Of a stretch of 64,000 nucleotides of DNA, positions 1 to 64,000 are shown in pieces. This DNA is from Leptospiraceae bacterium (GTDB taxonomy: Bacteria > Spirochaetota > Leptospiria > Leptospirales > Leptonemataceae): NCBI GenBank assembly GCA_020441005.1, contig JAGRNA010000048.1, positions 1 to 64,000 on the forward strand, read 5' to 3'. How positions within the stretch are numbered: position 1 is the first letter of the stretch; the number at the start of each line of letters is the position of its first letter. The position numbers and the translations under genes are program-made. The notes below the pieces were generated by a model. The model saw nothing but the letters and a program-made list of their open reading frames with translations, did not search any database and was not told the DNA's origin.

Positions 1-1445
1 AAAAGCAGTTGCCATTCCATGCTCGTCGGGTTGTCGTAGTAGTGCAGCGGTGAGGCCGACCAATAGGCCGACTCCCCGGTATTTTCCCGGTCATCGACGC
101 GGGATTCAAACCAAAAGGGCACAAGCAGCGTACTGCTCTGTTGGCCGACCGAGCTGTGGTAGTACACCGGCAGCCACCAGCTGCGGCTGGCTGTGTCGGA
201 TTCAAAATGATAGTAAAACGGCAGCACCAGCCGCTCTTCATCCGGCTCGGCATCCGCGCCTTTGCTTTTGGACCGGTAATCATAGCCGAAGGGCAGCAAC
301 ACGGTTGTCTCGGCGAAGGGATCCTGCCAGCTAAAGTACAGCGGCCAGACATGCAGGCTGGACTCGGACGTCTCATCCCCGGCGCTCTGGCCCGTCGGGG
401 CCAGGTCTTTGCCGCGCTCATATTGATATACAATGCCATACAAGCGCTCGTGTTCCTGCTCACCCTGATCATAGGCGTAATAGAAAGGCAGCAGCAATTC
501 ATCGACGGCCCGGCGCGGGTCGCCGCTCGACCAGAAAAGCCAGCCAAACCAGCTATGGCTGCCATCTCCCTTCCGGTGATAATAGCTGAGCGGACTGATG
601 ATCTGCAATTCTGCTGTACTGCTGTTGGCCTGATTGGCGTCGGCCGCGGCTTGAAATTGATAGTGCAGGGGCGATATAAATTCACTCTGGCTCTGGCAGT
701 ACGCCTTTGCAGCGGCAGAGCAATCCGTTTGATTGTAATGCAACAGCACAAACAGGGTCCAGGATTGGTAGCTCTGCTCCGCGATGCTGCGGTAAAAGAA
801 GAGCGGCCAAATGGTATAAAAACGGTCGTCCCTCTCCCGGGAATTGTACCACAGGCCAATTAAATTCTGATAATCAGCGCTCTGGCGACTCGACCGATAC
901 CATGACAACAGAGTGTATAATTCGTATTCCTGGTCGTCTTCGATGGAGTAAAACAGGGGCAGCACCCAGGTGCGTGCGCGCTGATCGCTTTTCGAACGGA
1001 CCGTATCATAAAAGGGAAAAAGGCCATGGTTCACAAACTGCGGATAGTCGGTATAACGAAACAACCACAGCACGCCCACAGAATAATGCCCGGGCCAGTC
1101 CTCGATGCTGGCGATGGGCGTATTTAAACTGTATTTTTCTTCTTTCTCGCTGCCAAAGATCTTGCCGGGATCGCGTTTTAGATCCGACCAGTCCGCCGGC
1201 CAGCTACGGCGATTGGCATTCGTATCGGCCGGTGTCTCTTGATTCTTACCAGGATCACCGGGAACTGTTTGCTGCTGCGCCAGGAGAGTTGTGCCTGGGC
1301 CCAACAACAGGACGGACAGCAAGCCCGCCCCAATCATGGCACGTATCCAGTTCGTCAGCTGGATCCCGGGGTGTCGAGGGGACCGATCCGCGGCGCACAA
1401 ACCGGCAACCTGTCTGGCAGGCGCAGTGCCGGCTGGACTCTGCAT
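1..1445 (-). CDS. Exported aromatic-repeat protein, N-terminal part (runs off left edge)
   Basis: The minus strand is open from an ATG at 1445 to the window edge (at least 481 residues). No stop lies in the window, and the plus-strand ORFs here are its shadows. A better start may be the ATG at 1337, which opens directly on a hydrophobic signal-like stretch (GLLSVLLLGPGTTLLAQQQ). After a Pro/Asn-rich linker and a WPGHYSVGVLWLFRY segment, a motif of the type [LWS]-P-[LFV]-[YFH]-Y recurs about every 25-35 residues: LPLFYS, WPLFFYRS, SPLHYY, SPLSYYH, LPFYYAY, WPLYFSW, LPFGYDY, LPFYYHF, LPVYYHS, VPFWFES, SPLHYY. Alternating aromatics with polar loops suggest a beta-rich repeat or outer-membrane protein. 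I do not recognise the family. The gene points the same way as astD but is probably independent. Confidence 0.75.
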   Translation of the reverse strand, partial: MQSPAGTAPARQVAGLCAADRSPRHPGIQLTNWIRAMIGAGLLSVLLLGPGTTLLAQQQTVPGDPGKNQETPADTNANRRSWPADWSDLKRDPGKIFGSEKEEKYSLNTPIASIEDWPGHYSVGVLWLFRYTDYPQFVNHGLFPFYDTVRSKSDQRARTWVLPLFYSIEDDQEYELYTLLSWYRSSRQSADYQNLIGLWYNSRERDDRFYTIWPLFFYRSIAEQSYQSWTLFVLLHYNQTDCSAAAKAYCQSQSEFISPLHYQFQAAADANQANSSTAELQIISPLSYYHRKGDGSHSWFGWLFWSSGDPRRAVDELLLPFYYAYDQGEQEHERLYGIVYQYERGKDLAPTGQSAGDETSESSLHVWPLYFSWQDPFAETTVLLPFGYDYRSKSKGADAEPDEERLVLPFYYHFESDTASRSWWLPVYYHSSVGQQSSTLLVPFWFESRVDDRENTGESAYWSASPLHYYDNPTSMEWQLL

Positions 1446-1536
1446 TGGCGACCTCACAAGCCTAGCATCGGCTGCTCGTCACTGCAAGTCAACGAGAGTT
1501 TGTCACGGACTTGTTACCTGGACCAGATCAGCCACA

Positions 1537-3009
1537 TCACGGCCAGGGTCCCAAACCAGGGGGCAATGCTGCGGGCTGCTGTAAGTCGGCCGCTTCCAGG
1601 CATGACATGGGCCAGGCGCAATAATCAGCCGCAAAAGCACCAGCCGGCCAATGATTACCGCTGTGACCGACCCCGCCGAAGGGCAGCTTGCTGGAAGCAC
1701 CGGTCAGTTTGCGGTTCCAGTTGACGACCCCGGCGTTTGCCCGCTGCCGAAAGAGCGCAAATTCAGCCGGGTCGGTGCTGAGTAAACCGGCGGCCAGTCC
1801 AAAGCGAGTCTGATTGGCAACCGCAAGCGCGGCAGCAAAATCCGGTACCCGGATAATCTGTAGCAGAGGCGCAAATACTTCTTCATCTGGAACCGGCGCT
1901 GCAGTGGAGACATCGATGATGCCGGGACGCAGCAGGGCGGGATGGCCGCGTTCCAGGGTTAATGGCAGCAGTATCTGGCCGCCGACACGCTCCAAATGCT
2001 CCTGGGCGGCCAGCGCCAGCCGGGCTGCTGGTGTACTGATCAGGGGCCCCAGATAGGGTTCGGGATCGTCAGTATAAAAACCGCATTGCAGCGCCCGGGT
2101 CCGTTCCAGTAGCCGTTCTAGAAAGGCATCGGCCAGTTCAAACTCAGGCAGAATCAAACGGCGGGCACAGGTGCAGCGCTGGCCGGCACTGACAAAAGCA
2201 GATTCCAGAACTGTGATGACTGCCGTATCCAGATCCGTAAATGAGCTGACAATCAGCGGATTATTACCGCCCAGCTCCAGTGCGCACAAAACCTCCAGAC
2301 GGCCGGCCAGGGCCTGATGAATGGCGCGGCCCGTCGCGTAGCTGCCGGTAAACAAAACCGCATTGATATCCGGATGCTGCACCAGGGCCTCGCCGACAGC
2401 CCGCTCCCCGGGCACCAGATTCAGCACTCCGGGCGGCAGGCCGGCCTCCTCCAGCGCCTGGCACAGCCAGATGCCGGCCCAGGGAGTCAACTCAGCCGGT
2501 TTGAACACGACCGTGTTACCAGCCAACAGAGCCGGAATGATATGGCCGTTCGGCAAATGGCCGGGCATATTGAAGGGTCCAATCACGACCATCACACCAT
2601 GGGCCTTGAAGTGCAGCCGGGCATTGCTATCGGGCAGCTCAAATGCGCTAAAACCGGTCCGGGCCTGATAGGACTCCAGCGAGACTGCCAGCTTGGCAAT
2701 CATGGCACCCAGCTCCTGGCGACATTCCCAAAGCGGCTTGCCCGTTTCGCGGGCTAAATCCAGCGCCCGCTTGTCTTGATCCCGTTGCAGAATGGCCGTG
2801 TAGCGCTCCAGAAACTCCAGCCTTGATTCCAGACTGCGTCGGCTCCAGTCGTTAAACGCGCGGCGGGCAGCAGTAACAGCCTGGTCCACAGCAACCGGTG
2901 TACTCCAGTGTCCGGCCCAGATCTCGGTCCCATGCGCTTTATCCCGGCTGACAGCAGCATCGCCCTGTCCTTCCCGCCAGCGGCCGTCAATATACTCCGA
3001 AAACGTCAT
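1537..3009 (-). CDS. astD: N-succinylglutamate 5-semialdehyde dehydrogenase
   Basis: NAD(P)-dependent aldehyde dehydrogenase of 490 residues, the usual AstD length. It would oxidise N-succinylglutamate semialdehyde to N-succinylglutamate, the fourth step of arginine succinyltransferase catabolism, in the cytoplasm. Visible family motifs are GPFNMPGHLPNGHI, the cofactor-binding PAELTPW and TGSYATG stretches, the catalytic Glu in ELGGNNPL and the nucleophile Cys in GQRCTCARRL. GHLPNGHI is typical of AstD rather than of general ALDHs. It starts 27 bp after the astA stop, so the two are surely one transcript. astB, astC and astE are not in the window. Other semialdehyde dehydrogenases are possible, but the astA neighbour makes AstD by far the best call. 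Confidence 0.93.
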   Translation of the reverse strand: MTFSEYIDGRWREGQGDAAVSRDKAHGTEIWAGHWSTPVAVDQAVTAARRAFNDWSRRSLESRLEFLERYTAILQRDQDKRALDLARETGKPLWECRQELGAMIAKLAVSLESYQARTGFSAFELPDSNARLHFKAHGVMVVIGPFNMPGHLPNGHIIPALLAGNTVVFKPAELTPWAGIWLCQALEEAGLPPGVLNLVPGERAVGEALVQHPDINAVLFTGSYATGRAIHQALAGRLEVLCALELGGNNPLIVSSFTDLDTAVITVLESAFVSAGQRCTCARRLILPEFELADAFLERLLERTRALQCGFYTDDPEPYLGPLISTPAARLALAAQEHLERVGGQILLPLTLERGHPALLRPGIIDVSTAAPVPDEEVFAPLLQIIRVPDFAAALAVANQTRFGLAAGLLSTDPAEFALFRQRANAGVVNWNRKLTGASSKLPFGGVGHSGNHWPAGAFAADYCAWPMSCLEAADLQQPAALPPGLGPWP

Positions 3010-3036
3010 ATCCCGGTCCTCTCAATGATGGTCGTG

Positions 3037-4056
3037 TCAGGGCCGAATACTGACATACCGCACCGTCTGACCAGCGCTTACATCCAGGACTGCGGCAGCA
3101 CTGCGTGAGAGAACCACCTGGCCGTCGCGCTCTTCAATCAACGAGTCCTTGACGGCCCGAAATCCGTTGTGGGTGACCGCGATCGCCATATCCTGCTTTT
3201 CAAAGCCCTGCTCTCGAATCGATGCGACCACCGCTTCACGACTGCCCTTGACCGATCGAATATTGTCCCGTTCCGCGATCACCAGCGGGCCACCATCAAA
3301 GATATCAATATAACCACTGAAAGTAAAACCCTCATTGTAAAGTATATTGAGGGCTGGCTCGGTATTGGGATGCACCTTGCCAATCACATTGCGGGCGGAT
3401 GGTGGCAGCAAAGAGGCATAAATGGGATATGGAGGCAGCAGCTCCTTGATGAAGCTCTTGTCCACTCCGCTTAAAAAGTCAGCCCGGGGGAAATCCATTT
3501 CAAAAAAGTTGCGGCCCACGGCTTCCCACATGGGTGAATTGCCCTGTTCATCATTCACGCCGCGCATTTCAGCAATAACTTTCTTTTCGAAACTGTCCTT
3601 GTAGCAGGCCATAAATAAAAAGCGTACGATGGACAGGAAGCGACCCATCCCCCCCCGCCGGCTCTCCGGGGCCAGGAACAAAGTCCCGATCGCGGTCGGT
3701 CCGCTGTGATCCGGATTCAGGTGCAGGACCCGCTGTTCTTTTTTGGTACCCAGCTGCTCCGAGTACATTAATAATGTTTCTATACGAAAAGAATAAAAAG
3801 GCTGAAAGCCGCCCACCTTGGCTTCAATCGCCGTGGTCCCGCTGATTCGGCCGGTCTGAGGGTCTTCCAGCACAAATAAATAGATTTGATCCGCCGGTTT
3901 GCGGCCCAGCCTGGCAAAGCTTTCTTCGGCGTGCTCGATCTTGTGGGCCAGCACAGACCGGTCCCGGGTCAGGGTCGTCATGCCAAACTCGGCCTCGGTT
4001 GCCAGACGATAGAGCTCGTCCAGATCCTGCATGGTAATCGGTCTTAGAATTTGCAT
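3037..4056 (-). CDS. astA: Arginine N-succinyltransferase
   Basis: GNAT-fold succinyltransferase of 339 residues. It moves the succinyl group from succinyl-CoA to arginine, the first step of the AST pathway. Recognisable AstA blocks are the N-terminal LRPITMQDLDELYRLA, an acyl-CoA loop-like RRGGMGRFLSIVRFLF, KVIAEMRGVNDEQGNSP, PHYPIY-type PPYPIYASLLP, GKVHPNTEPAL and FDGGP near residue 250. It is the upstream gene of the astA-astD pair. Pairing the first and fourth pathway enzymes in one operon, with the remaining steps elsewhere or absent, is unusual compared with the five-gene clusters of gamma-proteobacteria. The ATG at 4056 gives a standard N-terminus. Confidence 0.95.
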   Translation of the reverse strand: MQILRPITMQDLDELYRLATEAEFGMTTLTRDRSVLAHKIEHAEESFARLGRKPADQIYLFVLEDPQTGRISGTTAIEAKVGGFQPFYSFRIETLLMYSEQLGTKKEQRVLHLNPDHSGPTAIGTLFLAPESRRGGMGRFLSIVRFLFMACYKDSFEKKVIAEMRGVNDEQGNSPMWEAVGRNFFEMDFPRADFLSGVDKSFIKELLPPYPIYASLLPPSARNVIGKVHPNTEPALNILYNEGFTFSGYIDIFDGGPLVIAERDNIRSVKGSREAVVASIREQGFEKQDMAIAVTHNGFRAVKDSLIEERDGQVVLSRSAAAVLDVSAGQTVRYVSIRP

Positions 4057-4794
4057 TATGAATCCTTGTGTCTGCCAGCGCTGGCCCGCATTGCTACCCC
4101 AATCTACAATGACTGCCGGGCAAGGCGCCGGTTGCCACAGGACCAGTCCGCAGGGCCAATGCGGGCTGACAATTGGAAATAGCAGTCCTGTTTATGTCAA
4201 ATTGGTATCAAATGGGGCTGGATCCAGAGAACGGGACCCAAACAGTGCCACAGGGCAGCGGCATTGGACTGCAGCGCGAACCTTGCACTCCATAAAACAT
4301 ACGGATTATGAAATGGATAGTAAACAGCTTTTAAAAATACTCATCTGGGTCAAAGTGACCGTCCTGATCGCCAGCATTGTGCTAGTGCTTGTGCTAATCC
4401 GGTATCTTTGAGTCCATTCATTGAATTTTGTGCAGCCGGACAGACACGGATGCTCAGCCCGCAGCAAAGATGACCAGTAGGGCACCTGAACATGGCCGAA
4501 CCAGACAACTGGCAAATCGCCTGCTCACTGTGGACTGTAATCCCGGCACTGTGGACCACATATGGGATTCAGTAGCCAGAACCTTTGTGGAACGACTTGA
4601 CTTTTTTTATCGGATTATGTCTCATCTTTAATAAAGCAAGCTGTATAAAAAAAATGCGCTCTAGCTCAAAAAGAAAGCATTTTCGGTTTTTTTTTGCGAG
4701 CTGTTTGTCGTCCTATCCATTACAAAACAATAAGTTTGTCTACTGTTATGGGTACTTGGTACCCGGCGGGCATGACCAAACAAAGAGGTAAGGA
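4057..4794. other. Intergenic region, 738 bp, no clear gene
   Basis: This lies between divergent astA (minus) and the vWA lipoprotein (plus), so it must hold both promoters. The 3' half is A/T-rich. I found no convincing -35/-10 pair and no RNA gene. The only coding candidate is a 32-codon membrane ORF at 4313-4411, listed separately. Confidence 0.5.
4313..4411 (+). CDS. Possible small single-span membrane protein
   Basis: A 32-codon ORF encodes a basic N-terminus (MDSKQLLK) followed by an almost uninterrupted hydrophobic helix (IWVKVTVLIASIVLVLVLI) and RYL. The layout is that of a bitopic miniprotein. The ribosome-binding site is poor: only ACGGA lies 5' of the start, and it overlaps an out-of-frame ATG. 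It stands alone between astA and the vWA lipoprotein. It could be chance translation of an A/T-rich leader; conservation would decide. Confidence 0.25.
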   Translation: MDSKQLLKILIWVKVTVLIASIVLVLVLIRYL

Positions 4795-6567
4795 ATGAAG
4801 GTTGTATATAAACTGAGTGGGGTGTTGGCGATTGCAGCACTTTTGAGCACAGTTCTCATATTAAATTCTTGCGGCAAAAAAAGCGATGATGGTCTGCTTT
4901 GGCTGGGCCTGATGGGCATGGGTTCCCCGCCGCCGGCCGCTCCGACTACGGAGGAAAGCAACGGCAGCCCCGAGACGACAACTGCCGAAACAGGCAGCAC
5001 CAGCGAAGAAACCGTCGGTGGTTTTGATATTGTTCTGCCCAGCGCGGCTGTTTCCCAGAACGGCAGTCCGGAGGGCGACTTTGAAGGCGTGACTTTCGCC
5101 GGTACCACTACAGACACATCCGGTTTTATTTCAGTGATCTTCAGCGGCGGCAGCCAAAGTGCAACAGAAGTGGCCAATGCCCTGCTCGCCATTTTGAACG
5201 CCAATGGTAGCATCACCAGCGCAACTGTGGTTTCATCCCAGCAGGCCTCCGGAGCCAGTGATACGCAACTGTTAAACCTGCAAGTCACCACCGGCAGCAG
5301 CATGACTCCGACAGACCTTTCCAACCTGATTTTAACCCTGTTTGGTTCAAATATTGAAAACGGAACTGTGACCAATCTGCCGCAGCCCGTGGATGAAAGC
5401 AGCGATACCGAATTTCGGGTGACTGTGCAGATCACCTACGACTCGGAATCCGGCGTGTTGCTGGGCATCGGCACCAGCACAGAGAGCGGCTACGATGAGG
5501 CTGAATCGGTGTTGACCGGTATCCTGGACGGAACCAACTTTGGTCCTTCCACTTCGGAGCAGAGTGTATATACCAATACCTTCATCAGCGTCGGTCCTCC
5601 CAAAGCGGACTTCCTGTTTGTGGTGGATAATTCCGGCTCCATGGCCCAGGAACAGACTGCGGTCAGTAATGTCGCCACCAGCTTCTTTGATCGCATCGAA
5701 GGCAGCGGCAGTGATTTTCAAATCGGAGTTATTACAACCGACAGCGACACGTTGCGCTCTCCCGGCTTCACCAATGGTCGCACCGAATTTGTAAACGCCA
5801 TCCAGGCCGGCATCAATGGTAGCGGCACAGAAAGCGGTCTGTACTTCTCCGAAAAAAGCCTGTTGCCTGGCGGCGGCGTGATCAGCCAGGGTCATCCGCG
5901 CTCTGAGTCCAGCCTGTCTGTCGTAATCCTGAGCGATGAAGGCGACTCCTATTCCAGCTACAGCGGTGGCTCCACTTTTGATACCAGCGGCAATGTCTTT
6001 ACCAGCAACAACTACCGGGTCTACGCCATCATCGGCCTGGACGCGACCGGCCAGCCTGGCAAGTGCACCGGAACCAACGGCACCAAAGCCACCTCCAGCA
6101 ATACCACAGACACGCAAATCTATGCAACAGCCCAGAATTCCGGCGGTGCATCTTCCAGCATTTGCTCCAATGATTTTAGCGCCTTCCTGGATATCATTGC
6201 CAGCCAGGGTGTCGGTTCGGCCAGCGCCTATCAACTGACCAAGACTCCGATTTCCAGCTCCATCGCCGTATCGGTCAACGGTGCAGCGATTGACCGCAAT
6301 GCCGAGAACGGCTACATGTATGATTCGATCAGCAACAGCCTGGTATTCTACGGCTCTGCTGTGCCAGCCTCCGGCCAGACGATCACTGTAGTCTACAATT
6401 CGTACGACTCGAATCAGGTCGCACTGTCGTCTGCTATGATGGCCAGTATTCGTAACGGCGGACCACTCTCCCTTATGATGGCTCTGTCGATCACTTTGCT
6501 GGCCGCAGCAATCATTGCAATCCTGTGGATTGTGGGTAGCCGCCGCAGCAAGCAGCACATGGCTTGA
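4795..6567 (+). CDS. vWA-domain lipoprotein with C-terminal membrane anchor
   Basis: 590 residues with a spirochaete-type lipoprotein signal (hydrophobic stretch ending LILNSC, lipidated Cys about residue 26). A low-complexity Pro/Thr/Ser/Glu linker follows, then two beta-rich repeats of the FDIVLPSAAV... and Q(V/I)TYDSESG kind. A von Willebrand A domain starts near residue 270 with an intact MIDAS (FLFVVDNSGSMAQ). The last 35 residues are a transmembrane helix plus a basic tail (GSRRSKQ). The protein would therefore be tethered at both ends, or the C-terminal helix could be a sorting signal. vWA domains bind protein ligands through a metal ion, so surface adhesion or complex assembly is likely; the partner is unknown. 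The start is supported by AGAGG 7 bp upstream. A terminator follows at 6632. Confidence 0.85.
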   Translation: MKVVYKLSGVLAIAALLSTVLILNSCGKKSDDGLLWLGLMGMGSPPPAAPTTEESNGSPETTTAETGSTSEETVGGFDIVLPSAAVSQNGSPEGDFEGVTFAGTTTDTSGFISVIFSGGSQSATEVANALLAILNANGSITSATVVSSQQASGASDTQLLNLQVTTGSSMTPTDLSNLILTLFGSNIENGTVTNLPQPVDESSDTEFRVTVQITYDSESGVLLGIGTSTESGYDEAESVLTGILDGTNFGPSTSEQSVYTNTFISVGPPKADFLFVVDNSGSMAQEQTAVSNVATSFFDRIEGSGSDFQIGVITTDSDTLRSPGFTNGRTEFVNAIQAGINGSGTESGLYFSEKSLLPGGGVISQGHPRSESSLSVVILSDEGDSYSSYSGGSTFDTSGNVFTSNNYRVYAIIGLDATGQPGKCTGTNGTKATSSNTTDTQIYATAQNSGGASSSICSNDFSAFLDIIASQGVGSASAYQLTKTPISSSIAVSVNGAAIDRNAENGYMYDSISNSLVFYGSAVPASGQTITVVYNSYDSNQVALSSAMMASIRNGGPLSLMMALSITLLAAAIIAILWIVGSRRSKQHMA

Positions 6568-6631
6568 TCTAGCATCGAGCAAGCGATTCTTACCACAGCC
6601 TGGCCGATCTGCTGCCAGGCTGCGAAACCTG

Positions 6632-6665
6632 AAAACCGGAGCCTGAGGAGGTTCCGGTTTTTTTA
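6632..6665 (+). terminator. Rho-independent terminator of the vWA lipoprotein gene
   Basis: A 9-bp perfect stem (AAAACCGGA at 6632-6640, TCCGGTTTT at 6653-6661) with a 12-nt loop runs straight into a T tract. It lies 65 bp after the vWA stop, between that gene and convergent queC. Confidence 0.85.
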
Positions 6666-6698
6666 TTGCTGCAAATCAGCAGCCAATCGGCGGGCCAA

Positions 6699-7394
6699 TC
6701 AGCTCATCAAAGGATCCAGGAGGCCAGCTTCGGCAAAGCCTTTGGCCCGCAGGGCACAACTAGCGCACTTTTGACAAGGCCGGCCGACCAGGTCCGGGTT
6801 GTAGCAACTACTGGTCAGGCCGTAGTCGACGCCCAAGGCCGCACCGGTCCGAATAATTTCAGCCTTGCTCATCTGAATCAAAGGCGTTTCAATGCGGATG
6901 GCTTTTTCTGCCAGACCCGTGCGGGTGCCGAGGCGAGCCATTGCCTGGAAGGCGGTAATGAACTCGGGTCGGCAATCCGGATAACCCGAATAATCCAGCG
7001 CATTCACGCCGATAAAAATCGCTGCGGCCTGCAGGCTTTCGGCCAGACTGAGAGCATGCGCTAAAAACAATGCATTGCGAGCGGGCACATAAGTGATCGG
7101 AATGCCCGTACTGGATGGATCATAGTCGGGTACATTCAGTTTGGGATCCACCAGAGCAGTTCCAAGGAACAAGCCAGGATCGATCCGTAGTTCGCGATGA
7201 TCGCAATTATATTTCCCGGCAATACGGCGGGAACGTTCCAGTTCAATTCGATGACGTTGACCGTAATCAAAGGCGATGGTGTGCAATTGATACTGCTGTG
7301 CGTGAGCCATCGCCAGCACAGTCGCGGAATCCAGCCCGCCGCTCAGCAAGATGACGGCCCCTGACGGCGCTGCTGGATCCTGAATCGACTGCAT
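6699..7394 (-). CDS. queC: 7-cyano-7-deazaguanine (preQ0) synthase
   Basis: ATP-dependent PP-loop enzyme that converts 7-carboxy-7-deazaguanine to preQ0 in queuosine biosynthesis. The PP-loop SGGLDS lies near the N-terminus, followed by FDYGQRHRIELE, YVPARNALFLAHALS and the zinc site near the C-terminus (Cys-x8-Cys-x2-Cys-x2-Cys in SCYNPDLVGRPCQKCASC). An in-frame TTG at 7421 could add nine residues, but the ATG at 7394 gives the usual QueC length of about 230. It follows queE on the same strand after a gap of about 100 bp. The two enzymes act consecutively, so co-expression is expected. Confidence 0.95.
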   Translation of the reverse strand: MQSIQDPAAPSGAVILLSGGLDSATVLAMAHAQQYQLHTIAFDYGQRHRIELERSRRIAGKYNCDHRELRIDPGLFLGTALVDPKLNVPDYDPSSTGIPITYVPARNALFLAHALSLAESLQAAAIFIGVNALDYSGYPDCRPEFITAFQAMARLGTRTGLAEKAIRIETPLIQMSKAEIIRTGAALGVDYGLTSSCYNPDLVGRPCQKCASCALRAKGFAEAGLLDPLMS

Positions 7395-7490
7395 ATTGGC
7401 TAACTGGCAAGCCGCGCCCAATCAAGCAAATCAACCGACTGGCGCGATCTTTTAAACACGAAAAACGCGTGGCTGGTCAGCCGGCAAGTG

Positions 7491-8141
7491 CTAAATGCCC
7501 TCGCGGTTGCCCCAGATAATCTTATGCAGCTGGACCTGCATGCGCACAGGCAATAAATCACGCAGAATCCATTCCGCCAGGCTGGCTGGTTGCAACTGCC
7601 CCCAGGCCGGCGAAGCCAATATGGCGCAATAATCCGCCAGCCGATCCGCCCGGATCCATTGCCGCATTACTACATAATCATCATAATCGGCGATCACAAA
7701 CTTGATTTCATCGGCGGATTTCAGAAATGGCAGATTCGCTCGAAAATCATGCTGATCCTCACCAGAAGACGGCAGCTTGATATCCATGCAAATATGGATA
7801 TCGGCCGGCAACGGCTGTAAAGAAATGTGACCACCGGTTTCCAATAGTATTTTGGACCGCGGCCGTTCTTGACGCAGTTGGGCTATCAATTCCAGCACAG
7901 CCTGGATTTGCAGCAGGGGCTCGCCGCCGGTAATCTGAATCAAGGGCCCATCCGGTGGCACCTGGTCCACAATTTCAGGAATAGAGTACAGTCGACCGCT
8001 TGAAGCCTGTAGAGCCGAAGGACTATCGCACCATTGGCAGCGCAGATCGCAGCCGGCCGTACGAATAAAAAAACAGCGCAACCCGCTATGGTGACCCTCT
8101 CCCTGGATGGAGCCATAAAGCTCGGCGATTCTGATTGGCAT
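7491..8141 (-). CDS. queE: 7-carboxy-7-deazaguanine synthase
   Basis: Radical-SAM enzyme that contracts carboxytetrahydropterin to 7-carboxy-7-deazaguanine, the step just before QueC. The iron-sulphur motif Cys-x3-Cys-x2-Cys is in AGCDLRCQWCDSP. ELYGSIQGEGHHSG at the N-terminus and ITGGEPLLQ after it are diagnostic of QueE. About 216 residues from the ATG at 8141. A longer frame to 8219 exists, but its extra 26 residues look non-family and would overlap the neighbouring divergent ORF. It leads the queE-queC pair. queD, queF and tgt are not here. Confidence 0.94.
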   Translation of the reverse strand: MPIRIAELYGSIQGEGHHSGLRCFFIRTAGCDLRCQWCDSPSALQASSGRLYSIPEIVDQVPPDGPLIQITGGEPLLQIQAVLELIAQLRQERPRSKILLETGGHISLQPLPADIHICMDIKLPSSGEDQHDFRANLPFLKSADEIKFVIADYDDYVVMRQWIRADRLADYCAILASPAWGQLQPASLAEWILRDLLPVRMQVQLHKIIWGNREGI

Positions 8142-8350
8142 GGCTGCGGCGCATGATCTGGCAATAGTTCCAGATAACGATTGCTGCATGCAGACAGTAT
8201 GGCCCTGTTGGCATGTCAAGTATAACAGACACTCACGCCCGGTCAGGGGCGCCCTCCAATGCCGGCCCGTCGGGCTACCGATCCCCGGATCAAGAATGGC
8301 TCGCCCTGCCGCCGGGACCGGGCAGCCTGGCAGAGTCGTTGGAGCAGGAT

Positions 8351-9010
8351 ATGCAATTCGAGAAAACCGATCTTAACACAGTCAAACGCGGCGCCCACAA
8401 GGCAAGCTACGACAAAGATACCATCTACGCCATCCTTGATGCGGCTGTAATCTGCACGGTGGCTTTCAACCTGGATGGACGCGCCCTCTTACAGCCGATT
8501 AATTTCGGCCGCCGGCAGGACTGCCTGTATTTACATGGATCGCCCAAAAACCGGATGACCAGCGCCCTGATCGAAGCCGGCGAGGCAACGGTCAGTGTTT
8601 TTCATCTTGATGCTATGAAACTGACCCGCTCGGCCTTTCATCATTCAGTAAACTTTCGCTCTGTTAATTTGTTCTGCGCGGTCCGTGAGTTAGAGAGCGA
8701 CGCATACAAGCTTCAGGGACTGAAAACAATCATCAACCATTTTGTACCAGACCGCTGGCAGCACTGCCGACCGCCCAATGCCAATGAGCTGCTGGCCACC
8801 CGCGTGCTGGAGCTACGAATTATCAGCGCCTCAGCCAAGGTCGCCGACTCACCGCCCCAGGACAATCCAGAAGACCTGGATCTGGATTATTGGGCCGGCC
8901 AAATCCCCGTGCGGAAAATCTGCGGTGATCCAATTGCCGATCCGGCACTGCCCAAAGACGCTCCGATTCCACCACATGTACTTGATTACTGCCAGCGCCG
9001 CAGCCAATGA
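8351..9010 (+). CDS. Pyridoxamine 5'-phosphate oxidase-like flavin split-barrel protein
   Basis: 219 residues of the PNPOx-like/NimA-type FMN-binding split barrel. Typical blocks are RGAHKASYDKDTIYAILDAAVICTVAF near the start, LLQPINFGRRQDCLYLHGSPKNRMTSAL, then VSVFHLDAMKLTRSAFHHSVNFRSVNLF. The chosen ATG has GGAG six bases upstream; the same frame is open back to 8213 but would overlap queE. Members bind FMN or deazaflavin cofactors and reduce small molecules, and some confer nitroimidazole resistance. The substrate is unknown. It is a single gene divergent from queE-queC. Confidence 0.82.
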   Translation: MQFEKTDLNTVKRGAHKASYDKDTIYAILDAAVICTVAFNLDGRALLQPINFGRRQDCLYLHGSPKNRMTSALIEAGEATVSVFHLDAMKLTRSAFHHSVNFRSVNLFCAVRELESDAYKLQGLKTIINHFVPDRWQHCRPPNANELLATRVLELRIISASAKVADSPPQDNPEDLDLDYWAGQIPVRKICGDPIADPALPKDAPIPPHVLDYCQRRSQ

Positions 9011-9373
9011 TCCCGGCAATCGCGCCCTGAGCTGCCTGGCAGTCGGATGTCAGGCCTGGATACGCCTACAGATCGCAAATTTGCCTTGCCGATCAGGCGG
9101 CACGCTCAACACCTGTACCCTGTCGCCAGATTCCCTATAAAAATTTTATTGACCAGTACAAACAATCTGTAATCAGCTGACATGGCAGATCGTCTGGAAC
9201 AATGGCCAGATTTTCAAGCCATATGCGTATAGTGTAATTTGTAAAAAGAAATAAAAAATTCACGGATTGTGTTCGTATGACTGCCCTTGAATCGGCCCGG
9301 TTATTATTGGGAAATGCTGAGAACTTTTTTTCGATTTATACGATCTAAAACGGGAGAACCGGGGGAAGCATCC
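9011..9373. other. Intergenic, 363 bp
   Basis: No coding frame convinces here. The 3' part (about 9230-9270) is A/T-rich and probably carries the promoter of the transglutaminase gene. I saw no hairpin or repeat of note. Confidence 0.4.
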
Positions 9374-10447
9374 ATGCTGCAAGCTGTAATAAAATTCAGG
9401 TCAGGTCTATATTCCACAGTGGGTCTGATTTTTTTGTTAAGCTGCCTCGTAACGAGCAGTCTCAGAGCGAGTCCCGATAAGACCGGCGTACGCAAGCTGA
9501 ATCCCGCGCAGCACCGCCTGGTAAACAGGATCGCTCTGCAGAACAATGGCTACACTGCCAGCAAAGTCGTGATTATCCTGGCTTATCCACAAAGTAACCA
9601 CTACCAGGATTTAAACAGCTTTCGCCCCACAGCCGGTGCCGAGATCCTAAGCGCAAAAAACAGCGGCGCGAAATATGTTCGCTTCACAGTCACTGGCAAT
9701 GATTTGCCCGGGCCAGGCGAAACTCGCGAAATCGGTTATGAGGCCGACCTGACTCTGTATGAGTTGGAGCCCGATTTTACAGCCGAACCGTCGGTCGTCT
9801 TGCCGGGTAAAAGAATCGAGGCGCTAAAGAAACCGGATCGTTACGACAAAACCGTTCTAAAACAGTTGCGTTACTTTACCGAAAGTAATCTACCCTACGT
9901 GGATCCGAATCACAGCGCCATCAAAGGACGCGGACGCATGGTGATGAAAAAGAGCGGCGGTAGCATACTGCGTTATGCCCAAAATATATATGACTACACC
10001 AGCCGGGCCTACCGCTATTTGAATCCCAACACCGGCATTCATCCCATCGACCAGATTATTCAAAACGGTGGCGGCGATTGCGGCAATCTAAGCTCCATTT
10101 TTATTTCTTTAATGCGCACGCAGGCCGTCCCGGCCCGTCACCTGGTCGGCATCCGGGCGGATAACAATTTTCACGCCTGGGCTGAATTCTATCACCCGCG
10201 CTACGGTTGGATCCCGGTGGATGTGACCTACAAGAACAGCAACCAAAGAGGCGACTATTTTGGCCGGATCGCGAGCCGGGATAAAGCGATCATTTTGCAC
10301 CCGGATGTGAATCTTATTGTTGAAAAGGCGCCCGGACAGAGTTTTACAGCACCAATCCTGCAGGGTTTCTATTGGTGGGTCTGGGGCCAGGGTAGCGTAG
10401 ATGGCAAGTTGGTCCCCGAGCAACGGATCAGTGTGCAGCCGCTCTAA
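9374..10447 (+). CDS. Exported transglutaminase-like cysteine peptidase-fold protein
   Basis: 357 residues. The start is fixed by GGGGGAA six bases upstream. A signal peptide (positively charged, then LYSTVGLIFLLSCLVTSSLRA) sends it across the inner membrane; a Cys within the h-region could instead be lipidated. A beta-rich domain fills about residues 40-210. The transglutaminase core has the Cys-His-Asp triad visible as GGGDCGNLSSIF, NNFHAWAEFY and WIPVDVTY. Bacterial members are usually peptidases or amidases acting on peptidoglycan or proteins rather than true cross-linkers. The longer frame from 9287 lacks a ribosome-binding site. It stands alone. Confidence 0.85.
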   Translation: MLQAVIKFRSGLYSTVGLIFLLSCLVTSSLRASPDKTGVRKLNPAQHRLVNRIALQNNGYTASKVVIILAYPQSNHYQDLNSFRPTAGAEILSAKNSGAKYVRFTVTGNDLPGPGETREIGYEADLTLYELEPDFTAEPSVVLPGKRIEALKKPDRYDKTVLKQLRYFTESNLPYVDPNHSAIKGRGRMVMKKSGGSILRYAQNIYDYTSRAYRYLNPNTGIHPIDQIIQNGGGDCGNLSSIFISLMRTQAVPARHLVGIRADNNFHAWAEFYHPRYGWIPVDVTYKNSNQRGDYFGRIASRDKAIILHPDVNLIVEKAPGQSFTAPILQGFYWWVWGQGSVDGKLVPEQRISVQPL

Positions 10448-10644
10448 CTGTGGCTAGCATCGTCCAACTGTCCCCCGTCAATCTGCTCCAGTTCGCAGAC
10501 GCTGCACCGGCAACACCAGGAACAATAGTATATTTTTTGTAAAATCTCAAAATATCCGTTACCAGCTGATTTTCAATTGATTCCTGATTTCAGTCAATCA
10601 ATTTGTGTTGACCAACAGCTGTCATTTTTTCCTGCTTTCGCACC

Positions 10645-11169
10645 ATGAAGCAAAACTCTAAATTTTTTTTAATCGGGCTGATCAGCCTTCTCGCAGCAGC
10701 ACAGAGCTGTGGGGATAAGACCGCGCAATCCAGTTTTCCAATGGATGTCTATGTCACTGCCCCGAGCGGTCTTTTGATTCGCAGTGAACCGGCCACTAGC
10801 GCCCGCAAGGTTGGCCTCGCACCCCATGGCAGCAAGCTGACAGCCCTGGATCAATCGGATACGACCATGTTGATTCAGGGTAAAACAGGTAAATGGACCC
10901 GGGTGGTGTTCGAGGACTCCGCTGGCTGGTCCTTCGGCGGATTTTTGTCGGCCCGCAAACCGGCTGCGATTGGTCAGCAAGCCCAAAACACCAACATGAT
11001 CATCCGCTGCGAGAATTGGGATCAGTGTCAGACCAAATGCTACGAGAACCAGGGTCAAATCATGGAAAATGGCGAGCCGGATCCAGCGGTGTACGACTGC
11101 TATGATGCCTGCACTCGCAAGGCCGGCGGCCGCGAATATGTGGACGCCAACTGTAATCTGGGCTGCTAA
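10645..11169 (+). CDS. SH3-domain lipoprotein with Cys-rich tail
   Basis: 174 residues. A signal peptide ends in LAAAQSC, giving lipidation at about residue 22. A bacterial SH3 domain follows (VYVTAPSGLLIRSEPATSARKVGLAPHG... to AGWSFGGFLSAR), the fold used to bind cell-wall peptides. The last 50 residues hold eight cysteines in a spaced pattern (CENWDQCQTKCYE, YDCYDACTRK, NCNLGC), which should form disulphides in the periplasm or at the surface. Similar SH3/Cys-rich lipoproteins are common in Leptospira-type genomes; this is family knowledge, not a search result. No operon partner. Confidence 0.82.
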   Translation: MKQNSKFFLIGLISLLAAAQSCGDKTAQSSFPMDVYVTAPSGLLIRSEPATSARKVGLAPHGSKLTALDQSDTTMLIQGKTGKWTRVVFEDSAGWSFGGFLSARKPAAIGQQAQNTNMIIRCENWDQCQTKCYENQGQIMENGEPDPAVYDCYDACTRKAGGREYVDANCNLGC

Positions 11170-11391
11170 AACGACACCGCCCAATCCCGGCAACCTGCAG
11201 CACACGGCAAACACCAGCCATCCCGGATGAATTCAGTGTGGGATTCATCCGGGATTCGGCACCTGGCAGGCCAGGCCCTTCTACACGGAACTCTGTGCCA
11301 GATCTGCTTGTAAATAGGCACTTTTACACGGAACTCCGTGCAGATTTCTGCGGACAACACCAGGTCCCCATGTTGAACCAATAGCTGCACC

Positions 11392-11420
11392 CCAAATGCT
11401 TCGGCATTTGACGGCCTGAT
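11392..11420. repeat. Palindromic repeat, cluster A copy 1
   Basis: A perfect 7-bp stem CAAATGC/GCATTTG with a TTCG loop, followed by a degraded right flank (ACGGCCTGAT). It belongs to the palindrome family described at 46991-47143. Confidence 0.75.
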
Positions 11421-11480
11421 TTACCGCCCCGACTCACACCTGCGACACCACTGAGTGCCTGAATCACAAAGCTTTGGCTA

Positions 11481-11522
11481 TCAAATGCGGCAGCATTTGA
11501 CCGAGCTGGGTGAGTACGCTGG
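11481..11522. repeat. Palindromic repeat, cluster A copy 2
   Basis: CAAATGC, GGCA loop, GCATTTG, then the family's conserved right flank (ACCGAGCTGGGTGAGTACGC). The flank is almost identical to the copies near 47 kb. Confidence 0.8.
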
Positions 11523-11573
11523 TAAAATCAAGCGACCTGCCCGAAAGTGCCTGCGCCGGTCTGCTGCTTTCCT

Positions 11574-11616
11574 TCAAATGCGCCAGCGTTTGGCCGCTCT
11601 GGCATGAATTTGCTGG
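11574..11616. repeat. Palindromic repeat, cluster A copy 3
   Basis: CAAATGC, GCCA loop, GCGTTTG (one G-T mismatch), followed by the alternative flank GGCATGAATTTGCTGG. The same end closes the last copy of the 47-kb cluster. Confidence 0.8.
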
Positions 11617-11695
11617 CCGAGCCAAGCGATGCTGCTGTGCTCACCTGGTTGGCGACACTTCGACGACGCTCAGTGTTCGCAGGATTGCGTAGCCT

Positions 11696-11730
11696 CCGTT
11701 CACTTCAAACAGGAGGTTTGACGTGAACGG
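11696..11730. repeat. Long hairpin (8+6-bp stem, 5-nt loop)
   Basis: CCGTTCAC (11696-11703) pairs with GTGAACGG (11723-11730), and TCAAAC pairs with GTTTGA around an AGGAG loop, with one mismatch between the two stems. It lies 108 bp before ilvC. There is no T tract, so it is not a classic terminator. It could be a cruciform or a leader-RNA structure. Confidence 0.7.
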
Positions 11731-11837
11731 CCAGGTGCAGTGCAGCTTGCCGAGCGAACTATGGCCAGCGCTTCAGCCTGGCGGGTTTCCGATCCTCTTT
11801 TTTATTTACAGGGCGCCCCAGGTCGTATTTTTGCCCT

Positions 11838-12845
11838 ATGGCTAATGTAATCTATGATGAATCTATTAATCGCGATCTGCTAAGGGACAAAGTGATCGCC
11901 GTACTGGGCTATGGCAGTCAGGGACATGCCCAGGCCCAGAACATGAAAGAATCGGGCTTGAATGTAGTAATTGGCCTGCGCCCGGACTCAAAAACCCGCG
12001 AGCAGGCCCAGAACGATGGTTTTGAAGTCCTGGACCCCTTTGCCGCCGCTCAAAAAGCCGACATCATTCAGGTCTTGACTCCGGACGAACACCAGCCCCA
12101 GCTGTACGCCGAAGTGATAGAACCAAATTTAAGTGCTGGTAAGGCGCTTGTTTTCTCGCATGGTTTCAATATCCATTTTGATTTTATCAAGCCCCCGGCT
12201 GATGTGGATGTCTACATGGTGGCCCCCAAAGGCCCCGGCCACCTGGTCCGCCGGGTCTACACTGAAGGCGGCGGAGTGCCCTGTCTGATCGCGATTCACC
12301 AGGACGCGACTGGCGAGGCGCGGGAGCGAGCCTTGTGTCACGCTTCAGCAGTCGGTGGTGGCCGAGCCGGCATTCTAGAAACCGATTTCAAAAACGAAAC
12401 CGAAACCGATCTATTTGGTGAGCAGGCTGTGTTATGCGGCGGCGTTTCCAATTTGATTATGGCCGGCTTTGAGACCCTGGTAGAAGCAGGTTACGATCCC
12501 GATATCGCTTACTTTGAATGTCTGCACGAAGTCAAGTTGATCACCGATCTGATCTACGAAGGCGGCCTGGCCCGCATGCGCTATTCGGTATCCAACACCG
12601 CCGAATACGGCGACTATGTCAGCGGACCGCGTGTGATTGATGCCCAGGTCAAGGCCCACATGAAAGATGTGCTCAGTGACATCCAGAAAAACAAGGGCGC
12701 CAAATTCGCCAACAACTGGATGAAAGAGGGCCAGACCGGCTATCCCGAATTTCATCGTATGCGGGCGGAAAACGCAAAACACCAGATAGAATCTGTCGGC
12801 GAAAAGCTGCGTTCCATGATGCGCTTCCTGAAGCCCGGCAAATAA
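11838..12845 (+). CDS. ilvC: Ketol-acid reductoisomerase (class I)
   Basis: 335 residues, the standard class I length. It catalyses the NADPH- and Mg-dependent alkyl migration and reduction of acetolactate or acetohydroxybutyrate in valine, leucine and isoleucine synthesis. The Rossmann motif [54 protein letters not shown] and [20 protein letters not shown] carry the catalytic His, Lys, Asp and Glu residues. ilvB/ilvN are not next to it; a small tautomerase gene follows after 12 bp. No Shine-Dalgarno is seen before the ATG, but the leader has GGGCGCCC. Confidence 0.97.
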
Positions 12846-12857
12846 GGAAGTCCGCCG

Positions 12858-13043
12858 ATGCCGTATATTAACGTTAAAGTTGCCGGGCAGTTGACCAAAG
12901 AGCAAAAGCAGGAAATCGCCAGCCGGATCACGACTGTCATGCAGGAAGTGGCCGGCAAACCGCCCGAAGCGACCTATATTGTGATTGACGAAGTATCCCG
13001 CGAGAACTGGGCCAAGAAAGGCCAGCTGCTAGCGGATATGTAA
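12858..13043 (+). CDS. 4-oxalocrotonate tautomerase-family enzyme
   Basis: 61 residues, the size of a 4-OT monomer (62). It starts MPYINVKVAG, so Met removal exposes the catalytic Pro1. The C-terminal VIDEVSRENWAKKGQLLAD matches the DmpI-like branch. AAGGA lies eight bases before the start and the gene is only 12 bp after ilvC, so the two are probably co-transcribed. Family members tautomerise 2-hydroxymuconate or related enols. A link to branched-chain synthesis is not established; handling of an unstable keto/enol intermediate is a guess. Confidence 0.9.
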   Translation: MPYINVKVAGQLTKEQKQEIASRITTVMQEVAGKPPEATYIVIDEVSRENWAKKGQLLADM

Positions 13044-13509
13044 TCGACCGATTGTATTTACGGCCCGCTGCGGGGCCACACAATGACGATTGGCTGCCGG
13101 TGGCTGCGGCGGGATATCACCGGTGGTTGCTCTGTCTGTCTTGCTGCTGCAAAAAGCTGTTCGGCTGTGCAACCAGACTGCCCCAAACTCGAGTACCGGC
13201 GCGACATCATCTATGTTTGACATGGCCTCGCCATGGCCGCCTGCGGGACAAACGGCTGCCCATCGGGTGCCGAGCGAGCCGAGTATAACGATGAACCAAG
13301 CAGGGCTTGGGGCTCTCCAACACCGGCAATATTTCAAAACGGCAATGTATTCGGCATCCATTTCGTGTTTCCGGATCTGCGAAAGGACTGTTAGTTTGGC
13401 TACAAACAGTCCCGGGAACGAGTACAATGCTCTTATAAAAATGACAATCTTTTCAAAAAGCGCTTGCGAATCAAGCCCCGGCATTTCCAAATCAGACTTT
13501 TAGGAAGGA
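13044..13509. other. Intergenic, 466 bp
   Basis: Frames on both strands are open here, but their translations look like non-coding shadow sequence. A short inverted repeat GGCCC...GGGCC around 13060-13077 follows the tautomerase gene without a T tract. The last 150 bp are A/T-rich and should hold the kinase promoter. Confidence 0.4.
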
Positions 13510-15447
13510 TTGATTATTCCATCGGCCTTGTCTGTGATTTCAAAAAAACGTCATTATTTCCACGGCTTTCAGATTGCCTTGTTTTCGCCATTACATTGGG
13601 ACCTGAATCGTTTCTGGATTCAGCTGCTTGTTCTGATTGTAGTGCTTTCTAATACTTCATTTCATAATTTGATGGCCAGGCCTCTTGTTATTCTTGATGA
13701 TTCTGAGAACTTCTCCAAAGTTTCACTGAATCCTTATTTGTTACTACTGGAGGATCCTCAATCCAGTATTACAATTCAGGACCTTCTTCATAAACCGGAT
13801 TTGAACAATGCGTTTCAGGCAAACGGAGAAGCAACGCCAAATTTCGGTTTCACCAAATCAAGTTACTGGATTCGACTTGAAATCCAAAATCAAAGCTCTC
13901 AAACCAAATGGCTGCTGCAATTGGCCTATCCCTTGATGGATCAGGTTGATTTGTATGTGATACAGAAGAAGCGCATTGTTTCCCGCCTTCAGGGCGGTGA
14001 TACAATCGAGTTCAATCGTCGTCAGATCAAACACCGTACAGTCCTGTTTCCGGTTCGCATCGGGCAAAATCAGGAACTTACGATCTGCATGCGTTTCAAA
14101 ACCGATGGCGCAATGGAATTCCCGCTATTCTGGATGACTGAAAGCGAGTTTCATGATCAGTCTCATGAGGAACAATTCATTTTTGGCTTATACTACGGCA
14201 TTGTGCTGATTCTGGCATTTTACAATCTGGTCCTTTTTTTTATTATCCGTGACGCCAGCTATATCTATTACTTTTTTTATATTACGGGATACGGATGCCT
14301 GCAATTCATACTAAACGGACTTGCTTTCGAGTACCTGTGGCCGGGCCAACCCTGGTGGGCCAATCATAGCCTGACCTTTATGATCGGTTGGACCTTTTTC
14401 TGGTCCCTGCAGTTCACACGCAGTTTTCTCGATACGCCAAATCAGTTAAAAAAAACAGACCCGGTTTTGTTAATCCTGATGCTGCTGATGTTCGGATTGA
14501 TGCTCCTTTCCTTTTTTCTCGACTATTCGCTTAATATAGTTTTGTCCGGAGTTTTGGTGCTGCTTTTTTCGATATGTGTTATTTTTGCCGGTATCCTGCG
14601 CGGCAGGGATGGTACGATTGTAGCCCGTTACTTCCTTTTAGCCTGGTTAGCACTGCTTATTGGAGTCAGCATATACTCCCTAAAAGGCTTTGGCATCTTG
14701 CCGGCAACCTTTCTCACTGAATACGGGCTGCAAATCGGTTCAATCATTGAAATGAGTCTGCTATCGATGGGTTTGGGGGTCAAAATAAACAAGATCAATC
14801 AGGAAAAGGAAGAAGCCCGCCGTAAGGTGCTTGAGATTTCCAACCTGAACGAATCGGCCCAAAAACACCTGGCTCGCCTGGAAACCGAGCTGCTGAAGCA
14901 AAATATTCAACCGCACTTTCTGCTGAATTCCATAAATGCCACCATTGTCTGGCTGCAGGACGATCCGGCCAATGCCAGCAAACTGCTGGAAACCCTGGCC
15001 GACGAATTAAGGATCATGCTGGACTACAGCAAAAAAGATCTGATTCCTCTGCAGGATGAAATTGAACTGTGCCGTATGCATCTGGATGTCATGAGCTTGC
15101 GTCATGACAAACAGTTCATCCTGAGAGCCCGAAATTTTGATGGTGACGAACCAATTCCGCCGCTCATCTTACATACAATTATTGAAAACGGCTTGACCCA
15201 CGGATTTCCCAATCAAAGCAAGGGTTATTTTACAATCAGTGTGCGTAAAAGCGGCCAATCATTCCAGATTCGTGTATTCAACAATGGCCGATCTGCCAAT
15301 GAGGGCAATACAAATCGTCAAGGCCTGGGTTTTCAGTACATTGAGTCCAGAATGAATGAATCATATGGCGATCAATGGAGCCTGTCGGCCAGATCTGTTA
15401 AATATGGCTGGCAAGTTCAATTAGACATCCCCCTTGGCGGTTCATGA
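13510..15447 (+). CDS. 7TM-DISM sensor histidine kinase, LytS type
   Basis: 645 residues. After an N-terminal hydrophobic segment comes a periplasmic 7TMR-DISMED2-like beta domain (about 60-195), seven transmembrane helices of the 7TMR-DISM kind (about 215-425), a short coiled coil, and a His_kinase domain with the phospho-acceptor in NIQPHFLLNSI (His about 469). The ATPase has an N-box LILHTIIENGLTHGF and a G-box-like GLGFQYIESRM. DISM domains are thought to sense carbohydrates or other small ligands. The TTG start lies very close to AGGAAGG; an ATT or a downstream GTG (13534) is possible. The LytTR regulator follows immediately, so signal relay within the pair is near certain. Confidence 0.9.
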   Translation: MIIPSALSVISKKRHYFHGFQIALFSPLHWDLNRFWIQLLVLIVVLSNTSFHNLMARPLVILDDSENFSKVSLNPYLLLLEDPQSSITIQDLLHKPDLNNAFQANGEATPNFGFTKSSYWIRLEIQNQSSQTKWLLQLAYPLMDQVDLYVIQKKRIVSRLQGGDTIEFNRRQIKHRTVLFPVRIGQNQELTICMRFKTDGAMEFPLFWMTESEFHDQSHEEQFIFGLYYGIVLILAFYNLVLFFIIRDASYIYYFFYITGYGCLQFILNGLAFEYLWPGQPWWANHSLTFMIGWTFFWSLQFTRSFLDTPNQLKKTDPVLLILMLLMFGLMLLSFFLDYSLNIVLSGVLVLLFSICVIFAGILRGRDGTIVARYFLLAWLALLIGVSIYSLKGFGILPATFLTEYGLQIGSIIEMSLLSMGLGVKINKINQEKEEARRKVLEISNLNESAQKHLARLETELLKQNIQPHFLLNSINATIVWLQDDPANASKLLETLADELRIMLDYSKKDLIPLQDEIELCRMHLDVMSLRHDKQFILRARNFDGDEPIPPLILHTIIENGLTHGFPNQSKGYFTISVRKSGQSFQIRVFNNGRSANEGNTNRQGLGFQYIESRMNESYGDQWSLSARSVKYGWQVQLDIPLGGS

Positions 15448-15457
15448 GATTCAGGAT

Positions 15458-16165
15458 ATGAGAATACTGATAGTGGAAGATGAGATGGTTGCCGCTCGCG
15501 GTTTGCGAAACAACCTGAAGGATATTGCCGAACTGCAAACAGCTTCTATCCGGATTCATTCAACGCTTACAGCCGCCGAATGCTTTGTTCAGGAAAACGT
15601 TATCGATTTGCTCTTTCTGGATTTGAACCTGAATGGGGACGACGGATTTGAGCTGCTGCAGACGGCGGTGGCCGGCAGTTTTCAGACGATCATCGTCTCG
15701 GCAAATACAGACCGCGCAATTGAGGCCTTTCGTTACGGAGTCTTTGATTTTCTACCCAAACCGGTTAACAAAAGTCAATTACATCAATCTGTGTTACGAT
15801 GGATACGTTCGGAAAAGGCTGTCAATCAGGATATGAAATTACTAGCCGTAAAGGAGGATGATAAAATTCGCCTGCTTTCATTGACCGAGATTCAGTACCT
15901 GCAAGGCCACGATAATTATGTATTGATCCATTTGTTAAACGGCGAAACTCTGCGGCACCGCAAAACCCTTGACTCCTTGGCGGCCCTTTTACCAGATTCA
16001 TTTCTAAGGCTGCATCGATCATTTATCGTCCCTCAAGATCATGTTGCTGAAATCCAGAACGCGGGCGGCGGGCAATACAATGCCATTCTGAAAGATGGTG
16101 AAACGATTCCGGTGGGCCGATCCAGAGTTAAAAATCTAAAAACCCGCTTCCAAATGCAGAGTTAA
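15458..16165 (+). CDS. LytTR-family response regulator
   Basis: 235 residues. A receiver domain (MRILIVEDEMVAARGL, phospho-acceptor Asp about 55 in LLFLDLNLNG, Lys in FLPKPVNK) is followed by a LytTR DNA-binding domain (about 130-232: IQYLQGHDNYVLIHLLNGE, RKTLDSLAALLP, FLRLHRSFIV, IPVGRSRVKNLK). It is the cognate partner of the kinase 11 bp upstream. AGGA precedes the ATG at 15458; an in-frame codon at 15434 would overlap the kinase end. LytTR proteins bind pairs of short direct repeats; no obvious target promoter stands out in the window. Confidence 0.93.
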   Translation: MRILIVEDEMVAARGLRNNLKDIAELQTASIRIHSTLTAAECFVQENVIDLLFLDLNLNGDDGFELLQTAVAGSFQTIIVSANTDRAIEAFRYGVFDFLPKPVNKSQLHQSVLRWIRSEKAVNQDMKLLAVKEDDKIRLLSLTEIQYLQGHDNYVLIHLLNGETLRHRKTLDSLAALLPDSFLRLHRSFIVPQDHVAEIQNAGGGQYNAILKDGETIPVGRSRVKNLKTRFQMQS

Positions 16166-16324
16166 CGTTGATCAAAGATACAAATCCTGAATGTGGTTCA
16201 TTCTTCCAGAAATATTGGTAGAACACCTGGAAAAGCACAGCTATCTGTATATTAGAAACGCTGAGTCTATGTTCGAAAAGAGCGAGCTTGAACTGCTATA
16301 ATCTCCCATGATGGCTGAAAACAT

Positions 16325-16352
16325 TCTATGGTAATTTAAATTTAAAACCATA
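16325..16352 (-). other. Hairpin spanning a stop codon
   Basis: CTATGGT and ACCATAG form a perfect 7-bp stem around an A/T-only loop. The 5' arm overlaps the stop codon of the minus-strand gene that ends at 16326. It lies in the convergent gap after the LytTR gene and may terminate or stabilise the minus transcript. Confidence 0.5.
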
Positions 16353-16964
16353 GGCGACGAAATTGGAACCACAAGTTGGCGGGCAATATGTACCAAACAC
16401 TCCTGAACGATGGTGTATCCTGATGAACCCGCGTACAGCTGAATCATCAGTCCACAAGGGAAAATCCATTTCCAGCATTATATAATTGAGCACAAGTGAG
16501 CTTTTTTGCGATTTCTTTCTGCCTGCCAGATAATCTTTTTCCCATTCCTCCAGACGGGGCTTCCTGGCCGCCACAGACAAGCCCTCTCCCAATGCAACGC
16601 TAAATGGCAATGAGAGTACAAAGCCTGGCCAGCGAGCTATCAGCAGGGCGTTCCACTCTGTATGTTTCATAATTCCAAAGTGTTGTACCACCTGTGCTTC
16701 TGTTTCAAAACTAAACTGCTGCAACCTGCCTTCCAACGGATAGTTGATGGCGGCGACTGCCAACCATGAATCCATATAATCTGTCTTCTGCTTGAAAACT
16801 ATGTTCAGAAGAGTAGTATCTGTAAATTTGCCACCATATAAAACCAGATTTGCATCAGACTTGTCCTCTGAGCAAATCGGCCAGAGAGGCCAGATGCTGA
16901 TTATCAATAGGCCGCAAAGCCAACGCTTGTCTTTCAGCTTTTTCTCCACCAGGCCGAACCTCAT
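16326..16964 (-). CDS. Exported protein of unknown function, third gene of envelope operon
   Basis: 212 residues. A basic N-terminus and hydrophobic stretch (WLCGLLIISIWPLWPICSEDK) make a signal peptide, possibly of lipoprotein type at Cys31. The rest shows alternating beta-like segments, and the protein ends in VAYGFKFKLP, close to the aromatic C-terminus of an outer-membrane barrel strand. The start codon overlaps the stop of the previous gene (ATGA), so translation is coupled. I do not recognise the family. Its operon also encodes a lipoprotein and a likely barrel, so an outer-membrane role is inferred. A/T content looks higher than in neighbouring metabolic genes. Confidence 0.7.
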   Translation of the reverse strand: MRFGLVEKKLKDKRWLCGLLIISIWPLWPICSEDKSDANLVLYGGKFTDTTLLNIVFKQKTDYMDSWLAVAAINYPLEGRLQQFSFETEAQVVQHFGIMKHTEWNALLIARWPGFVLSLPFSVALGEGLSVAARKPRLEEWEKDYLAGRKKSQKSSLVLNYIMLEMDFPLWTDDSAVRGFIRIHHRSGVFGTYCPPTCGSNFVAYGFKFKLP

Positions 16965-17638
16965 TCAGGGAACCGGAGCGCCTGATTGTTTTTATCCTTA
17001 AGCAAAAATGACTGGAAACGGCTACCAATCTTGCTGTAAGCATCCTCGAGAAGCAGACGATATGCAATGCACTCATCATCCAGTAAAGAGTGAGAGGGGG
17101 AACGTTCCATACAGACTGAATGCAGTGATTCCGGACTTAAATCGTCATTCAGTAAGTGCCCCAGAATCGTCCCACCCAGGCCGGCATAAAGCGGCAAAAC
17201 AGCCCATACACCGGTTTGGGCTGCAGCAAAATCAGTATAGTGAGATATATGTCCATCTGCACTTTGCACATCAAATTCAAATTGAATGAAGGCTTGTTTG
17301 CTGATCTGCAAATAGCATGTCACGGCCATTAAAGACAAGAATACATCTCCAAGCATCACGTTGTCTGAATTATATACTTTCACCGTGGCCTTGATACTTT
17401 GCTGAATAGATGCAGCACTATTCTCTGCACAGATTACAGCAACCGGGCCGGGCACATCTACTGAATTTTGACACATAACCTCTTGTAGCCACAGGTCATT
17501 GCTGAATATCTGAATGACATGCAAGGCTTTACCTGCTTTAACCACAGGACTGCTGAGCGGCGGATGCAATATGCAGTCGCTCAGCAGACCCATAAGCAAT
17601 AGAATCATTTTCCAGGACCGAATTTTTTTCATAACCAA
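16961..17638 (-). CDS. Lipoprotein of unknown function, second gene of envelope operon
   Basis: 225 residues. MKKIRSWKMILLLMGLLSDC is a lipoprotein signal with the Cys near residue 22. The mature part is mixed alpha/beta with about six further cysteines (for example VMCQNS, VICAEN, TCYLQ, DDECIAY) and a small Gly-rich hydrophobic patch (PLYAGLGGTILGHLL). I recognise no domain. It lies 17 bp after the barrel gene and overlaps the third gene by 4 bp. The three products probably form, or are exported as, one envelope complex. Confidence 0.7.
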   Translation of the reverse strand: MVMKKIRSWKMILLLMGLLSDCILHPPLSSPVVKAGKALHVIQIFSNDLWLQEVMCQNSVDVPGPVAVICAENSAASIQQSIKATVKVYNSDNVMLGDVFLSLMAVTCYLQISKQAFIQFEFDVQSADGHISHYTDFAAAQTGVWAVLPLYAGLGGTILGHLLNDDLSPESLHSVCMERSPSHSLLDDECIAYRLLLEDAYSKIGSRFQSFLLKDKNNQALRFPE

Positions 17639-17655
17639 ATCAGGCTCCTGAACAT

Positions 17656-18480
17656 CTACATATCCGCAGCCAGCGACGATACATTCATAAAGAACCCGAT
17701 TTGGGCATGATAGGTATTCAGATTGCGCTTGCTGAACAAATCCGATTTCAGGAACTGCTGATAGTAATCTGCTTCCAGCTTTATACCGAACTTGCGCCCA
17801 ATAAATACATTCGTCCCCAATCCGCCGCCGATAACTGCTCCCAGGCCATTATGAATCTTGTTGCTAAAGCGAGTTGCGTCCTTATATGGCCCTTGATGCC
17901 CTTCACCGGTAAAACCGACAACTCCTGCTCTAAGCACCAAATAAGGATCTATAAATTTCTTTGTAAAGGGATGATAACTGAACAGCATACTCGCTCCAGT
18001 CCCTTGATACAAATTTGATTTTGTTGGCAAGGGATCATAGAAAACAATATTGTTGGGCAAGTTATGAATATCCTGACGGCGGGCGTTCATATAAAACTGA
18101 AACAATGTCAGTCCGAGGCCAAAATGCTCCCAAACGCCATATTCAATATCCATTTGATAGATATTCTCAGCCAGATATTCCGGTTGAAACACGACCCCCG
18201 GTTGAAGCAGACTTGGTGGGCCAAATTCACCCAACTGGATCCTGGTTCTTACCGTATCATCGTAGTACTTTTCATCCTTGATGTAGCTCCCGCTGGGAGC
18301 GAGCGTTTGACCGCCCATCAAGCTAAAAAGAATAACCCCTTCATAGAAGCCTGGCGGATGATCAACTTTGGGATAATACTGATCATTTTGTGATGGCTGA
18401 TTGATCGTTTCTGTTGCCCGAATTCCTGTAGCCCAAAAAATCATGATCATACAGAAAATCCAAATAGTCACTGCTTTCAT
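17656..18480 (-). CDS. Outer-membrane beta-barrel-like protein, first gene of envelope operon
   Basis: 274 residues with a classical signal peptide (MKAVTIWIFCMIMIFWATGIRATE). The mature sequence has alternating amphipathic strands rich in Tyr, Phe and Gly, for example QMDIEYGVWEHFGLGLTLFQFYM, GTGASMLFSYHPF, FIDPYLVLRAGVVGFTG, GAVIGGGLGTNVFIG and FGIKLEADYYQQF, then a final YHAQIGFFMNVSSL. This pattern matches small OmpA/OmpW-type barrels. It heads a three-gene minus-strand operon with two unknown envelope proteins. A copy of the 97-bp repeat lies about 320 bp upstream and could belong to its leader. Confidence 0.72.
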   Translation of the reverse strand: MKAVTIWIFCMIMIFWATGIRATETINQPSQNDQYYPKVDHPPGFYEGVILFSLMGGQTLAPSGSYIKDEKYYDDTVRTRIQLGEFGPPSLLQPGVVFQPEYLAENIYQMDIEYGVWEHFGLGLTLFQFYMNARRQDIHNLPNNIVFYDPLPTKSNLYQGTGASMLFSYHPFTKKFIDPYLVLRAGVVGFTGEGHQGPYKDATRFSNKIHNGLGAVIGGGLGTNVFIGRKFGIKLEADYYQQFLKSDLFSKRNLNTYHAQIGFFMNVSSLAADM

Positions 18481-18989
18481 TTTGCTGCTCCGGATTCAGG
18501 AATCAATGCGATGCAATTGATCCTGCTTTTCAACGAGCATAACATTCAGAACAGATCAGTGCAAAAAAAGGGGGACGAAATACAATTTTCAGGGGTGAAA
18601 TGAAGCCAGCTTTGCTGTAGCCTGGTACTCATACAGGTATAACTTATCGGTACGAGTGAGTTCTTGTCAATTTGTTGCCCTGCTCTGCGCTCGATTGGTA
18701 ACGAACCTTGTCGAGATGAGCGAACCAGAGGCTTTGACACTGCGACGAGCGAATACTGAGCCGGTAGAAATACAGTGGGGCCACAGATCGGCTACGATTC
18801 GGCACTTGGGCCGAGTTTACCGCAGATTAATTGCTGGTACCATCCCGCGATCTTTGCAGCAGCACGCGGGTGTAGTTCGGGATTGGAGGCACTCTGCAAC
18901 TTCAAGTAGCAAAAACCTGTGAGGGCCCTGGCAAATAGAGCAATAAGTCCCAATTGGGGGCCAAAGCTGCAGGCAGAAAATCCTGATTT
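18481..18989. other. Intergenic, 509 bp, with repeat box
   Basis: It holds the promoter side of the envelope operon, copy 1 of the 97-bp repeat (18800-18896) and an AAAATC/GATTTT palindrome near 18977-18991 just after the propeller gene. No coding frame convinces. Confidence 0.5.
18800..18896. repeat. 97-bp repeat box, copy 1
   Basis: About 94% identical (6 mismatches by eye) and in the same orientation as 20594-20691. The shared block runs from CGGCACTTGGGCCGAG to GGATTGGAGGCAC. Each copy lies upstream of a minus-strand exported-protein gene. Confidence 0.88.
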
Positions 18990-20468
18990 TTAGAATTGCC
19001 CTTTGGCAGTGATTTTAACCGATAAAAAACCCAGGCTACTGCCACTGGGGTACGAATTCAATGGCGAGCCAAAATTTCCCGTTCCGGCACCGGTTAAAAA
19101 ATAACCCCCATCACACGATTCTGCCCCACCCGTTGCCAGCTCAACGGTGCTGCTGCCACCTGCATAAGTGTGCAAAATCAGACTACCGCTACTTTGATCA
19201 AAGCGGGCCAATAGCATATCAGCACTGCCTGCAAAGGCTCGTAAGGGATTACCAGTCTGCGCTTCGGCGGCAGCGGTTAAAAGCAGATCACCATTGTTTG
19301 CCACTGAGGCGCCAAAGAAATTTGGCTGAGAAGTTAATCCCGCATCGAAAAAGGTCAACCAGACGATACTGCCATCGACCGCTACGCGCGCCATAAAATA
19401 GGCCCAGACCCCCGGGCCCGGATGAGCGGCAAGCGGCGAGCCCCAGCTTTGATCGCTGGCTCCGACCAGATAAACATCACCATTGGAGGCTGGCAATACC
19501 CGCGCCAGATCATCGCTACCACTACCGCCATAGTATCCATGGGCCAGATACTGGCCACTGCTGTCAAACCAGGCCAAAAAGCTGTCGTTGCCGGCCGAGT
19601 AAGCTCTGCGGGTATTGGTGAAGGAAGCATCGACAGCGGCACTTAAATGGCCACCCAATGCAAATGCATTGCCATCTGTAAATACAACTCCAATGGCAGT
19701 TTCCGCTCCTGTACCACCGAACATGCCCAGCTGTTTTTGAGTCCCGTCAGATCCCAAAATGACATATGCTGCGTCTGATGAACCGTAGGCCGAACCGGTT
19801 ACCGATCCACTAAAAGTTGGCAATGCATTCAAGGTCGCGGCTGTCAGGACTCGGCCGTCAGCAAATTCACGAATATCTCCACCCGTATCACTCACACCCA
19901 CGCTGCCTAAAAAAGTATTCCAGATTAAATTGCCATTCGAGTCGAGTCTGACATAAGCCGCATCGGCTACTCCGGCCGCCCCGGTAAAAGCGGTCACCGG
20001 TGTTCCAAAAGTATCCTGCATGCGAGAGCTGATTAACAGATCACCATTCAGTGTGGTATTAACGTAAATGGGCCGATCGCCAGGGTCACTGTCAGTACCA
20101 CCCAGAAATGTAACCCAGGCCGGATTTCCAAAACGACTGTATTTGATCAAAGACCAGTCTTCGGTATCTGCCGGACCGGCATGGGGACGAGTTGGGGCCA
20201 GACCGCCAACGGAAAAGGCCTCCGGCGCTCTGCCAACCACGACCATGCCCTGATCGAAGGTAGGTGTCATTGCCGTCAGAAATTGCGGTGAGCTGGTAAC
20301 GGTCCCTTCAAAGCGGTGCCAGGCAGCGGGACTAACGCAACTCTGGTAGGAGATGGCTGATACCAGCGGATTGCAGGTCGGATCTGTTGGCCGGCATTCG
20401 CTTTGAGCGTGACAGGCACAGCTTAACGCCAGACCAAGTAATACGATTATCAGCTTATTTGAATCCAT
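18990..20468 (-). CDS. Beta-propeller-like (SBBP-type repeat) lipoprotein
   Basis: 492 residues from the ATG at 20468; a 16-residue extension to 20516 looks non-native. MDSNKLIIVLLGLALSCAC is a lipoprotein signal. The mature part is built of about eight repeats of 45-55 residues with the pattern D-x-G-N-L-x-W-x-T-F-L-G and G-G-D-x-R-x-x-x-D-G-R, for example LDSNGNLIWNTFLG, FDSSGQYLAHGYYGG, VAVDGSIVWLTFFD and FDQSSGSLILHTYAGG. This resembles SBBP/Delta-60-like propeller repeats found in cell-surface proteins. The ligand is unknown. The gene is flanked by the two 97-bp repeat boxes. Confidence 0.82.
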   Translation of the reverse strand: MDSNKLIIVLLGLALSCACHAQSECRPTDPTCNPLVSAISYQSCVSPAAWHRFEGTVTSSPQFLTAMTPTFDQGMVVVGRAPEAFSVGGLAPTRPHAGPADTEDWSLIKYSRFGNPAWVTFLGGTDSDPGDRPIYVNTTLNGDLLISSRMQDTFGTPVTAFTGAAGVADAAYVRLDSNGNLIWNTFLGSVGVSDTGGDIREFADGRVLTAATLNALPTFSGSVTGSAYGSSDAAYVILGSDGTQKQLGMFGGTGAETAIGVVFTDGNAFALGGHLSAAVDASFTNTRRAYSAGNDSFLAWFDSSGQYLAHGYYGGSGSDDLARVLPASNGDVYLVGASDQSWGSPLAAHPGPGVWAYFMARVAVDGSIVWLTFFDAGLTSQPNFFGASVANNGDLLLTAAAEAQTGNPLRAFAGSADMLLARFDQSSGSLILHTYAGGSSTVELATGGAESCDGGYFLTGAGTGNFGSPLNSYPSGSSLGFLSVKITAKGQF

Positions 20469-20939
20469 AAAGCAACACCGGATGCCGAATTGAACTGCAC
20501 TCAATTCTTGACCCACGATATGCGGTTAACCTACAGCAAGCTAGCCATATGTCAAGCATCGTCGCTATGCAAGACCAAATCGATCTGACACTGCGGCACT
20601 TGGGCCGAGTGTACCGCAGATGGACTGCTGGTACCATTCCGCGATCTTTGCAGCAGCACGCGGGTGTAGTTCGGGATTGGAGGCACACTGCCAGGCATGG
20701 AACGGCTCATGGTGTGGTGTTAAAAAAATCAGTGTATTGCATGGCAGGTAACCGGGAATGCCCGGGACCGCAATGATCTTTGCGCTGCTGTCGCAACGCA
20801 AAAAACGCGTGGATCACATGAAAACAAAGCCACTGACAAAAAGCAGGTACGCTACCATTCGGAGGAGTTCCGGAGCATTAGTGCCGGACACCCACATCTT
20901 TTTGAATTGACTGCGGATTAACTGGCTTCAGAATACAAT
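20469..20939. other. Divergent intergenic region, 471 bp
   Basis: It lies between the propeller lipoprotein (minus) and the WG/CAP gene (plus). It carries copy 2 of the 97-bp repeat. No clear promoter element or RNA gene was found. Confidence 0.45.
20594..20691. repeat. 97-bp repeat box, copy 2
   Basis: Direct repeat of 18800-18896. It starts 126 bp upstream of the propeller lipoprotein start, in the same orientation relative to the downstream gene as copy 1. There is no coding potential. Confidence 0.88.
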
Positions 20940-23651
20940 ATGCAATTTTTTAAAAACTTACTACCTGGTATTTTTGTTTTTTTTCTCATTCAGGACCTGT
21001 ATGCCCAGACTCTGTACCATATACAAGAGAACTGCACAAAGGCAGTCCTCGGTGGTTATGCTGACTCCAAAGGCAAAGTCAGAATCAAACCCGGCTGGCG
21101 TGAAAGCTATAATTTTACAGCAGACGGTTTTGCACTCGTGGAAGGAGCATACAGTCCCGAGTCACTGATAGATTGCGAAGCCTTTATGTTTCATGGTCAT
21201 AATTTCAGCAGCACAACAGACAAATACCAGTACCGATTTATCCGGCCGAACGGAAAATATCTGAGCCAGAAAGCATGGGGCAAGGCCTATCCCTTCCATG
21301 AAGGGATGGCGGCAGTAGGACGCGATGCAGAGATGGCGATGGGTTTTATCAATACCGCAGGCAGGCTCGTGATCCCGGAACAGTGGCAGGAGCCCGGTGA
21401 GTTTTCCAATGGTTTTATCAGGGTGGAACTGATAGATGACGCTCCATTAGTAAAAAAATGGTATATAAAGGACCCGGCGGGAAAAAATCTTTTTAGCATG
21501 GATCTGACCCGGATTCCGCGTTTCAACGGGACCCATTTTTATTACTCAGTCGGAGATTCCAGTTTTTTCTACGATGAGAGCGGTAGACAGACAGCAGTGC
21601 TGCCTTTCCGTGTTGGCGATTACCATGAAGGGATTGCCGCTGCCTACAGTCAGAAGCAGAAGAAAGGCAGTTATGTAAATACAGCTGGAAAGCTGATTAC
21701 AGCCATGCAATATAAAGCTGTAGAGAAATTTCAAAATGGCCTTGGGCTGGTCAAAGATTTCAACGGCAGATTTCATTTCCTGGATAAAGACGGGCAGACA
21801 GTCATATCTAACCTGGATTATCATAATGTACTGCCTTTTGCAGACGGCATGGCGATGGTCAGCAGGCAGAACGGAAACGCTTTCGGATACGGTTTTATAG
21901 ATAAAAGTGGCCGTTTAGTAATAGCGGCGAAATATTTTCAGCCAAACAATTTTTCAGAAGGCCTTGCAAATGTCTGCACAGGGCCGGATTATAAAAATCT
22001 GAAATGCGGTTATATAAATAAAAGCGGCCAATTCTTAATTCAGCCGCGTTTTCAAACTGCCCATCCCTTTCACAGCGGCAGGGCAAAGGTAAAACTTCCA
22101 GGCGATAGATTCTATTCTTTTATCGATCAGCGCGGAAATGTTGTTTTTACATCAGAGCAGTACAGGGATGTCAGCCAGTTTCGGGACGGCGCCCTGCGTG
22201 TGCAGAATCATAAATTTCGTTACAGCTATGTAGATGCGGATGGTAAACTCCTCATTGACCGCTTTTTCGACCGCGCATCCGAGTTCTTCCAAAACGGTTT
22301 TGGAATTGTTTATGACAAATCCGATGGAAGCGGCTATCTCGACAACGCTGGAAAATTTCTTTTTCCCATGCAGAAAACGACCCTCGAGCCTTTTGATGAA
22401 TCAGGTATAGCCAGAGTGCAAAATCTGACATCAGCTAATACTACCTATGCAGTCGCCTATATTGACAAAAAGGCTGGTATTCTGATTAGCAGCGACAATG
22501 TCCAAAATATCACGCATCTAGGACTAGGACATTTCGCCGAGAATACAATGGGAACTCCCGAGCTTCGGTTTGTGTATCTAAACAAGGCCGGCAAGCGTGC
22601 TTTTCCAGAAATATTCGAATATGCCTCGGTTTTCAGGAATGGTTATGCGATTGTACGCCAAAACAAAGAGACCTATTTGATGAATACCAGCGGGAAATTG
22701 CTTCGAAAGCTTCCCTGGAAACATATTGAATTGACTGCGGAAAAACTGATGATCATCGGAGAGGATCAGAAAAGGGGTCTCGCAGATTATAATGGAAAAG
22801 TAATAGTCAAACCGTACTATTCCTATATTGAGAATGCGGCCGAAGGTACTTATGGGGTCTGTATAGGCAGGCCCCCGAATCTGGAATGCGGCTATATCGA
22901 TGAAAAAGGCCAAAAGCTGTTTTCACGTACATTTAATGCGATGCCGAATCCTTTTGCTGACGGAATGGCACATTACAAAAACGAAACCAATCAATGCGGT
23001 TACTATAACAAACAGGGAAAAAATATCATACCCGCTGATTACACTATTTGTACACCCTTTCGCCATGGACTGGCCTGGGTAAAAAAAAATATTGAGCCCT
23101 ATGGAAGTATCGGCTATCTGATTGACAAGTCCGGCAGTATTGTCTGGAAGCAGACCAGCTGGCTGGAAGGCTGGTGGGAGGCACCGTATACCGATGATCA
23201 TTTTAATAGAAAAGTAGACCGGGATAATTTGGACCTGAAGCTGCTGCACAGCGCTATTTTCGCAGAGACAAATCGCTCGCGACGAAAACATGGAATTCCA
23301 GCTTTTCTACCTTCCGCTGCTCTTGACCAGGCAGCCTCCGGACACTCCCGGGATATGCTCAGACTCGGTTTTTATTCTCATGATAGCAAAGTCCCCGGTA
23401 AAAAAACTGTAAAAGACAGGTTTCGTAAAGCAGGCATTACGAATGCTTTATGGGCCGAGAATATTTCCAGAAATAGCGAGGGGCTTACATACGGCGAGCT
23501 GGCAAGAAAAACCGTCTGGGGATGGATTACTTCACCCGGACACAGAAAAAATATTCTGCGCCGTGAGTTAAAATACATCGGCATTGGTTCTGCAGGCAGC
23601 GGCAGGACAATCTATCATACCCAGAATTTTTCTGATGTCAAGGGTCCTTGA
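20940..23651 (+). CDS. WG-repeat exported protein with C-terminal CAP (SCP/PR1) domain
   Basis: 903 residues. A signal peptide (NLLPGIFVFFLIQDLYAQ) is followed by roughly a dozen WG beta repeats (consensus G-[YF]-I-[DN]-x-x-G-[KR]-x-[VI]-I-x-x-x-[YF]-x-x-A-x-x-F-x-x-G-x-A), such as AMGFINTAGRLVIPEQWQEPGEFSNGF, GYGFIDKSGRLVIAAKY and KCGYINKSGQFLI. From about residue 765 comes a CAP domain: IFAETNRSRRKHGIPAFLP, HSRDMLRLGFYSHDS, LWAENISRN, VWGWITSPGHRKNIL, IGIGSAG. It keeps the His/Glu cavity residues (HS, AEN, GHR). WG repeats are presumed ligand- or protein-binding surfaces. The fusion suggests a secreted binding/processing protein. No ribosome-binding site is apparent at the ATG. Confidence 0.88.
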   Translation: MQFFKNLLPGIFVFFLIQDLYAQTLYHIQENCTKAVLGGYADSKGKVRIKPGWRESYNFTADGFALVEGAYSPESLIDCEAFMFHGHNFSSTTDKYQYRFIRPNGKYLSQKAWGKAYPFHEGMAAVGRDAEMAMGFINTAGRLVIPEQWQEPGEFSNGFIRVELIDDAPLVKKWYIKDPAGKNLFSMDLTRIPRFNGTHFYYSVGDSSFFYDESGRQTAVLPFRVGDYHEGIAAAYSQKQKKGSYVNTAGKLITAMQYKAVEKFQNGLGLVKDFNGRFHFLDKDGQTVISNLDYHNVLPFADGMAMVSRQNGNAFGYGFIDKSGRLVIAAKYFQPNNFSEGLANVCTGPDYKNLKCGYINKSGQFLIQPRFQTAHPFHSGRAKVKLPGDRFYSFIDQRGNVVFTSEQYRDVSQFRDGALRVQNHKFRYSYVDADGKLLIDRFFDRASEFFQNGFGIVYDKSDGSGYLDNAGKFLFPMQKTTLEPFDESGIARVQNLTSANTTYAVAYIDKKAGILISSDNVQNITHLGLGHFAENTMGTPELRFVYLNKAGKRAFPEIFEYASVFRNGYAIVRQNKETYLMNTSGKLLRKLPWKHIELTAEKLMIIGEDQKRGLADYNGKVIVKPYYSYIENAAEGTYGVCIGRPPNLECGYIDEKGQKLFSRTFNAMPNPFADGMAHYKNETNQCGYYNKQGKNIIPADYTICTPFRHGLAWVKKNIEPYGSIGYLIDKSGSIVWKQTSWLEGWWEAPYTDDHFNRKVDRDNLDLKLLHSAIFAETNRSRRKHGIPAFLPSAALDQAASGHSRDMLRLGFYSHDSKVPGKKTVKDRFRKAGITNALWAENISRNSEGLTYGELARKTVWGWITSPGHRKNILRRELKYIGIGSAGSGRTIYHTQNFSDVKGP

Positions 23652-23700
23652 TTGTTACCACCATAATAAAAGATCAGATTCGCCTGATAGCAGCACAAAC

Positions 23701-23988
23701 ATGGGCATTCAAGTCAGATTACTTAACGACATCTGCAAGCTCAGCCTGAACAGCAGCAGTCCCGAATTTGAGATCAGGACAGCCTGGGAATGCAACAAAA
23801 AGCGAACTTCTAACAGCGGTATCCACATGGATATTGCCGAGAATCTGGAAGCCCGGATTCCGCTGGAATTTTTCCAGGAGCCGGGCAACAAAAAAAATCT
23901 GAAACTGCGCATTATTCTCGGGGCTGTGCAGAACGGTGAGTCCAACTGGAATGTTGAATCCAGTGACTGGATAGAGTTAGGCCATTGA
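23701..23988 (+). CDS. Short hypothetical protein, possibly a C-terminal domain fragment
   Basis: 95 residues from the ATG at 23701; the frame stays open back into the end of the WG/CAP gene. The C-terminal half (LEARIPLEFFQEPGN..LKLRIILGAVQNGESNW..SSDWIEL) reads like a real beta-sandwich. It resembles the accessory domain at the C-terminus of some glycan-active enzymes, where a line of the type A-R-I-P-L-x-x-L is followed by an R-[IF]-x-L strand. No ribosome-binding site or signal peptide is seen. It may be a relic of a larger gene deleted at this spot. Confidence 0.4.
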   Translation: MGIQVRLLNDICKLSLNSSSPEFEIRTAWECNKKRTSNSGIHMDIAENLEARIPLEFFQEPGNKKNLKLRIILGAVQNGESNWNVESSDWIELGH

Positions 23989-24055
23989 AGCAGACTGGCT
24001 ACCTGGCCTGCATTCCTATGGACCTTCAAAAACCTTCGGCAAAATCAGCACGCAA

Positions 24056-25495
24056 TCAGGGGTAGAAAAAAGCCTGTCCTCTGACCGGCATCGCATTTTT
24101 CTGCGATAGGCCCTCTTTATCGCGGAATTGGCGAAACTTGTACGGGATGGTGACTCCATAGCGATTCCAGATATGCATGTGCAGGTGGGCATTCTCAGAC
24201 CAGCCCAGCTTTCCCAGGTACTCCCCCTGTCGGATTTTCTGACCAACTTTAACAGCAATTGAGCCCGGCTTAAAATGAACCATCTCAAGGCTCAGCCTGG
24301 TATCAAGCTCCAGGCGAATATAGGAATCAATCGGATGGGTATTGAGAATCGCTGTGACTGTTCCTGCAGCCGGAGAATAAACCGGCTTATCATATGAAAT
24401 ATTTTGCAGACGATCGGGGTGCAGTATTGTGTAATCGATCGCATGGTGCCAGAGGCCTGAATGGGATTTGGGTGATATTCCCTGATCGTCAAACCGGGTG
24501 AAAGAATAAATGCGGCCTCTGAGTGGAACATCCAGAAGGATCAGGGGCTCCTTGATGTTATACAGGCGACGGTAATCCTGATAAGCCTGCTCCCTGACTT
24601 TGGTTCCTTGCAGTTCTTTGCCGAGCAGGGTATAAGCCACCCCCAGAGTATGGCGCAAACGGTAATTATCAGGCCAGCGTCCCAAAATCCTCCCCAGGCT
24701 TTCACTTAGCTGTAACAAAGCTTTCGTATCAGGATGCAGTTGATCCGGCAGGGTCCAATAGGGGGACTGGATAATCATGTCCAGGGTATTGATCACATCC
24801 AGATGCTCCTTATCTTCTTGCTGATATAAGCGTGGATGCCCGGCATAGTCCCGGTATATCTGATCGATCAGCTCTTCGGCCGCCTGGTAATCGCGCTCTT
24901 TGACATGATGCTGCAAGGCCGATTCGAAGGCAGCAATCAAATTGTTTTGAATATAGGATTTCGCAGGATCTTTTTGCCGCGCTTCCAACAGTAGTGTAAC
25001 CGAGCGATACACCTCACTGGCCTTATCGCTCGACCGGAGCACTATAGCCAATGCCGCAATAATATCAACACCCTCGGGATATAGCTCATAGGCCCTTTCA
25101 AAATGGCGGCGGGCTTCAGTCTGTTTGTTTTCTTGCATGGACAACCAGCCAAGCCCATGATGAGCGTATGCCAGCTCCGCCAGCATACCTGCGTTTTTTG
25201 GAAACAGGCGATGTCCCTCTATGGCTATGTCCAGTCGCTTGGCATACTGCCCGCCCGCATAATAGCAATAGCTCAGATTAATATAGGCATGCACAATCTT
25301 TTCCTGCTCCGCTATTGATTACAGCAGATGCGGAATGGCCTGCGCGCAGTCCTTCTTTTTTAAGTATTCGTAGGCCTTTAACCAATTGGCATTGCCGGTA
25401 GTTTGGGCCGGGATTGAGAAGACAACCCAGAGTATTCCTGTCAGAAAAATGGCGACGACAGGAAGCGGGTTACTGCTTTCTAAATTCATTTTCAT
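24056..25495 (-). pseudogene. TPR-M23 metallopeptidase gene split by one in-frame stop
   Basis: Reading from the ATG at 25495 gives an intact signal peptide (VVAIFLTGILWVVFSIPAQTTG) and the first helix of a TPR array, then TAA at 25319-25321. The same frame continues at once with SIAEQEKIVHAYINLSYCYY and further TPRs (to about residue 235). It ends in a LytM/M23-like domain with SGLWHHAIDY, YSPAAGTVTAIL, VGQKIRQGEYLGKLGW and HLHMHIW. The usual HxxxD and HxH zinc ligands are thus present. One point change (sense codon to TAA) explains the break, so this is a recent nonsense mutation, a sequencing error or a readthrough site. An internal ATG at 25294 could restart without the signal peptide. 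Confidence 0.8.
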
Positions 25496-25721
25496 AGACC
25501 TGTATAAAAAAAAGCGATGGGCCGTTTTTCGGTCAATTGATTGCCGAAACGGAAGCCTGGATACAAGTGGCCACAGGGACAGACAGCGCACTACTGTATT
25601 TGATATGCACATGACGGGCTGCCTGCAAAACAGGAATAGTCGCCGGTGCAATGTTGATCAGATCTATTATCATGTCCACTTTTGATTATCACTTTCAAGC
25701 ATTAGCTTTAAAAAGGAAACT

Positions 25722-26150
25722 ATGGCAACATTAAATCCGCACATCAACTTCAACGGTAACGCTGAGGAGGCTTTTACATTTTACAAATCTGTCTTTGGCG
25801 GCGAAATCACAAAAATAGTCCGCTTTAAGGATTTGCCTGGCGACCCGAATCATCCTCTGGACGCGAGCGAAGCTAATAAAATTATGCAAATTACCTTATC
25901 AATTGGAAAAGATAATTTCTTAATGGCCAATGATGTTCCTGCAAGCATGGGGCCAGTCAACGAAAATGAAAACCGCAGTAAAATTATCGTTAGTGTGGAA
26001 AGCAAGGATGAAGCAGACCAGATTTTCCATCAACTCTCTCAGGGCGGAGCAATAGAAGTGCCGACTGGTGATAGCCCCTGGGGATCCTATTTTGGCATGC
26101 TGCGCGACAAATACGGAATTGAGTGGATCATTGACTTCAGTAATTCCTGA
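25722..26150 (+). CDS. VOC-family (PhnB-like) protein
   Basis: 142 residues with a GGAAA Shine-Dalgarno six bases before the ATG. The sequence (LNPHINFNGNAEEAFTFYKSVFGGEIT, LSIGKDNFLMANDVP, WGSYFGMLRDKYGIEWIIDF) is the PhnB/glyoxalase-bleomycin resistance fold. The WGSYFGMLRDKYGI-W block is the signature of the PhnB branch. Biochemical roles in this branch are poorly defined; it is not a proven methyltransferase despite older names. Single gene, no operon partner. Confidence 0.9.
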   Translation: MATLNPHINFNGNAEEAFTFYKSVFGGEITKIVRFKDLPGDPNHPLDASEANKIMQITLSIGKDNFLMANDVPASMGPVNENENRSKIIVSVESKDEADQIFHQLSQGGAIEVPTGDSPWGSYFGMLRDKYGIEWIIDFSNS

Positions 26151-26363
26151 ACTGATTTTCTATTATCGCCAAAGATGATCCGAAGCCTTGCTTCTAGCCC
26201 GCAAGCCCCGACATGGACGAGCGGCATCAATGGTCCACTGGAAAGTGAAGTATACAGATAAGGGTGTCAGCAGGACAGCGCCCATCCGGCAGTCGCTACA
26301 ATTGCCAACACAGCGCCCTGACACACAGGGCAGCAAACATATTTTTCACTGGCGGCCCAATTA

Positions 26364-26378
26364 TGATATTTATTCTCA
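26364..26378 (+). promoter_or_regulatory. Fur-like box upstream of the porin
   Basis: TGATATT-T-ATTCTCA matches the Fur 7-1-7 consensus TGATAAT-n-ATTATCA at 12 of 14 positions. It is 64 bp before the porin start, beside a TTGACG element. A near-copy precedes the flavoprotein operon at 29773. Whether the regulator is Fur or another FUR-family member is not settled. Confidence 0.65.
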
Positions 26379-26441
26379 TTTTCATAATTGCTTGACGCAA
26401 ACTCTTGAACCAGGACTGTGCCTCATCTAATTGAGGTGAGA

Positions 26442-27956
26442 ATGAATATCAAAATCATAAAAGTTTGCCTGGCCTTTCTGATAGCAGGTCAACCCTGCTG
26501 GCTGTTGGCTCAGAATCAGAAAAATACTGAGGAGCGATTGGAACGGCTCGAAAAGGAATTGCAAGAGCTCCGGCAAAAGCAAAATCAAGGCAGCCTGCTG
26601 GGTGACATGTCAAATATCGCCGAGGGTCTGAGTTGGGGGGCTTATGGTGAGATAAAATATGTGGATCACTTATCGGACTACAAAACGAATCAGTTTGATG
26701 TCAATCGCGTTGTTCTGTTAACTGAATATCGCTTTAATGACTGGATTGATCTGTTAACAGAATTTGAATACGAGCATGCCGGCTTTGAAAGCAAGACAGC
26801 CGGCGGCACTGCCGTAAATTCTGGCGAGGTATTTGTAGAACAGGCGTATATAAACTTCAAGTTTTCCGATGCTCTGCAACTGCGGCCCGGTTTGAACCTG
26901 CTGCCGGTTGGTCCAGTAAATCTTCGGCATGAGCCGACAACCTTTCTGGCTGTCGAGCGCCCGCGCAGCGAAAGCTACATCATACCATCTACCTGGCGCG
27001 AAATCGGATTCATAATGCATGGGGACCTGTTTGATAAGTTGAATTATCAAATTGGCGTGGTCAATGGCCCTCGAGGCGCAAAATTCAGTGAATCGAGCTG
27101 GATTCGGGGCGGACGCACCAAGGGCAGCGAGTCCAGGGCTGAAAATCTGGCCGCCTTTATCGCCTTGAAATATAATTTGTTTGAAGGGATCGAGTTGGGC
27201 ACTGCCTATTATCGTGGAGATAGCGGACAGGGTGAAATCGAGCGGATTAACTGGCAGAACCGGCTGCACGACCCACTGGACAGCTGGACCGAACAGGGCG
27301 GACTAAAGGCGGCCTGGCAGTCCATGCGCTCTAATCAGAACAAAAAAGGCAGCGTACGTGTTCATATTGCTGAAGGACATATCACTCTGCGCAAGGGAGC
27401 CTGGATGGGACAGGCCATGTTTGTCCAGGGCTGGATCAGTGATAATGATACCCGCGAATTAAACAAGACTACCGGCCAAAACATAGGCAAGCTTGTGGAA
27501 GGCTCTTACGGCGAAATTGGCTTTAATGTGCTCAGCTTTTTTAATACTGACCAAAAGCTGTATCCCTATATTCGACTGGAGTATGTAAATACCCAAAAGC
27601 ATACAATCGAGCGGCATTGGGGCGGCAGGGAAGATCAGTTGGATCTGATCTGTGCAGCTCTGAACAATACCTGCAAAACTACAGCAAACCTGGACAAGGG
27701 CAACCGCGACCTGGGTGTTATTGCAAACAGCGACAGCGCATTGGAAAGCTATGGTGTTATAGGGACTGCCGATCGAACCAACGACCAGCGTATAGTAAGC
27801 CTGGGAGCTGCATGGTTCCCCCATCCGGGTGTGGTCGTCAAGGCCGAGTATGAGCGTCAAAGCTCAAAGTCACGCTACCACAAGGACATTGAATCACGAA
27901 ACCCATCCAATAATAAAATTGATCGTATTCAAATGGCGGTGGGCTTCAACATATAA
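26442..27956 (+). CDS. Phosphate-selective porin (OprO/OprP-type) family outer-membrane protein
   Basis: 504 residues. The start is fixed by GAGGTGAG four bases before the ATG. A signal peptide (KVCLAFLIAGQPCWLLAQ) is followed by a coiled coil (ERLERLEKELQELRQKQ), as in many porins of this family, then a long 16-strand-type beta region with Y/F/W-rich strands (WGAYGEIKYVDHL, VNRVVLLTEYRFNDWIDLLTEFEYEH, LQLRPGLNLLPVGPVNLRHEP) and a terminal VGFNI. A Fur-like box lies upstream, and the facing operon with the same box encodes an FMN-binding protein. A role in iron-stress uptake is therefore inferred rather than phosphate transport. Confidence 0.87.
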   Translation: MNIKIIKVCLAFLIAGQPCWLLAQNQKNTEERLERLEKELQELRQKQNQGSLLGDMSNIAEGLSWGAYGEIKYVDHLSDYKTNQFDVNRVVLLTEYRFNDWIDLLTEFEYEHAGFESKTAGGTAVNSGEVFVEQAYINFKFSDALQLRPGLNLLPVGPVNLRHEPTTFLAVERPRSESYIIPSTWREIGFIMHGDLFDKLNYQIGVVNGPRGAKFSESSWIRGGRTKGSESRAENLAAFIALKYNLFEGIELGTAYYRGDSGQGEIERINWQNRLHDPLDSWTEQGGLKAAWQSMRSNQNKKGSVRVHIAEGHITLRKGAWMGQAMFVQGWISDNDTRELNKTTGQNIGKLVEGSYGEIGFNVLSFFNTDQKLYPYIRLEYVNTQKHTIERHWGGREDQLDLICAALNNTCKTTANLDKGNRDLGVIANSDSALESYGVIGTADRTNDQRIVSLGAAWFPHPGVVVKAEYERQSSKSRYHKDIESRNPSNNKIDRIQMAVGFNI

Positions 27957-28076
27957 AACCTGGTGCAGAACAGATACCCGGTGTAAAAGCGAACCCGTCG
28001 GGACTATAGTTTCTGCCCGGATTGTTGCCGGCGGGTATGCTCTCAAAAAACCATGCGAATGGTGATCCTGAACTGC

Positions 28077-28604
28077 TCAGCCCAAAGCGCCCGCTACAAC
28101 TGTTTTGCTTTTGAAGGCCAGGCTCAAGAGCAAAACTGATTGCGCTGCCGCAATGAATATAAACATAATAAAAATTACAATACGCAGGATGCCGGCCGCG
28201 AGGAGCGGCAGAACCCAAAACAAGCAAGGAACAAACAGCTCCAGCAGCAAGATCAAATAGCAAAGCACCTTAAAGCCGGTCAACCACCGTCTATGGCCAA
28301 GCAAGCTGCCAATCAAATGCAGTGATACAAAAAAGTGTAAACCAAATGCGATTGCATGGGGCCACGTCTTTTTCCACCAGCCGGCCAGATCCGGAGCGTT
28401 TTTGTAGCGATCCGGCCGGGATGCGAAAATCTTTTGCATCTCTTCACTGCCGCGGTATTTTTCGATGACCCCGGCCAGATCAAAACCGTCGTCCATCCAA
28501 TACAAGCACAGACTGCTAAGCAGCAACAGTAGCCCAAAACAGGCATAGTACCCCAAAAGGGCCGGCATGTGTTTTGAGATTCTATTACGCGGGACTGCGG
28601 CCAT
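28077..28604 (-). CDS. Polytopic membrane protein with His-rich helix, third gene of Fur-box operon
   Basis: 175 residues from an ATG that lies one base after the previous gene's stop. About five transmembrane helices are predicted. After a first helix (ALLGYYACFGLLLLLSSLCLYW) comes a soluble loop with FASRPDRYKNAPDLAGWWKKTWPHA, then a helix carrying four evenly spaced histidines (HAIAFGLHFFVSLHLIGSLLGH), followed by hydrophobic helices. Spaced His in membrane helices often ligate haem b or metal, so electron transfer across the membrane is a reasonable guess. I do not recognise a named family. Coupled translation with the gene at 28606 is likely. Confidence 0.72.
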   Translation of the reverse strand: MAAVPRNRISKHMPALLGYYACFGLLLLLSSLCLYWMDDGFDLAGVIEKYRGSEEMQKIFASRPDRYKNAPDLAGWWKKTWPHAIAFGLHFFVSLHLIGSLLGHRRWLTGFKVLCYLILLLELFVPCLFWVLPLLAAGILRIVIFIMFIFIAAAQSVLLLSLAFKSKTVVAGALG

Positions 28605-28605
28605 A

Positions 28606-29166
28606 TCAACGCCTGCCCGGTAAAAAAAGGATCCGCAAGATCCCAAGGCTGATGCCGGCATACACTGCATAGAAGCAGACACCCAGACCAAACTCGAGCA
28701 AAAGCAAGCGGGGCCATATAGCCGCAAGAGCACGGGTTAGTAAAAACAGCAAGAGACTGAGAGCCAGCATGCGTATAAGCCGGGGAGGCCAGGCAGATTG
28801 CACCGGCATCTGTATTATCAGGCTCCCTATAAACAGAAAATAAAAAGAGAATAAAAATAAATCGATATGCAAGGCTTCTATGATGACTTTATCCAGCTGC
28901 GTGCCCTGCGTGTCACCCGGTCCTGACTCCGGGGATTCCAGGAGATCAGCGCTGCGACTGTTATTTGAGGCAGGTTCAGATGGCTTTGCAAAATTAACAT
29001 CGAATGCAATCAAGGTGGATTGATGCACCGAACGACGTTCTAGCCAGTCATTTGTATACGACAAGGCATGCAGTATCAATGCCAGCTGTGAAAGGGCCAG
29101 CACCCACAACACAAGTTGGCGCGGGCCTTTTAATTGAAACAGGTTGCCGCTCAGTAAAAAACGCAT
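28606..29166 (-). CDS. Membrane protein, second gene of Fur-box operon
   Basis: 186 residues. One helix lies near the N-terminus (LVLWVLALSQLALILHALSY), then a polar loop of about 55 residues (SEPASNNSRSADLLESPESGPGD), then three helices (DLFLFSFYFLFIGSLII, MLALSLLLFLLTRALAAIW, FGLGVCFYAVYAGISLGIL). Histidines sit at or near the ends of helices 1 and 2 (LILHAL, EALHIDL). It follows the FMN-binding gene by 20 bp. The family is not recognised; it is possibly a b-type cytochrome-like or permease subunit working with its two neighbours. Confidence 0.72.
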   Translation of the reverse strand: MRFLLSGNLFQLKGPRQLVLWVLALSQLALILHALSYTNDWLERRSVHQSTLIAFDVNFAKPSEPASNNSRSADLLESPESGPGDTQGTQLDKVIIEALHIDLFLFSFYFLFIGSLIIQMPVQSAWPPRLIRMLALSLLLFLLTRALAAIWPRLLLLEFGLGVCFYAVYAGISLGILRILFLPGRR

Positions 29167-29186
29167 ATAACTAGTTTGAAGAGCAA

Positions 29187-29732
29187 TTATTCCTCAAGTC
29201 TTTTATGGACTAGAACTGAAAGCTGCAGGGCTTTTTTTACCGCCCGACTTGCCGCAACGCTAGTCATCGTGGCACCGCTGATTGCATCCAGGTCAACGCC
29301 GGCCCGCAATGGACTGGACGAGCCTTTGCCCTCCAGAGTGGCCAGCCAGCGCCGGGGAGGCTTGTATTCAGCCGGCTCTAAAAACCGGAGCAGTTTTAGC
29401 GCTGCCACCTGCTTTTGCTTGTTAACTACTATCAACAGTGATTCACTGCGCGTCCGAACACGATGGGTGTCGATAAAGGCCCAACCCAGCAACTCATCGG
29501 CGCGGTATATGCTAAAAAAGCGCTGCCCTGGATTGGTAGCAACTCCCAACCGGGCTTGCAGCCATGTTGACTCTGACCGGCTTAACTGTATCTGCTGGCT
29601 TGTAACCCGATCGGCGCCCAAACGGGTGTGCAGGTATTCCTTTAAGTCAGCCAGCCCAAAGGCGTAAAGCGCCGGCGCAAAAAAAAGCAACATCAGGCCC
29701 CAAAGCAGCATACTCCGCTTTTTGTTGATCAT
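29187..29732 (-). CDS. Periplasmic FMN-binding domain protein, first gene of Fur-box operon
   Basis: 181 residues from the ATG at 29732 (MINKKRS), which follows the Fur-like box by 40 bp. A longer frame to 29903 would run through that box and is rejected. A signal peptide or anchor helix (MLLWGLMLLFFAPALYAFG) precedes an FMN_bind domain ending in DLDAISGATMTSVAASRAVKKAL. The SGAT-x-T motif is the site where flavin transferase ApbE attaches FMN to a Thr in NqrC/RnfG-type proteins. It probably carries a covalent flavin outside the inner membrane and passes electrons with the two membrane proteins downstream. Ferric reduction is an inference from the Fur-like box. Confidence 0.85.
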   Translation of the reverse strand: MINKKRSMLLWGLMLLFFAPALYAFGLADLKEYLHTRLGADRVTSQQIQLSRSESTWLQARLGVATNPGQRFFSIYRADELLGWAFIDTHRVRTRSESLLIVVNKQKQVAALKLLRFLEPAEYKPPRRWLATLEGKGSSSPLRAGVDLDAISGATMTSVAASRAVKKALQLSVLVHKRLEE

Positions 29733-29772
29733 ACGGCAGATTAGAAGCGGAAACAGACCTGTCAATACTTTT

Positions 29773-29787
29773 TGATAATTGTTCTCA
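29773..29787 (-). promoter_or_regulatory. Fur-like box upstream of the flavoprotein operon
   Basis: On the plus strand TGATAAT-T-GTTCTCA matches the 7-1-7 Fur consensus at 12 of 14 positions. With flanks it is nearly the same as the porin box (GATA-T-TTCTCA-TTTCATAA shared). It is 40 bp upstream of the FMN-binding gene start. Confidence 0.65.
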
Positions 29788-30026
29788 ATTTCATAAATTC
29801 TGGCCACCGCTGCCTTTCCCCGGAGAGGCTGTCCCAAATACCATGGAGAGTTTTGGGACATGCTAAACTGGCTCTGAGCATAGAGAACTTTGAGCTCGTG
29901 CAAAATTCCCGGAAATTGAACTGCCTGTTATGTTTACACAAGACAAGCAAGATCAGACAGGCAGCACCTCTAATACCGGAATTGAATTTTCCATAGTATT
30001 TTGTTTACAGGGTATCCCTGAAATAA

Positions 30027-30056
30027 TTGACACTAGGACTGTTTGATATCTAGTAT
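30027..30056 (+). promoter_or_regulatory. Promoter of the hybrid histidine kinase
   Basis: TTGACA at 30027-30032, an 18-bp spacer, and TAGTAT at 30051-30056 form a good sigma-70 promoter. The predicted start site is only about 7 bp before the ATG at 30070, so the leader would be very short. Confidence 0.55.
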
Positions 30057-30069
30057 TACCTGAATCCAG

Positions 30070-31998
30070 ATGAAAGCCGCGTCGATCCCAACCTTATGCA
30101 TTGGTATTATATCCATCACCATCGGCTTTTTTCATCTACTCAGCTATTATCATAAAGGCAAAAAGGACAGGCTGCATCTATCCTTTTTTCAGGTATGTTT
30201 GGCCATCGCAGGTTATTTGTTTATTTCTGCCGGGCTGTATAACAGCACTTCAGTTGCCGAAGGATTGCTCTGGCAAAGATACCAATTCTTGTTCATTTCA
30301 ATCATTTCAGTTGTTTTTTTTATTTTTATTTTTCACCTGGTGCAAAGGAAGGTTAATCTGATCACCTGGTTAGTGACTGGACTGGTCTACTTGCCAATCG
30401 GTCTCATTGCGGTATTTACAGAATATGCAGTTAATACGCAACATCCGGCGATTAAAACCGTAACCTTGTTCAATTTAACTTATTATGAGGCCCAACCGCA
30501 AGAAATTATTACGCTGCTTTACTTGCTGCTTTTCGGCGGGATGCTGTATTTAACGACCTTATTAATTGAAAGCTACCGCCAGGGTGCTAAAGATATACTC
30601 GGCATCATACTGGCGATTCTGGCATTTTTTCTGCTGAGCGCCAATGATATTCTGGTGGGAGCCAATGTATATAACTTCATCTATTTATTGGAATACGGCT
30701 TTGTTGTATTGCTCATTTCCATGGCGCAACTGTTGCACAATCGCTTTATCTTGTTGTACAATCTAACTGAGGAAAAGTCACGCAACCTGGAAGTGATTAT
30801 CGATGATCAAACGAAGGAGCTGAAATCAGCGCTGCGGCAAGCCAAAGAAAGCGATCAGGCCAAGACTTCCTTTCTGTCAACGATGTCTCATGAGATCAGG
30901 ACACCGATGAATGGTATTTTTGGCATGACCGAATTGATGCTGCAAACGGAATTGAACGAGGAACAATCCGACTTTATGGCAACCATCCAGAATTGCACAA
31001 AGGATTTGCTGCAAATCATTAATGATGTGCTGGATTTTTCCAAAGTATCCGAAAACAAGATTGTTCTGGAAACAAAGCCTTTTCATATTGCCAACTCCGT
31101 AGCTTATGTCATTAATTTGCTGCAAACCCAGGCCAAGGCCAAGGAGATTTCGCTCAGCCATCATCTGCCGCACGGATTGCCCGAATTAGTTATAGGTGAC
31201 GATGTTCGCTTTCGCCAGATATTAATAAATTTAATCAATAATGCCTTAAAATTCACTGCACAACAAGGTCGAGTCTCGGTCAGGGCGACATTGAACGAAT
31301 CATCCCAAAAAAATTACCTGCAATTTGCCGTTAGCGATACTGGCATAGGCATTGCCAAATCGCAAATCAAAAAGCTTTTCGAACCTTTCGTACAGGCTCA
31401 TGAAGGAATTGAAAGGACGTACGGCGGAACCGGACTTGGCCTGGCCATTTCCGCCAGGCTAGTACAGGCGATGGGCGGTAAAATCTGGGTCGAAAGCGTT
31501 CCCGGTAAAGGCAGCACTTTTTATTTTAACATCGTACTACACGCGATCCAAAACCGCGAAAGAGGAAACAAGACCGCAAGCGGGGCCAATAGGTATCAGT
31601 TGGACAGGCCCCTGGCAAAAGTCAAGCCCCTGAGGATACTTGTTGTGGATGACAATGAAATCAATCTCAAAATTGCCCTGCGCATGTTTGCCAATATGGG
31701 TTACCATGTAGACATTGCCCGGGACGGAGAACAAGCCATTGCGATGGCCCACTCCCGGGATTATAATCTAATATTTATGGATATTCATATGCCGCTCAAA
31801 AACGGTATCATGGCTGCCAAAACCATCTTAATGAACAGAAAAAATCAGGCCAGGCCGGTCATTATCGCCATGACCGCCGATGTACTTGCAGAAAATCAAA
31901 AAAAATATAAGGCAGCCGGTATGTCCGATTTTATCGCCAAGCCCTTCAAGATCCAGGATTTTGCGGAAATTCTACGGCGATGGGGGCAATCTTCCTGA
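30070..31998 (+). CDS. Hybrid sensor histidine kinase with 7TM N-terminus
   Basis: 642 residues. Seven to eight transmembrane helices fill about residues 5-235 (histidine-kinase N-terminal 7TM type, no large periplasmic domain). A short coiled coil follows, then HisKA with STMSHEIRTPMNG (His about 274) and an HATPase with a full set of boxes (NLINNALKFT, DTGIGI, GGTGLGLAI). The C-terminal receiver has Asp about 571 in NLIFMDIHMP and Lys in IAKPF. No HPt or output domain is attached, so the phosphate must move on to a partner not seen here. There is no recognisable Shine-Dalgarno before the ATG. Monocistronic. Confidence 0.92.
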   Translation: MKAASIPTLCIGIISITIGFFHLLSYYHKGKKDRLHLSFFQVCLAIAGYLFISAGLYNSTSVAEGLLWQRYQFLFISIISVVFFIFIFHLVQRKVNLITWLVTGLVYLPIGLIAVFTEYAVNTQHPAIKTVTLFNLTYYEAQPQEIITLLYLLLFGGMLYLTTLLIESYRQGAKDILGIILAILAFFLLSANDILVGANVYNFIYLLEYGFVVLLISMAQLLHNRFILLYNLTEEKSRNLEVIIDDQTKELKSALRQAKESDQAKTSFLSTMSHEIRTPMNGIFGMTELMLQTELNEEQSDFMATIQNCTKDLLQIINDVLDFSKVSENKIVLETKPFHIANSVAYVINLLQTQAKAKEISLSHHLPHGLPELVIGDDVRFRQILINLINNALKFTAQQGRVSVRATLNESSQKNYLQFAVSDTGIGIAKSQIKKLFEPFVQAHEGIERTYGGTGLGLAISARLVQAMGGKIWVESVPGKGSTFYFNIVLHAIQNRERGNKTASGANRYQLDRPLAKVKPLRILVVDDNEINLKIALRMFANMGYHVDIARDGEQAIAMAHSRDYNLIFMDIHMPLKNGIMAAKTILMNRKNQARPVIIAMTADVLAENQKKYKAAGMSDFIAKPFKIQDFAEILRRWGQSS

Positions 31999-32341
31999 AA
32001 AGTCCTGGATTGTTTTCGCGCTTATGATCACCAGAGGAGCATCCCGCGCCATGGATTTCAGCAACAATACCATCATAAGAATGCAGCAATGCTATGGTTC
32101 AACACATATTTGAAATCATGGGCATCATAAACAGTAGTACCCTGGCGGGTCGGATAGCGCCGCCTCTTTGTTCCAAAAGAAGCGAATTTATAAATAGCTC
32201 AAAGGATTCAGCGCTCAATCCGATGCAGCGTTAGTAAATCTAACGAACAATGGATTTATGCGATGATCTTGCAGGCAAATAGTATTGACCAGGCAGCTGA
32301 CATTCGTATTGTGCGGTACTTTTTCATAACGGGGCGTTTTT
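31999..32341. other. Intergenic, 343 bp, with hairpin and promoter
   Basis: CGTTAG and CTAACG form an inverted repeat around TAAAT at 32229-32245. A promoter for the cytochrome gene is visible at 32285-32312 (TTGACC, 16-bp spacer, TATTGT). No coding sequence is seen. Confidence 0.5.
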
Positions 32342-32647
32342 TTGAAAACATTGAAATCGATCATGAAACAGGGTGGGCACACACTTGCGGGAGGAATGAT
32401 TCTGTCATCACTGTTGCTGTCCAGTCCCCTGCTGGCTGTTGACCCGGAGATGTGCATGGGATGTCATCGCCCAGGGAGTCCGGTCGCGCCGAATCTGATC
32501 GGGATGCCGGTCGATCATTTTGTAGCCGCGATGATGGCCTACAAAACAGGAGAACGCCCTGATCCAACCATGAAAGCCCTGGCGATGGCTTTAAATGACG
32601 CCGATATTGCTGGTCTGGCCGCCTACTTTCGGGCCCTTGCTGATTAG
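32342..32647 (+). CDS. Small periplasmic class I cytochrome c
   Basis: 101 residues. A signal peptide (GGMILSSLLLSSPLLAVD) is followed by one haem c site CMGCH and a distal Met, probably in DPTMKALAMAL. The typical helix end is LAAYFRALAD. The size and sequence resemble cytochrome c-553-type electron carriers. The frame opens with TTG at 32342, with GGGGCG some 8 bp upstream; an ATG at 32363 is the alternative and would leave a very short n-region. Its redox partner is not obvious. A short ORF follows at 32732, and the 54.4-kb dihaem cytochrome is far away. Confidence 0.85.
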   Translation: MKTLKSIMKQGGHTLAGGMILSSLLLSSPLLAVDPEMCMGCHRPGSPVAPNLIGMPVDHFVAAMMAYKTGERPDPTMKALAMALNDADIAGLAAYFRALAD

Positions 32648-32731
32648 CGGCTGGATTGCAACACCGGCATCCTGGGCTGTTCCTCCGTGTGCCAAAAACT
32701 GGAGTCGGACCAATGTCCAGAGGGACTGGAT

Positions 32732-32908
32732 ATGTTCCTGCGGACGCGGTCGATTTTGTATCTGAGCGGAGAAGCCAATGTGGACAAGGGTGAAAGCATT
32801 CAAGTTCGGATACTAAATGTCTCTGGTGCGGATCAGCAAAAATATTTTTTTTCAACACATTTTACAGTGAAGCAAAGCGGCGAGTTGGTAACCATACACA
32901 GGGTTTAG
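32732..32908 (+). CDS. Possible small hypothetical protein after the cytochrome
   Basis: A 58-residue ORF (MFLRTRSILYLSGEANVDKG... to SGELVTIHRV) with AGAGG before the ATG. The sequence alternates like a beta structure (SIQVRILNVSG, KYFFSTHFTVKQSG). It may be the tail of a lost gene rather than an independent gene. The rest of 32648-32956 shows nothing else. Confidence 0.3.
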   Translation: MFLRTRSILYLSGEANVDKGESIQVRILNVSGADQQKYFFSTHFTVKQSGELVTIHRV

Positions 32909-32956
32909 GCTGATCACACACCAATATAAACAGACGCCAACGGCCATGCCGGTGAA

Positions 32957-35485
32957 TCATTCCGGCTGCAATTCCAGTACGCTTGTATACTGGGCCCGCA
33001 TCCGCTCTGGCTGAAAGGACAGTGGATGCGGAGTAACCTGCAGAAAGCTGGCCTGCATGTCCCGATAGTGCGGCGATGCCGGGTTACCTGACTGACCCGT
33101 GTGAGTAACCAGCCAGGCCGGGTCCGGCTGACTAAAATCCACAATCAAACGCATAGCCGGAATCCAGGTCGTCTGAAAGCTTTGGCCCCAATTAAAACCG
33201 GATACATTTAATGTACTCCGGTCACCGCCGGCGGCTTGCGGACCCATGTCAAGCCAGTAGCCCAGAGCGGCCAGACCGTAACTCAATTGATGTTTCCAGT
33301 AGTACTGGTGCAGATCGCCCCAGCGCCAATCAGCGGGATTTGTACCCAGTTCGCTTTGACAATACTGCCAGGCTAGCGCCAGCGATCGGGCGATCATATC
33401 CGGGCGAGTTTCCAGGTAATCGGGAGTGGTCACGTCATCATAAAAAGGACTGGGCCGATTCACCAGCAAGTGATCCATGCCGGCAGTATAACCATACTGG
33501 GTTTGAAAGTAAAGATCAGGATTCGATGCGAAAACTTCCTCATCCAGAAATACAGCCCGGCTAAATTGATAATAAAACGCACCGACCAGGGCGGCCGGCG
33601 ACGAATCAGCGACCATCCGCGCATCGAAATTCTTGAGATATTCCAAACTGGACTGAAATGCAGTACGCTGGTCCGCAGACAAGCGACTGGCTGCCTTTTG
33701 CAACTCTGCTTGCATTCCAGAACTGTAAATTTCCTTAAATAAATCACGCGCATAAAGAGAAGTTTGATCTCTTTGCATTGTCTGCATGTAATCGAAATCT
33801 GAAAGCGGGCGTGCCTCCAGCATTTCTTTGGCTCGCCGGTAGCGCCAGGGCCCCACAAAGGAAGCTGTAATCGGTGGCGAGGTTTCGGTCGGCACACTGC
33901 GATGATTGGCAGTGGCCAGCCAGCCGCGCCGGGGATCAATCTCATATGGTTTTTTATCAAAGGCCAGGTAGCCCTGCCAGTCATACGCGCCAGTCCAGCC
34001 AGGCGACGGGAACAAACCTTTGCCCTTGGGGCGAATGGGAATACGACCGGTGGTCTGCCAGGCAATCTGATCAGCTGTTCCGTAGACAATATTCAAGTAC
34101 ATGGAATCAATCCGGCTCAGAGCAGCGCGAGCCTGGGCGATAGTTCTGGCCCGGCCCAGAGCTAAAAGTCCGCTAACACCGCGTTCGCCATCCTGCATGC
34201 TCCAGCGCAACGCGAGGCCCCATTTTGTTTGCAGACGCTGCGGGCGTAAACCGCGAATCGCACTCTCACGCTCCAGGGCGCCATTCAAGAGCGGACCATG
34301 AATTGTACTATAGACCGGAACCTCGAGCGGTTCAGCAGCACCTTTGACCTTGAAGCTCTCGATCCGTTTACCAGCCAGGCGCCATTCTCCTTTATACAGG
34401 TATTCCAGTTGTTCCCCATTGGAACGCAGCTTTTCCAGATAGAGGTCCTGGCTATCGGCCATCATCATCGTAGCTCCCCAGGCGACGCTGCCGTTAAAGC
34501 CCAGGCCGATCAAGGGAACCCCTGGAATCATCACCCCGGCGGCATCATAGCCTGGCGCCTTGAGATGCATGATCATCCAAAAGGAAGGAATGCTGATTAA
34601 AAGATGCGTGTCATTGGCCACAATGCTTTTACCGCCGCTTGTGCGTCTGCCGGCCACCGCCCAGTTATTAGAGGCTGGCACCGGGTTGGGCTCCGCATGG
34701 CGCGCCGGATTCACGGCTAGCGCCAGCCGGTCGCCCGCCTGTAGCACACTGGCTGCCTGGGTTGCGATCTGATCCATCTCAGACGCCTGGATGCCATTTA
34801 ACTTCGTCGTCAGAGCCACCGGCAAGGGTTCATCTGGCTGGGTGGGAGTCAATATGGCCGCCTTGCGCCAACCCAGTCGGGCAGCCAGCTTCAGATAGCT
34901 GAGCTCCGGTCGCAGGTTGTTCGATAAATCGTAATTGGCCATCGCAAAGGCAGTCAGCGAATCGACAGGCTGCCAGTCTTCCGATTGCACCCCGGCCAGC
35001 ACAAATTCGATCGGAGTCCGATTGTGCTTGATATACAGATTGATCCCGCGCGCATACTGTCCCAGCAAATGCCGCTCCGCAGGCGACATCAGAGCCAGCG
35101 ATTTACGCGCGCCCTGTAAAAGACCGACGCTGCGCATATAGATATCTGATTCTAACAACTTTGGCCCCAGCATTTCACTGAGACGGCCGCTACCGGCCAT
35201 CTTTAGAATTGTTATCTGCCACAAACGATCCTGGGCGGTTGCGTATCCAGCCGCCAGGAACAGGTCACTTTGATTTTGGGCTTCGATGAACGGGATGCCA
35301 AAGGAATCGCGCGCAATGCGCACCCTGGACTGCAAATGAGTTAGCTTGACTGTACCCTCTGTTTGACCCAATCCAAGCCGGGCTCGGTACCAAACCTCCA
35401 GACTAATCACCAATCCAATAGTTATAATAAAGGTAGTTATTATCAGCGCCCATTGACGCGGGGTGGCTCGCAAGAAACGTCTCAT
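32957..35485 (-). CDS. Penicillin acylase-family N-terminal-nucleophile amidase
   Basis: 842 residues, a typical pro-enzyme length. One N-terminal helix (ALIITTFIITIGLVISLEVWY) anchors or exports it. The alpha-chain part has RDSFGIPFIEAQNQSDLFLAAGYATAQDRLWQI. The catalytic Ser272 starts the beta chain (PASNNWAVAGRRTSGGKSIVANDTHL), preceded by a spacer removed by self-cleavage. GFNGSVAWGATMMMADSQDLY and later NHRSVPTE-like oxyanion residues fit the family. Such enzymes hydrolyse amide bonds of penicillin-like molecules, N-acyl-homoserine lactones or lipid amides; the substrate cannot be told. A second, diverged family member lies at 43793. An inverted repeat at 35725 may be its operator. Confidence 0.92.
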   Translation of the reverse strand: MRRFLRATPRQWALIITTFIITIGLVISLEVWYRARLGLGQTEGTVKLTHLQSRVRIARDSFGIPFIEAQNQSDLFLAAGYATAQDRLWQITILKMAGSGRLSEMLGPKLLESDIYMRSVGLLQGARKSLALMSPAERHLLGQYARGINLYIKHNRTPIEFVLAGVQSEDWQPVDSLTAFAMANYDLSNNLRPELSYLKLAARLGWRKAAILTPTQPDEPLPVALTTKLNGIQASEMDQIATQAASVLQAGDRLALAVNPARHAEPNPVPASNNWAVAGRRTSGGKSIVANDTHLLISIPSFWMIMHLKAPGYDAAGVMIPGVPLIGLGFNGSVAWGATMMMADSQDLYLEKLRSNGEQLEYLYKGEWRLAGKRIESFKVKGAAEPLEVPVYSTIHGPLLNGALERESAIRGLRPQRLQTKWGLALRWSMQDGERGVSGLLALGRARTIAQARAALSRIDSMYLNIVYGTADQIAWQTTGRIPIRPKGKGLFPSPGWTGAYDWQGYLAFDKKPYEIDPRRGWLATANHRSVPTETSPPITASFVGPWRYRRAKEMLEARPLSDFDYMQTMQRDQTSLYARDLFKEIYSSGMQAELQKAASRLSADQRTAFQSSLEYLKNFDARMVADSSPAALVGAFYYQFSRAVFLDEEVFASNPDLYFQTQYGYTAGMDHLLVNRPSPFYDDVTTPDYLETRPDMIARSLALAWQYCQSELGTNPADWRWGDLHQYYWKHQLSYGLAALGYWLDMGPQAAGGDRSTLNVSGFNWGQSFQTTWIPAMRLIVDFSQPDPAWLVTHTGQSGNPASPHYRDMQASFLQVTPHPLSFQPERMRAQYTSVLELQPE

Positions 35486-35876
35486 GGGAATATGCTACTC
35501 AAAGTGAAGCCGCCTTGGCAACGATAAAAGGGTTCCGCAGCCTGGCTGCGAGTCGCGATCGTATGCGTTGACGCTCATCACAGCGGATAAGAACCATCGC
35601 AGCCCGCTTTCCATCAGACTCGGCGGTGCGCTTCGCAGACAAAAGTCTACCAATTGTATCCTATCATAGGGGTGTGACAAGAATTCCAATTTTTCGAAAA
35701 TTTCACGCACAAAAAAAAATCTGGACATATGCCCCGTCATATGTTATGTGGATCCCACAGCCAACAAGGGCCCGCCTCCCGGCGGTTGCATTTCCGGCGC
35801 GGCTTTCTGAAACCCGGCCTCCGGAACCATCCCGCCCTCACATAAGGGGGACTAGATCTGTCCGTATCAAAAGGGT
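35486..35876. other. Intergenic, 391 bp
   Basis: No coding region convinces. A perfect inverted repeat (ACATATG, 6-nt spacer, CATATGT) is present at 35725-35744, about 240 bp upstream of the acylase start and about 130 bp before the small plus-strand gene. Confidence 0.45.
35725..35744. promoter_or_regulatory. Operator-like inverted repeat
   Basis: ACATATG-CCCCGT-CATATGT: perfect 7-bp arms with a 6-bp spacer, the geometry of a dimeric HTH regulator site. It sits between divergent genes. The regulator is unknown. Confidence 0.4.
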
Positions 35877-36260
35877 GTGCATGTAAACTTTGCTGCCGGC
35901 AGCGTTCACATGCACCGGATTGGATCATCCGGCGTTAATGCCGAATTCAGTCGCTGTCCGGCAAACATCCACGGCAGCCATGTTTCACTTTACAAACCTG
36001 GGCAAAGCAGTTATTTTGACACAGCGGGAGGCACGGAAGCCATGGAAGTACGATTGGGGGCCGAGGTAGGCCTGAAAAAAGTCCCTGTAATGGGCAAAAC
36101 CGAGATTATTACCAAGAGTGAAAACACAGCCAATTTGCCCGGCAGTGATGTTAACAACCGTCTGGAGACCCAGGTCGAGCGACAATCGGGCGCCCTGAAA
36201 CCGCAGCAGGTCAAAGACGCGTTTCAGGTCGTTGGCAATACGATCAACATCCAGGCCTGA
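35877..36260 (+). CDS. Small hypothetical protein
   Basis: 127 residues from a GTG, or 72 residues from the ATG at 36042, which has GGAGG 11 bases and CGGAA 3 bases upstream. The C-terminal half is polar and acidic (VRLGAEVGLKKVPVMGKTEIITKSENTANLPGSD.NNRLETQVERQSGALKPQQVKDAFQVVGNTINIQ) and reads like a genuine soluble protein. There is no signal peptide and no recognised domain. It lies alone between the acylase and a convergent VOC gene. Confidence 0.45.
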   Translation: MHVNFAAGSVHMHRIGSSGVNAEFSRCPANIHGSHVSLYKPGQSSYFDTAGGTEAMEVRLGAEVGLKKVPVMGKTEIITKSENTANLPGSDVNNRLETQVERQSGALKPQQVKDAFQVVGNTINIQA

Positions 36261-36313
36261 CAAGCGGGCCCGGCAGCGTTTTCCAGCGGCAGGCTGCGCC
36301 GGCATTAAGACGG

Positions 36314-36679
36314 TTATTCGCGGTAAAACAGTTCCAGAAAGTGGCCATCCGGATCCTGGATCAACAGTGACTCACCGCCTTCTATGGCGATGGGACCTTC
36401 CAGGATTTCGATCTCGCTTTCTTCCAGGTCGTTGATCGCGTTCGTGAAGTCATCCACATCCAGAATAAATGCCAACGCACTCTCGCGGGGATGGGCATTG
36501 CGGCCTTCGTAGTCGTCGACCAGGTTAAAGCGCAGGGCGATAGGATCCAGATATAATATCACATGCGCGTCGCTTTGTTCCACCAGCTCAAAATCGAGGA
36601 TACCCTCATAAAAGGCGACTGTACGCGCCAGGTCGGCACTGCCCATGGAAATATGGTGGATACTCTCGAGTAAAATCAT
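36314..36679 (-). CDS. VOC-superfamily (glyoxalase-like) protein
   Basis: 121 residues, a single beta-alpha-beta-beta-beta pair: SIHHISMGSADLARTVAFYEGILDFELVEQ, then LAFILDVDDFTNAINDLEES, ending DPDGHFLELFYRE. Metal-ligand candidates are His at the start of the first module (IHHIS) and the Glu in FLELF. Family members include lactoylglutathione lyase, dioxygenases and resistance proteins; the sequence does not say which. Monocistronic, convergent to the small gene upstream. Confidence 0.88.
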   Translation of the reverse strand: MILLESIHHISMGSADLARTVAFYEGILDFELVEQSDAHVILYLDPIALRFNLVDDYEGRNAHPRESALAFILDVDDFTNAINDLEESEIEILEGPIAIEGGESLLIQDPDGHFLELFYRE

Positions 36680-36810
36680 GACTCTCCCGCCTGTCGATGC
36701 GTGGAGTCATGTTTGCTAGCAAACCTGTGCTGGCAAATAGTTCTATTACAGGCGATATTTTTTTTCCCATTCACCATGACCTGGAGTCTGAACGCTCGCT
36801 CCCGGTCTGA

Positions 36811-38220
36811 TTATGTCATGCTCCACAAGCCGGCTTCGATGGCTGTGGTGAAAATATTACCTGTGTCTAACTGGACCTGGCGCAATTCGGCGTTCCCCAA
36901 AATTTGTTGCACGATCGAATGCGGCAGACCCTGCATCTGGCCAAAGCGGATCCGGTATTCGTTGATGGGCATCTTGCGGCAGAAAATAAAGGCCTGGTAT
37001 TGCTTGATCTTATGTTCGAGCAGGAAATTGAGAGTTTCCAGGTCTTCCACCGCTTCGGCTGTGATGTTGGCTTCCCGATTGTCTGCCAGGCGTTTGCAAT
37101 AGGCTATAAAAGCCATGTTATCGAGAAACTTGGTTTTATCTTCATCCGGTTTGAATTTAAAGCTGATCGGATCGAGTTTGAATTCCTTGATCATCTGCCC
37201 CAGGGTCAGAATGACCTGATGACTTTGACTTTTCACGCCGAAATCATCAGCCGCAAAGGTAATGCCGTATTGGAAAAAGTCTTCACAGACATCTTTCAGC
37301 CCTTTTTCGTTGCTTTCTTCGTACGATTTCTCGACCAGCTCCAGGGTAATCCGCTGCGGATCCAGACCATTGGCGTGCAGCAGCCGGTTAAAGCGGACCA
37401 CCCGCTCGTGAATGCGAAATGTATCCAATAGTGTTTGCGGCGAAATGTTAAACTTGAGCACACCGGGCGCATTCTGACAGGCTATAATCAGCTTTTCCAG
37501 AATCAGAAGCTCGATACGGTCCATATCCTGATCCGCCGGAATATCATTGATCAGATCCTGATAGCCCTCATAGGTGGATCCGCCTACAAAAACCTCGCCC
37601 CCCTTCACGCTAAAGATCTGCGCCTTCTCATCAAAATAAACCGTCGGCTGGATCACTGCTTCATCTGCATTGGTTGAAAAATAGGAATTGGCCTTGTTAA
37701 ATATTGTCCAGCTCCAGCGCACCAGATTATCTTTCAGATTCTGGCGTGCAGATTGATCAAGAACCTCGAAAATCTCATCAATACTGGAAATATAATTACA
37801 CTGCGTGCGGGCGATGCCAAAGTTGAACGAGCAAGCCTCTTCGCGCAGTGAACGCTCGTGAAAACGACCGATGGCGTTGTCCATATTCGGAAAGGTGCTG
37901 CCGTCGATTGTGCGAATGGGACTAAAGCCGGTCAAGAGACAGCGCTCCTTGTCGATAAAATGAAAGGCGTACTCCATTTCACACAGTGTATCCGAGCGGG
38001 CGATAAATTCCCGAAAGCGCTCAACAAAGGCCAGCAGTTCGATGCCTTGCAGCTCCTCTACCCGCACCAGATACAGCGGTTTGCCGCGATTGGTATCAAT
38101 AAAAGTATTCTTGAAAGAGATCAGGTCTTGCAAGCCCAGAAAATGGTCGGCATCTTCCCTGGGCTGGAGTTCCGGGCTATTATCCACATTTTGCTCTTCT
38201 ATATCCATAGCAGCCTGCAC
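36811..38220 (-). CDS. EAL-like domain protein, probably inactive phosphodiesterase
   Basis: 469 residues. The N-terminal half (about 1-215) has no clear domain; residues 215-455 match the EAL fold. The conserved FNISPQTLLD, ITLELVEKSYEES, FAADDFGV, AEAVED and a late YQAFIF are seen. The name-giving EAL(V/L)R segment reads KGGEVFVGGSTYEG, so the first metal-ligand Glu is displaced or missing. It may bind c-di-GMP or act through protein contacts without hydrolysing it. The remaining acidic residues (ELVE, DDFG, AEAVE) argue that loss is recent or partial. No signal peptide; cytoplasmic. Confidence 0.85.
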   Translation of the reverse strand: MQAAMDIEEQNVDNSPELQPREDADHFLGLQDLISFKNTFIDTNRGKPLYLVRVEELQGIELLAFVERFREFIARSDTLCEMEYAFHFIDKERCLLTGFSPIRTIDGSTFPNMDNAIGRFHERSLREEACSFNFGIARTQCNYISSIDEIFEVLDQSARQNLKDNLVRWSWTIFNKANSYFSTNADEAVIQPTVYFDEKAQIFSVKGGEVFVGGSTYEGYQDLINDIPADQDMDRIELLILEKLIIACQNAPGVLKFNISPQTLLDTFRIHERVVRFNRLLHANGLDPQRITLELVEKSYEESNEKGLKDVCEDFFQYGITFAADDFGVKSQSHQVILTLGQMIKEFKLDPISFKFKPDEDKTKFLDNMAFIAYCKRLADNREANITAEAVEDLETLNFLLEHKIKQYQAFIFCRKMPINEYRIRFGQMQGLPHSIVQQILGNAELRQVQLDTGNIFTTAIEAGLWSMT

Positions 38221-38270
38221 ACTACAGATCCAGCTGGCAGAGGTCTGTCAAGAGTTTGCCCGAGTCGGGA

Positions 38271-40094
38271 CTATTTTATCTGGAGCACATACAAGCTGTG
38301 GCCATGGAACATGCAGCGGCGCGTAGCGTCTGCCTGGAAGGCAGCCAGGTCGCCTGTGCCCCACTCGTAGTGTTCGGGCCGCAGGCTGCTGGACAGCAGC
38401 AACACATGCTCACAGTGTAGCCAGTAAGGATGCCGCTCATGGCGCCTGACAGCGCCCGCATCGCGCGGCGAGCCCGGGGGATAGAAATTAGGGGCTGGAA
38501 CACGCAATGGCAGCGCGGTCCAGGCAAGCGGCATATGGGGACTCAAAACAGCCTGACTGAATACGCAGGCCCGCGGAATCTCGCGATACAGGTCACCGAT
38601 GCAGTCGCCCAGCTCCCTGGCGCTATTATCCGATTGCAGGACTGGCAAGGGCACGATTCGATCCTGATGATTGACCCACAATGCCAGGGCCACCAGAGCG
38701 ATGGGCACTACACGACCAGCCGCTAACGGCCAGCCTGGCAGACGTTCCTCCAGGCGCCTTAGGGCCATCAGGGTAGCAAAGGCCGCCACAGGCAGCAGGG
38801 CATAGCCATAATGGCCCAGGAAATTATGATGATAAAGGTGCTCTGACCAGGCATGTAGTAGCAATAGCGGCGCTAATGCGATCAAAAACAAGCGCAGCCG
38901 CAGTAGTGGCAAAAGACCCAGTGCCAACAGGAAATACCAGCCCGGCTTCCAAAAACTGCCCGGATCCACAACCGGCGCCTGCAGCCAATAGTGTTGCCAG
39001 GTACTACGCACTCCGCCGCCCGCCCATTGCATCCCCAGCCCCTGGCTAAACGCAAAATAAAGGGCGGTTACAATCATCAAATTACGGCCGATTGAGCGCA
39101 GGGAAACACCCAGGCCATGCAGGTACAGGGCCAGGCCAAGGCAGAATAAATAGGGCGCGATGTCTTCCTTGACCCCGATCCACAAGACCAGGGCCAGCCA
39201 GAGCTGCATCTGCGTGAACCGACCAACTGGACGGGCAGCCTCCCGATCGCATTTGATCTGCCACAAGGCGCTGAAAAAAAAGCCCGCAGCCGGTAAAACC
39301 AGAACCTCAAAGTGAGCCGACACGATCAGGTGCATCAGAGCGGGTTGTAGTACAAACAAACCCATGAACGCCAGCAATAGCTGCTGTTTGCGCAATACGC
39401 GGGCAGCGAGGCGCCACCAACCAAGCAAGCCGATCAGCGCAGTCAGCCCCAGTAAAATCGCGTACACAAAATGAGTCGGATAGTCCAGGCCCAGCGGTTG
39501 TAGCAGTGCCATTGCCGCTGGCCACCGATGAGCCAACCAGTAGGCTGGCAGATAGATCAAAAGGGAAGGCGCAAAATGGTGCGCCAGGTAACTGCCGCTC
39601 GGACCGCCCGGTAGATAGCCACTGCGCAGTAAACCCAGGCCCCGGGCGCTATGATTCAGGGCACTGGAGATATTGGTAAAATCCTGATTCTCCAGAAAGA
39701 AACTCAGCCAGGCCTGGATGTAAAACCGGCCGGTATAAACCGCAAAGCCGAGTATAACGACGAGCAGCAACAAGGCGGACCATGCCGGGCGCTCGTCCCA
39801 TGCGGGTGCTGCGTATTCGTTATCATCTCGGCCTCGTCCGAAACTGGCGCGCAGCACCTCCCCAAGGAGCAGCATACCCAACCAGGCGAGTGCTGATTTC
39901 TCTAACCAGAAAATCGATTCTTGCGCGTCTGGTATACCGCTGCGATCCAAAAGCCAGGGCGGCCCAGCTGGAATGGATGCTCTCAGATAAAGAACCAGGG
40001 GGATGGCCAAAAAACTGATCGACTGCAATAGTGTCAGCAAACGTCCCCATCCGGGCACCAGCCAGCCCGACCGCCATCCAGGGACGAATCTCAT
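38271..40094 (-). CDS. DUF2079-family polytopic membrane protein
   Basis: 607 residues from the ATG at 40094, which overlaps the preceding lipoprotein's stop (ATGA). A 70-residue upstream extension in frame belongs to the other gene's sequence. At least ten transmembrane helices. The family signature is around residues 135-190: FLENQDFTNISSALNHSARGLGLLRSGYLPG followed by LAHHFAPSLLIYLPAYWLAH. DUF2079 proteins resemble GT-C glycosyltransferases (large periplasmic-facing loops, acidic motif after helix 1), so transfer of sugar from a polyprenyl carrier is a reasonable but unproven idea. It is translationally coupled to the lipoprotein gene. Confidence 0.85.
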   Translation of the reverse strand: MRFVPGWRSGWLVPGWGRLLTLLQSISFLAIPLVLYLRASIPAGPPWLLDRSGIPDAQESIFWLEKSALAWLGMLLLGEVLRASFGRGRDDNEYAAPAWDERPAWSALLLLVVILGFAVYTGRFYIQAWLSFFLENQDFTNISSALNHSARGLGLLRSGYLPGGPSGSYLAHHFAPSLLIYLPAYWLAHRWPAAMALLQPLGLDYPTHFVYAILLGLTALIGLLGWWRLAARVLRKQQLLLAFMGLFVLQPALMHLIVSAHFEVLVLPAAGFFFSALWQIKCDREAARPVGRFTQMQLWLALVLWIGVKEDIAPYLFCLGLALYLHGLGVSLRSIGRNLMIVTALYFAFSQGLGMQWAGGGVRSTWQHYWLQAPVVDPGSFWKPGWYFLLALGLLPLLRLRLFLIALAPLLLLHAWSEHLYHHNFLGHYGYALLPVAAFATLMALRRLEERLPGWPLAAGRVVPIALVALALWVNHQDRIVPLPVLQSDNSARELGDCIGDLYREIPRACVFSQAVLSPHMPLAWTALPLRVPAPNFYPPGSPRDAGAVRRHERHPYWLHCEHVLLLSSSLRPEHYEWGTGDLAAFQADATRRCMFHGHSLYVLQIK

Positions 40095-40645
40095 GGTATC
40101 AAAAGGGCGTTGCTGATTTCGCTGGTGCCAACCGCAGTCAGACTGAAAATCAGGGAGCGCACGCCCACGTAGTTGCCACTCGTCAAGCTGGCATTGAAGG
40201 CGCAGACTCGATTGGTGGTGCCGGCCGTCACGGCGGTTTGTCCCGGCTTCGCCTCCATGATGTACTCCACCGATGCATTGGGCTGCGTATTGATCGGACC
40301 ACACGTTGTGCCATTGTCCACTGCCAGGGCTCGCAACGCTGATTCACTGCTGGCCTGGTACAGCCTGTAGCCCAGAAAGCCGATCTCCACATTCTGGGCG
40401 GCCACGGTTAGAATATGACCGGTACCTTCGGTCTGGACGCCAAGCAGAATCGGCGTACTGACGATTTGAGGATCGCTGGAATAATTGGTACAGGCCTGGC
40501 CGAGCAGCACCCAGACAAACAGACTAAACACCAGCGAGAACCGTTGCACGGATCTGGCGCACCACAGGCGGCGCTTTCCCCTCCGGACCGCTGGCAAATC
40601 CGTTACTCCGGTCAGCCGTCTGGATTGTTGTGCAATACAAATCAC
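40091..40645 (-). CDS. Lipoprotein of unknown function, coupled to DUF2079 gene
   Basis: Up to 184 residues; the true start is unclear because the first 35 residues are basic and atypical. A GTG about residue 33 (VQRFSLVFSLFVWVLLGQAC) would give a compact lipoprotein signal ending LLGQAC. The mature part is beta-rich (TPILLGVQTEGTGHILTVAAQNVEIGFLGYRLYQA...) and resembles a fibronectin-III-like module, with two Cys that could pair (TTCGP, NRVCAF). It ends in FSLTAVGTSEISNALLIP. It overlaps the downstream membrane protein by 4 bp. No named family. Confidence 0.7.
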   Translation of the reverse strand: MICIAQQSRRLTGVTDLPAVRRGKRRLWCARSVQRFSLVFSLFVWVLLGQACTNYSSDPQIVSTPILLGVQTEGTGHILTVAAQNVEIGFLGYRLYQASSESALRALAVDNGTTCGPINTQPNASVEYIMEAKPGQTAVTAGTTNRVCAFNASLTSGNYVGVRSLIFSLTAVGTSEISNALLIP

Positions 40646-40675
40646 CGCTCTATTCCCGTTCCGTCATCCCCGACT

Positions 40676-41440
40676 TTACATCGGATACAAACCGAGCATC
40701 TGACGCAAGGCTGTCAGGAATTTCCCCGCTTTCCCTGAAAAAGGTAAGGGTGGCCGGTGTACTGTCCAGTCTGATTTCTCGGCCATAGCCAGCAGCCTGG
40801 CCGAGGGCTGGATCACATGCCGGAATTCCGCTGCTCGCAACAGCGGCAGGTCGGCGCTACTGTCAGAATAGGCATGACTGCCAGCGAGGCCTGGCTGATC
40901 CTGACCGCTTTGTGCCGCGCTGATAATCTCCGCCGGCAGCAGATGGCGCATATGATCCAGCTTCACATTCTGCTTGTTGTTGGGTCCCAGCGGTCGCACC
41001 CAAAAAGGCATCGGATCCTTGAGCTCAAATTGGCTGCCGATGGCCTCATCGAAGCCCAGACGGGTAGCCAGTCGTTCGATATAAAACTGGGGGCTGGCCG
41101 TATTCAACACCAGATAATCGCCTTTGGCCCTGTGTTGTGTGATCATGGCCAGCACACTCGGAAAGGCCAGTCGCTCCAATCGGGCACAGAAATCGTCCAT
41201 CCATTCCGCGAGCTGCTCGGCAGACAACCCGGCTAAAATGCACAGAAAGGCCCTTTTCAAACCGTGGGGACCAATCAGACCGACGAGGAACAAGCCAAAG
41301 GCCGGCACCAGGATCAAAAGATAGTAGATCCGCCAGAACTGACGCCGAATCACAAAATTGCCCAGCAGAAACAGGGTATCGTGGGGGATCACAGTATAAT
41401 CCAGATCAAAAAAGGCGTAGTTACGCTTGGACCGGGCCAT
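40676..41440 (-). CDS. HAD-superfamily subfamily IB phosphatase
   Basis: 254 residues. The HAD motif I is FFDLDYTVIPHDT (nucleophile Asp, then Asp at +2), motif II is LVLNTASP, and motif III/IV is SGQDQPGLAGSHAYSDSSADLPLL. A hydrophobic stretch at about 35-60 (YYLLILVPAFGLFLVGLIG) suggests membrane association, as in several IB phosphatases that act on phospholipid or glycerophosphate substrates. SerB-like phosphoserine phosphatase is possible, but the insertion and missing motifs make it less likely. It ends 30 bp before the lipoprotein gene, so it belongs to the same minus-strand run. Confidence 0.88.
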   Translation of the reverse strand: MARSKRNYAFFDLDYTVIPHDTLFLLGNFVIRRQFWRIYYLLILVPAFGLFLVGLIGPHGLKRAFLCILAGLSAEQLAEWMDDFCARLERLAFPSVLAMITQHRAKGDYLVLNTASPQFYIERLATRLGFDEAIGSQFELKDPMPFWVRPLGPNNKQNVKLDHMRHLLPAEIISAAQSGQDQPGLAGSHAYSDSSADLPLLRAAEFRHVIQPSARLLAMAEKSDWTVHRPPLPFSGKAGKFLTALRQMLGLYPM

Positions 41441-41526
41441 AGAATAGAGACACTTTGCCAGTCCGGCCTGCCAGCCACAGCTTTTTTTTAGAATCCAGGT
41501 GCGGATCTAGAGTGCTAAAGCAGCGC

Positions 41527-42480
41527 TTAGTCGTCCCAGAGGGCCTCAATGGTGTCTCGCAAGGTGTATTGCGGCGCCCAACCCAGTTTTTGCAGTCGAG
41601 TAGAGTCACCAAAACGCTGGCTGCTACCTTCGGGCCGCAGCAGTTCCGGATCGACCTGCAGCTCCAACTGGCTGCATGCCACGGCCTGCACTGTATCGAT
41701 CAATTCTTTGATACTGGTTTGATGTCCGCTGCAGATATTATAAATTTCACCCGACTCACCCTGCTCGGCAATGATCCGATAGGCCCGCGCCACATCGCGC
41801 ACATCCGAGAAATCGCGGGTCGCGTTCAAATCGCCCACAACAATAGAAGAATGCCGGTCAATGATCGCTTCCCGCACCCGTTTGATAAAGGCGGGGATCA
41901 CAAACACATCCCGTTGACCGGGTCCGGAATGGTTAAAGGGCCGCGCGATCATGGTCTGCAGGGAGTCGCTGCAATAAAAGGGCAGAAATTGCTCGGACAC
42001 CAGTTTGGTCCGGGCATAGGGGCTTTCGGGTAATAAGGGGCTTTCCTCCGTCAGCGGCATAGCCTGCCGATCGGGATTGCCATATACATCGCTGGAACTA
42101 GCGAAGACAAAGTTACCCTGCCAACCGGTGTTGCGAGCCGCTTCCAGCAGGCGAACCGTGACGAGGGCGTTGTTTTCGAGGGTTTGCAGGGGACTATGCC
42201 ACGTATCGGGGACGAAGGCGGTTCCCGCCAGATGAAATATTGTCCCGCCCTGCACGCCTGCCAGTAAATCCTCGACAGCCATGATATCATCCAGCCGGGA
42301 GGCGTGCACCGGGATCTGGGCCAGCTCAGCCGGATCGTCCAGAGTGCGCGCGGCAGCCTTGTTTTGGACCGGCGCAGAGCTGATATCGATACCCTGCACC
42401 TGATAGTTATGATTTAATAATTCAGCCGCCAGCCACGAGCCGGCAAAGCCGCGCACACCCGTGATCAAAGCCTGCTTCAT
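41527..42480 (-). CDS. rmd: GDP-6-deoxy-D-mannose reductase-like SDR epimerase
   Basis: 317 residues of the extended SDR family. The NAD(P) motif is ITGVRGFAGSWLA (GxxGxxG form), then DDIMAVEDLL and FHLAGTAFV. The catalytic Ser/Tyr/Lys are in FASSSDVYG and YARTK. RPFNHSGPGQ..FVIPAFI, VGDLNATRDFSDVRDVARAY and EIYNICSG are the lines typical of Rmd/GDP-mannose reductases. It would reduce GDP-4-keto-6-deoxymannose to GDP-rhamnose for surface glycans. gmd is not in the window. Other NDP-sugar reductases cannot be excluded. Nearby DUF2079 and membrane-anchored genes fit an envelope-glycan theme. Confidence 0.85.
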   Translation of the reverse strand: MKQALITGVRGFAGSWLAAELLNHNYQVQGIDISSAPVQNKAAARTLDDPAELAQIPVHASRLDDIMAVEDLLAGVQGGTIFHLAGTAFVPDTWHSPLQTLENNALVTVRLLEAARNTGWQGNFVFASSSDVYGNPDRQAMPLTEESPLLPESPYARTKLVSEQFLPFYCSDSLQTMIARPFNHSGPGQRDVFVIPAFIKRVREAIIDRHSSIVVGDLNATRDFSDVRDVARAYRIIAEQGESGEIYNICSGHQTSIKELIDTVQAVACSQLELQVDPELLRPEGSSQRFGDSTRLQKLGWAPQYTLRDTIEALWDD

Positions 42481-42504
42481 ATAGATTGCTTCCCCATCAT
42501 CCGG

Positions 42505-43104
42505 TTATTCTTCGTCTGCCAGACCCTGACTGACGCAGCGTTTTTCCCCGCCGGAATGAGCCTGGATCAACTGCCGGAATTGCTGCTCGGACTTTGACTG
42601 TAACAGGGCAGATTTTTCGGCTACGGTCCAGGCTTTCAGGCCCAGGCACAAAGCCCGATCGGTCGGGGCGCCCAGATACAAATCATAGCGACCCAATTCC
42701 CGGCCCTCGATAGTATTGAGATCCGACAAAGCAATATATTTAATGTGTGGATAATAATTACGACAGTCTATGATGACCTGGATGGCCTTCTGCCAGGGAA
42801 AACGGCTGCCAATCCAGAGCGCCGCCTGGGCATTCGGCGACCAGGGCAGTTCTGTGCGGGGTGCGATACTGACCGGTAATTCCAGATCCTGAACCAAAAT
42901 CTGGCAGCGACCGGCAGTATCATGGAATGCCAGTATGACGGTCGGCTCTTCGCTTTCGCGCTCCCACAAAGAGGCACAGCCAATTACAACTACCACCAGG
43001 GCAGCCAGACTGACCAAACGCCATTGTTTGACTGGCGGTGGATCAACGGGGGCCGCTGCTATCTGCCGGGACCGGGCTGCTCTTTTTTTACTTCGCTGAA
43101 ACAT
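42505..43104 (-). CDS. Membrane-anchored protein of unknown function
   Basis: 199 residues from the ATG at 43104 (MFQRSKKRAARS). A basic cytoplasmic head is followed by one helix (LVSLAALVVVVIGCASLW) whose Cys could be lipidated. The periplasmic domain is mixed alpha/beta (EPTVILAFHDTAGRCQILVQDLELPVSI, WQKAIQVIIDCRNYYPHIKYIALSDLNTIEGREL) and ends in a charged tail. I do not recognise a family. It precedes rmd by 24 bp and is likely co-transcribed with it. Confidence 0.72.
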   Translation of the reverse strand: MFQRSKKRAARSRQIAAAPVDPPPVKQWRLVSLAALVVVVIGCASLWERESEEPTVILAFHDTAGRCQILVQDLELPVSIAPRTELPWSPNAQAALWIGSRFPWQKAIQVIIDCRNYYPHIKYIALSDLNTIEGRELGRYDLYLGAPTDRALCLGLKAWTVAEKSALLQSKSEQQFRQLIQAHSGGEKRCVSQGLADEE

Positions 43105-43232
43105 ATTAGAAAGTTTGCTACACTGCGTTGTTGTCTTTTGGGCCAATCACGTCCGTTAGAGCCCGGACCAGCCGGAATTATACGGAGCGCCGGCCCAGTC
43201 TATGGAACCGGCGCCTGGATGCCATGGTTGTA

Positions 43233-43664
43233 TCAGGGATTGCGCGGAATGCGAATCTTTTGACCTGGATATATCAGATCGGCATTCTTGATCACTTCGC
43301 GGTTGGCTTCAAAAATGACCGGGTACTTCATCACATCGCCGTAATATTCACCGGCAATTTTTGAAAGGGTATCGCCCTTCTTGATGATGTAGTAGTCTGA
43401 ATCCGTTGTCTCACTGGGCTGCAGATCATCGGCAACGACTTCGGTTACACCCTGCAGGTTACCGGCCAGCAGGATTGCTTTTTCGCGCGTAGCAGCCGAA
43501 TCGCAAGACCCGCTCAGGGTGACAACCCCATCAGCATATTCAACTTCCAGATCTTCGATGGCCAGGTCATCGGCCATAATGTATTCCTTGATTTTCAAGG
43601 CGGCATTATCGTCCTCATCGCCAAACAGCTTGGTGCCGATGTCTTCAACAAAATCAAATAGTCC
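43233..43664 (-). CDS. kbp: BON-LysM protein, K+-binding protein Kbp-like
   Basis: 143 residues; E. coli Kbp (YgaU) has 149. The start MGLFDFVEDIGTKLFG is almost the same as Kbp's MGLFNFVKDAGEKL. A BON domain follows (about 25-80: IEDLEVEYADGVVTLSGSC), then LysM (about 92-142: YYIIKKGDTLSKIAGEYYGD..YPVIFEANREVIKNADLIYPGQKIRIP). Kbp is a cytoplasmic potassium-binding protein induced by osmotic stress. The frame is open to 43739, but the ATG at 43664 matches the family N-terminus exactly. Monocistronic. Confidence 0.93.
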   Translation of the reverse strand, partial: GLFDFVEDIGTKLFGDEDDNAALKIKEYIMADDLAIEDLEVEYADGVVTLSGSCDSAATREKAILLAGNLQGVTEVVADDLQPSETTDSDYYIIKKGDTLSKIAGEYYGDVMKYPVIFEANREVIKNADLIYPGQKIRIPRNP

Positions 43665-43792
43665 CATGTGTGTTTTTACCTCATTTCGTGTTTTATGGAT
43701 AGGGTGCTGCCACGCTAAAGGCTGGTAGGTCACTGTCAATACTGTTTGCCACCAGCCAGACCATGGTCTAGTCTATGGGGAAGCGCACCCTG

Positions 43793-46120
43793 CTATGGAG
43801 TGATCTCTGTACCAGGACGATATTCCCGGTAATGTCCCGCGCCGAGAGCCCGGACTTCTGCGGCCGAGCGCAAGGTACGGCGCAGCTGCCGCGTGGCAAA
43901 GAGCGGCGCTTGATCGGCAAAATGAGGCGAGTCCGCCACATCGCTGTTGCCAAACTGATGTAAGGACCAGGCCCGCGGCCCATCCGGATGAAAGGCCACG
44001 ATACTGATATACGAGTCGCCCGCCGTTCCGACCAGGTGACTGCCCTCCAGTTCGCCATGAATCGCATTGAGCACATCCGGACCGCCGCCCAGCCCCAGGT
44101 CCAGATCGCCGCGCCGTAGACGCTGCACTGTTCCGAGCGGGACATCCACCCGGCCATAATGATCGCTTAGCCACTCCACTGCAGATCGAAAACTTGCCAG
44201 CGGATCCGGCAGTTCATGAGCATGATCGAGGACAATCGCCTTCCAGATTGGCCGCCAGGTGAGAATTGCCAGCGCCGCAGCCCGTGAGTCGGGATCTGTA
44301 TTGCCGTCCCAGTTAGCCAATAGCGCCAGTCCCTTCTTTTCGGCCTCCGTACGGGGCTGGAAATGTTGCAATACCGGATCAATTGCTTCCTTATAGATCG
44401 GTGCTCCCCGGGCATACTTGCGGTCCCATTTATAGCTTACAAATTCATCGTGCGTGATGCTGCGATCCCGACCAAACAATTCATGCGAGCGCATCGCCCG
44501 GTTGGTAATCCGCATTTCGATGCCCTGCTCCGGTTGGTAGCGCCGCGGATCCGGATTGCCGTAGCCGGTGGTCGTCACAAAGGGCGATGAATTGCAGTTT
44601 TGGATAAAACCGGAAGGCGGATTTGTAACCTGGGGCAACTGATCAAAGTCCAGATACTTCTGCCAGATTAAATCCGAACGACTGCCGTCCATGACAGCCT
44701 GCCAGTCCAGTCCAGCCTGGCGCTGCGGTAAAAGGGCATTGTATACATAATAAATATTGTAACGGTCCGCATACACCGTGTTGAACATCGGCAGGGCCTG
44801 CATACGCATCGCCTGTTGCCATTCCGCCAGATTGTGGGCCTTGCTCATGCGGTACCACTGCTCTACCGCCCGGGTAAAGCGGCCCAGCCCGGCATAACGG
44901 ATCGCAAAGTAGCCAAAGTCATTTTGGAACACCGGTCCGTGCCGGCTCCAAAAAGCCGACTTGTAGATGGTAAACGAGAACAGGGTCAAATCAATCTCAA
45001 TCGGGACGCGGGTGATACCGAGGGGCAGCCACTCGTCATCCAGCTTGTAGACCAGACCGCTGCCTGTGGCGCTGGCGGCCCTGACTCTTTTGACCGTCAG
45101 CCGGTAGACATCGAGAGCGTCGCTTTTATTGACTGTGTGCGCCCAGCCCAGCTGGTCATTATGACCGACCAGAATCAGGGGCGCGCCCGGAAAGGTGCCG
45201 CCGTTCATGTTCCAGCCATCGTCCGATGCAACATGGGCCTCATACCAGGCAACCGGTCCGGTCCACGGTTGATGCGAATTGATATTCAGGCGTGTGATCC
45301 CGTCCGCTGAACGACCAGGCCCGACGGCATGGCTGTTGCTGCCTTCCAGATGCAGAGTGGCATCTGCCTGCGCGCCAAAATCAGCCGCCCGGGCAATATC
45401 CATCGGGAAGGCTGACTTTAACCACTGCAGAACCTGTAGCGAACCGCCGGTTTGCGGACCGGAGTTGGAGTGCAGGGCAGGGATCCGATCACCCACTGAC
45501 CAGTTTCGATCGGCCTTGCTCAGCGCCCCGACTACGGTATGCAGGCGCATAAAAAGCGGCAGTTTATGCGCAAAGCCAGCCGCCAGATCAATGCCCTGCA
45601 CCGGAAAGATACGCCCATCGGCTGCGCCCGGGTGTAAAGCAGCATAGTAATTCAGACCGGCTGCGTAGCCTTCCAGCAGGTCCTTGGTGGACGGACTCAA
45701 CTGCGCATCATAATCGGCCGCGACACGCGGCCAAAGGCGGATCAGGCCGGTATAAAAGTCATTGCCCAGCGCCGCTCCGTTCAGCCGGAACAGACCCAGC
45801 TTGCCGCGCGTGGCCGCCAAAATCAGCTGGATTTCGGCAAAGTCATCCTCGGCGTGTGCGTAGGCCAGGCCAAAGGCCGCGTCCGCATCACTCTGACCGT
45901 GTATATGCGGCACGCCATAGTTATCGCGTAGAATTTGTACCCGGCCGGCCTGCTCCTGCATGGCCTTTGTAAGCGCCACGTCCGCGCGCAGCAGCCAGGA
46001 GCGCAGTCCAACCCAGGTAATCAGGACCAGGAGCAGGACCGCTGTATTGCGTAGCGCACCTTGCCAGCGTTTTGGAGATTGGTTGGTTCGTTTGTTCGTC
46101 ACAGCGACCAAGGCTATCAA
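43793..46120 (-). CDS. Penicillin/AHL acylase-family Ntn hydrolase
   Basis: About 775 residues. The first codon at 46120 is TTG; a GTG at 46102 (MTNKRTNQ) is an alternative. One N-terminal helix (NTAVLLLVLITWVGLRSWL) exports or anchors the protein. QILRDNYGVPHIHGQSDADAAFGLAYAHAEDDF opens the alpha chain; Ser261 of GSNSHAVGPGRSADG is the predicted nucleophile of the beta chain. FPGAPLILVGHNDQLGWAHTVNKSDALDVY and NCNSSPF follow. The GSNxxAVG version of the junction points towards AHL-acylase/aculeacin-acylase relatives rather than penicillin G acylase. The first 120 bp of this gene and its upstream region are duplicated at 49516-49726. Confidence 0.92.
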   Translation of the reverse strand: MIALVAVTNKRTNQSPKRWQGALRNTAVLLLVLITWVGLRSWLLRADVALTKAMQEQAGRVQILRDNYGVPHIHGQSDADAAFGLAYAHAEDDFAEIQLILAATRGKLGLFRLNGAALGNDFYTGLIRLWPRVAADYDAQLSPSTKDLLEGYAAGLNYYAALHPGAADGRIFPVQGIDLAAGFAHKLPLFMRLHTVVGALSKADRNWSVGDRIPALHSNSGPQTGGSLQVLQWLKSAFPMDIARAADFGAQADATLHLEGSNSHAVGPGRSADGITRLNINSHQPWTGPVAWYEAHVASDDGWNMNGGTFPGAPLILVGHNDQLGWAHTVNKSDALDVYRLTVKRVRAASATGSGLVYKLDDEWLPLGITRVPIEIDLTLFSFTIYKSAFWSRHGPVFQNDFGYFAIRYAGLGRFTRAVEQWYRMSKAHNLAEWQQAMRMQALPMFNTVYADRYNIYYVYNALLPQRQAGLDWQAVMDGSRSDLIWQKYLDFDQLPQVTNPPSGFIQNCNSSPFVTTTGYGNPDPRRYQPEQGIEMRITNRAMRSHELFGRDRSITHDEFVSYKWDRKYARGAPIYKEAIDPVLQHFQPRTEAEKKGLALLANWDGNTDPDSRAAALAILTWRPIWKAIVLDHAHELPDPLASFRSAVEWLSDHYGRVDVPLGTVQRLRRGDLDLGLGGGPDVLNAIHGELEGSHLVGTAGDSYISIVAFHPDGPRAWSLHQFGNSDVADSPHFADQAPLFATRQLRRTLRSAAEVRALGAGHYREYRPGTEITP

Positions 46121-46185
46121 AGCGGACTAAAGCGGCAAGGTGATTCGCAATGAAAGACCGGGACAGATCGCGGGGCACAAGGCCC
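45975..46185. repeat. 211-bp direct repeat, left copy (acylase 5' end)
   Basis: About 95% identical (11 mismatches by eye) to 49516-49726 in the same orientation. This copy includes the first ~145 bp of the acylase gene and 65 bp upstream. The pair brackets 3.3 kb with VapBC and both DGR-type targets. Confidence 0.93.
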
Positions 46186-46222
46186 GACGCAGCGTGGAGT
46201 CGTGTTAACCGCAGTTTGGCAG

Positions 46223-46600
46223 CTATTTAGGAAAGTATTTCAGATTTTTCCCGGCAAAAATCTGAAAATCCGAATCCTGAGTCCATAGTACTGCATCATA
46301 ATGGATTACCGTAGCCCAAATAATACTATCAGCCATTGGTATTCTATTTTCGCTACTTATACGGGCTGCTGATAAAGATAATACTTGATCCAAATCAATG
46401 ATTTGACCCATCTGCATGTGCGCAATCGCAGTAAGGGCAATATTTTCGTCTGTTTCCGAGTAGAGCTTCTTAAAAACCTCATATAGTGTAACGACCGGAA
46501 TCAATAGTTTATTTGTATTTTCGACAGGTTTTGCAAATAATGAGGCCCTGTCTGAGTCAGAAAAGTACTCTAACCAGCCTGAGGAGTCAACGATATTCAA
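46223..46600 (-). CDS. vapC: PIN-domain ribonuclease toxin (VapC family)
   Basis: 125 residues. The PIN fold has its acidic residues in MNIVDSSGWLEYF (first Asp), TLYEVFKKL (Glu), PMADSIIWATV (Asp) and LWTQDSDF (Asp). VapC toxins cleave tRNA or rRNA sites and are blocked by a paired antitoxin. The start overlaps the antitoxin stop by 4 bp. The base composition is clearly more A/T-rich than the acylase next door, which suggests horizontal arrival. It lies just inside the left 211-bp repeat. Confidence 0.93.
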   Translation of the reverse strand: MNIVDSSGWLEYFSDSDRASLFAKPVENTNKLLIPVVTLYEVFKKLYSETDENIALTAIAHMQMGQIIDLDQVLSLSAARISSENRIPMADSIIWATVIHYDAVLWTQDSDFQIFAGKNLKYFPK

Positions 46601-46803
46601 AATCTATCCTTTTCTCTATCGATAGAAGTGCTTAACCCTTTTGCAATTCCTCTTATTTTCTTGATATTTTGTAATGGAATAATCTCTATTCTGCCATCGT
46701 AATAAAAGATTTCCACTTCTTGACCAGGCCTTAGATTGTTTTTTTCACGGACTTCTTTTGGTATCACAACCTGATATTTCGCTGAAATTGTCACAGTGCT
46801 CAT
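46597..46803 (-). CDS. vapB: AbrB/SpoVT-type antitoxin (VapB family)
   Basis: 68 residues. A swapped-hairpin AbrB/MazE DNA-binding domain occupies residues 1-45 (STVTISAKYQVVIPKEVREKNNLRPGQEVEIFYYDGRIEIIP); the acidic/basic tail (GLSTSIDREKDRF) should wrap around the toxin. As usual for TA pairs it is upstream of, and overlaps, the toxin gene and likely represses its own promoter. The A/T-rich 60 bp upstream holds a CGATAAGAAAATCG-type inverted repeat near 46850, a possible operator. Confidence 0.92.
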   Translation of the reverse strand: MSTVTISAKYQVVIPKEVREKNNLRPGQEVEIFYYDGRIEIIPLQNIKKIRGIAKGLSTSIDREKDRF

Positions 46804-46990
46804 GAACTATGAAAAATATCTGTATCAGTTATGTAAAACAAAATACTGATCGATAAGAAAATCGTATAACGTTTTTTATCGAAAACAAAATTGGCAAGCG
46901 ACACTTCGACGACGCGGTTGGTGAGCTTGCCGAACTACAGCAACCTACCCCAAGTGCGGCCTCAGCGACCCGGCACACAGTTCCCTTTCC

Positions 46991-47143
46991 CCAAATGCGT
47001 CAGCATTTGACCGCACTGGGTGAGTACGCCGGGATTTCTTGCTAGCCAAATGCGCCAGCATTTGGCCGCACTGGATGAGTGCGCCGAGATTTCTTGCTAG
47101 CCAAATGCGTCAGCGTTTGACCGCACTGGCATGAATTCGCTGG
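46991..47143. repeat. Tandem palindromic repeat, three units of 55 bp
   Basis: Palindrome arms CAAATGC at 46992, 47047 and 47102, exactly 55 bp apart. Each unit is CAAATGC, a 4-nt loop (GTCA or GCCA), GC(A/G)TTTG, then a conserved flank ACCGCACTGGGTGAGTACGC and, in units 1 and 2, CGGGATTTCTTGCTAG or a near copy. Unit 3 ends with the GGCATGAATTCGCTGG variant. It resembles a REP/BIME-type element. No RAYT transposase gene is in the window. Confidence 0.9.
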
Positions 47144-47292
47144 ATAAATAAGTGAAGCAACTATACGCGCCTGGCTATTGCTATTTTCGTCAATGTTAAA
47201 TACTAAAGCCGCAGATCGGCGGCAAGGATGCCGCCGCCAAACACCGGCGCTTGATTGTCCGGATGACAATCACCGCGACGGGCCTTTCTTTG

Positions 47293-47322
47293 CCCACTTT
47301 CTTTGGGCTCAAAGAAAGTGGG
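47293..47322. other. 13-bp-stem hairpin downstream of target A
   Basis: CCCACTTTCTTTG (47293-47305) pairs perfectly with CAAAGAAAGTGGG (47310-47322) around GGCT. It lies 87 bp beyond the end of variable region A. It may be a DGR homing hairpin or an ordinary terminator; there is no strong T tract on the minus strand. Confidence 0.75.
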
Positions 47323-47390
47323 GGATAGCGATTCAGCCAGGCGGGTTTACCTCTCAAAGTTTCAAAGAATCCACTCACTTGCGCTCGTGA

Positions 47391-47864
47391 TCACGGTCCG
47401 GATGACACACAACGAACATAGCAGCTAGACGCCTTACTGTAGGATTCCACGTAGCCAGTGGCGAAGGCGACGATCCACGCTTTCGTTGTATCGCCAACAG
47501 AGGTAGTAGCCGACCAATAATTGTGGGCAACTGTGCTCGGGAATTTGGTCGCATCGATCGACGGGTTGGATGTAGTGTAGTCCACGATACTCTTGAGTTC
47601 GTTCACGTTGGGCAGGCGCCAGCTGCGGCCAGCCAGGCTGAGACTGTTGCAATAGCCCAGGGCCGTATCCCAGTTGGCGGTGGTTGCCGATCCGCTGCAA
47701 GTAGCATCACTGGTCTGGCCGCGCAAGCATTTCTGCCAGACCAGATGATTGGCCGTATCGCTAATCGTACCGTCGCCATTATCGGTGAATGACGGTGCCG
47801 CCGCGGTCGGGATGCCAATGACCAAAGCTATGATGATGGTTAGTACCTGGCTTCGTTGTTTCAT
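47391..47864 (-). CDS. DUF1566 (Lcl_C) exported protein, candidate DGR target A
   Basis: 157 residues with AAGGA 11 bases before the ATG. A Sec signal peptide (VLTIIIALVIGIPTAAA) is followed directly by one DUF1566 domain: FTDNGDGTISDTANHLVWQKC, WDTALGYCNSL, SWRLPNVNELKSIVDYT, NYWSATTS, AWIVAFATGYV, CYVRCVS. DUF1566 is a C-type-lectin-like ligand-binding fold known among DGR-diversified proteins. The last 44 codons before the tail (47409-47540) are the variable region; see that entry. It is secreted rather than lipidated. It lies downstream of target B in the same direction, inside the 211-bp repeat bracket. Confidence 0.9.
   Translation of the reverse strand: MKQRSQVLTIIIALVIGIPTAAAPSFTDNGDGTISDTANHLVWQKCLRGQTSDATCSGSATTANWDTALGYCNSLSLAGRSWRLPNVNELKSIVDYTTSNPSIDATKFPSTVAHNYWSATTSVGDTTKAWIVAFATGYVESYSKASSCYVRCVSSGP
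47409..47540 (-). repeat. Candidate DGR variable region A (132 bp)
   Basis: Aligned codon by codon to 48106-48237 without gaps, it shows about 39 differences, of which about 34 are at codon positions 1 or 2. Variable pairs keep their third base: TCT/TAT, GGC/GCC, GAT/AGT, ATC/TAC, GCC/CAC, GCC/AGC, TAC/TCC, TAC/GCC, AGT/GTT, TCT/AAT, AGC/GTC, TGC/TAC. Constant codons are identical even at wobble bases (ACT ACC, GTT, ACG, GCG TGG, GTC, TTC, GGC, GTG, AAG, TAT GTT CGT TGT). This fits a template with AAC/AAT codons at the variable sites. Confidence 0.85.
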
Positions 47865-48093
47865 TTTTTTGCTTTCCTTTGTTTTTGTATGGTTTCATGA
47901 CCCTGACGATTGCATTGTTTTGGCATGTGCCGGTTGTGCGCGGGTCCGGGCTGCAAAGCAGGGCCGCCTGAGAAGTCAAATTCCAGTTGCACCGGGCGCG
48001 TCGGGATTTATGGCCAGCCAAATGCGCCAGCGTTTGACCGCACTGGGTGAGTGCGTTGACCGAACTACAAGCGCCGCAGCCAGGGGGGTTTTC
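47865..48093. other. Gap between DGR targets A and B
   Basis: 229 bp with the leader of target A and one palindromic repeat (48018-48060). A block GGAAAACCCCCCTGGCTG (minus strand) directly after target B resembles GGTAAACCCGCCTGGCTG after target A, so homology between the two loci extends beyond the variable regions. Confidence 0.65.
48018..48060. repeat. Palindromic repeat downstream of target B
   Basis: CAAATGC, GCCA loop, GCGTTTG, then the ACCGCACTGGGTGAGTGCG flank: the same family as the tandem copies near 47 kb. It lies about 70 bp beyond the end of variable region B. Confidence 0.85.
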
Positions 48094-49167
48094 CTAATTA
48101 CTAACACAACGAACATAGTAGACATTTGTCTTAACGGCGGCACCCACGGAGCCAGAGCTGAAGTGGACGTACCACGCGGCCGTAGTACTGGCAACATAGG
48201 TAGTCGCCGACCGATAAATGCTGGGAGCTGTGGCCGGAAAGGCGCTGGCAAAGCTCCATTTACTATCCGCGTAGGCATAATCGACCAGGGTCGATAGCTC
48301 CTGGATCGTCGGCACCCTCCAGCCTGTACGCCCCGCATAGCCATTGCCGGCATTGGCGCTGTTGAGCGCATCGCAGCCGGTGCCCGTGCCGGTGGCCGTA
48401 GCCCAGTTCATGGTGCTGGCCGCGCCGGAACTGCAATCGGCACCGCTCTGTCCCTCGGAGCAACTCTTCCAGACCAGGCCGGTCACGTTGTCGGTGGTCG
48501 TATAATCGCTGGTATACGTTACATGTTGCGTGGGGCCAGTGAAACTGCGCGCCAGGCCAATCTGGTGCTCGCCGTCCTGGCCGGTGCCACTGCAAGCAAT
48601 CAGCGTGCCGCTACTATCCCAGCACTGGGTAATGCTGGTCGACAGGGTCTGCGGTGCGAGGGCCGCCGCAACCTCAATGCTGATCGTAGCGTTGCCGGAG
48701 CCAAGGCTGTTGGTGGCCGTAATCGTGTAGCTGGTGGCACCCTGGGTAGCCGTGGGCGTGCCCGAAATCGCGCAGCTGGTCGCATTGATGGAAAGGCCGA
48801 CCGGCAGGGTCGGCGAGGACGTGCAACCAGTGGGGGTGGTGCCGGTCAGGCTCGGTGTAATCTTCGTAATGGCGCTATTCTGCGTGAAGCTATACGGCGA
48901 GCCGCTGTATGTCACCGTGGGTGCGGTGCCGCCGCCAGTATTCCCTCCGGTATTGCCCCCGCCAGCGACTGCCAGGGCTACCAGCAGATTACGCCAGGTA
49001 TTGTTTTCCGGAAAAGTTTGCACACAATTATAGATGCTCAACACAAGCAGGCTGGCCAGAGCTGCCCGGTAGCCGCTTAAGTTTTGCAAACGCCTGAAAA
49101 ATAGTTCACTGACTGCTTTGTTGCTTGCATATCTTATGCCAAATGCGTCAAAATTATTACGGGTCAT
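48094..49167 (-). CDS. Putative-Ig/DUF1566 lipoprotein, candidate DGR target B
   Basis: 357 residues from the ATG at 49167; the frame extends to 49254, and a TTG just before QNLSGYRAALASLLVLSIYNC would give a normal-length lipoprotein signal. The lipidated Cys is in LSIYNC. Next come a Gly/Asn/Thr linker, a putative-Ig module (TVTYSGSPYSFTQNSAITKITPSLTG...LPVGLSINATSCAISGTPTATQGATSYTITATNSLG), and a C-terminal DUF1566 domain (VTGLVWKSC, WRVPTIQELSTLVDYAY, YRSATTYVAST, AWYVHFSSG, YYVRCVSN). The variable region is 48106-48237. A surface lipoprotein with a diversified lectin-like tip is the inferred picture, as in the Legionella LdtA type. Confidence 0.87.
   Translation of the reverse strand: MTRNNFDAFGIRYASNKAVSELFFRRLQNLSGYRAALASLLVLSIYNCVQTFPENNTWRNLLVALAVAGGGNTGGNTGGGTAPTVTYSGSPYSFTQNSAITKITPSLTGTTPTGCTSSPTLPVGLSINATSCAISGTPTATQGATSYTITATNSLGSGNATISIEVAAALAPQTLSTSITQCWDSSGTLIACSGTGQDGEHQIGLARSFTGPTQHVTYTSDYTTTDNVTGLVWKSCSEGQSGADCSSGAASTMNWATATGTGTGCDALNSANAGNGYAGRTGWRVPTIQELSTLVDYAYADSKWSFASAFPATAPSIYRSATTYVASTTAAWYVHFSSGSVGAAVKTNVYYVRCVSN
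48106..48237 (-). repeat. Candidate DGR variable region B (132 bp)
   Basis: Partner of 47409-47540. In this copy nearly all variable residues use NNC or NNT codons (AGC, ATT, TAT, GCC, AGT, GCC, TAC, CAC, AGC, TCT, TCC, GGT, GCC, GCC, GTT, AAT, GTC, TAC), as expected from mutagenised AAC/AAT template codons. It ends in the common TATGTTCGTTGTGT, a candidate initiation-of-homing sequence. Upstream of the region the two genes differ at wobble sites (GTG GAC TAC against GTC GAT TAT), so the near-identity is confined to the variable region. Confidence 0.85.
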
Positions 49168-49481
49168 AATTCCAGCCTTGCTTGTCTTCAATGGAAAATA
49201 TCTATTTACGCCTCCTATGTCATTTTTACAGAAAATGATGCTTTTTTTCGGCATGTGTCGGGCAAATTGACAGTAGGGCCCATTGATGAGCCGTCAACGG
49301 ACACTCCCGCTGACCTGGCCCAAGGCAGCCTTTTATTGCCGACCACGACTGTTTGTTGCCTTGCCGAATTGGTGGCCGGGGCTAGTCCCGTTGCGGTCTA
49401 CCCGATTTTTGTGCCACTGTGCAGCCATAATTCACAATCCGGTGCAATTTACATCCATTGCGGGTAGTATACCTGGTAGAC

Positions 49482-49661
49482 TCAAAAACCGGGGTTCGTT
49501 CGCCTGCTTGCAATTGCCACATCCGCGCGAAGTAGCCAGGAGCGCAGTCCAACCCAGGTAATCAGGACCAGGAGCAGGACCGCTGTATTGCGTAGCACGC
49601 GTTGCCAGCGTTTTGGAGATTGGTTGATTTGCTTGTTCGTCACAGCGGCCAAGGCTATCAA
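49482..49661 (-). pseudogene. Truncated 5' fragment of the penicillin-acylase gene
   Basis: 59 codons: the acylase signal/anchor region is preserved (NQSPKRWQRVLRNTAVLLLVLITWVGLRSWLLRADVA), then an unrelated tail IASRRTNPGF and stop. It is the coding part of the right 211-bp repeat. It could still express a membrane-inserted peptide, but a duplication scar is the simplest view. Confidence 0.8.
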
Positions 49662-49726
49662 AGCGGACTAAAGCGGCAAAGTGATTCGCAATGAAAGACC
49701 GGGACAGATCGCGGGGCACAAGGCCC
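49516..49726. repeat. 211-bp direct repeat, right copy
   Basis: Copy of 45975-46185, about 95% identical, offset 3541 bp. Its left border falls where the acylase similarity stops (GCCAC). Its right border ends in the shared CACAAGGCCC. Confidence 0.93.
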
Positions 49727-49750
49727 CTCACAAATAAATCGCCGAGGGAC

Positions 49751-50323
49751 TCAGGGCAGCGCGTGGATGGATTGTAAATTGATCGCACAATTAGGTATGG
49801 GACGATTTTCCAGGCGGACTTTCAGAGCCGCATTCATTTGCGTGTAGCCCTCTTCGATCGTTTCCAGTTCAGCAAACAGGACGAAGAGGCCATAGAACTC
49901 CTCTCGTTGCACAAACAAGACTTCTGTGTCCCGTTCAATAATTTCAAATACATGCTCGCCGGTAAACAACCCCGGTATGCCGCCGCCCCAGACGAGCAGA
50001 CGCTGCGGTTCAATGCGCAGCACCCGTGGATGGATTGTAATCTGACTGCCATTGGGTTTGTGAATCTCCACAAGGATGGTATTCCCTTCCTGCAAGAAAC
50101 CTTCCACACGCACGTGATACGGGTTCCACTCGGGATAGCATTGATTTGCCATCAGGGCTGACCAGATTTCGGCCGGCGAGGCCTTGATGGCCGTTTGTGT
50201 ATACACAGACTTGCATGCGCCTGGTAAAAACAAGGCCAGCAAAGATGTCCAGGTAATCCAGGAACGCAGACGAGTATGCCACCGGATTTTTTGCAAAGCT
50301 GTTTGTATTGTTTGATATATCAT
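49751..50323 (-). CDS. SRPBCC-fold lipoprotein
   Basis: 190 residues. Lipoprotein signal WTSLLALFLPGACKS. The mature domain (KASPAEIWSALMANQCYPEWNPYHVRVEGFLQEGNTILVEIHKPNG...LVWGGGIPGLFTGEHVFEIIERDTEVLFVQREEFYGLFVLF) is the polyketide cyclase/SRPBCC helix-grip fold that holds small hydrophobic ligands. An exported, lipid-anchored SRPBCC protein is uncommon. It is the last gene of a minus-strand run led by a Crp-type regulator, 47 bp after the DUF4386 gene. Confidence 0.85.
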   Translation of the reverse strand: MIYQTIQTALQKIRWHTRLRSWITWTSLLALFLPGACKSVYTQTAIKASPAEIWSALMANQCYPEWNPYHVRVEGFLQEGNTILVEIHKPNGSQITIHPRVLRIEPQRLLVWGGGIPGLFTGEHVFEIIERDTEVLFVQREEFYGLFVLFAELETIEEGYTQMNAALKVRLENRPIPNCAINLQSIHALP

Positions 50324-50370
50324 AGTAATTTCTCTTTATTCTTCATAGTTTAATTTTGCCTGGCAGATCA

Positions 50371-51246
50371 TCAGGCCAGCGCTGCTGCCAGCATTGCAAT
50401 CAGCAATACGACCATGCTGCAGTAGCCCCATTTTCCGGGCTGAATTAGCGCTAACTGCCTGCCTCCTCGATACAGATACACTGCTGTACTCAGCAGCCAA
50501 AGAAGCCAAAATACCTGAAAAACCACATTCAAGGGACCAAGAGCAGCAAAACTGCCGCCGAATTGTTCGAGAGAGTAAAGTCCGATTCCGGCATGGACAG
50601 GAATTCCGCTGACGGCAAAAAAACGGGGCACACTGTGATCACGCAGCATATGCACGCAAAAAAGAATGCCTGCTATTCCATGAGCCAGAAAGGCCAGGTT
50701 TTCACCGGCCAATACACCAGCATACAAATGAAAGGCCTCTAATATCAAAACTGCTGTATCACTTTGCTCCGGGTGTGTCAGTGTTACATCCGCAATCCAG
50801 GGAACCAAAAAAACCCAGCGGCCAAAACCGAGAGACTGCAGCAAGCCGGCGATAACTGCCAGGGTGCGCCCGGCGGCGGCAATTGAACTGTGCCTGCCAA
50901 AAGAATGATACAAAAAAATATGCACCAGAATAAAACTGAATCCGCTCAAAGTGAATAAATAATAGGCGCCACGATTCAGCTCTGCATGCGCTTGAAAGGC
51001 GGCCAACATGTCTTCTGCCGGAACGCGTAAAATCTCCGGGAAAGAAAATGTTTCCACGAGTATAAAGTAGGCCGCATGCATCAGGCTGACGTGGATAACA
51101 GTCATCAGTAAAAATATTGTGCGCGATTGCACCAGGCCCCGGCTGTCCGGCTCGGTTTTTCCTTGATCAATGCCGAACTGATTGTTCGCTGCTGTAGTTA
51201 CATCCAAAGCAGTTGGAGACGATTGTTTCATTATTTGTTGTTTCAT
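50371..51246 (-). CDS. DUF4386-like polytopic membrane protein
   Basis: 291 residues with AAAGGA eight bases before the ATG. A polar N-terminal stretch of about 40 residues is followed by seven to eight helices (IFLLMTVIHVSLMHAAYFIL, AYYLFTLSGFSFILVHIFLY, TLAVIAGLLQSLGFGRWVFLVPW, LILEAFHLYAGVLAGENLAFLAHGIAGILFCVHML and so on). The GRWVFLVPW and helix-His pattern recalls DUF4386 stress-associated proteins, without a known reaction. It lies between an SDR gene (97 bp upstream) and the SRPBCC lipoprotein. Confidence 0.78.
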   Translation of the reverse strand: MKQQIMKQSSPTALDVTTAANNQFGIDQGKTEPDSRGLVQSRTIFLLMTVIHVSLMHAAYFILVETFSFPEILRVPAEDMLAAFQAHAELNRGAYYLFTLSGFSFILVHIFLYHSFGRHSSIAAAGRTLAVIAGLLQSLGFGRWVFLVPWIADVTLTHPEQSDTAVLILEAFHLYAGVLAGENLAFLAHGIAGILFCVHMLRDHSVPRFFAVSGIPVHAGIGLYSLEQFGGSFAALGPLNVVFQVFWLLWLLSTAVYLYRGGRQLALIQPGKWGYCSMVVLLIAMLAAALA

Positions 51247-51343
51247 TGTGTTTTTCCTTTTGTTATTCTTTCTTAAGCTTTATCAGCGGGAGATTCTTAA
51301 GGGCAATCCACAGCTGTTTAAAGCGCCGCCTGACTGCCAGCCT

Positions 51344-52081
51344 TCAGGGAGAAGCTTCCACCAGCCGACTGGCCAGACCTGGTGACACGCGGCTGATGGC
51401 ATGCAAGATACTGGAGCTGCCCGGCCTGATGGTTCTGCGGTTGTTTTGTATGCCGCACAAAAGTGCTTCGGCGACTGATTCCGGTGACATTTTTGGACCT
51501 GACCGCTCCGCGTTCATCAGTGTATCCGTCAGCGGCGGCACCAGTTCCATCACACTTACATTTGTCTCTCGCAGCTGCCGGCGCAGACAGACGCTCAGAG
51601 CTGACAAAGCGGCTTTGGAAGCACTATAAACCGGATAAGCTGATCGCGGCACTGCACCAAGGGCAGAGCCAACATTCACAATCAGGGCTGCTGGTGAGTG
51701 CAGCAAGACTGGCAGCAATAAAGACGCAAGCAGCAGTGCGGCCTCAAAATTGAGGCGCATTTCACCCACCAGTGCTGCCGGCGAGGGCACTTGGTGCAGG
51801 AAATTACACGCCGTCTGCTGACCGGCATTGTTAACCAGAATGTTCAGACTACCATGCTGCTCTTCAATAAAAGCGACCAGCTCTATTACATCCGCCGTGC
51901 AAGTCAAATCTGCCGGATACGTACTCCAATCCGGAAATTCTTGCTGGAGCTGTGCCAGACGGGCTTGATTACGACTGGTTACAATAATACGGTTGTTTTG
52001 AGCATGGAATGCGCGCGCAATGGCCCGGCCGATCCCCGTGCTGCCTCCTGTGATCAGAATTGTGTTGCCTGTGGTTTGCAT
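51344..52081 (-). CDS. Short-chain dehydrogenase/reductase, DltE-like
   Basis: 245 residues; the start at 52081 is fixed by GGGAGG six bases upstream (an in-frame codon at 52096 would lie within that site). The NAD(P) motif is LITGGSTGIGRAIA, NNAG is in ILVNNAGQQTACNFL, and the catalytic Ser/Tyr/Lys are in NVGSALGAVPRSAYPVYSASK. The ELVPPLTDTLMN line is typical of DltE-like SDRs. The substrate is unknown. It is the first gene after the regulator, and a perfect 14-bp palindrome lies 72 bp upstream, so it is probably controlled by that Crp-family protein. Confidence 0.9.
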   Translation of the reverse strand: MQTTGNTILITGGSTGIGRAIARAFHAQNNRIIVTSRNQARLAQLQQEFPDWSTYPADLTCTADVIELVAFIEEQHGSLNILVNNAGQQTACNFLHQVPSPAALVGEMRLNFEAALLLASLLLPVLLHSPAALIVNVGSALGAVPRSAYPVYSASKAALSALSVCLRRQLRETNVSVMELVPPLTDTLMNAERSGPKMSPESVAEALLCGIQNNRRTIRPGSSSILHAISRVSPGLASRLVEASP

Positions 52082-52152
52082 ATTTTCCTCCCGCAACGAA
52101 GCGATACTGCTTCATTGCGGACTGAGTATGCCCTGGATCGGGAGGCGCTGCA

Positions 52153-52166
52153 TTAACCCGGGTTAA
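52153..52166. promoter_or_regulatory. Perfect 14-bp palindrome, candidate operator
   Basis: TTAACCCGGGTTAA lies in the 125-bp gap between the Crp-family gene and the SDR gene. Its size and symmetry suit a dimeric HTH regulator. It is the best candidate site for the adjacent regulator. Confidence 0.6.
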
Positions 52167-52206
52167 GATCAGGAAAAAAAAGCGCGCCAAAAACAAAAAA
52201 TATGGG

Positions 52207-52836
52207 TTAGTCTATAGCCGCCGCTGGCGGCTTCTGCTTTTTGCGACGACCCCGGATGCGACTGAGAGCGACAGGTGTTATCCCGAGGTACGATGCGATA
52301 ATATACCACGGAATTCGATGCTCCAGGCCTTTGTGTTCCCTTAGAAAAAGCTCATAGCGCCGGGAGGCACCAAGCGTAACTAGCTGGATCTCCCGGATTT
52401 CTTTTTTCACCCATTCCCGCTGTATCGTCAGGCGGCCAAAGTGTTCCAGGCAGTGATGCTTGCGGTAAAGCCCCTCCAGGGCCTGATAATCACACAACAA
52501 TAATTCCACCGGTGTCAGGGCCTGCAGGGTGATCGGACTGGGCTGTCGGGTGGTCAATGCGGCCAATGGCGCAACAAAGTCCCTTTCCTGAAAGATTGTT
52601 TTGGTGTACTCCTGACCGTCCCGGGACACATGATAAGCGCGCATCACTCCCTTACAAATAAAACCCAGCTTGGCAGCAGTCTCGCCAGCCTGGACCAAAG
52701 ACGCCCCCTTCTCCAGCCTGCCTGGATAAAAGAGGTTTTGGAATTCCTGAACCGCTGCGGTGGATTGCGCCGCGGGAAAATTCTCTAATTGGCTATAAAC
52801 AATTTTTGACAGTTCTAAAATCCCGTCTATACTCAT
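52207..52836 (-). CDS. Crp/Fnr-family transcriptional regulator
   Basis: 209 residues from the ATG at 52836 (MSIDGILE). A cyclic-nucleotide-binding-like domain (about 25-120: FQNLFYPGRLEKGASLVQAGETAAKLGFICKGVMRAY, KTIFQERDFVAPL) lacks the Arg/Ser pair that grips cAMP, so the ligand is unclear. The C-terminal helix-turn-helix is IPWYIIASYLGITPVALSRIRGRRKK. This short form is widespread as a local regulator next to SDR and stress genes. It heads the 52.8-49.7-kb run. Confidence 0.9.
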   Translation of the reverse strand: MSIDGILELSKIVYSQLENFPAAQSTAAVQEFQNLFYPGRLEKGASLVQAGETAAKLGFICKGVMRAYHVSRDGQEYTKTIFQERDFVAPLAALTTRQPSPITLQALTPVELLLCDYQALEGLYRKHHCLEHFGRLTIQREWVKKEIREIQLVTLGASRRYELFLREHKGLEHRIPWYIIASYLGITPVALSRIRGRRKKQKPPAAAID

Positions 52837-52916
52837 CACGGTGGCCAATGCTACAAGCCTGAACCCAGGAAGCAAGATGATTCGCAATTAGAAACCGGAA
52901 CTGATCGCGGGTCGGT
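52832..52916. repeat. Diverged third copy of the 211-bp repeat (partial)
   Basis: About 85 bp resembling the right part of the 211-bp repeats: TGATTCGCAAT is shared exactly, with weaker matches to GACCGGGACAGATCGCGGG and to GGCCAA-GCTA. Identity is perhaps two thirds by eye. It overlaps the upstream edge of the Crp-family gene. Confidence 0.45.
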
Positions 52917-53081
52917 CTGCATGCATACCCCGGATGCCGTTTGATTTTCTGAATCAAAACCCTCTGGCGGCCGGCATGGGGCCGTATAGTGCGCGCCCGA
53001 AAAAGGGGATACGGGAGAACAGGCAACCAATGCAAAAAATACTTGTGCTGACAGCTACGCTGCTTACCCAATACCACTATC

Positions 53082-54359
53082 ATGAAATTATTCAATGTCT
53101 TAATAGCGTCAATTGATCAAACTCGTCTGCAGTCATGGCTTCTGGTCAGTGCGTTTGCTGTCCTGTCGCTAACCATGCAATGCAAAGAAGAAATTGCCAT
53201 CAGCGCAGATGACGCCGAATTCGAAGAGATGCTGCGCGAAGAACTGGTCAGTGCAAAACCGGGCAAGGTGATCAAGCTGCCCGCAGGCAAGTTTCAGTTG
53301 AGCGCCGGGCTGACTATGATCGGCAAACACGGCATCACGATCCGCGGCGCCGGGATGGACAAAACCATCCTGTCTTTTCAAGGCCAAAAGCAAGGCGCTG
53401 AAGGCTTGATGGTGAAAGGTAATGATTTCACCATTGAAGACCTCGCGATTGAAGACAGTAAAGGTGACACTCTGAAAATTGAGGGCGGTCAGAATATTAC
53501 CATCCGCCGGGTACGTACCGAATGGACCAATGGTCCCGACGAAAACAACGGTGCCTATGGGATCTACCCGGTCCAATGCCAAAATGTGTTGATCGAGCAC
53601 AGTACTGCCATCGGGGCCAGCGACGCTGGCATCTATGTGGGACAAAGCCGCAATATCATTGTCCGCCATAATACAGCCCGCCTGAACGTGGCCGGTATCG
53701 AGATTGAAAATTCACAATTCGCCGATGTGCATGATAATACTGCCACCGAAAATACTGGCGGCATTCTCGTGTTCGATTTGCCGGACCTGCCAGTCCAGGG
53801 CGGTCAAAACACTCGCGTTTACAAAAACAAAATCATCAATAACAATACCGCAAATTTTGCTCCCAGCGGCAACATCGTCGGCCGAGTACCGACCGGCACC
53901 GGTGTTATGATTATGGCCAATGATAATATAGAAATTTTCGAAAATCAGATTGAAAATCACAAAACTACCGGACTGGTAATCGTCAGTTACTATATTACCG
54001 AAAATGAAATCAAGGATGCCAAGTACGATCCAACACCGGAAGCAATCTATGTCCATAACAATCAATTCGCTAAAAATGGTTACGATCCGACCGGCGGCAG
54101 CGCTTTTCAAAGCAAGAAAATCGTAACGGCTCTCAGTTTTAAACTGGGAGAACCATTCCCGGATGTGTTGTACGATGGAGTACTCAGTGAAAAACTGGCC
54201 CGGGACAATCAGCTGCCTGCTGATAAACGAATCTGCCTGCAACACAATGGCAGTATTCAGTTTGCCAATCTGGATGCGGCGAATGATTTTGCCAATATCA
54301 AGCGCGACCTGGGAACTCATGATTGTGAGCTGAAACCACTGCAAGCAATCAAGTGGTGA
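53082..54359 (+). CDS. Parallel beta-helix lipoprotein (TIGR03805 type)
   Basis: 425 residues. A lipoprotein signal (LLVSAFAVLSLTMQC) is followed by a right-handed beta-helix: AGKFQLSAGLTMIGKHGITIRGAGMDKTIL, NDFTIEDLAIEDSKGDTLKIEGGQNITIRRVRTEW, NVLIEHSTAIGASDAGIYVGQSRNIIVRHNTARLNVAGIEIENSQFADVHDNTATENTGGILVFDLP. The coil pattern with short parallel strands is regular. The family normally sits beside an SO2930-type cytochrome, as here (65 bp downstream). The polysaccharide or surface function is not known. Confidence 0.88.
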   Translation: MKLFNVLIASIDQTRLQSWLLVSAFAVLSLTMQCKEEIAISADDAEFEEMLREELVSAKPGKVIKLPAGKFQLSAGLTMIGKHGITIRGAGMDKTILSFQGQKQGAEGLMVKGNDFTIEDLAIEDSKGDTLKIEGGQNITIRRVRTEWTNGPDENNGAYGIYPVQCQNVLIEHSTAIGASDAGIYVGQSRNIIVRHNTARLNVAGIEIENSQFADVHDNTATENTGGILVFDLPDLPVQGGQNTRVYKNKIINNNTANFAPSGNIVGRVPTGTGVMIMANDNIEIFENQIENHKTTGLVIVSYYITENEIKDAKYDPTPEAIYVHNNQFAKNGYDPTGGSAFQSKKIVTALSFKLGEPFPDVLYDGVLSEKLARDNQLPADKRICLQHNGSIQFANLDAANDFANIKRDLGTHDCELKPLQAIKW

Positions 54360-54423
54360 TTCGGCACCGCTCTAGACAGGAGCCAGGCTGGCCGATTTGA
54401 TCAACACTGCAAGTAATCAATCA

Positions 54424-55680
54424 ATGTATCCACTATTGAAACGCTTATGGTCTGTCCCGGGAGGTCTATTACCGGTGGCCGGCCTTGTACTTGTTTGCAC
54501 AGCCAACCTGACATCAGGATGCAAGGGTAGCTCCCATGCTGTTCAGTTTTTCGATGCCGATTTTCCGGCCCGATTATCTGATTGGCAATTATTTGTGGGT
54601 CAGCCGGGTCGCTTGCAGCCCAATCAGGGTGTCGTGCCTTACGACCTGAACACACCCCTGTTCACGGATTACGCAAGCAAGTACCGCACTGTCTACCTGC
54701 CCAGGGGATCATCAGCCGTACCCTACGTTGTCAAACAGGCCCTGGAACTACCCGTCGGCAGCATACTTTCGAAAACATTTATGTATCCCGCAGATGAGCT
54801 GCAAAATGATGCCGCAGTCGCTGCAGCATTAAACAAAAAGACCAGCCTGAAAGCCCGCAAGGCTGGCGGCGGTGAAACGGTCGCCCTGGACAGCCGACAC
54901 TTCCAGGCTACTTACCGGGCCGGAAATCCGGATCAGAAAATGCGTCTCGTGGAAACCCGCTTATTGGTGCATACAAGCCAGGGCTGGGCCGGTCTGCCAT
55001 ATATCTGGAATGCCGAAGGTACAGAGGCCTACTATGCTTCGGCCGGGGCGATGGTTGATCTGCAGTTGCAAAAGCCAAACAGACCTCCGGTCACAGCGAT
55101 CACTTATGTTGTACCGGATCAAAATCAATGTGCCAGCTGCCATATCGCCAAACACGGCGGCCAGGATCAATCCATCACCCCAATTGGAATCCAGGTACGG
55201 CATCTGAACAAGCCTATGAACTATATGCTGGATCAGTCCCGGCCCGCTCAGCTCGAGCACTGGGCCAGTCTGGGTTGGTTGGACGGTCTGCCGCCGGCAG
55301 CGAAACAGCCGGCCAACGCGGATTACACCGATCAGGATGCTGCACTCGAACAGCGCACCTATGCCTATCTGGACATCAACTGCGCTCACTGTCACCGCGC
55401 CGAGGGACCGGCGCGCACATCCGGACTGATTCTGGAGTCTTTTGAGCAGAACCAGACCAGCCGCGGGGTGTGCAAGACTCCAGTCGCCGCCGGACGCGGC
55501 AGTGGTGGATACCGTTTTGATATTCATCCCGGCCAGCCGGATCAGTCTATTCTGGTCTACCGCCTGGCCAGTACCGATCCAGGCATTATGATGCCGGAGA
55601 TTGGCCGCTCGGTTGTGCACCAGGCAGGACTCGCGCTGATCAAACAATGGGTCCGCCAGACTCCTGGCAGCTGCCCATAG
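54424..55680 (+). CDS. SO2930-family dihaem c-type cytochrome lipoprotein (TIGR03806 type)
   Basis: 418 residues; a TTG at 54397 is an alternative start. The signal region ends LTSGCKGS, giving a lipid-anchored protein. Haem c sites are CASCH (about residue 237) and CAHCH (about residue 325). The family lines are VPYDLNTPLFTDYASKYRTVYLP, ETRLLVHTSQGWAGLPYIWN, ITYVVPDQNQCASCH and DINCAHCHRAEGPARTSGL. It is probably a periplasmic or surface redox protein. It pairs with the beta-helix gene just upstream. Confidence 0.9.
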   Translation: MYPLLKRLWSVPGGLLPVAGLVLVCTANLTSGCKGSSHAVQFFDADFPARLSDWQLFVGQPGRLQPNQGVVPYDLNTPLFTDYASKYRTVYLPRGSSAVPYVVKQALELPVGSILSKTFMYPADELQNDAAVAAALNKKTSLKARKAGGGETVALDSRHFQATYRAGNPDQKMRLVETRLLVHTSQGWAGLPYIWNAEGTEAYYASAGAMVDLQLQKPNRPPVTAITYVVPDQNQCASCHIAKHGGQDQSITPIGIQVRHLNKPMNYMLDQSRPAQLEHWASLGWLDGLPPAAKQPANADYTDQDAALEQRTYAYLDINCAHCHRAEGPARTSGLILESFEQNQTSRGVCKTPVAAGRGSGGYRFDIHPGQPDQSILVYRLASTDPGIMMPEIGRSVVHQAGLALIKQWVRQTPGSCP

Positions 55681-55683
55681 GCT

Positions 55684-56145
55684 TTAGTCCGCAAACAAGC
55701 CGGCCAATTTTTGAAGGCGATAATCAAAGATTCGCTCCACCTGCGGTGTCACATACAGGGCACAAATCAGGCCCGCCAAAGGCCCCCAGCCAGGGTGATA
55801 TGTAACTGAATCGGTCATCCGCACACCCTGTGGTCCAGCTTCAAAAAGGTGTTCATGCCGCCAGACCTTATAGGGCCCCTTGATTTGCGAATCCACAAAA
55901 CGGTAAGGCGGTTCCCAAATATCAATGCGTGTCCGCCAGCGTACCAGAACTCCGTGGATACGAATCCGGTAATCAATCAGCGCTCCAGGCTGCATTGTAA
56001 CCGGCAGCGGAGTCAAAAACTGGAATTGCAGATTAGCGGGGGTGATTGCCTGCAGGTTGCCGGCATCGCTAAAAAAAGCAAAGATCTGTTCCAGGGAATA
56101 TTGCGGCGGGAATGTCTGCGTGCGGACCAGTTGCTTGCTTTGCAT
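55684..56145 (-). CDS. SRPBCC-family ligand-binding protein
   Basis: 153 residues from the ATG at 56145 (MQSKQLVRTQTFPPQYSLEQIFAFFSDAGNLQAITPANLQFQFLTP). The domain matches the START/SRPBCC cyclase-like group often called cell-division inhibitor SulA-like or fused to TIGR01777 epimerases (VRWRTRIDIWEPPYRFVDSQIKGPYKVWRHEHLFE, RMTDSVTYHPGWGPL). A 60-residue upstream extension is unlikely. It is convergent with the dihaem cytochrome gene; the stops are 4 bp apart. Cytoplasmic. Confidence 0.87.
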   Translation of the reverse strand: MQSKQLVRTQTFPPQYSLEQIFAFFSDAGNLQAITPANLQFQFLTPLPVTMQPGALIDYRIRIHGVLVRWRTRIDIWEPPYRFVDSQIKGPYKVWRHEHLFEAGPQGVRMTDSVTYHPGWGPLAGLICALYVTPQVERIFDYRLQKLAGLFAD

Positions 56146-56446
56146 GATTCGATAAAAATCAAAACGACGACGATGGCAAGCCCCTGGGAAATGATTTTTA
56201 AAAAAAGAGCCGCCGCCGGGCGAACGCTTCAGCGGCAAAACAACCTGGCCAAATCCGCACGGCAAAGCGAGGATGCCACTTTCTGGTTCGGCAATTTTTT
56301 TATCAAAAGGGCATGCAAATGTCATCCAGATGCGCTAACCTGCCATCTGGATTGTCAGATGTGATCGCAAAAAATATCCCGCCTGAACCAATAAACTACT
56401 TGAAGTAGAGGTCTCGGACTCGTATGACAGACCAGCCCAGGTAACC
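56146..56446. other. Divergent intergenic, 301 bp
   Basis: A palindrome CTACTT-G-AAGTAG at 56396-56408 lies 39 bp before the GGDEF-EAL start and is a possible operator. Nothing else of note. Confidence 0.45.
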
Positions 56447-58546
56447 ATGAACACCGTTCCGCGCATACTCCGCTGGCATCCCATTCGAATCATTACGGCG
56501 ATGTCATTGACCATTCTGGCCGGCACACTGGTTATCATTTACCAGTCTTATCACAAAAGCGTCAAATGGCGTAAGGATGCGATCGGCCACGAGTTATTAG
56601 CCGTGGCTCGCACCACTGCCGGTTTGCTCGATCCGATAGAATTGCAAGCATTAGCGCGCCGTATCCAGGCGGGGCAAGCGGACCAGAAGCGCCTGGCAAA
56701 CAGTCCCCAATTTCTTCATTTGCGCTCACAACTCCACCGGGTAGTCCAGGCCAACCAGGCCCTGAGTTTTGGTCAGGAGAATTTGTATATCTTTGTCCCT
56801 CATCCCCGCAAACCGCATACAGTCCTCTGGGCAGTGATGCTGCATCAAAACACTTTTATTGGCGAGGAGTACATCGCCCGCCCTGGCATGCGTCAGATTC
56901 TGAGCGGCCGCAATCGCTCTTTTTATTCCGACCTCTTCTATTCCAGCGCATCCCGACAGCGCTGGATTACAGCCGGCGCGGCAGTATCGGATGCTGCCGG
57001 TCGACCGATCGCCGTAGTCGAGGCCGCCTGGGATGCCGACGCTGTGATTGCCGAGATTACCGCCGATTTAAAGACCCAATCCGGGATCTACATCGGTGCG
57101 ATGCTGCTGGCCCTCAGTGGAGTCTTCTTTTTGCTCTACCTGGCCCGATTGATGTCCCGTACAATGGACGGATTAAAGCAGGAAATCGAAGCCCGCACCA
57201 GGGCTGAAGACCAGCTGCTGCATGATGCCCTGCATGATCCCTTGACCAGTCTGCCGAATCGGTTGTTGTTTCAGGACCGAATGCAAATTTTATTTACCAA
57301 CCGCCGCATGGGCGGTGCGCCGTTTTTCGTACTCTGTCTGGATCTGGATCATTTCAAAAAAAGCGTCGACGCCTTTGGCCAGCGGGAAAGCGATCGTTTG
57401 CTCATCGAAATCGCGCGCCGGCTGCCAGTAGTGCTGCAACGGCAGGATACCCTGGCCCGACCAGGGGGAGATGAATTCTGGATCCTGTTAAAATCAGCTC
57501 GCAGCTGGCCTGACGCGGCCCGCACGGCGCAGCGGCTGTTAGCTCAGGTTCGTGAGACTATCTTTTTTCAAGGTAGCACGCTCAAAATGACTGCATCCAT
57601 CGGCATTGCGATGGGACCTGAAGAACATCCCAATGCTGACGAACTGTTGCGTAGCGCTGAACGCAGTTTGTACCAGGCCAAGCAGGCTGGCCGAAACCGT
57701 TTCTTCTGCGATGAAAAGCAAATCGATCTGCAGCAACGAGCCGGGCAGCAACTGTTGCTCGAAGGCGAAATGCATACTGCCCTGGAACAGGATCAGTTTA
57801 TTCTGTATTACCAGCCTGTTCTGGATTTGCGCCAAAATAAAATCTGCGGCATGGAAGCCCTGGTCCGCTGGCAGCATCCGATCAGAGGACTGCTGGCGCC
57901 GGATCAATTCATTCCCCTGGCGGAGGACAGTGATTTGATCGTCCAGATCGGCTGGCATATGATGAACCATGCGATGCGCACAATTCAGTTTCTGGAACAA
58001 TCCGGTCTCGATCTGTATATCGCCGTAAATCTGGCAGCCCGACAGTTCCTGGAGGAGGATTTGCCAGCCAATATCGCGCGTCTTTGCGAGCACTACCACA
58101 TTCAGGCTCAACATCTGGAACTGGAAATTACCGAAAGCAGCGCCATGCGGGACAAGAAACTGGCCATGCGCCTAATGGAAGCCTTGCAAGCTAAAGATAT
58201 ACGGATCGCCATAGATGATTTTGGAACTGGTTACTCCTCGCTGGGTTACCTGGAGGAGTTCAGTTTTGATACAGTAAAAATTGATCGCTCCTTTGTGCGC
58301 CTCAGACCGGATCATAAAAACACAGCCATTATCAGGGCGGTGCTGGCAGTTGCCGCTGCAATGAACTTCAAGGTCACCGTGGAGGGGGTCGAAAACATAG
58401 AGCAGCTGGAATATTTGCGGGCGCTGGATTGTCATCGGGCGCAGGGCTTTTGTATTGCACGCCCCATGCCGCTGGACTCCGTGTTGCAATTACTAGACTC
58501 CCCAAGTGGAGTTGTGGTCCGGCCAGATAGGGCCAGCCATTCCTGA
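56447..58546 (+). CDS. Membrane GGDEF-EAL c-di-GMP protein
   Basis: 699 residues: TM1 (about 12-33), a periplasmic sensor (about 35-215, Cache/CHASE-like: AWVMLHQNTFIGEEYIARPGMRQIL, ITAGAAVSDAAGRPIAVVEAAWDA), TM2 (about 216-238), GGDEF (about 260-415) and EAL (about 435-680). GGDEF keeps RPGGDEFW, but the substrate-binding stretch reads DHFKKSVDAFGQRESD in place of the usual IND..GH..GD, so cyclase activity may be weak. The EAL half has GMEALVRWQHP, NLAARQF, LEITES and IDDFGTGYSS intact. It is likely a phosphodiesterase tuned by a periplasmic signal. Confidence 0.92.
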   Translation: MNTVPRILRWHPIRIITAMSLTILAGTLVIIYQSYHKSVKWRKDAIGHELLAVARTTAGLLDPIELQALARRIQAGQADQKRLANSPQFLHLRSQLHRVVQANQALSFGQENLYIFVPHPRKPHTVLWAVMLHQNTFIGEEYIARPGMRQILSGRNRSFYSDLFYSSASRQRWITAGAAVSDAAGRPIAVVEAAWDADAVIAEITADLKTQSGIYIGAMLLALSGVFFLLYLARLMSRTMDGLKQEIEARTRAEDQLLHDALHDPLTSLPNRLLFQDRMQILFTNRRMGGAPFFVLCLDLDHFKKSVDAFGQRESDRLLIEIARRLPVVLQRQDTLARPGGDEFWILLKSARSWPDAARTAQRLLAQVRETIFFQGSTLKMTASIGIAMGPEEHPNADELLRSAERSLYQAKQAGRNRFFCDEKQIDLQQRAGQQLLLEGEMHTALEQDQFILYYQPVLDLRQNKICGMEALVRWQHPIRGLLAPDQFIPLAEDSDLIVQIGWHMMNHAMRTIQFLEQSGLDLYIAVNLAARQFLEEDLPANIARLCEHYHIQAQHLELEITESSAMRDKKLAMRLMEALQAKDIRIAIDDFGTGYSSLGYLEEFSFDTVKIDRSFVRLRPDHKNTAIIRAVLAVAAAMNFKVTVEGVENIEQLEYLRALDCHRAQGFCIARPMPLDSVLQLLDSPSGVVVRPDRASHS

Positions 58547-58611
58547 GCCGGAACCAGACTGTTACGCTGGCACAACGCGCGCAGGCAGTCCGGCAGGCGG
58601 CCACATTCACT

Positions 58612-58629
58612 GCTGCTAAAAAAAGCAGC
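58612..58629 (-). other. Small inverted repeat after tmRNA
   Basis: GCTGCT and AGCAGC flank a run of six A (six T on the minus strand), 18 bp past the tmRNA 3' end. It is an atypical hairpin that could help end the tmRNA transcript. Confidence 0.35.
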
Positions 58630-58646
58630 GACCTATGCGCAGTAAC

Positions 58647-58988
58647 TGGAGACGGCGGGAGTCGAACCCGCGTCCTACGATGGCAAACAAGGACCTCTAC
58701 ATGCTTAGTCGGCGTCGATTACGCCCAGGCCTTACCTGCCGACGGGATGGCCTGGTCGTTGCAATCAGTTTAAGTTTGCCGCAGCACTGAATGCACCACC
58801 GCGGCTCATTCTCTCTAAGTTGATACTCATCTGAAACCCGAGAGAAGGGATTCCAGGGAGCACAGGCAGTTATTACGCTGCCAGAGCCATTTCGTTGTTG
58901 GCAATTATAAGGTGAGGCTTTTAAGAGTTCCTCAACTCTGCATGCAATCCAGGTTCAAAACAAAGCAGTCGAAACCATGTTCGTCCCC
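58647..58988 (-). ncRNA. ssrA: Transfer-messenger RNA (tmRNA)
   Basis: 342 nt on the minus strand. The 5' end GGGGACG (58982-58988) pairs with CGUCUCC at the 3' end (58648-58654), giving a 7-bp acceptor stem with one G-U and a discriminator A at 58647. CCA is not encoded. The T-arm GGGTTCGACTCCC and the 5' GGTTTCGAC are diagnostic. The tag frame encodes the resume codon Ala and A-N-N-E-M-A-L-A-A, then TAA TAA (58872-58903). It rescues ribosomes stalled on broken mRNA and marks their peptides for proteolysis. The tag is one of the shorter types, like those I recall from Leptospira. The divergent Cys-repeat protein begins 157 bp upstream of its 5' end. Confidence 0.97.
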
Positions 58989-59144
58989 TTTCCTGATTAT
59001 ATGACGAAAGCGGCCGAATTTTTGGCAACTTTTTTTACATCGTCTGTTGTTTTTTCAGTGCCGCCGAACAATACAGCCGCAGCTCTGGATCCAGGAATGC
59101 GGCCACTACGAGCGGACACCAGTTCAATAAATGGAGACAAATCC

Positions 59145-59558
59145 TTGAAAATCAACAAAACCTTTGCCCTTGCCTTTGCCAGCGCTCTGTGCATGACTTC
59201 TATACTGCTGATCAGCGCTCTTTCGGCCAGTCCGACAAGCAAACAAAAGCTGGGTTATCGCAGCTGGTCACGCGGTGACTGTAAAGCCCTGTTACGCAAC
59301 AGCGATTCGTACTGCGACAGCGGGGACTGCAAGGCTATTCTGCGTAACAGCGATTCTTACTGCGATACAAATGACTGCAAAGCCATCCTGCGCAACAGCG
59401 ATTCGTACTGTAAATCCAGTGACTGCAAGGCTATTTTGCGCGGCAGCGACTCGTATTGCTCGACAAATGACTGCAAAGCTTTCCTGCGCAACAGTGATTC
59501 GTATTGCCAAAGCAGCTCGTGCAAGGCAATCTTGCGCAACAGTGATTCTTACTGCTGA
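59145..59558 (+). CDS. Secreted Cys-rich protein with six 16-residue repeats
   Basis: 137 residues from a TTG at 59145 with GGAG eight bases upstream. The frame is open back to 58977, but that would overlap the tmRNA 5' end and lacks a ribosome-binding site. The signal peptide is MKINKTFALAFASALCMTSILLISALSAS. The mature part is six tandem units of 16 residues with consensus D-C-K-A-[IL]-L-R-[NG]-S-D-S-Y-C-x-x-x (48-bp DNA repeats). Each unit brings two cysteines, 12 in all, likely paired within or between units. I do not recognise the family. The near-identical DNA units imply recent expansion or gene conversion. Confidence 0.85.
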   Translation: MKINKTFALAFASALCMTSILLISALSASPTSKQKLGYRSWSRGDCKALLRNSDSYCDSGDCKAILRNSDSYCDTNDCKAILRNSDSYCKSSDCKAILRGSDSYCSTNDCKAFLRNSDSYCQSSSCKAILRNSDSYC

Positions 59559-59588
59559 AAACACCGGATTCACTTACAGCACTACCGG

Positions 59589-59611
59589 CCGGCTGCGGTT
59601 GTACCAGCCGG
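59589..59611 (+). terminator. Hairpin after the Cys-repeat gene
   Basis: CCGGCTG and CAGCCGG form a 7-bp GC-rich stem with a 9-nt loop, 31 bp after the stop codon. There is no T tract, so it may be rho-assisted. Confidence 0.45.
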
Positions 59612-59751
59612 TCAAAGGGAATCAGATTTTGGTAGGCCAGGCTGCAGCCAGCAGGCTCGACTTAAGGCTCACTGGCCGGAGTCAGGGCGGGCTGACCCGG
59701 CTAGTACGAAGGGACTGAGGGGTGCATGTCTCTATTGGCGGGTCAATCAGA

Positions 59752-61764
59752 CTATGCATGTTGACTGCGTTCATCCAGTAGCCTGGCCATCAACTCGATC
59801 AGATCATCGATCTTGTAGGGCTTGCTGACAACTGTCGCTATGCCGCTACTTTTAGCGCGCTCAAAGAGGTCTGGATCGACATCACCGGTTAGCAAAATTG
59901 CCAGCGGCAGGCGGTAGGGAATCCGGCCTGTCGCCTGTTGATACACCTCCAGTCCGGTCATATCACCCAAAATCATATCCAGTAGCAAAATATCATAGGG
60001 ATTCGCATTCAGGCTCTGTAAAGCGGACCTTCCATTGGAAACGACGGTCAGGTTGTTGATTTGCTTGTGATGCAGCTGCTTTTCCAGCAGCAGCGAATTG
60101 ACCGGATTGTCCTCCACAATCAAAACCCGGGCCTGTTGCAGCAGGGCCAGCCGTTCTGCGGCCAGTGGATTTGTTTTCTGTTTTTGCGGATCAGCGATAC
60201 AGCGCTTGCAATGATTACCCTGGGCACCCTCGTGTAACCAGTGCTGGCAAGGCTGTAAATGAAACAGAGCGGTAAATGTGGCGCCCTGACCAGCATTATT
60301 CTCTGCTTGCAGGGAGCCGCCCATTTGCTCCAGGTATTGCTTGGTAAACTTTAATCCCAGACCAACCCCTTTGATTCCCAGCGCGATGGCATTGTCTCCC
60401 CGGCTAAAACTGGCGTATATACGATCATGAAAATTTTCGGGGATGCCAATGCCGGTGTCGCTGACGGACAGGCGCAGCTGCTGGCGTTCCAGACTAGCCC
60501 AGTCCAGTGTAATGTTGATCTGCCCCTTTTGGGTATACTTGCAGGCGTTGGAAACCAGATTGCGAAAAATGATCTTGATTTTCTTCTCATCGCCTTCGAA
60601 GTGCGCTGGTATATTTTCAGCAATCTGCACCTGTAACTTAATCTCCTTGTCGAGGCGCAGACTAAACAGATCAATCACATTGAGCAGCAGGCGGTGTATA
60701 TTAAAGAGCGTCGACGACATGGACCTGGACAGGGATTCATCGCGCGCCAGCTCCAGAGCGTCATTGATTACGGAATGCAACTCCTCGCCGCTGGCTTCCA
60801 TTTGCTGAAACAGCTTTTTGTTGTTGGCCGACAAATCCTCCAGCTCTACCAGGTTGATACTCTGCAGCAGGATGGACAATTGATTGCGCATTTCATGATT
60901 CAGCAAGCGGATAAAGTCGATTTTATCTTGCAGCAGGTACAAGGCCGCTTCGATGCCCTGCTCACGCACATCGATGGTGGTAATCAAGGCCCGTTGCGTG
61001 GAAACAATGCTAGCCTGGATAACGAGAAAACTGGCAATAAAAAATGCAACCAGCAGCTCATCGCGGAACGCGTAGGGAATCAAATCCACCGGGATCAGAT
61101 AATGCAATACAAACAGGACGGTCAACAGCTGTAACAGTACTATGAGTAATAGCACCAACATCGAACGGCCCTCGGGGGTCTGAAAAAAGGCCAACATTTC
61201 CTGGCCAAGGAACCGTTTGCGGAAGCCAAACATTAAAATAAACAAAGTCATGCACAAACTGGTATTCAGAGCCATTGTTTGATAGAATACGCCGCGCTCA
61301 ATATCTGCCGGCTCAAAGATATATACGAGAACCGCAGCCAGCGGCACCATGAGAGCCAGTCCCGCAATGAATCGATTTAGCAACGGCCAGCGTTGGTTTT
61401 GAATGGCGATTATTACCATCGCACCGGAGAGGACCAAAGTGAGCGAAGTTGCCATGGAAGGCGCTTTGAAATAAAAAAAATCGGGATGAGTCAAGAAAGG
61501 AAACAGGATGTGGCGATACAAACCGAGCCCAATCAGTATGGCGCCAGCGGGCAGCATACTGTAATGTGCATAGCGATGGGTTTGGACAATCAGGATGAAA
61601 GCCATCACCAACACACCGATGGCAGCCACCATTGTCATGGCTGGCGTATGCTCAAGCCAGCGATACAGTCCGCTCCAATCGCCGAGCCAGCCGGCAATCG
61701 AAAGCGCCGCTATCAATACCAGGCTCAGGGGGATCACGGCGGCAATGTGCCTTGCTAAGGCCAT
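59752..61764 (-). CDS. Hybrid histidine kinase with 7TM sensor and receiver
   Basis: 670 residues. Seven to eight helices occupy about 8-255. HisKA has the acceptor His290 in LLNHEMRNQLSILL, which deviates from H-E-[IL]-R-[TN]-P (Gln replaces Pro). The ATPase boxes NLVSNACKYT, DTGIGI and GVGLGL are intact (about 395-500). Between the ATPase and the receiver lies a short Cys/His cluster (CQHWLHEGAQGNHCKRC, 506-522). The receiver (about 545-665) has Asp596 in ILLLDMILG and Lys in VSKPYK. It faces the HD-GYP response regulator across a 324-bp divergent promoter, so the two may form a signalling pair controlling c-di-GMP. Confidence 0.9.
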   Translation of the reverse strand: MALARHIAAVIPLSLVLIAALSIAGWLGDWSGLYRWLEHTPAMTMVAAIGVLVMAFILIVQTHRYAHYSMLPAGAILIGLGLYRHILFPFLTHPDFFYFKAPSMATSLTLVLSGAMVIIAIQNQRWPLLNRFIAGLALMVPLAAVLVYIFEPADIERGVFYQTMALNTSLCMTLFILMFGFRKRFLGQEMLAFFQTPEGRSMLVLLLIVLLQLLTVLFVLHYLIPVDLIPYAFRDELLVAFFIASFLVIQASIVSTQRALITTIDVREQGIEAALYLLQDKIDFIRLLNHEMRNQLSILLQSINLVELEDLSANNKKLFQQMEASGEELHSVINDALELARDESLSRSMSSTLFNIHRLLLNVIDLFSLRLDKEIKLQVQIAENIPAHFEGDEKKIKIIFRNLVSNACKYTQKGQINITLDWASLERQQLRLSVSDTGIGIPENFHDRIYASFSRGDNAIALGIKGVGLGLKFTKQYLEQMGGSLQAENNAGQGATFTALFHLQPCQHWLHEGAQGNHCKRCIADPQKQKTNPLAAERLALLQQARVLIVEDNPVNSLLLEKQLHHKQINNLTVVSNGRSALQSLNANPYDILLLDMILGDMTGLEVYQQATGRIPYRLPLAILLTGDVDPDLFERAKSSGIATVVSKPYKIDDLIELMARLLDERSQHA

Positions 61765-62088
61765 AACAGCCAGGGAACATTCTACCGGCCAAGGGCAAAG
61801 CCTTTTTTGCCTGCCCAGGGCCCGTAGGCTCTGGAAGTCGCACTTCTTACAAGCTGCTTACAAATAGATAAGTAACTCTGTTACCTGAAGAACCATCGCA
61901 GCGACATTGGTCAATGGACCGGGTGATCCCGCATTGCGTGCTGCCTGGCTGGCAGAGTTGGCTCTCGACATGGAGCCCCGACATGGCATTGCCGGGTCGC
62001 GAGGCAGCGCCGACTGGCCAAAAAATGCTAAAAAAGCATTGTCGAGTAACGGCACTGCGATGACCTTGATTGATAGGGCTTGCATAGC
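61765..62088. other. Divergent regulatory region, 324 bp
   Basis: GTAAC-TCT-GTTAC (61872-61884) is a short operator-like inverted repeat, with TTACAA repeats just before it. AATGCT/AGCATT forms a hairpin around five A at 62024-62040, 49 bp before the HD-GYP start. No coding sequence. Confidence 0.5.
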
Positions 62089-63174
62089 ATGGAAACGGGC
62101 AACCTGCATATAATTGCCATCGATGATGACCCGGTGTCGTTAAAAATTATCTGTGCCATGGGCAGCCAGATGGAGTTGGCAATCACGCCCATTCAGTCTC
62201 CGGAAGAAGCTATGCTGTACTGCCAGGAGCATCCGATTGATATTCTGATCACCGATCATGAGATGGGCGCTGTTAACGGTCTGGAAATCATCCGCCAATT
62301 TCGCATAAAGAACCGGGATGCGCCGATCGTCATGGTCACAGCCCACGACCAGGACAATAAACTCAAGCTGCAGGCACTGCATGCCGGGGCAACGGACTTT
62401 CTGACCAAGCCGATCAACTCCGCTGAATTTCAGGCCCGCATGAGTAATCTGGCTCATTTGCGCCACTCCCAGCTGGCACTCAGAGACAAGGCCCGACTAC
62501 TGGAGTCCGAAGTCCGCCTGGCCACGAACAAGATTCTGGAGCGGGAGCTGGAGACCTTGCAAATCCTGGGCAATGCCGCTGAATACCGCGACCAGGAGAC
62601 CGGCCAACATGTGATTCGAGTCGCCCATTTTGCGCGCTTGATTGCCCGCGAAGCCGGCCTGGACGAAAATCAGCAAGACATGCTGTTTAGAGCTGCGCCC
62701 CTGCATGATATTGGCAAGATTGCAATTCCAGATTCCATTTTGCTGAAACCTGATCTACTGGATCAGGCCGAATTTGATATCATGAAGACCCATACGAGCG
62801 CGGGTTATGAAATCCTCAGGCATGCCAGCAGCCAGTTTCTGCAAGCCGGAGCTGATATCGCGCTCACCCATCATGAGAAATTTGATGGTACCGGCTACCC
62901 GCAGGGCTTGATTGGAGCAGCTATCCCCATATCCGGACGGATTACAGCCATCGCCGATGTATTCGATGCCCTGTCATCAAAGAGACGCTACAAACGGGTC
63001 TGGTCAGCCAGCGAGGTGCATAAATACATGCTCCAGCAGTCTGGCACTCACTTTGATCCGGACCTGCTACAGCTTTTTTTGAGCTGCCGCTCGGAGATTG
63101 AGTTCATCCAGCGCACCAATTCTGATGAAATGAAAGATTCATCTATTACTGCCGGTTCGTTCCAGGCATATTGA
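62089..63174 (+). CDS. HD-GYP response regulator (RpfG-type c-di-GMP phosphodiesterase)
   Basis: 361 residues. The receiver (about 1-120) has IIAIDDDPVSLK, phospho-Asp in DILITDHEMG, and Lys in LTKPINS. A coiled helix leads to an HD-GYP domain (about 160-340) with RVAHFARLIA, LHDIGKIAIPDSILLKP, MKTHTSAGYEIL, ALTHHEKFDGTGYPQGLIG and the closing ITAIADVFDAL. All metal ligands and the GYP motif are intact, so c-di-GMP hydrolysis is expected. An upstream ATG at 62080 would add three residues. It is divergent from the hybrid kinase, its probable phosphodonor. Confidence 0.93.
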   Translation: METGNLHIIAIDDDPVSLKIICAMGSQMELAITPIQSPEEAMLYCQEHPIDILITDHEMGAVNGLEIIRQFRIKNRDAPIVMVTAHDQDNKLKLQALHAGATDFLTKPINSAEFQARMSNLAHLRHSQLALRDKARLLESEVRLATNKILERELETLQILGNAAEYRDQETGQHVIRVAHFARLIAREAGLDENQQDMLFRAAPLHDIGKIAIPDSILLKPDLLDQAEFDIMKTHTSAGYEILRHASSQFLQAGADIALTHHEKFDGTGYPQGLIGAAIPISGRITAIADVFDALSSKRRYKRVWSASEVHKYMLQQSGTHFDPDLLQLFLSCRSEIEFIQRTNSDEMKDSSITAGSFQAY

Positions 63175-63496
63175 TCCACGCGGCCTTGATGCAGCGCCGA
63201 CAGTTCATTACCCGGCCGACCTACTACCAAACGCCGAACAAACGGACGTTGATGCCATTAGCCCAGCACCCTCTGTTTCCATTGCAATGCTGAATTCAGC
63301 GCAAGCACACGCATCCTGCCCGATACCCTGCGGCTGCACCCAACACCTGGCGGTTGCCAAACCAGGCCTATTCTGCATCGGGCAGCCAAATGCACTGCCG
63401 GGTTTACAGTGGCCAGCGGTACCGGATTGCACTAGTCATGGACCGGCACATCTATTTAGCGCTTGACAAGTAGACCGATCTATATATTCTTGGGCA
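63175..63496. other. Intergenic, 322 bp
   Basis: No gene seen. The 3' end holds the promoter/operator of the MBL-fold gene (see 63463-63490). Confidence 0.45.
63463..63490 (+). promoter_or_regulatory. Promoter with TetR-like operator
   Basis: TTGACA (63463-63468), a 16-bp spacer, and TATTCT (63485-63490). The imperfect palindrome TAGACCGATCTA at 63471-63482 lies between them, where a repressor would block RNA polymerase. It resembles the TAGACC...GGTCTA half-sites used by several TetR/AcrR regulators. The predicted start falls on or beside the ATG at 63497, suggesting a leaderless mRNA. Confidence 0.55.
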
Positions 63497-64000
63497 ATGC
63501 CTTTGCAACATTTCATCCCAACCATCGTTTTGGCGATCGGATTCAGCGCCTGCTCAGCCAGTATTGATGTCGCGCAATATCCAGCCCAGCCCTTCCACCA
63601 GGCGCCGGTTGCCCAGGGTACAGCCAAATTCAGTATACTGGGGACGGCCCGCTTTGAAACCGGGGAGTTCACCACCTACTCCGGCGGGTCCCTGTGGAAA
63701 GACCGCCAGATGGATCATGCGGCAGTGCTTGTCGAACATCCGCGCGGAACATTTCTGTTTGATTCCGGTCTGGGGGAGCATATTGACCAACAATATGAAA
63801 GAATGCCGTGGTGGATCCCTTTGATCATGTCTTATACCCGCGGTCAAAGCGCGCTCAGTCAATTGAAGAGCCGGCAGTATGACCAGGGACAAATTCAGTT
63901 TATCATTCCATCCCACCTGCATTGGGACCATGCCAGCGGACTGCCGGATTTTCCCGACACAAAAGTATGGATTACGCCAGCCGAACTGGAGTACGCCCGC
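63497..64000 (+). CDS. MBL-fold metallohydrolase lipoprotein, N-terminal part (runs off right edge)
   Basis: 168 residues visible. The signal HFIPTIVLAIGFSAC ends in a lipobox Cys at about residue 17. The mature part follows the metallo-beta-lactamase fold: FSILGTARFETG, AVLVEHPRGTFLFDSGLGEHID, then FIIPSHLHWDHASGLPDFP, where HLHWDH supplies the zinc ligands (HxHxDH). The ITPAELEYAR block is found in quorum-quenching lactonase-like MBL proteins. An exported, lipid-anchored MBL enzyme with a TetR-like operator could be an inducible hydrolase. The substrate is not known. Confidence 0.85.
   Translation, partial: MPLQHFIPTIVLAIGFSACSASIDVAQYPAQPFHQAPVAQGTAKFSILGTARFETGEFTTYSGGSLWKDRQMDHAAVLVEHPRGTFLFDSGLGEHIDQQYERMPWWIPLIMSYTRGQSALSQLKSRQYDQGQIQFIIPSHLHWDHASGLPDFPDTKVWITPAELEYAR

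Follow-up and report, generated by a model that had tools for sequence, protein, structure and literature searches.

DUF1566 is among the commonest target domains of diversity-generating retroelements (DGRs; PMC4159848, PMC6642488), and the described systems closest to the locus reported here are three DGRs from Campylobacterota MAGs with Lcl_C/DUF1566 targets: JAFGVR010000222 of Campylobacterales, JAOZVJ010000088 of Arcobacteraceae and JACNLH010000020 of Sulfurimonas ponti. These loci hold target, template and reverse transcriptase (RT) together, and the RT is directly preceded by the template. In cyanobacteria, remote variable proteins have their variable region (VR) at the 3' terminus of genes that encode a C-type-lectin fold and lie far from the RT, but there the same genome is known to contain RT and template (PMC7517822). 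Diversified targets without an RT have been found on Nanoarchaeota fragments (PMC4372165) and in T. denticola (PMC4891356), other hosts with other target families than ours; the respective authors interpreted them as fossils or as remotely served. Both categories of target, remote and RT-less, are known from the literature (PMC4372165, PMC7517822, PMC4891356).

Unlike the Campylobacterota loci, the window analysed here (the whole stretch of 64,000 nt from a Leptospiraceae bacterium) contains targets only. Two adjacent genes encode Lcl_C/DUF1566 proteins (Table 1). The profile search gave PF07603 matches with E=2.4e-34 for gene 1 and E=3.8e-29 for gene 2 (bit scores 118.6 and 101.8, both above the gathering cut-off of 34.9), and a PF05345 match in gene 2 (E=1.9e-10). 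The product of gene 1 is predicted to be exported and that of gene 2 possibly carries a lipoprotein signal; the placement of the gene 2 start codon is uncertain. Alignment confirmed that the two genes share a gap-free 132-bp segment at their 3' ends, as had been proposed, and VR1 and VR2 were also picked up as direct repeat D3 in a repeat search of the window. The stops lie 5 and 3 codons beyond the VR ends, and both length and position agree with the roughly 100-200 bp at the gene 3' end that is typical of DGR targets. The invariant edge TATGTTCGTTGT occurs in VR1 and VR2 and also closes the templates and the target genes of the complete Campylobacterota DGRs on their 3' side; it is a candidate homing site (IMH). 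The AlphaFold model of gene 1 (mean pLDDT 86) had its best Foldseek match in the C-terminal domain of Legionella Lcl (8q4e, E=1.3e-4), followed by weaker matches to C-type lectins (E 0.005-0.1). The model supports a C-type-lectin-like target domain, which is one of the ligand-binding folds (C-type lectin or Ig) of DGR targets, and is in line with the original prediction and the literature in regarding DUF1566/Lcl as a DGR target fold. Eight further Lcl_C matches in the genome, read by eye, lacked the VR constant-codon set and so are not recognisable as targets of the same template.

Table 1. Features of the locus and of related genomes (window positions unless another sequence is named)
Feature	Coordinates	Strand	Description	Basis
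Target gene 1	47391..47864	(-)	157-aa Lcl_C/DUF1566 protein, hydrophobic signal-peptide-like N terminus	ORF
VR1	47409..47540	(-)	132 bp, codons 109-152 of gene 1	gap-free match to VR2
VR1 invariant 3' edge, TATGTTCGTTGT	47409..47420	(-)	candidate homing site	
Target gene 2	48094..49254	(-)	386 aa, He_PIG Ig-like domain and C-terminal Lcl_C/DUF1566	ORF
VR2	48106..48237	(-)	132 bp, codons 340-383 of gene 2	gap-free match to VR1
VR2 invariant 3' edge, TATGTTCGTTGT	48106..48117	(-)	candidate homing site	
PIN-domain gene	46223-46803			profile search
219-bp direct repeat	45967-46185 and 49508-49726		two copies, 94% identical, nowhere else in genome	
55-bp unit	46991-47155		three tandem copies	
55-bp unit	48018-48072		one copy between the two DUF1566 genes	
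Further core site, CAAATGCGYCAGCRTTTG	11575			
G022 DUF1566 target with half template downstream	L060 9328-9736 (about G022:C1:423328-423736)		frameshifted	
G033 DGR RT	L062 1001-1825 (G033:C14)		about 100 profile positions missing mid-protein	
Tandem Lcl_C frames in G033/G041	L061 447-1298, L063 7483-8325, L064 8530-9375, L066 8118-8951			

The differences between the two segments were then compared with those in the aligned codons upstream. VR1 and VR2 differed at 39 of 132 nt; split by codon position, the first had 16 differences, the second 18 and the third 5. The earlier estimate by eye of about 39 differences, about 34 of them at the first two positions, is thereby made exact (39 and 34). 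The third base was kept in 20 of the 25 variable codons, and 19 of these 20 ended in C or T, again as first described. Over the 89 aligned codons upstream, by contrast, positions 1, 2 and 3 carried 36, 38 and 58 differences (Fisher P=3e-4 for position 3 versus 1+2, VR versus upstream). Codons for the same residue, leaving out Met and Trp, had identical DNA in 18 of 20 cases within the VR versus 12 of 32 upstream (P=2e-4), so that the claimed identity of constant codons beside wobble differences upstream was upheld; of the evidence from the locus itself, this contrast is the strongest. Two same-residue codons in the VR did differ, Ala GCT/GCG and Thr ACA/ACT, as would be expected from A in the template, and the remaining three third-position changes can be derived from A as well. 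Both VRs are uninterrupted reading frames, and no difference between them requires a change at a base other than A. Ordinary paralogues under diversifying selection at binding residues, whether or not gene conversion also acted, and with no DGR involved, would likewise show changes clustered at codon positions 1 and 2 of a lectin-like domain. However, selection would not preserve the third base in so many variable codons (20/25), nor erase neighbouring synonymous differences while upstream codons differ, and gene conversion would also erase the differences at positions 1 and 2.

Since the genome's own template cannot be proved from two copies, real templates were sought in other genomes. An AWNVNFN-type template peptide pattern found 96 viral contig stretches, and 81 viral loci fetched by this pattern also encoded a DGR-type RT. 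Another viral pattern, AAGAC-N10-TATGTTCGTTG, was discarded as a template finder, its three matches being chance-like. A pattern for the 3' half of the template led, among named genomes, to the three Campylobacterota loci, where a DGR RT occurs together with targets and a copy rich in AAC/AAT. These loci aligned gap-free with the window VRs over 44 codons, and have in common with them the domain family, this layout and many constant words (TGG, TTC, GGC, AAG, TATGTTCGTTGT). Their templates also had A where the window varies: at 32/39 differing versus 22/93 identical window sites in Sulfurimonas ponti (P=8e-10), 29/39 versus 24/93 in Campylobacterales (P=5e-7) and 25/39 versus 19/93 in Arcobacteraceae (P=4e-6). 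Among 70 distinct AWNVNFN-type templates, the mean proportion of A was 63% at differing and 14% at identical window sites. Aligned in this way, homologous templates of complete DGRs predict which window sites vary; tested with these templates in place of the genome's own, the differences fall mostly at adenines, which agrees with the adenine mutagenesis from an AAC/AAT-rich template that had been postulated. Selection among ordinary paralogues would not match the A sites of DGR templates in distant bacteria and phages, and we regard that explanation as highly improbable. Both segments are very probably DGR variable regions made by mutagenic retrohoming. A DGR reverse transcriptase would have copied one adenine-rich template RNA with errors at A, the second half of this template being reconstructed as encoding roughly AWNVNFNTGNVKNNNKTNNYYVRC, and the cDNA would have taken the place of the original 3' end in each of the two Lcl_C genes. 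Such copying would have restored every other base to that of the template and diversified what is probably the ligand-binding face of two exported proteins with a C-type-lectin-like domain. The adenine-linked pattern, the layout shared with complete DGRs, the fold and the rewriting within the lineage (below) are supported directly; the enzyme and the template for these VRs we infer.

A trans-acting, remote DGR with at least two targets had been proposed, together with a genome-wide check for its RT and template repeat. In the genome's own assembly (304 contigs, 89.9% complete) we found no PF00078 (RVT_1) match, no match to a profile built from four DGR RTs, no PF22296 (Avd) match and no copy of the segment besides the two VRs. 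The shared VRs of the original prediction thus stood, and the DGR itself was not recovered; RT, template and Avd were all missing from the assembly, which does not prove their absence from the organism. The Avd accessory protein is common in DGRs, though not universal. When the reconstructed template DNA was compared with the own genome, 60 relatives and phage and plasmid records, it matched only VRs and a relic in the relative G022. For raw reads or unbinned contigs, GCGTGGAACGTCAACTTCAA can serve as the search word for the template.

VRs of the same kind were present in seven relatives of the class (G022, G028, G029, G030, G033, G034 and G041). Exact-pattern and BLAST searches found no intact matching template in these seven, some of which are 99-100% complete; G022, G030 and G033 are among the near-complete ones. 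Among 393 genomes of the phylum the template type gave no match to the exact pattern with zero mismatches, the relic in G022 having been found otherwise. In G022 (four contigs, 99% complete), half of an A-rich template lies about 200 bp downstream of a frameshifted DUF1566 target, with no RT. After insertion of a one-codon gap to make it fit, this half template had A at 14 of the 16 window differing sites in that stretch, and 29 of its 32 non-A bases equalled both window VRs; the locus is the relic of a DGR in a genome that is nearly complete. G033 has six VRs, and its sole DGR is of FGE type and decaying, the RT lacking part of its middle (Table 1); upstream of this RT are genes for HRDC and bAvd, and downstream of it is a template of FGE type. 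G042 also has an FGE-type DGR, which looks complete. In both genomes a DGR-type RT, bAvd and the template are close together with an HRDC gene adjoining, and the template, of FGE-sulfatase type, does not match the Lcl VRs; the G033 RT locus was accordingly ruled out as their source. We also observed in G033 and G041 single frames that encode a tandem pair of Lcl_C domains; both domains have a VR, and one of the VRs is therefore internal to the protein. A three-contig genome of the same family as the window genome, G006, has ten RT genes on G006:C1. They form two near-identical sets, one with three genes of 459 aa and the other with seven of 422-456 aa, and are probably group II introns.

Two observations bear on whether the DGR is gone or unassembled. 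First, a VR lay within 300 nt of a contig end in 5 of 14 contigs versus 0.74 expected (P=2e-4). Such a result fits with assemblies that break at hypervariable or repeated sequence, and the lack of templates is then less of a surprise. Second, at third positions that are non-A in the Sulfurimonas template, VR1 and VR2 were 92% identical, while their identity to VRs of other genomes was on average 70% and at best 86.5%; at positions 1+2 the values were 61% within the genome and 58% to other genomes. Wobble sites therefore follow an in-genome template without counterpart in the relatives, and the last rewriting occurred within this lineage. It was probably recent, since about 80 non-A sites carry no difference that needs a non-A change.

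These data were weighed for two alternatives that accept a DGR origin. If the DGR has gone from the lineage, the VRs are frozen fossils and now ordinary paralogues. This agrees with the empty searches for RT, Avd and template in the own assembly and for an intact matching template in G022, G030 and G033, with the broken target and half template of G022, with the shortened RT of G033 (a different DGR type), and with the T. denticola isolates that retain target genes without RT and template (PMC4891356). Against it, the own assembly is just 89.9% complete, and the open VRs, their confinement to changes at A and their wobble identity mean that any loss was recent, which argues against an old fossil. 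We give this reading an even chance. A resident, active DGR on an unassembled stretch, serving both targets in trans as originally envisaged, would account for the recent rewriting and could lie in the roughly 10% of the genome missing from the assembly. Remote targets are well established, with 76 in the cyanobacterial survey (PMC7517822), and the contig breaks in relatives show that such loci assemble badly. However, seven VR-bearing relatives, some 99-100% complete, yielded no intact matching template, and we consider a resident DGR possible, though with the balance tilted against it. Most likely the DGR is mobile, lost or unassembled. The absence of an intact matching template from good assemblies favours loss or a mobile element, and we lean towards a DGR that sat on a mobile or poorly assembled locus, acted on these genes in trans and was later lost or left unbinned.

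The neighbourhood of the two genes was also inspected. A 219-bp direct repeat brackets a 3.5-kb segment containing a PIN-domain gene and both DUF1566 genes, its left copy overlapping the start of a penicillin-acylase-like gene, and may mark how this segment was inserted or duplicated. A small AbrB-like frame, seen by eye directly upstream of the PIN-domain gene on the same strand, probably forms a toxin-antitoxin pair with it. A 55-bp unit with the palindromic core CAAATGCGYCAGCRTTTG looks like a REP-type repeat; the core has five matches in the window, where none is expected.

DGR targets can thus be recognised from two paralogues alone, without RT or template. This matters because a large RT-anchored survey of metagenome contigs was blind to remote targets (PMC8144416). 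None of the papers searched reports DGRs in this spirochaete class, and the present results point to many DGR-diversified surface proteins in it and raise a testable question, the location of the templates. A mobile Lcl-type DGR may visit genomes throughout the class, use its own template to rewrite several lectin-like genes at scattered sites, and leave, an idea that we think unlikely but worth stating. If it were true, diversified targets would outnumber resident DGRs, and each lineage would be imprinted by a different template.
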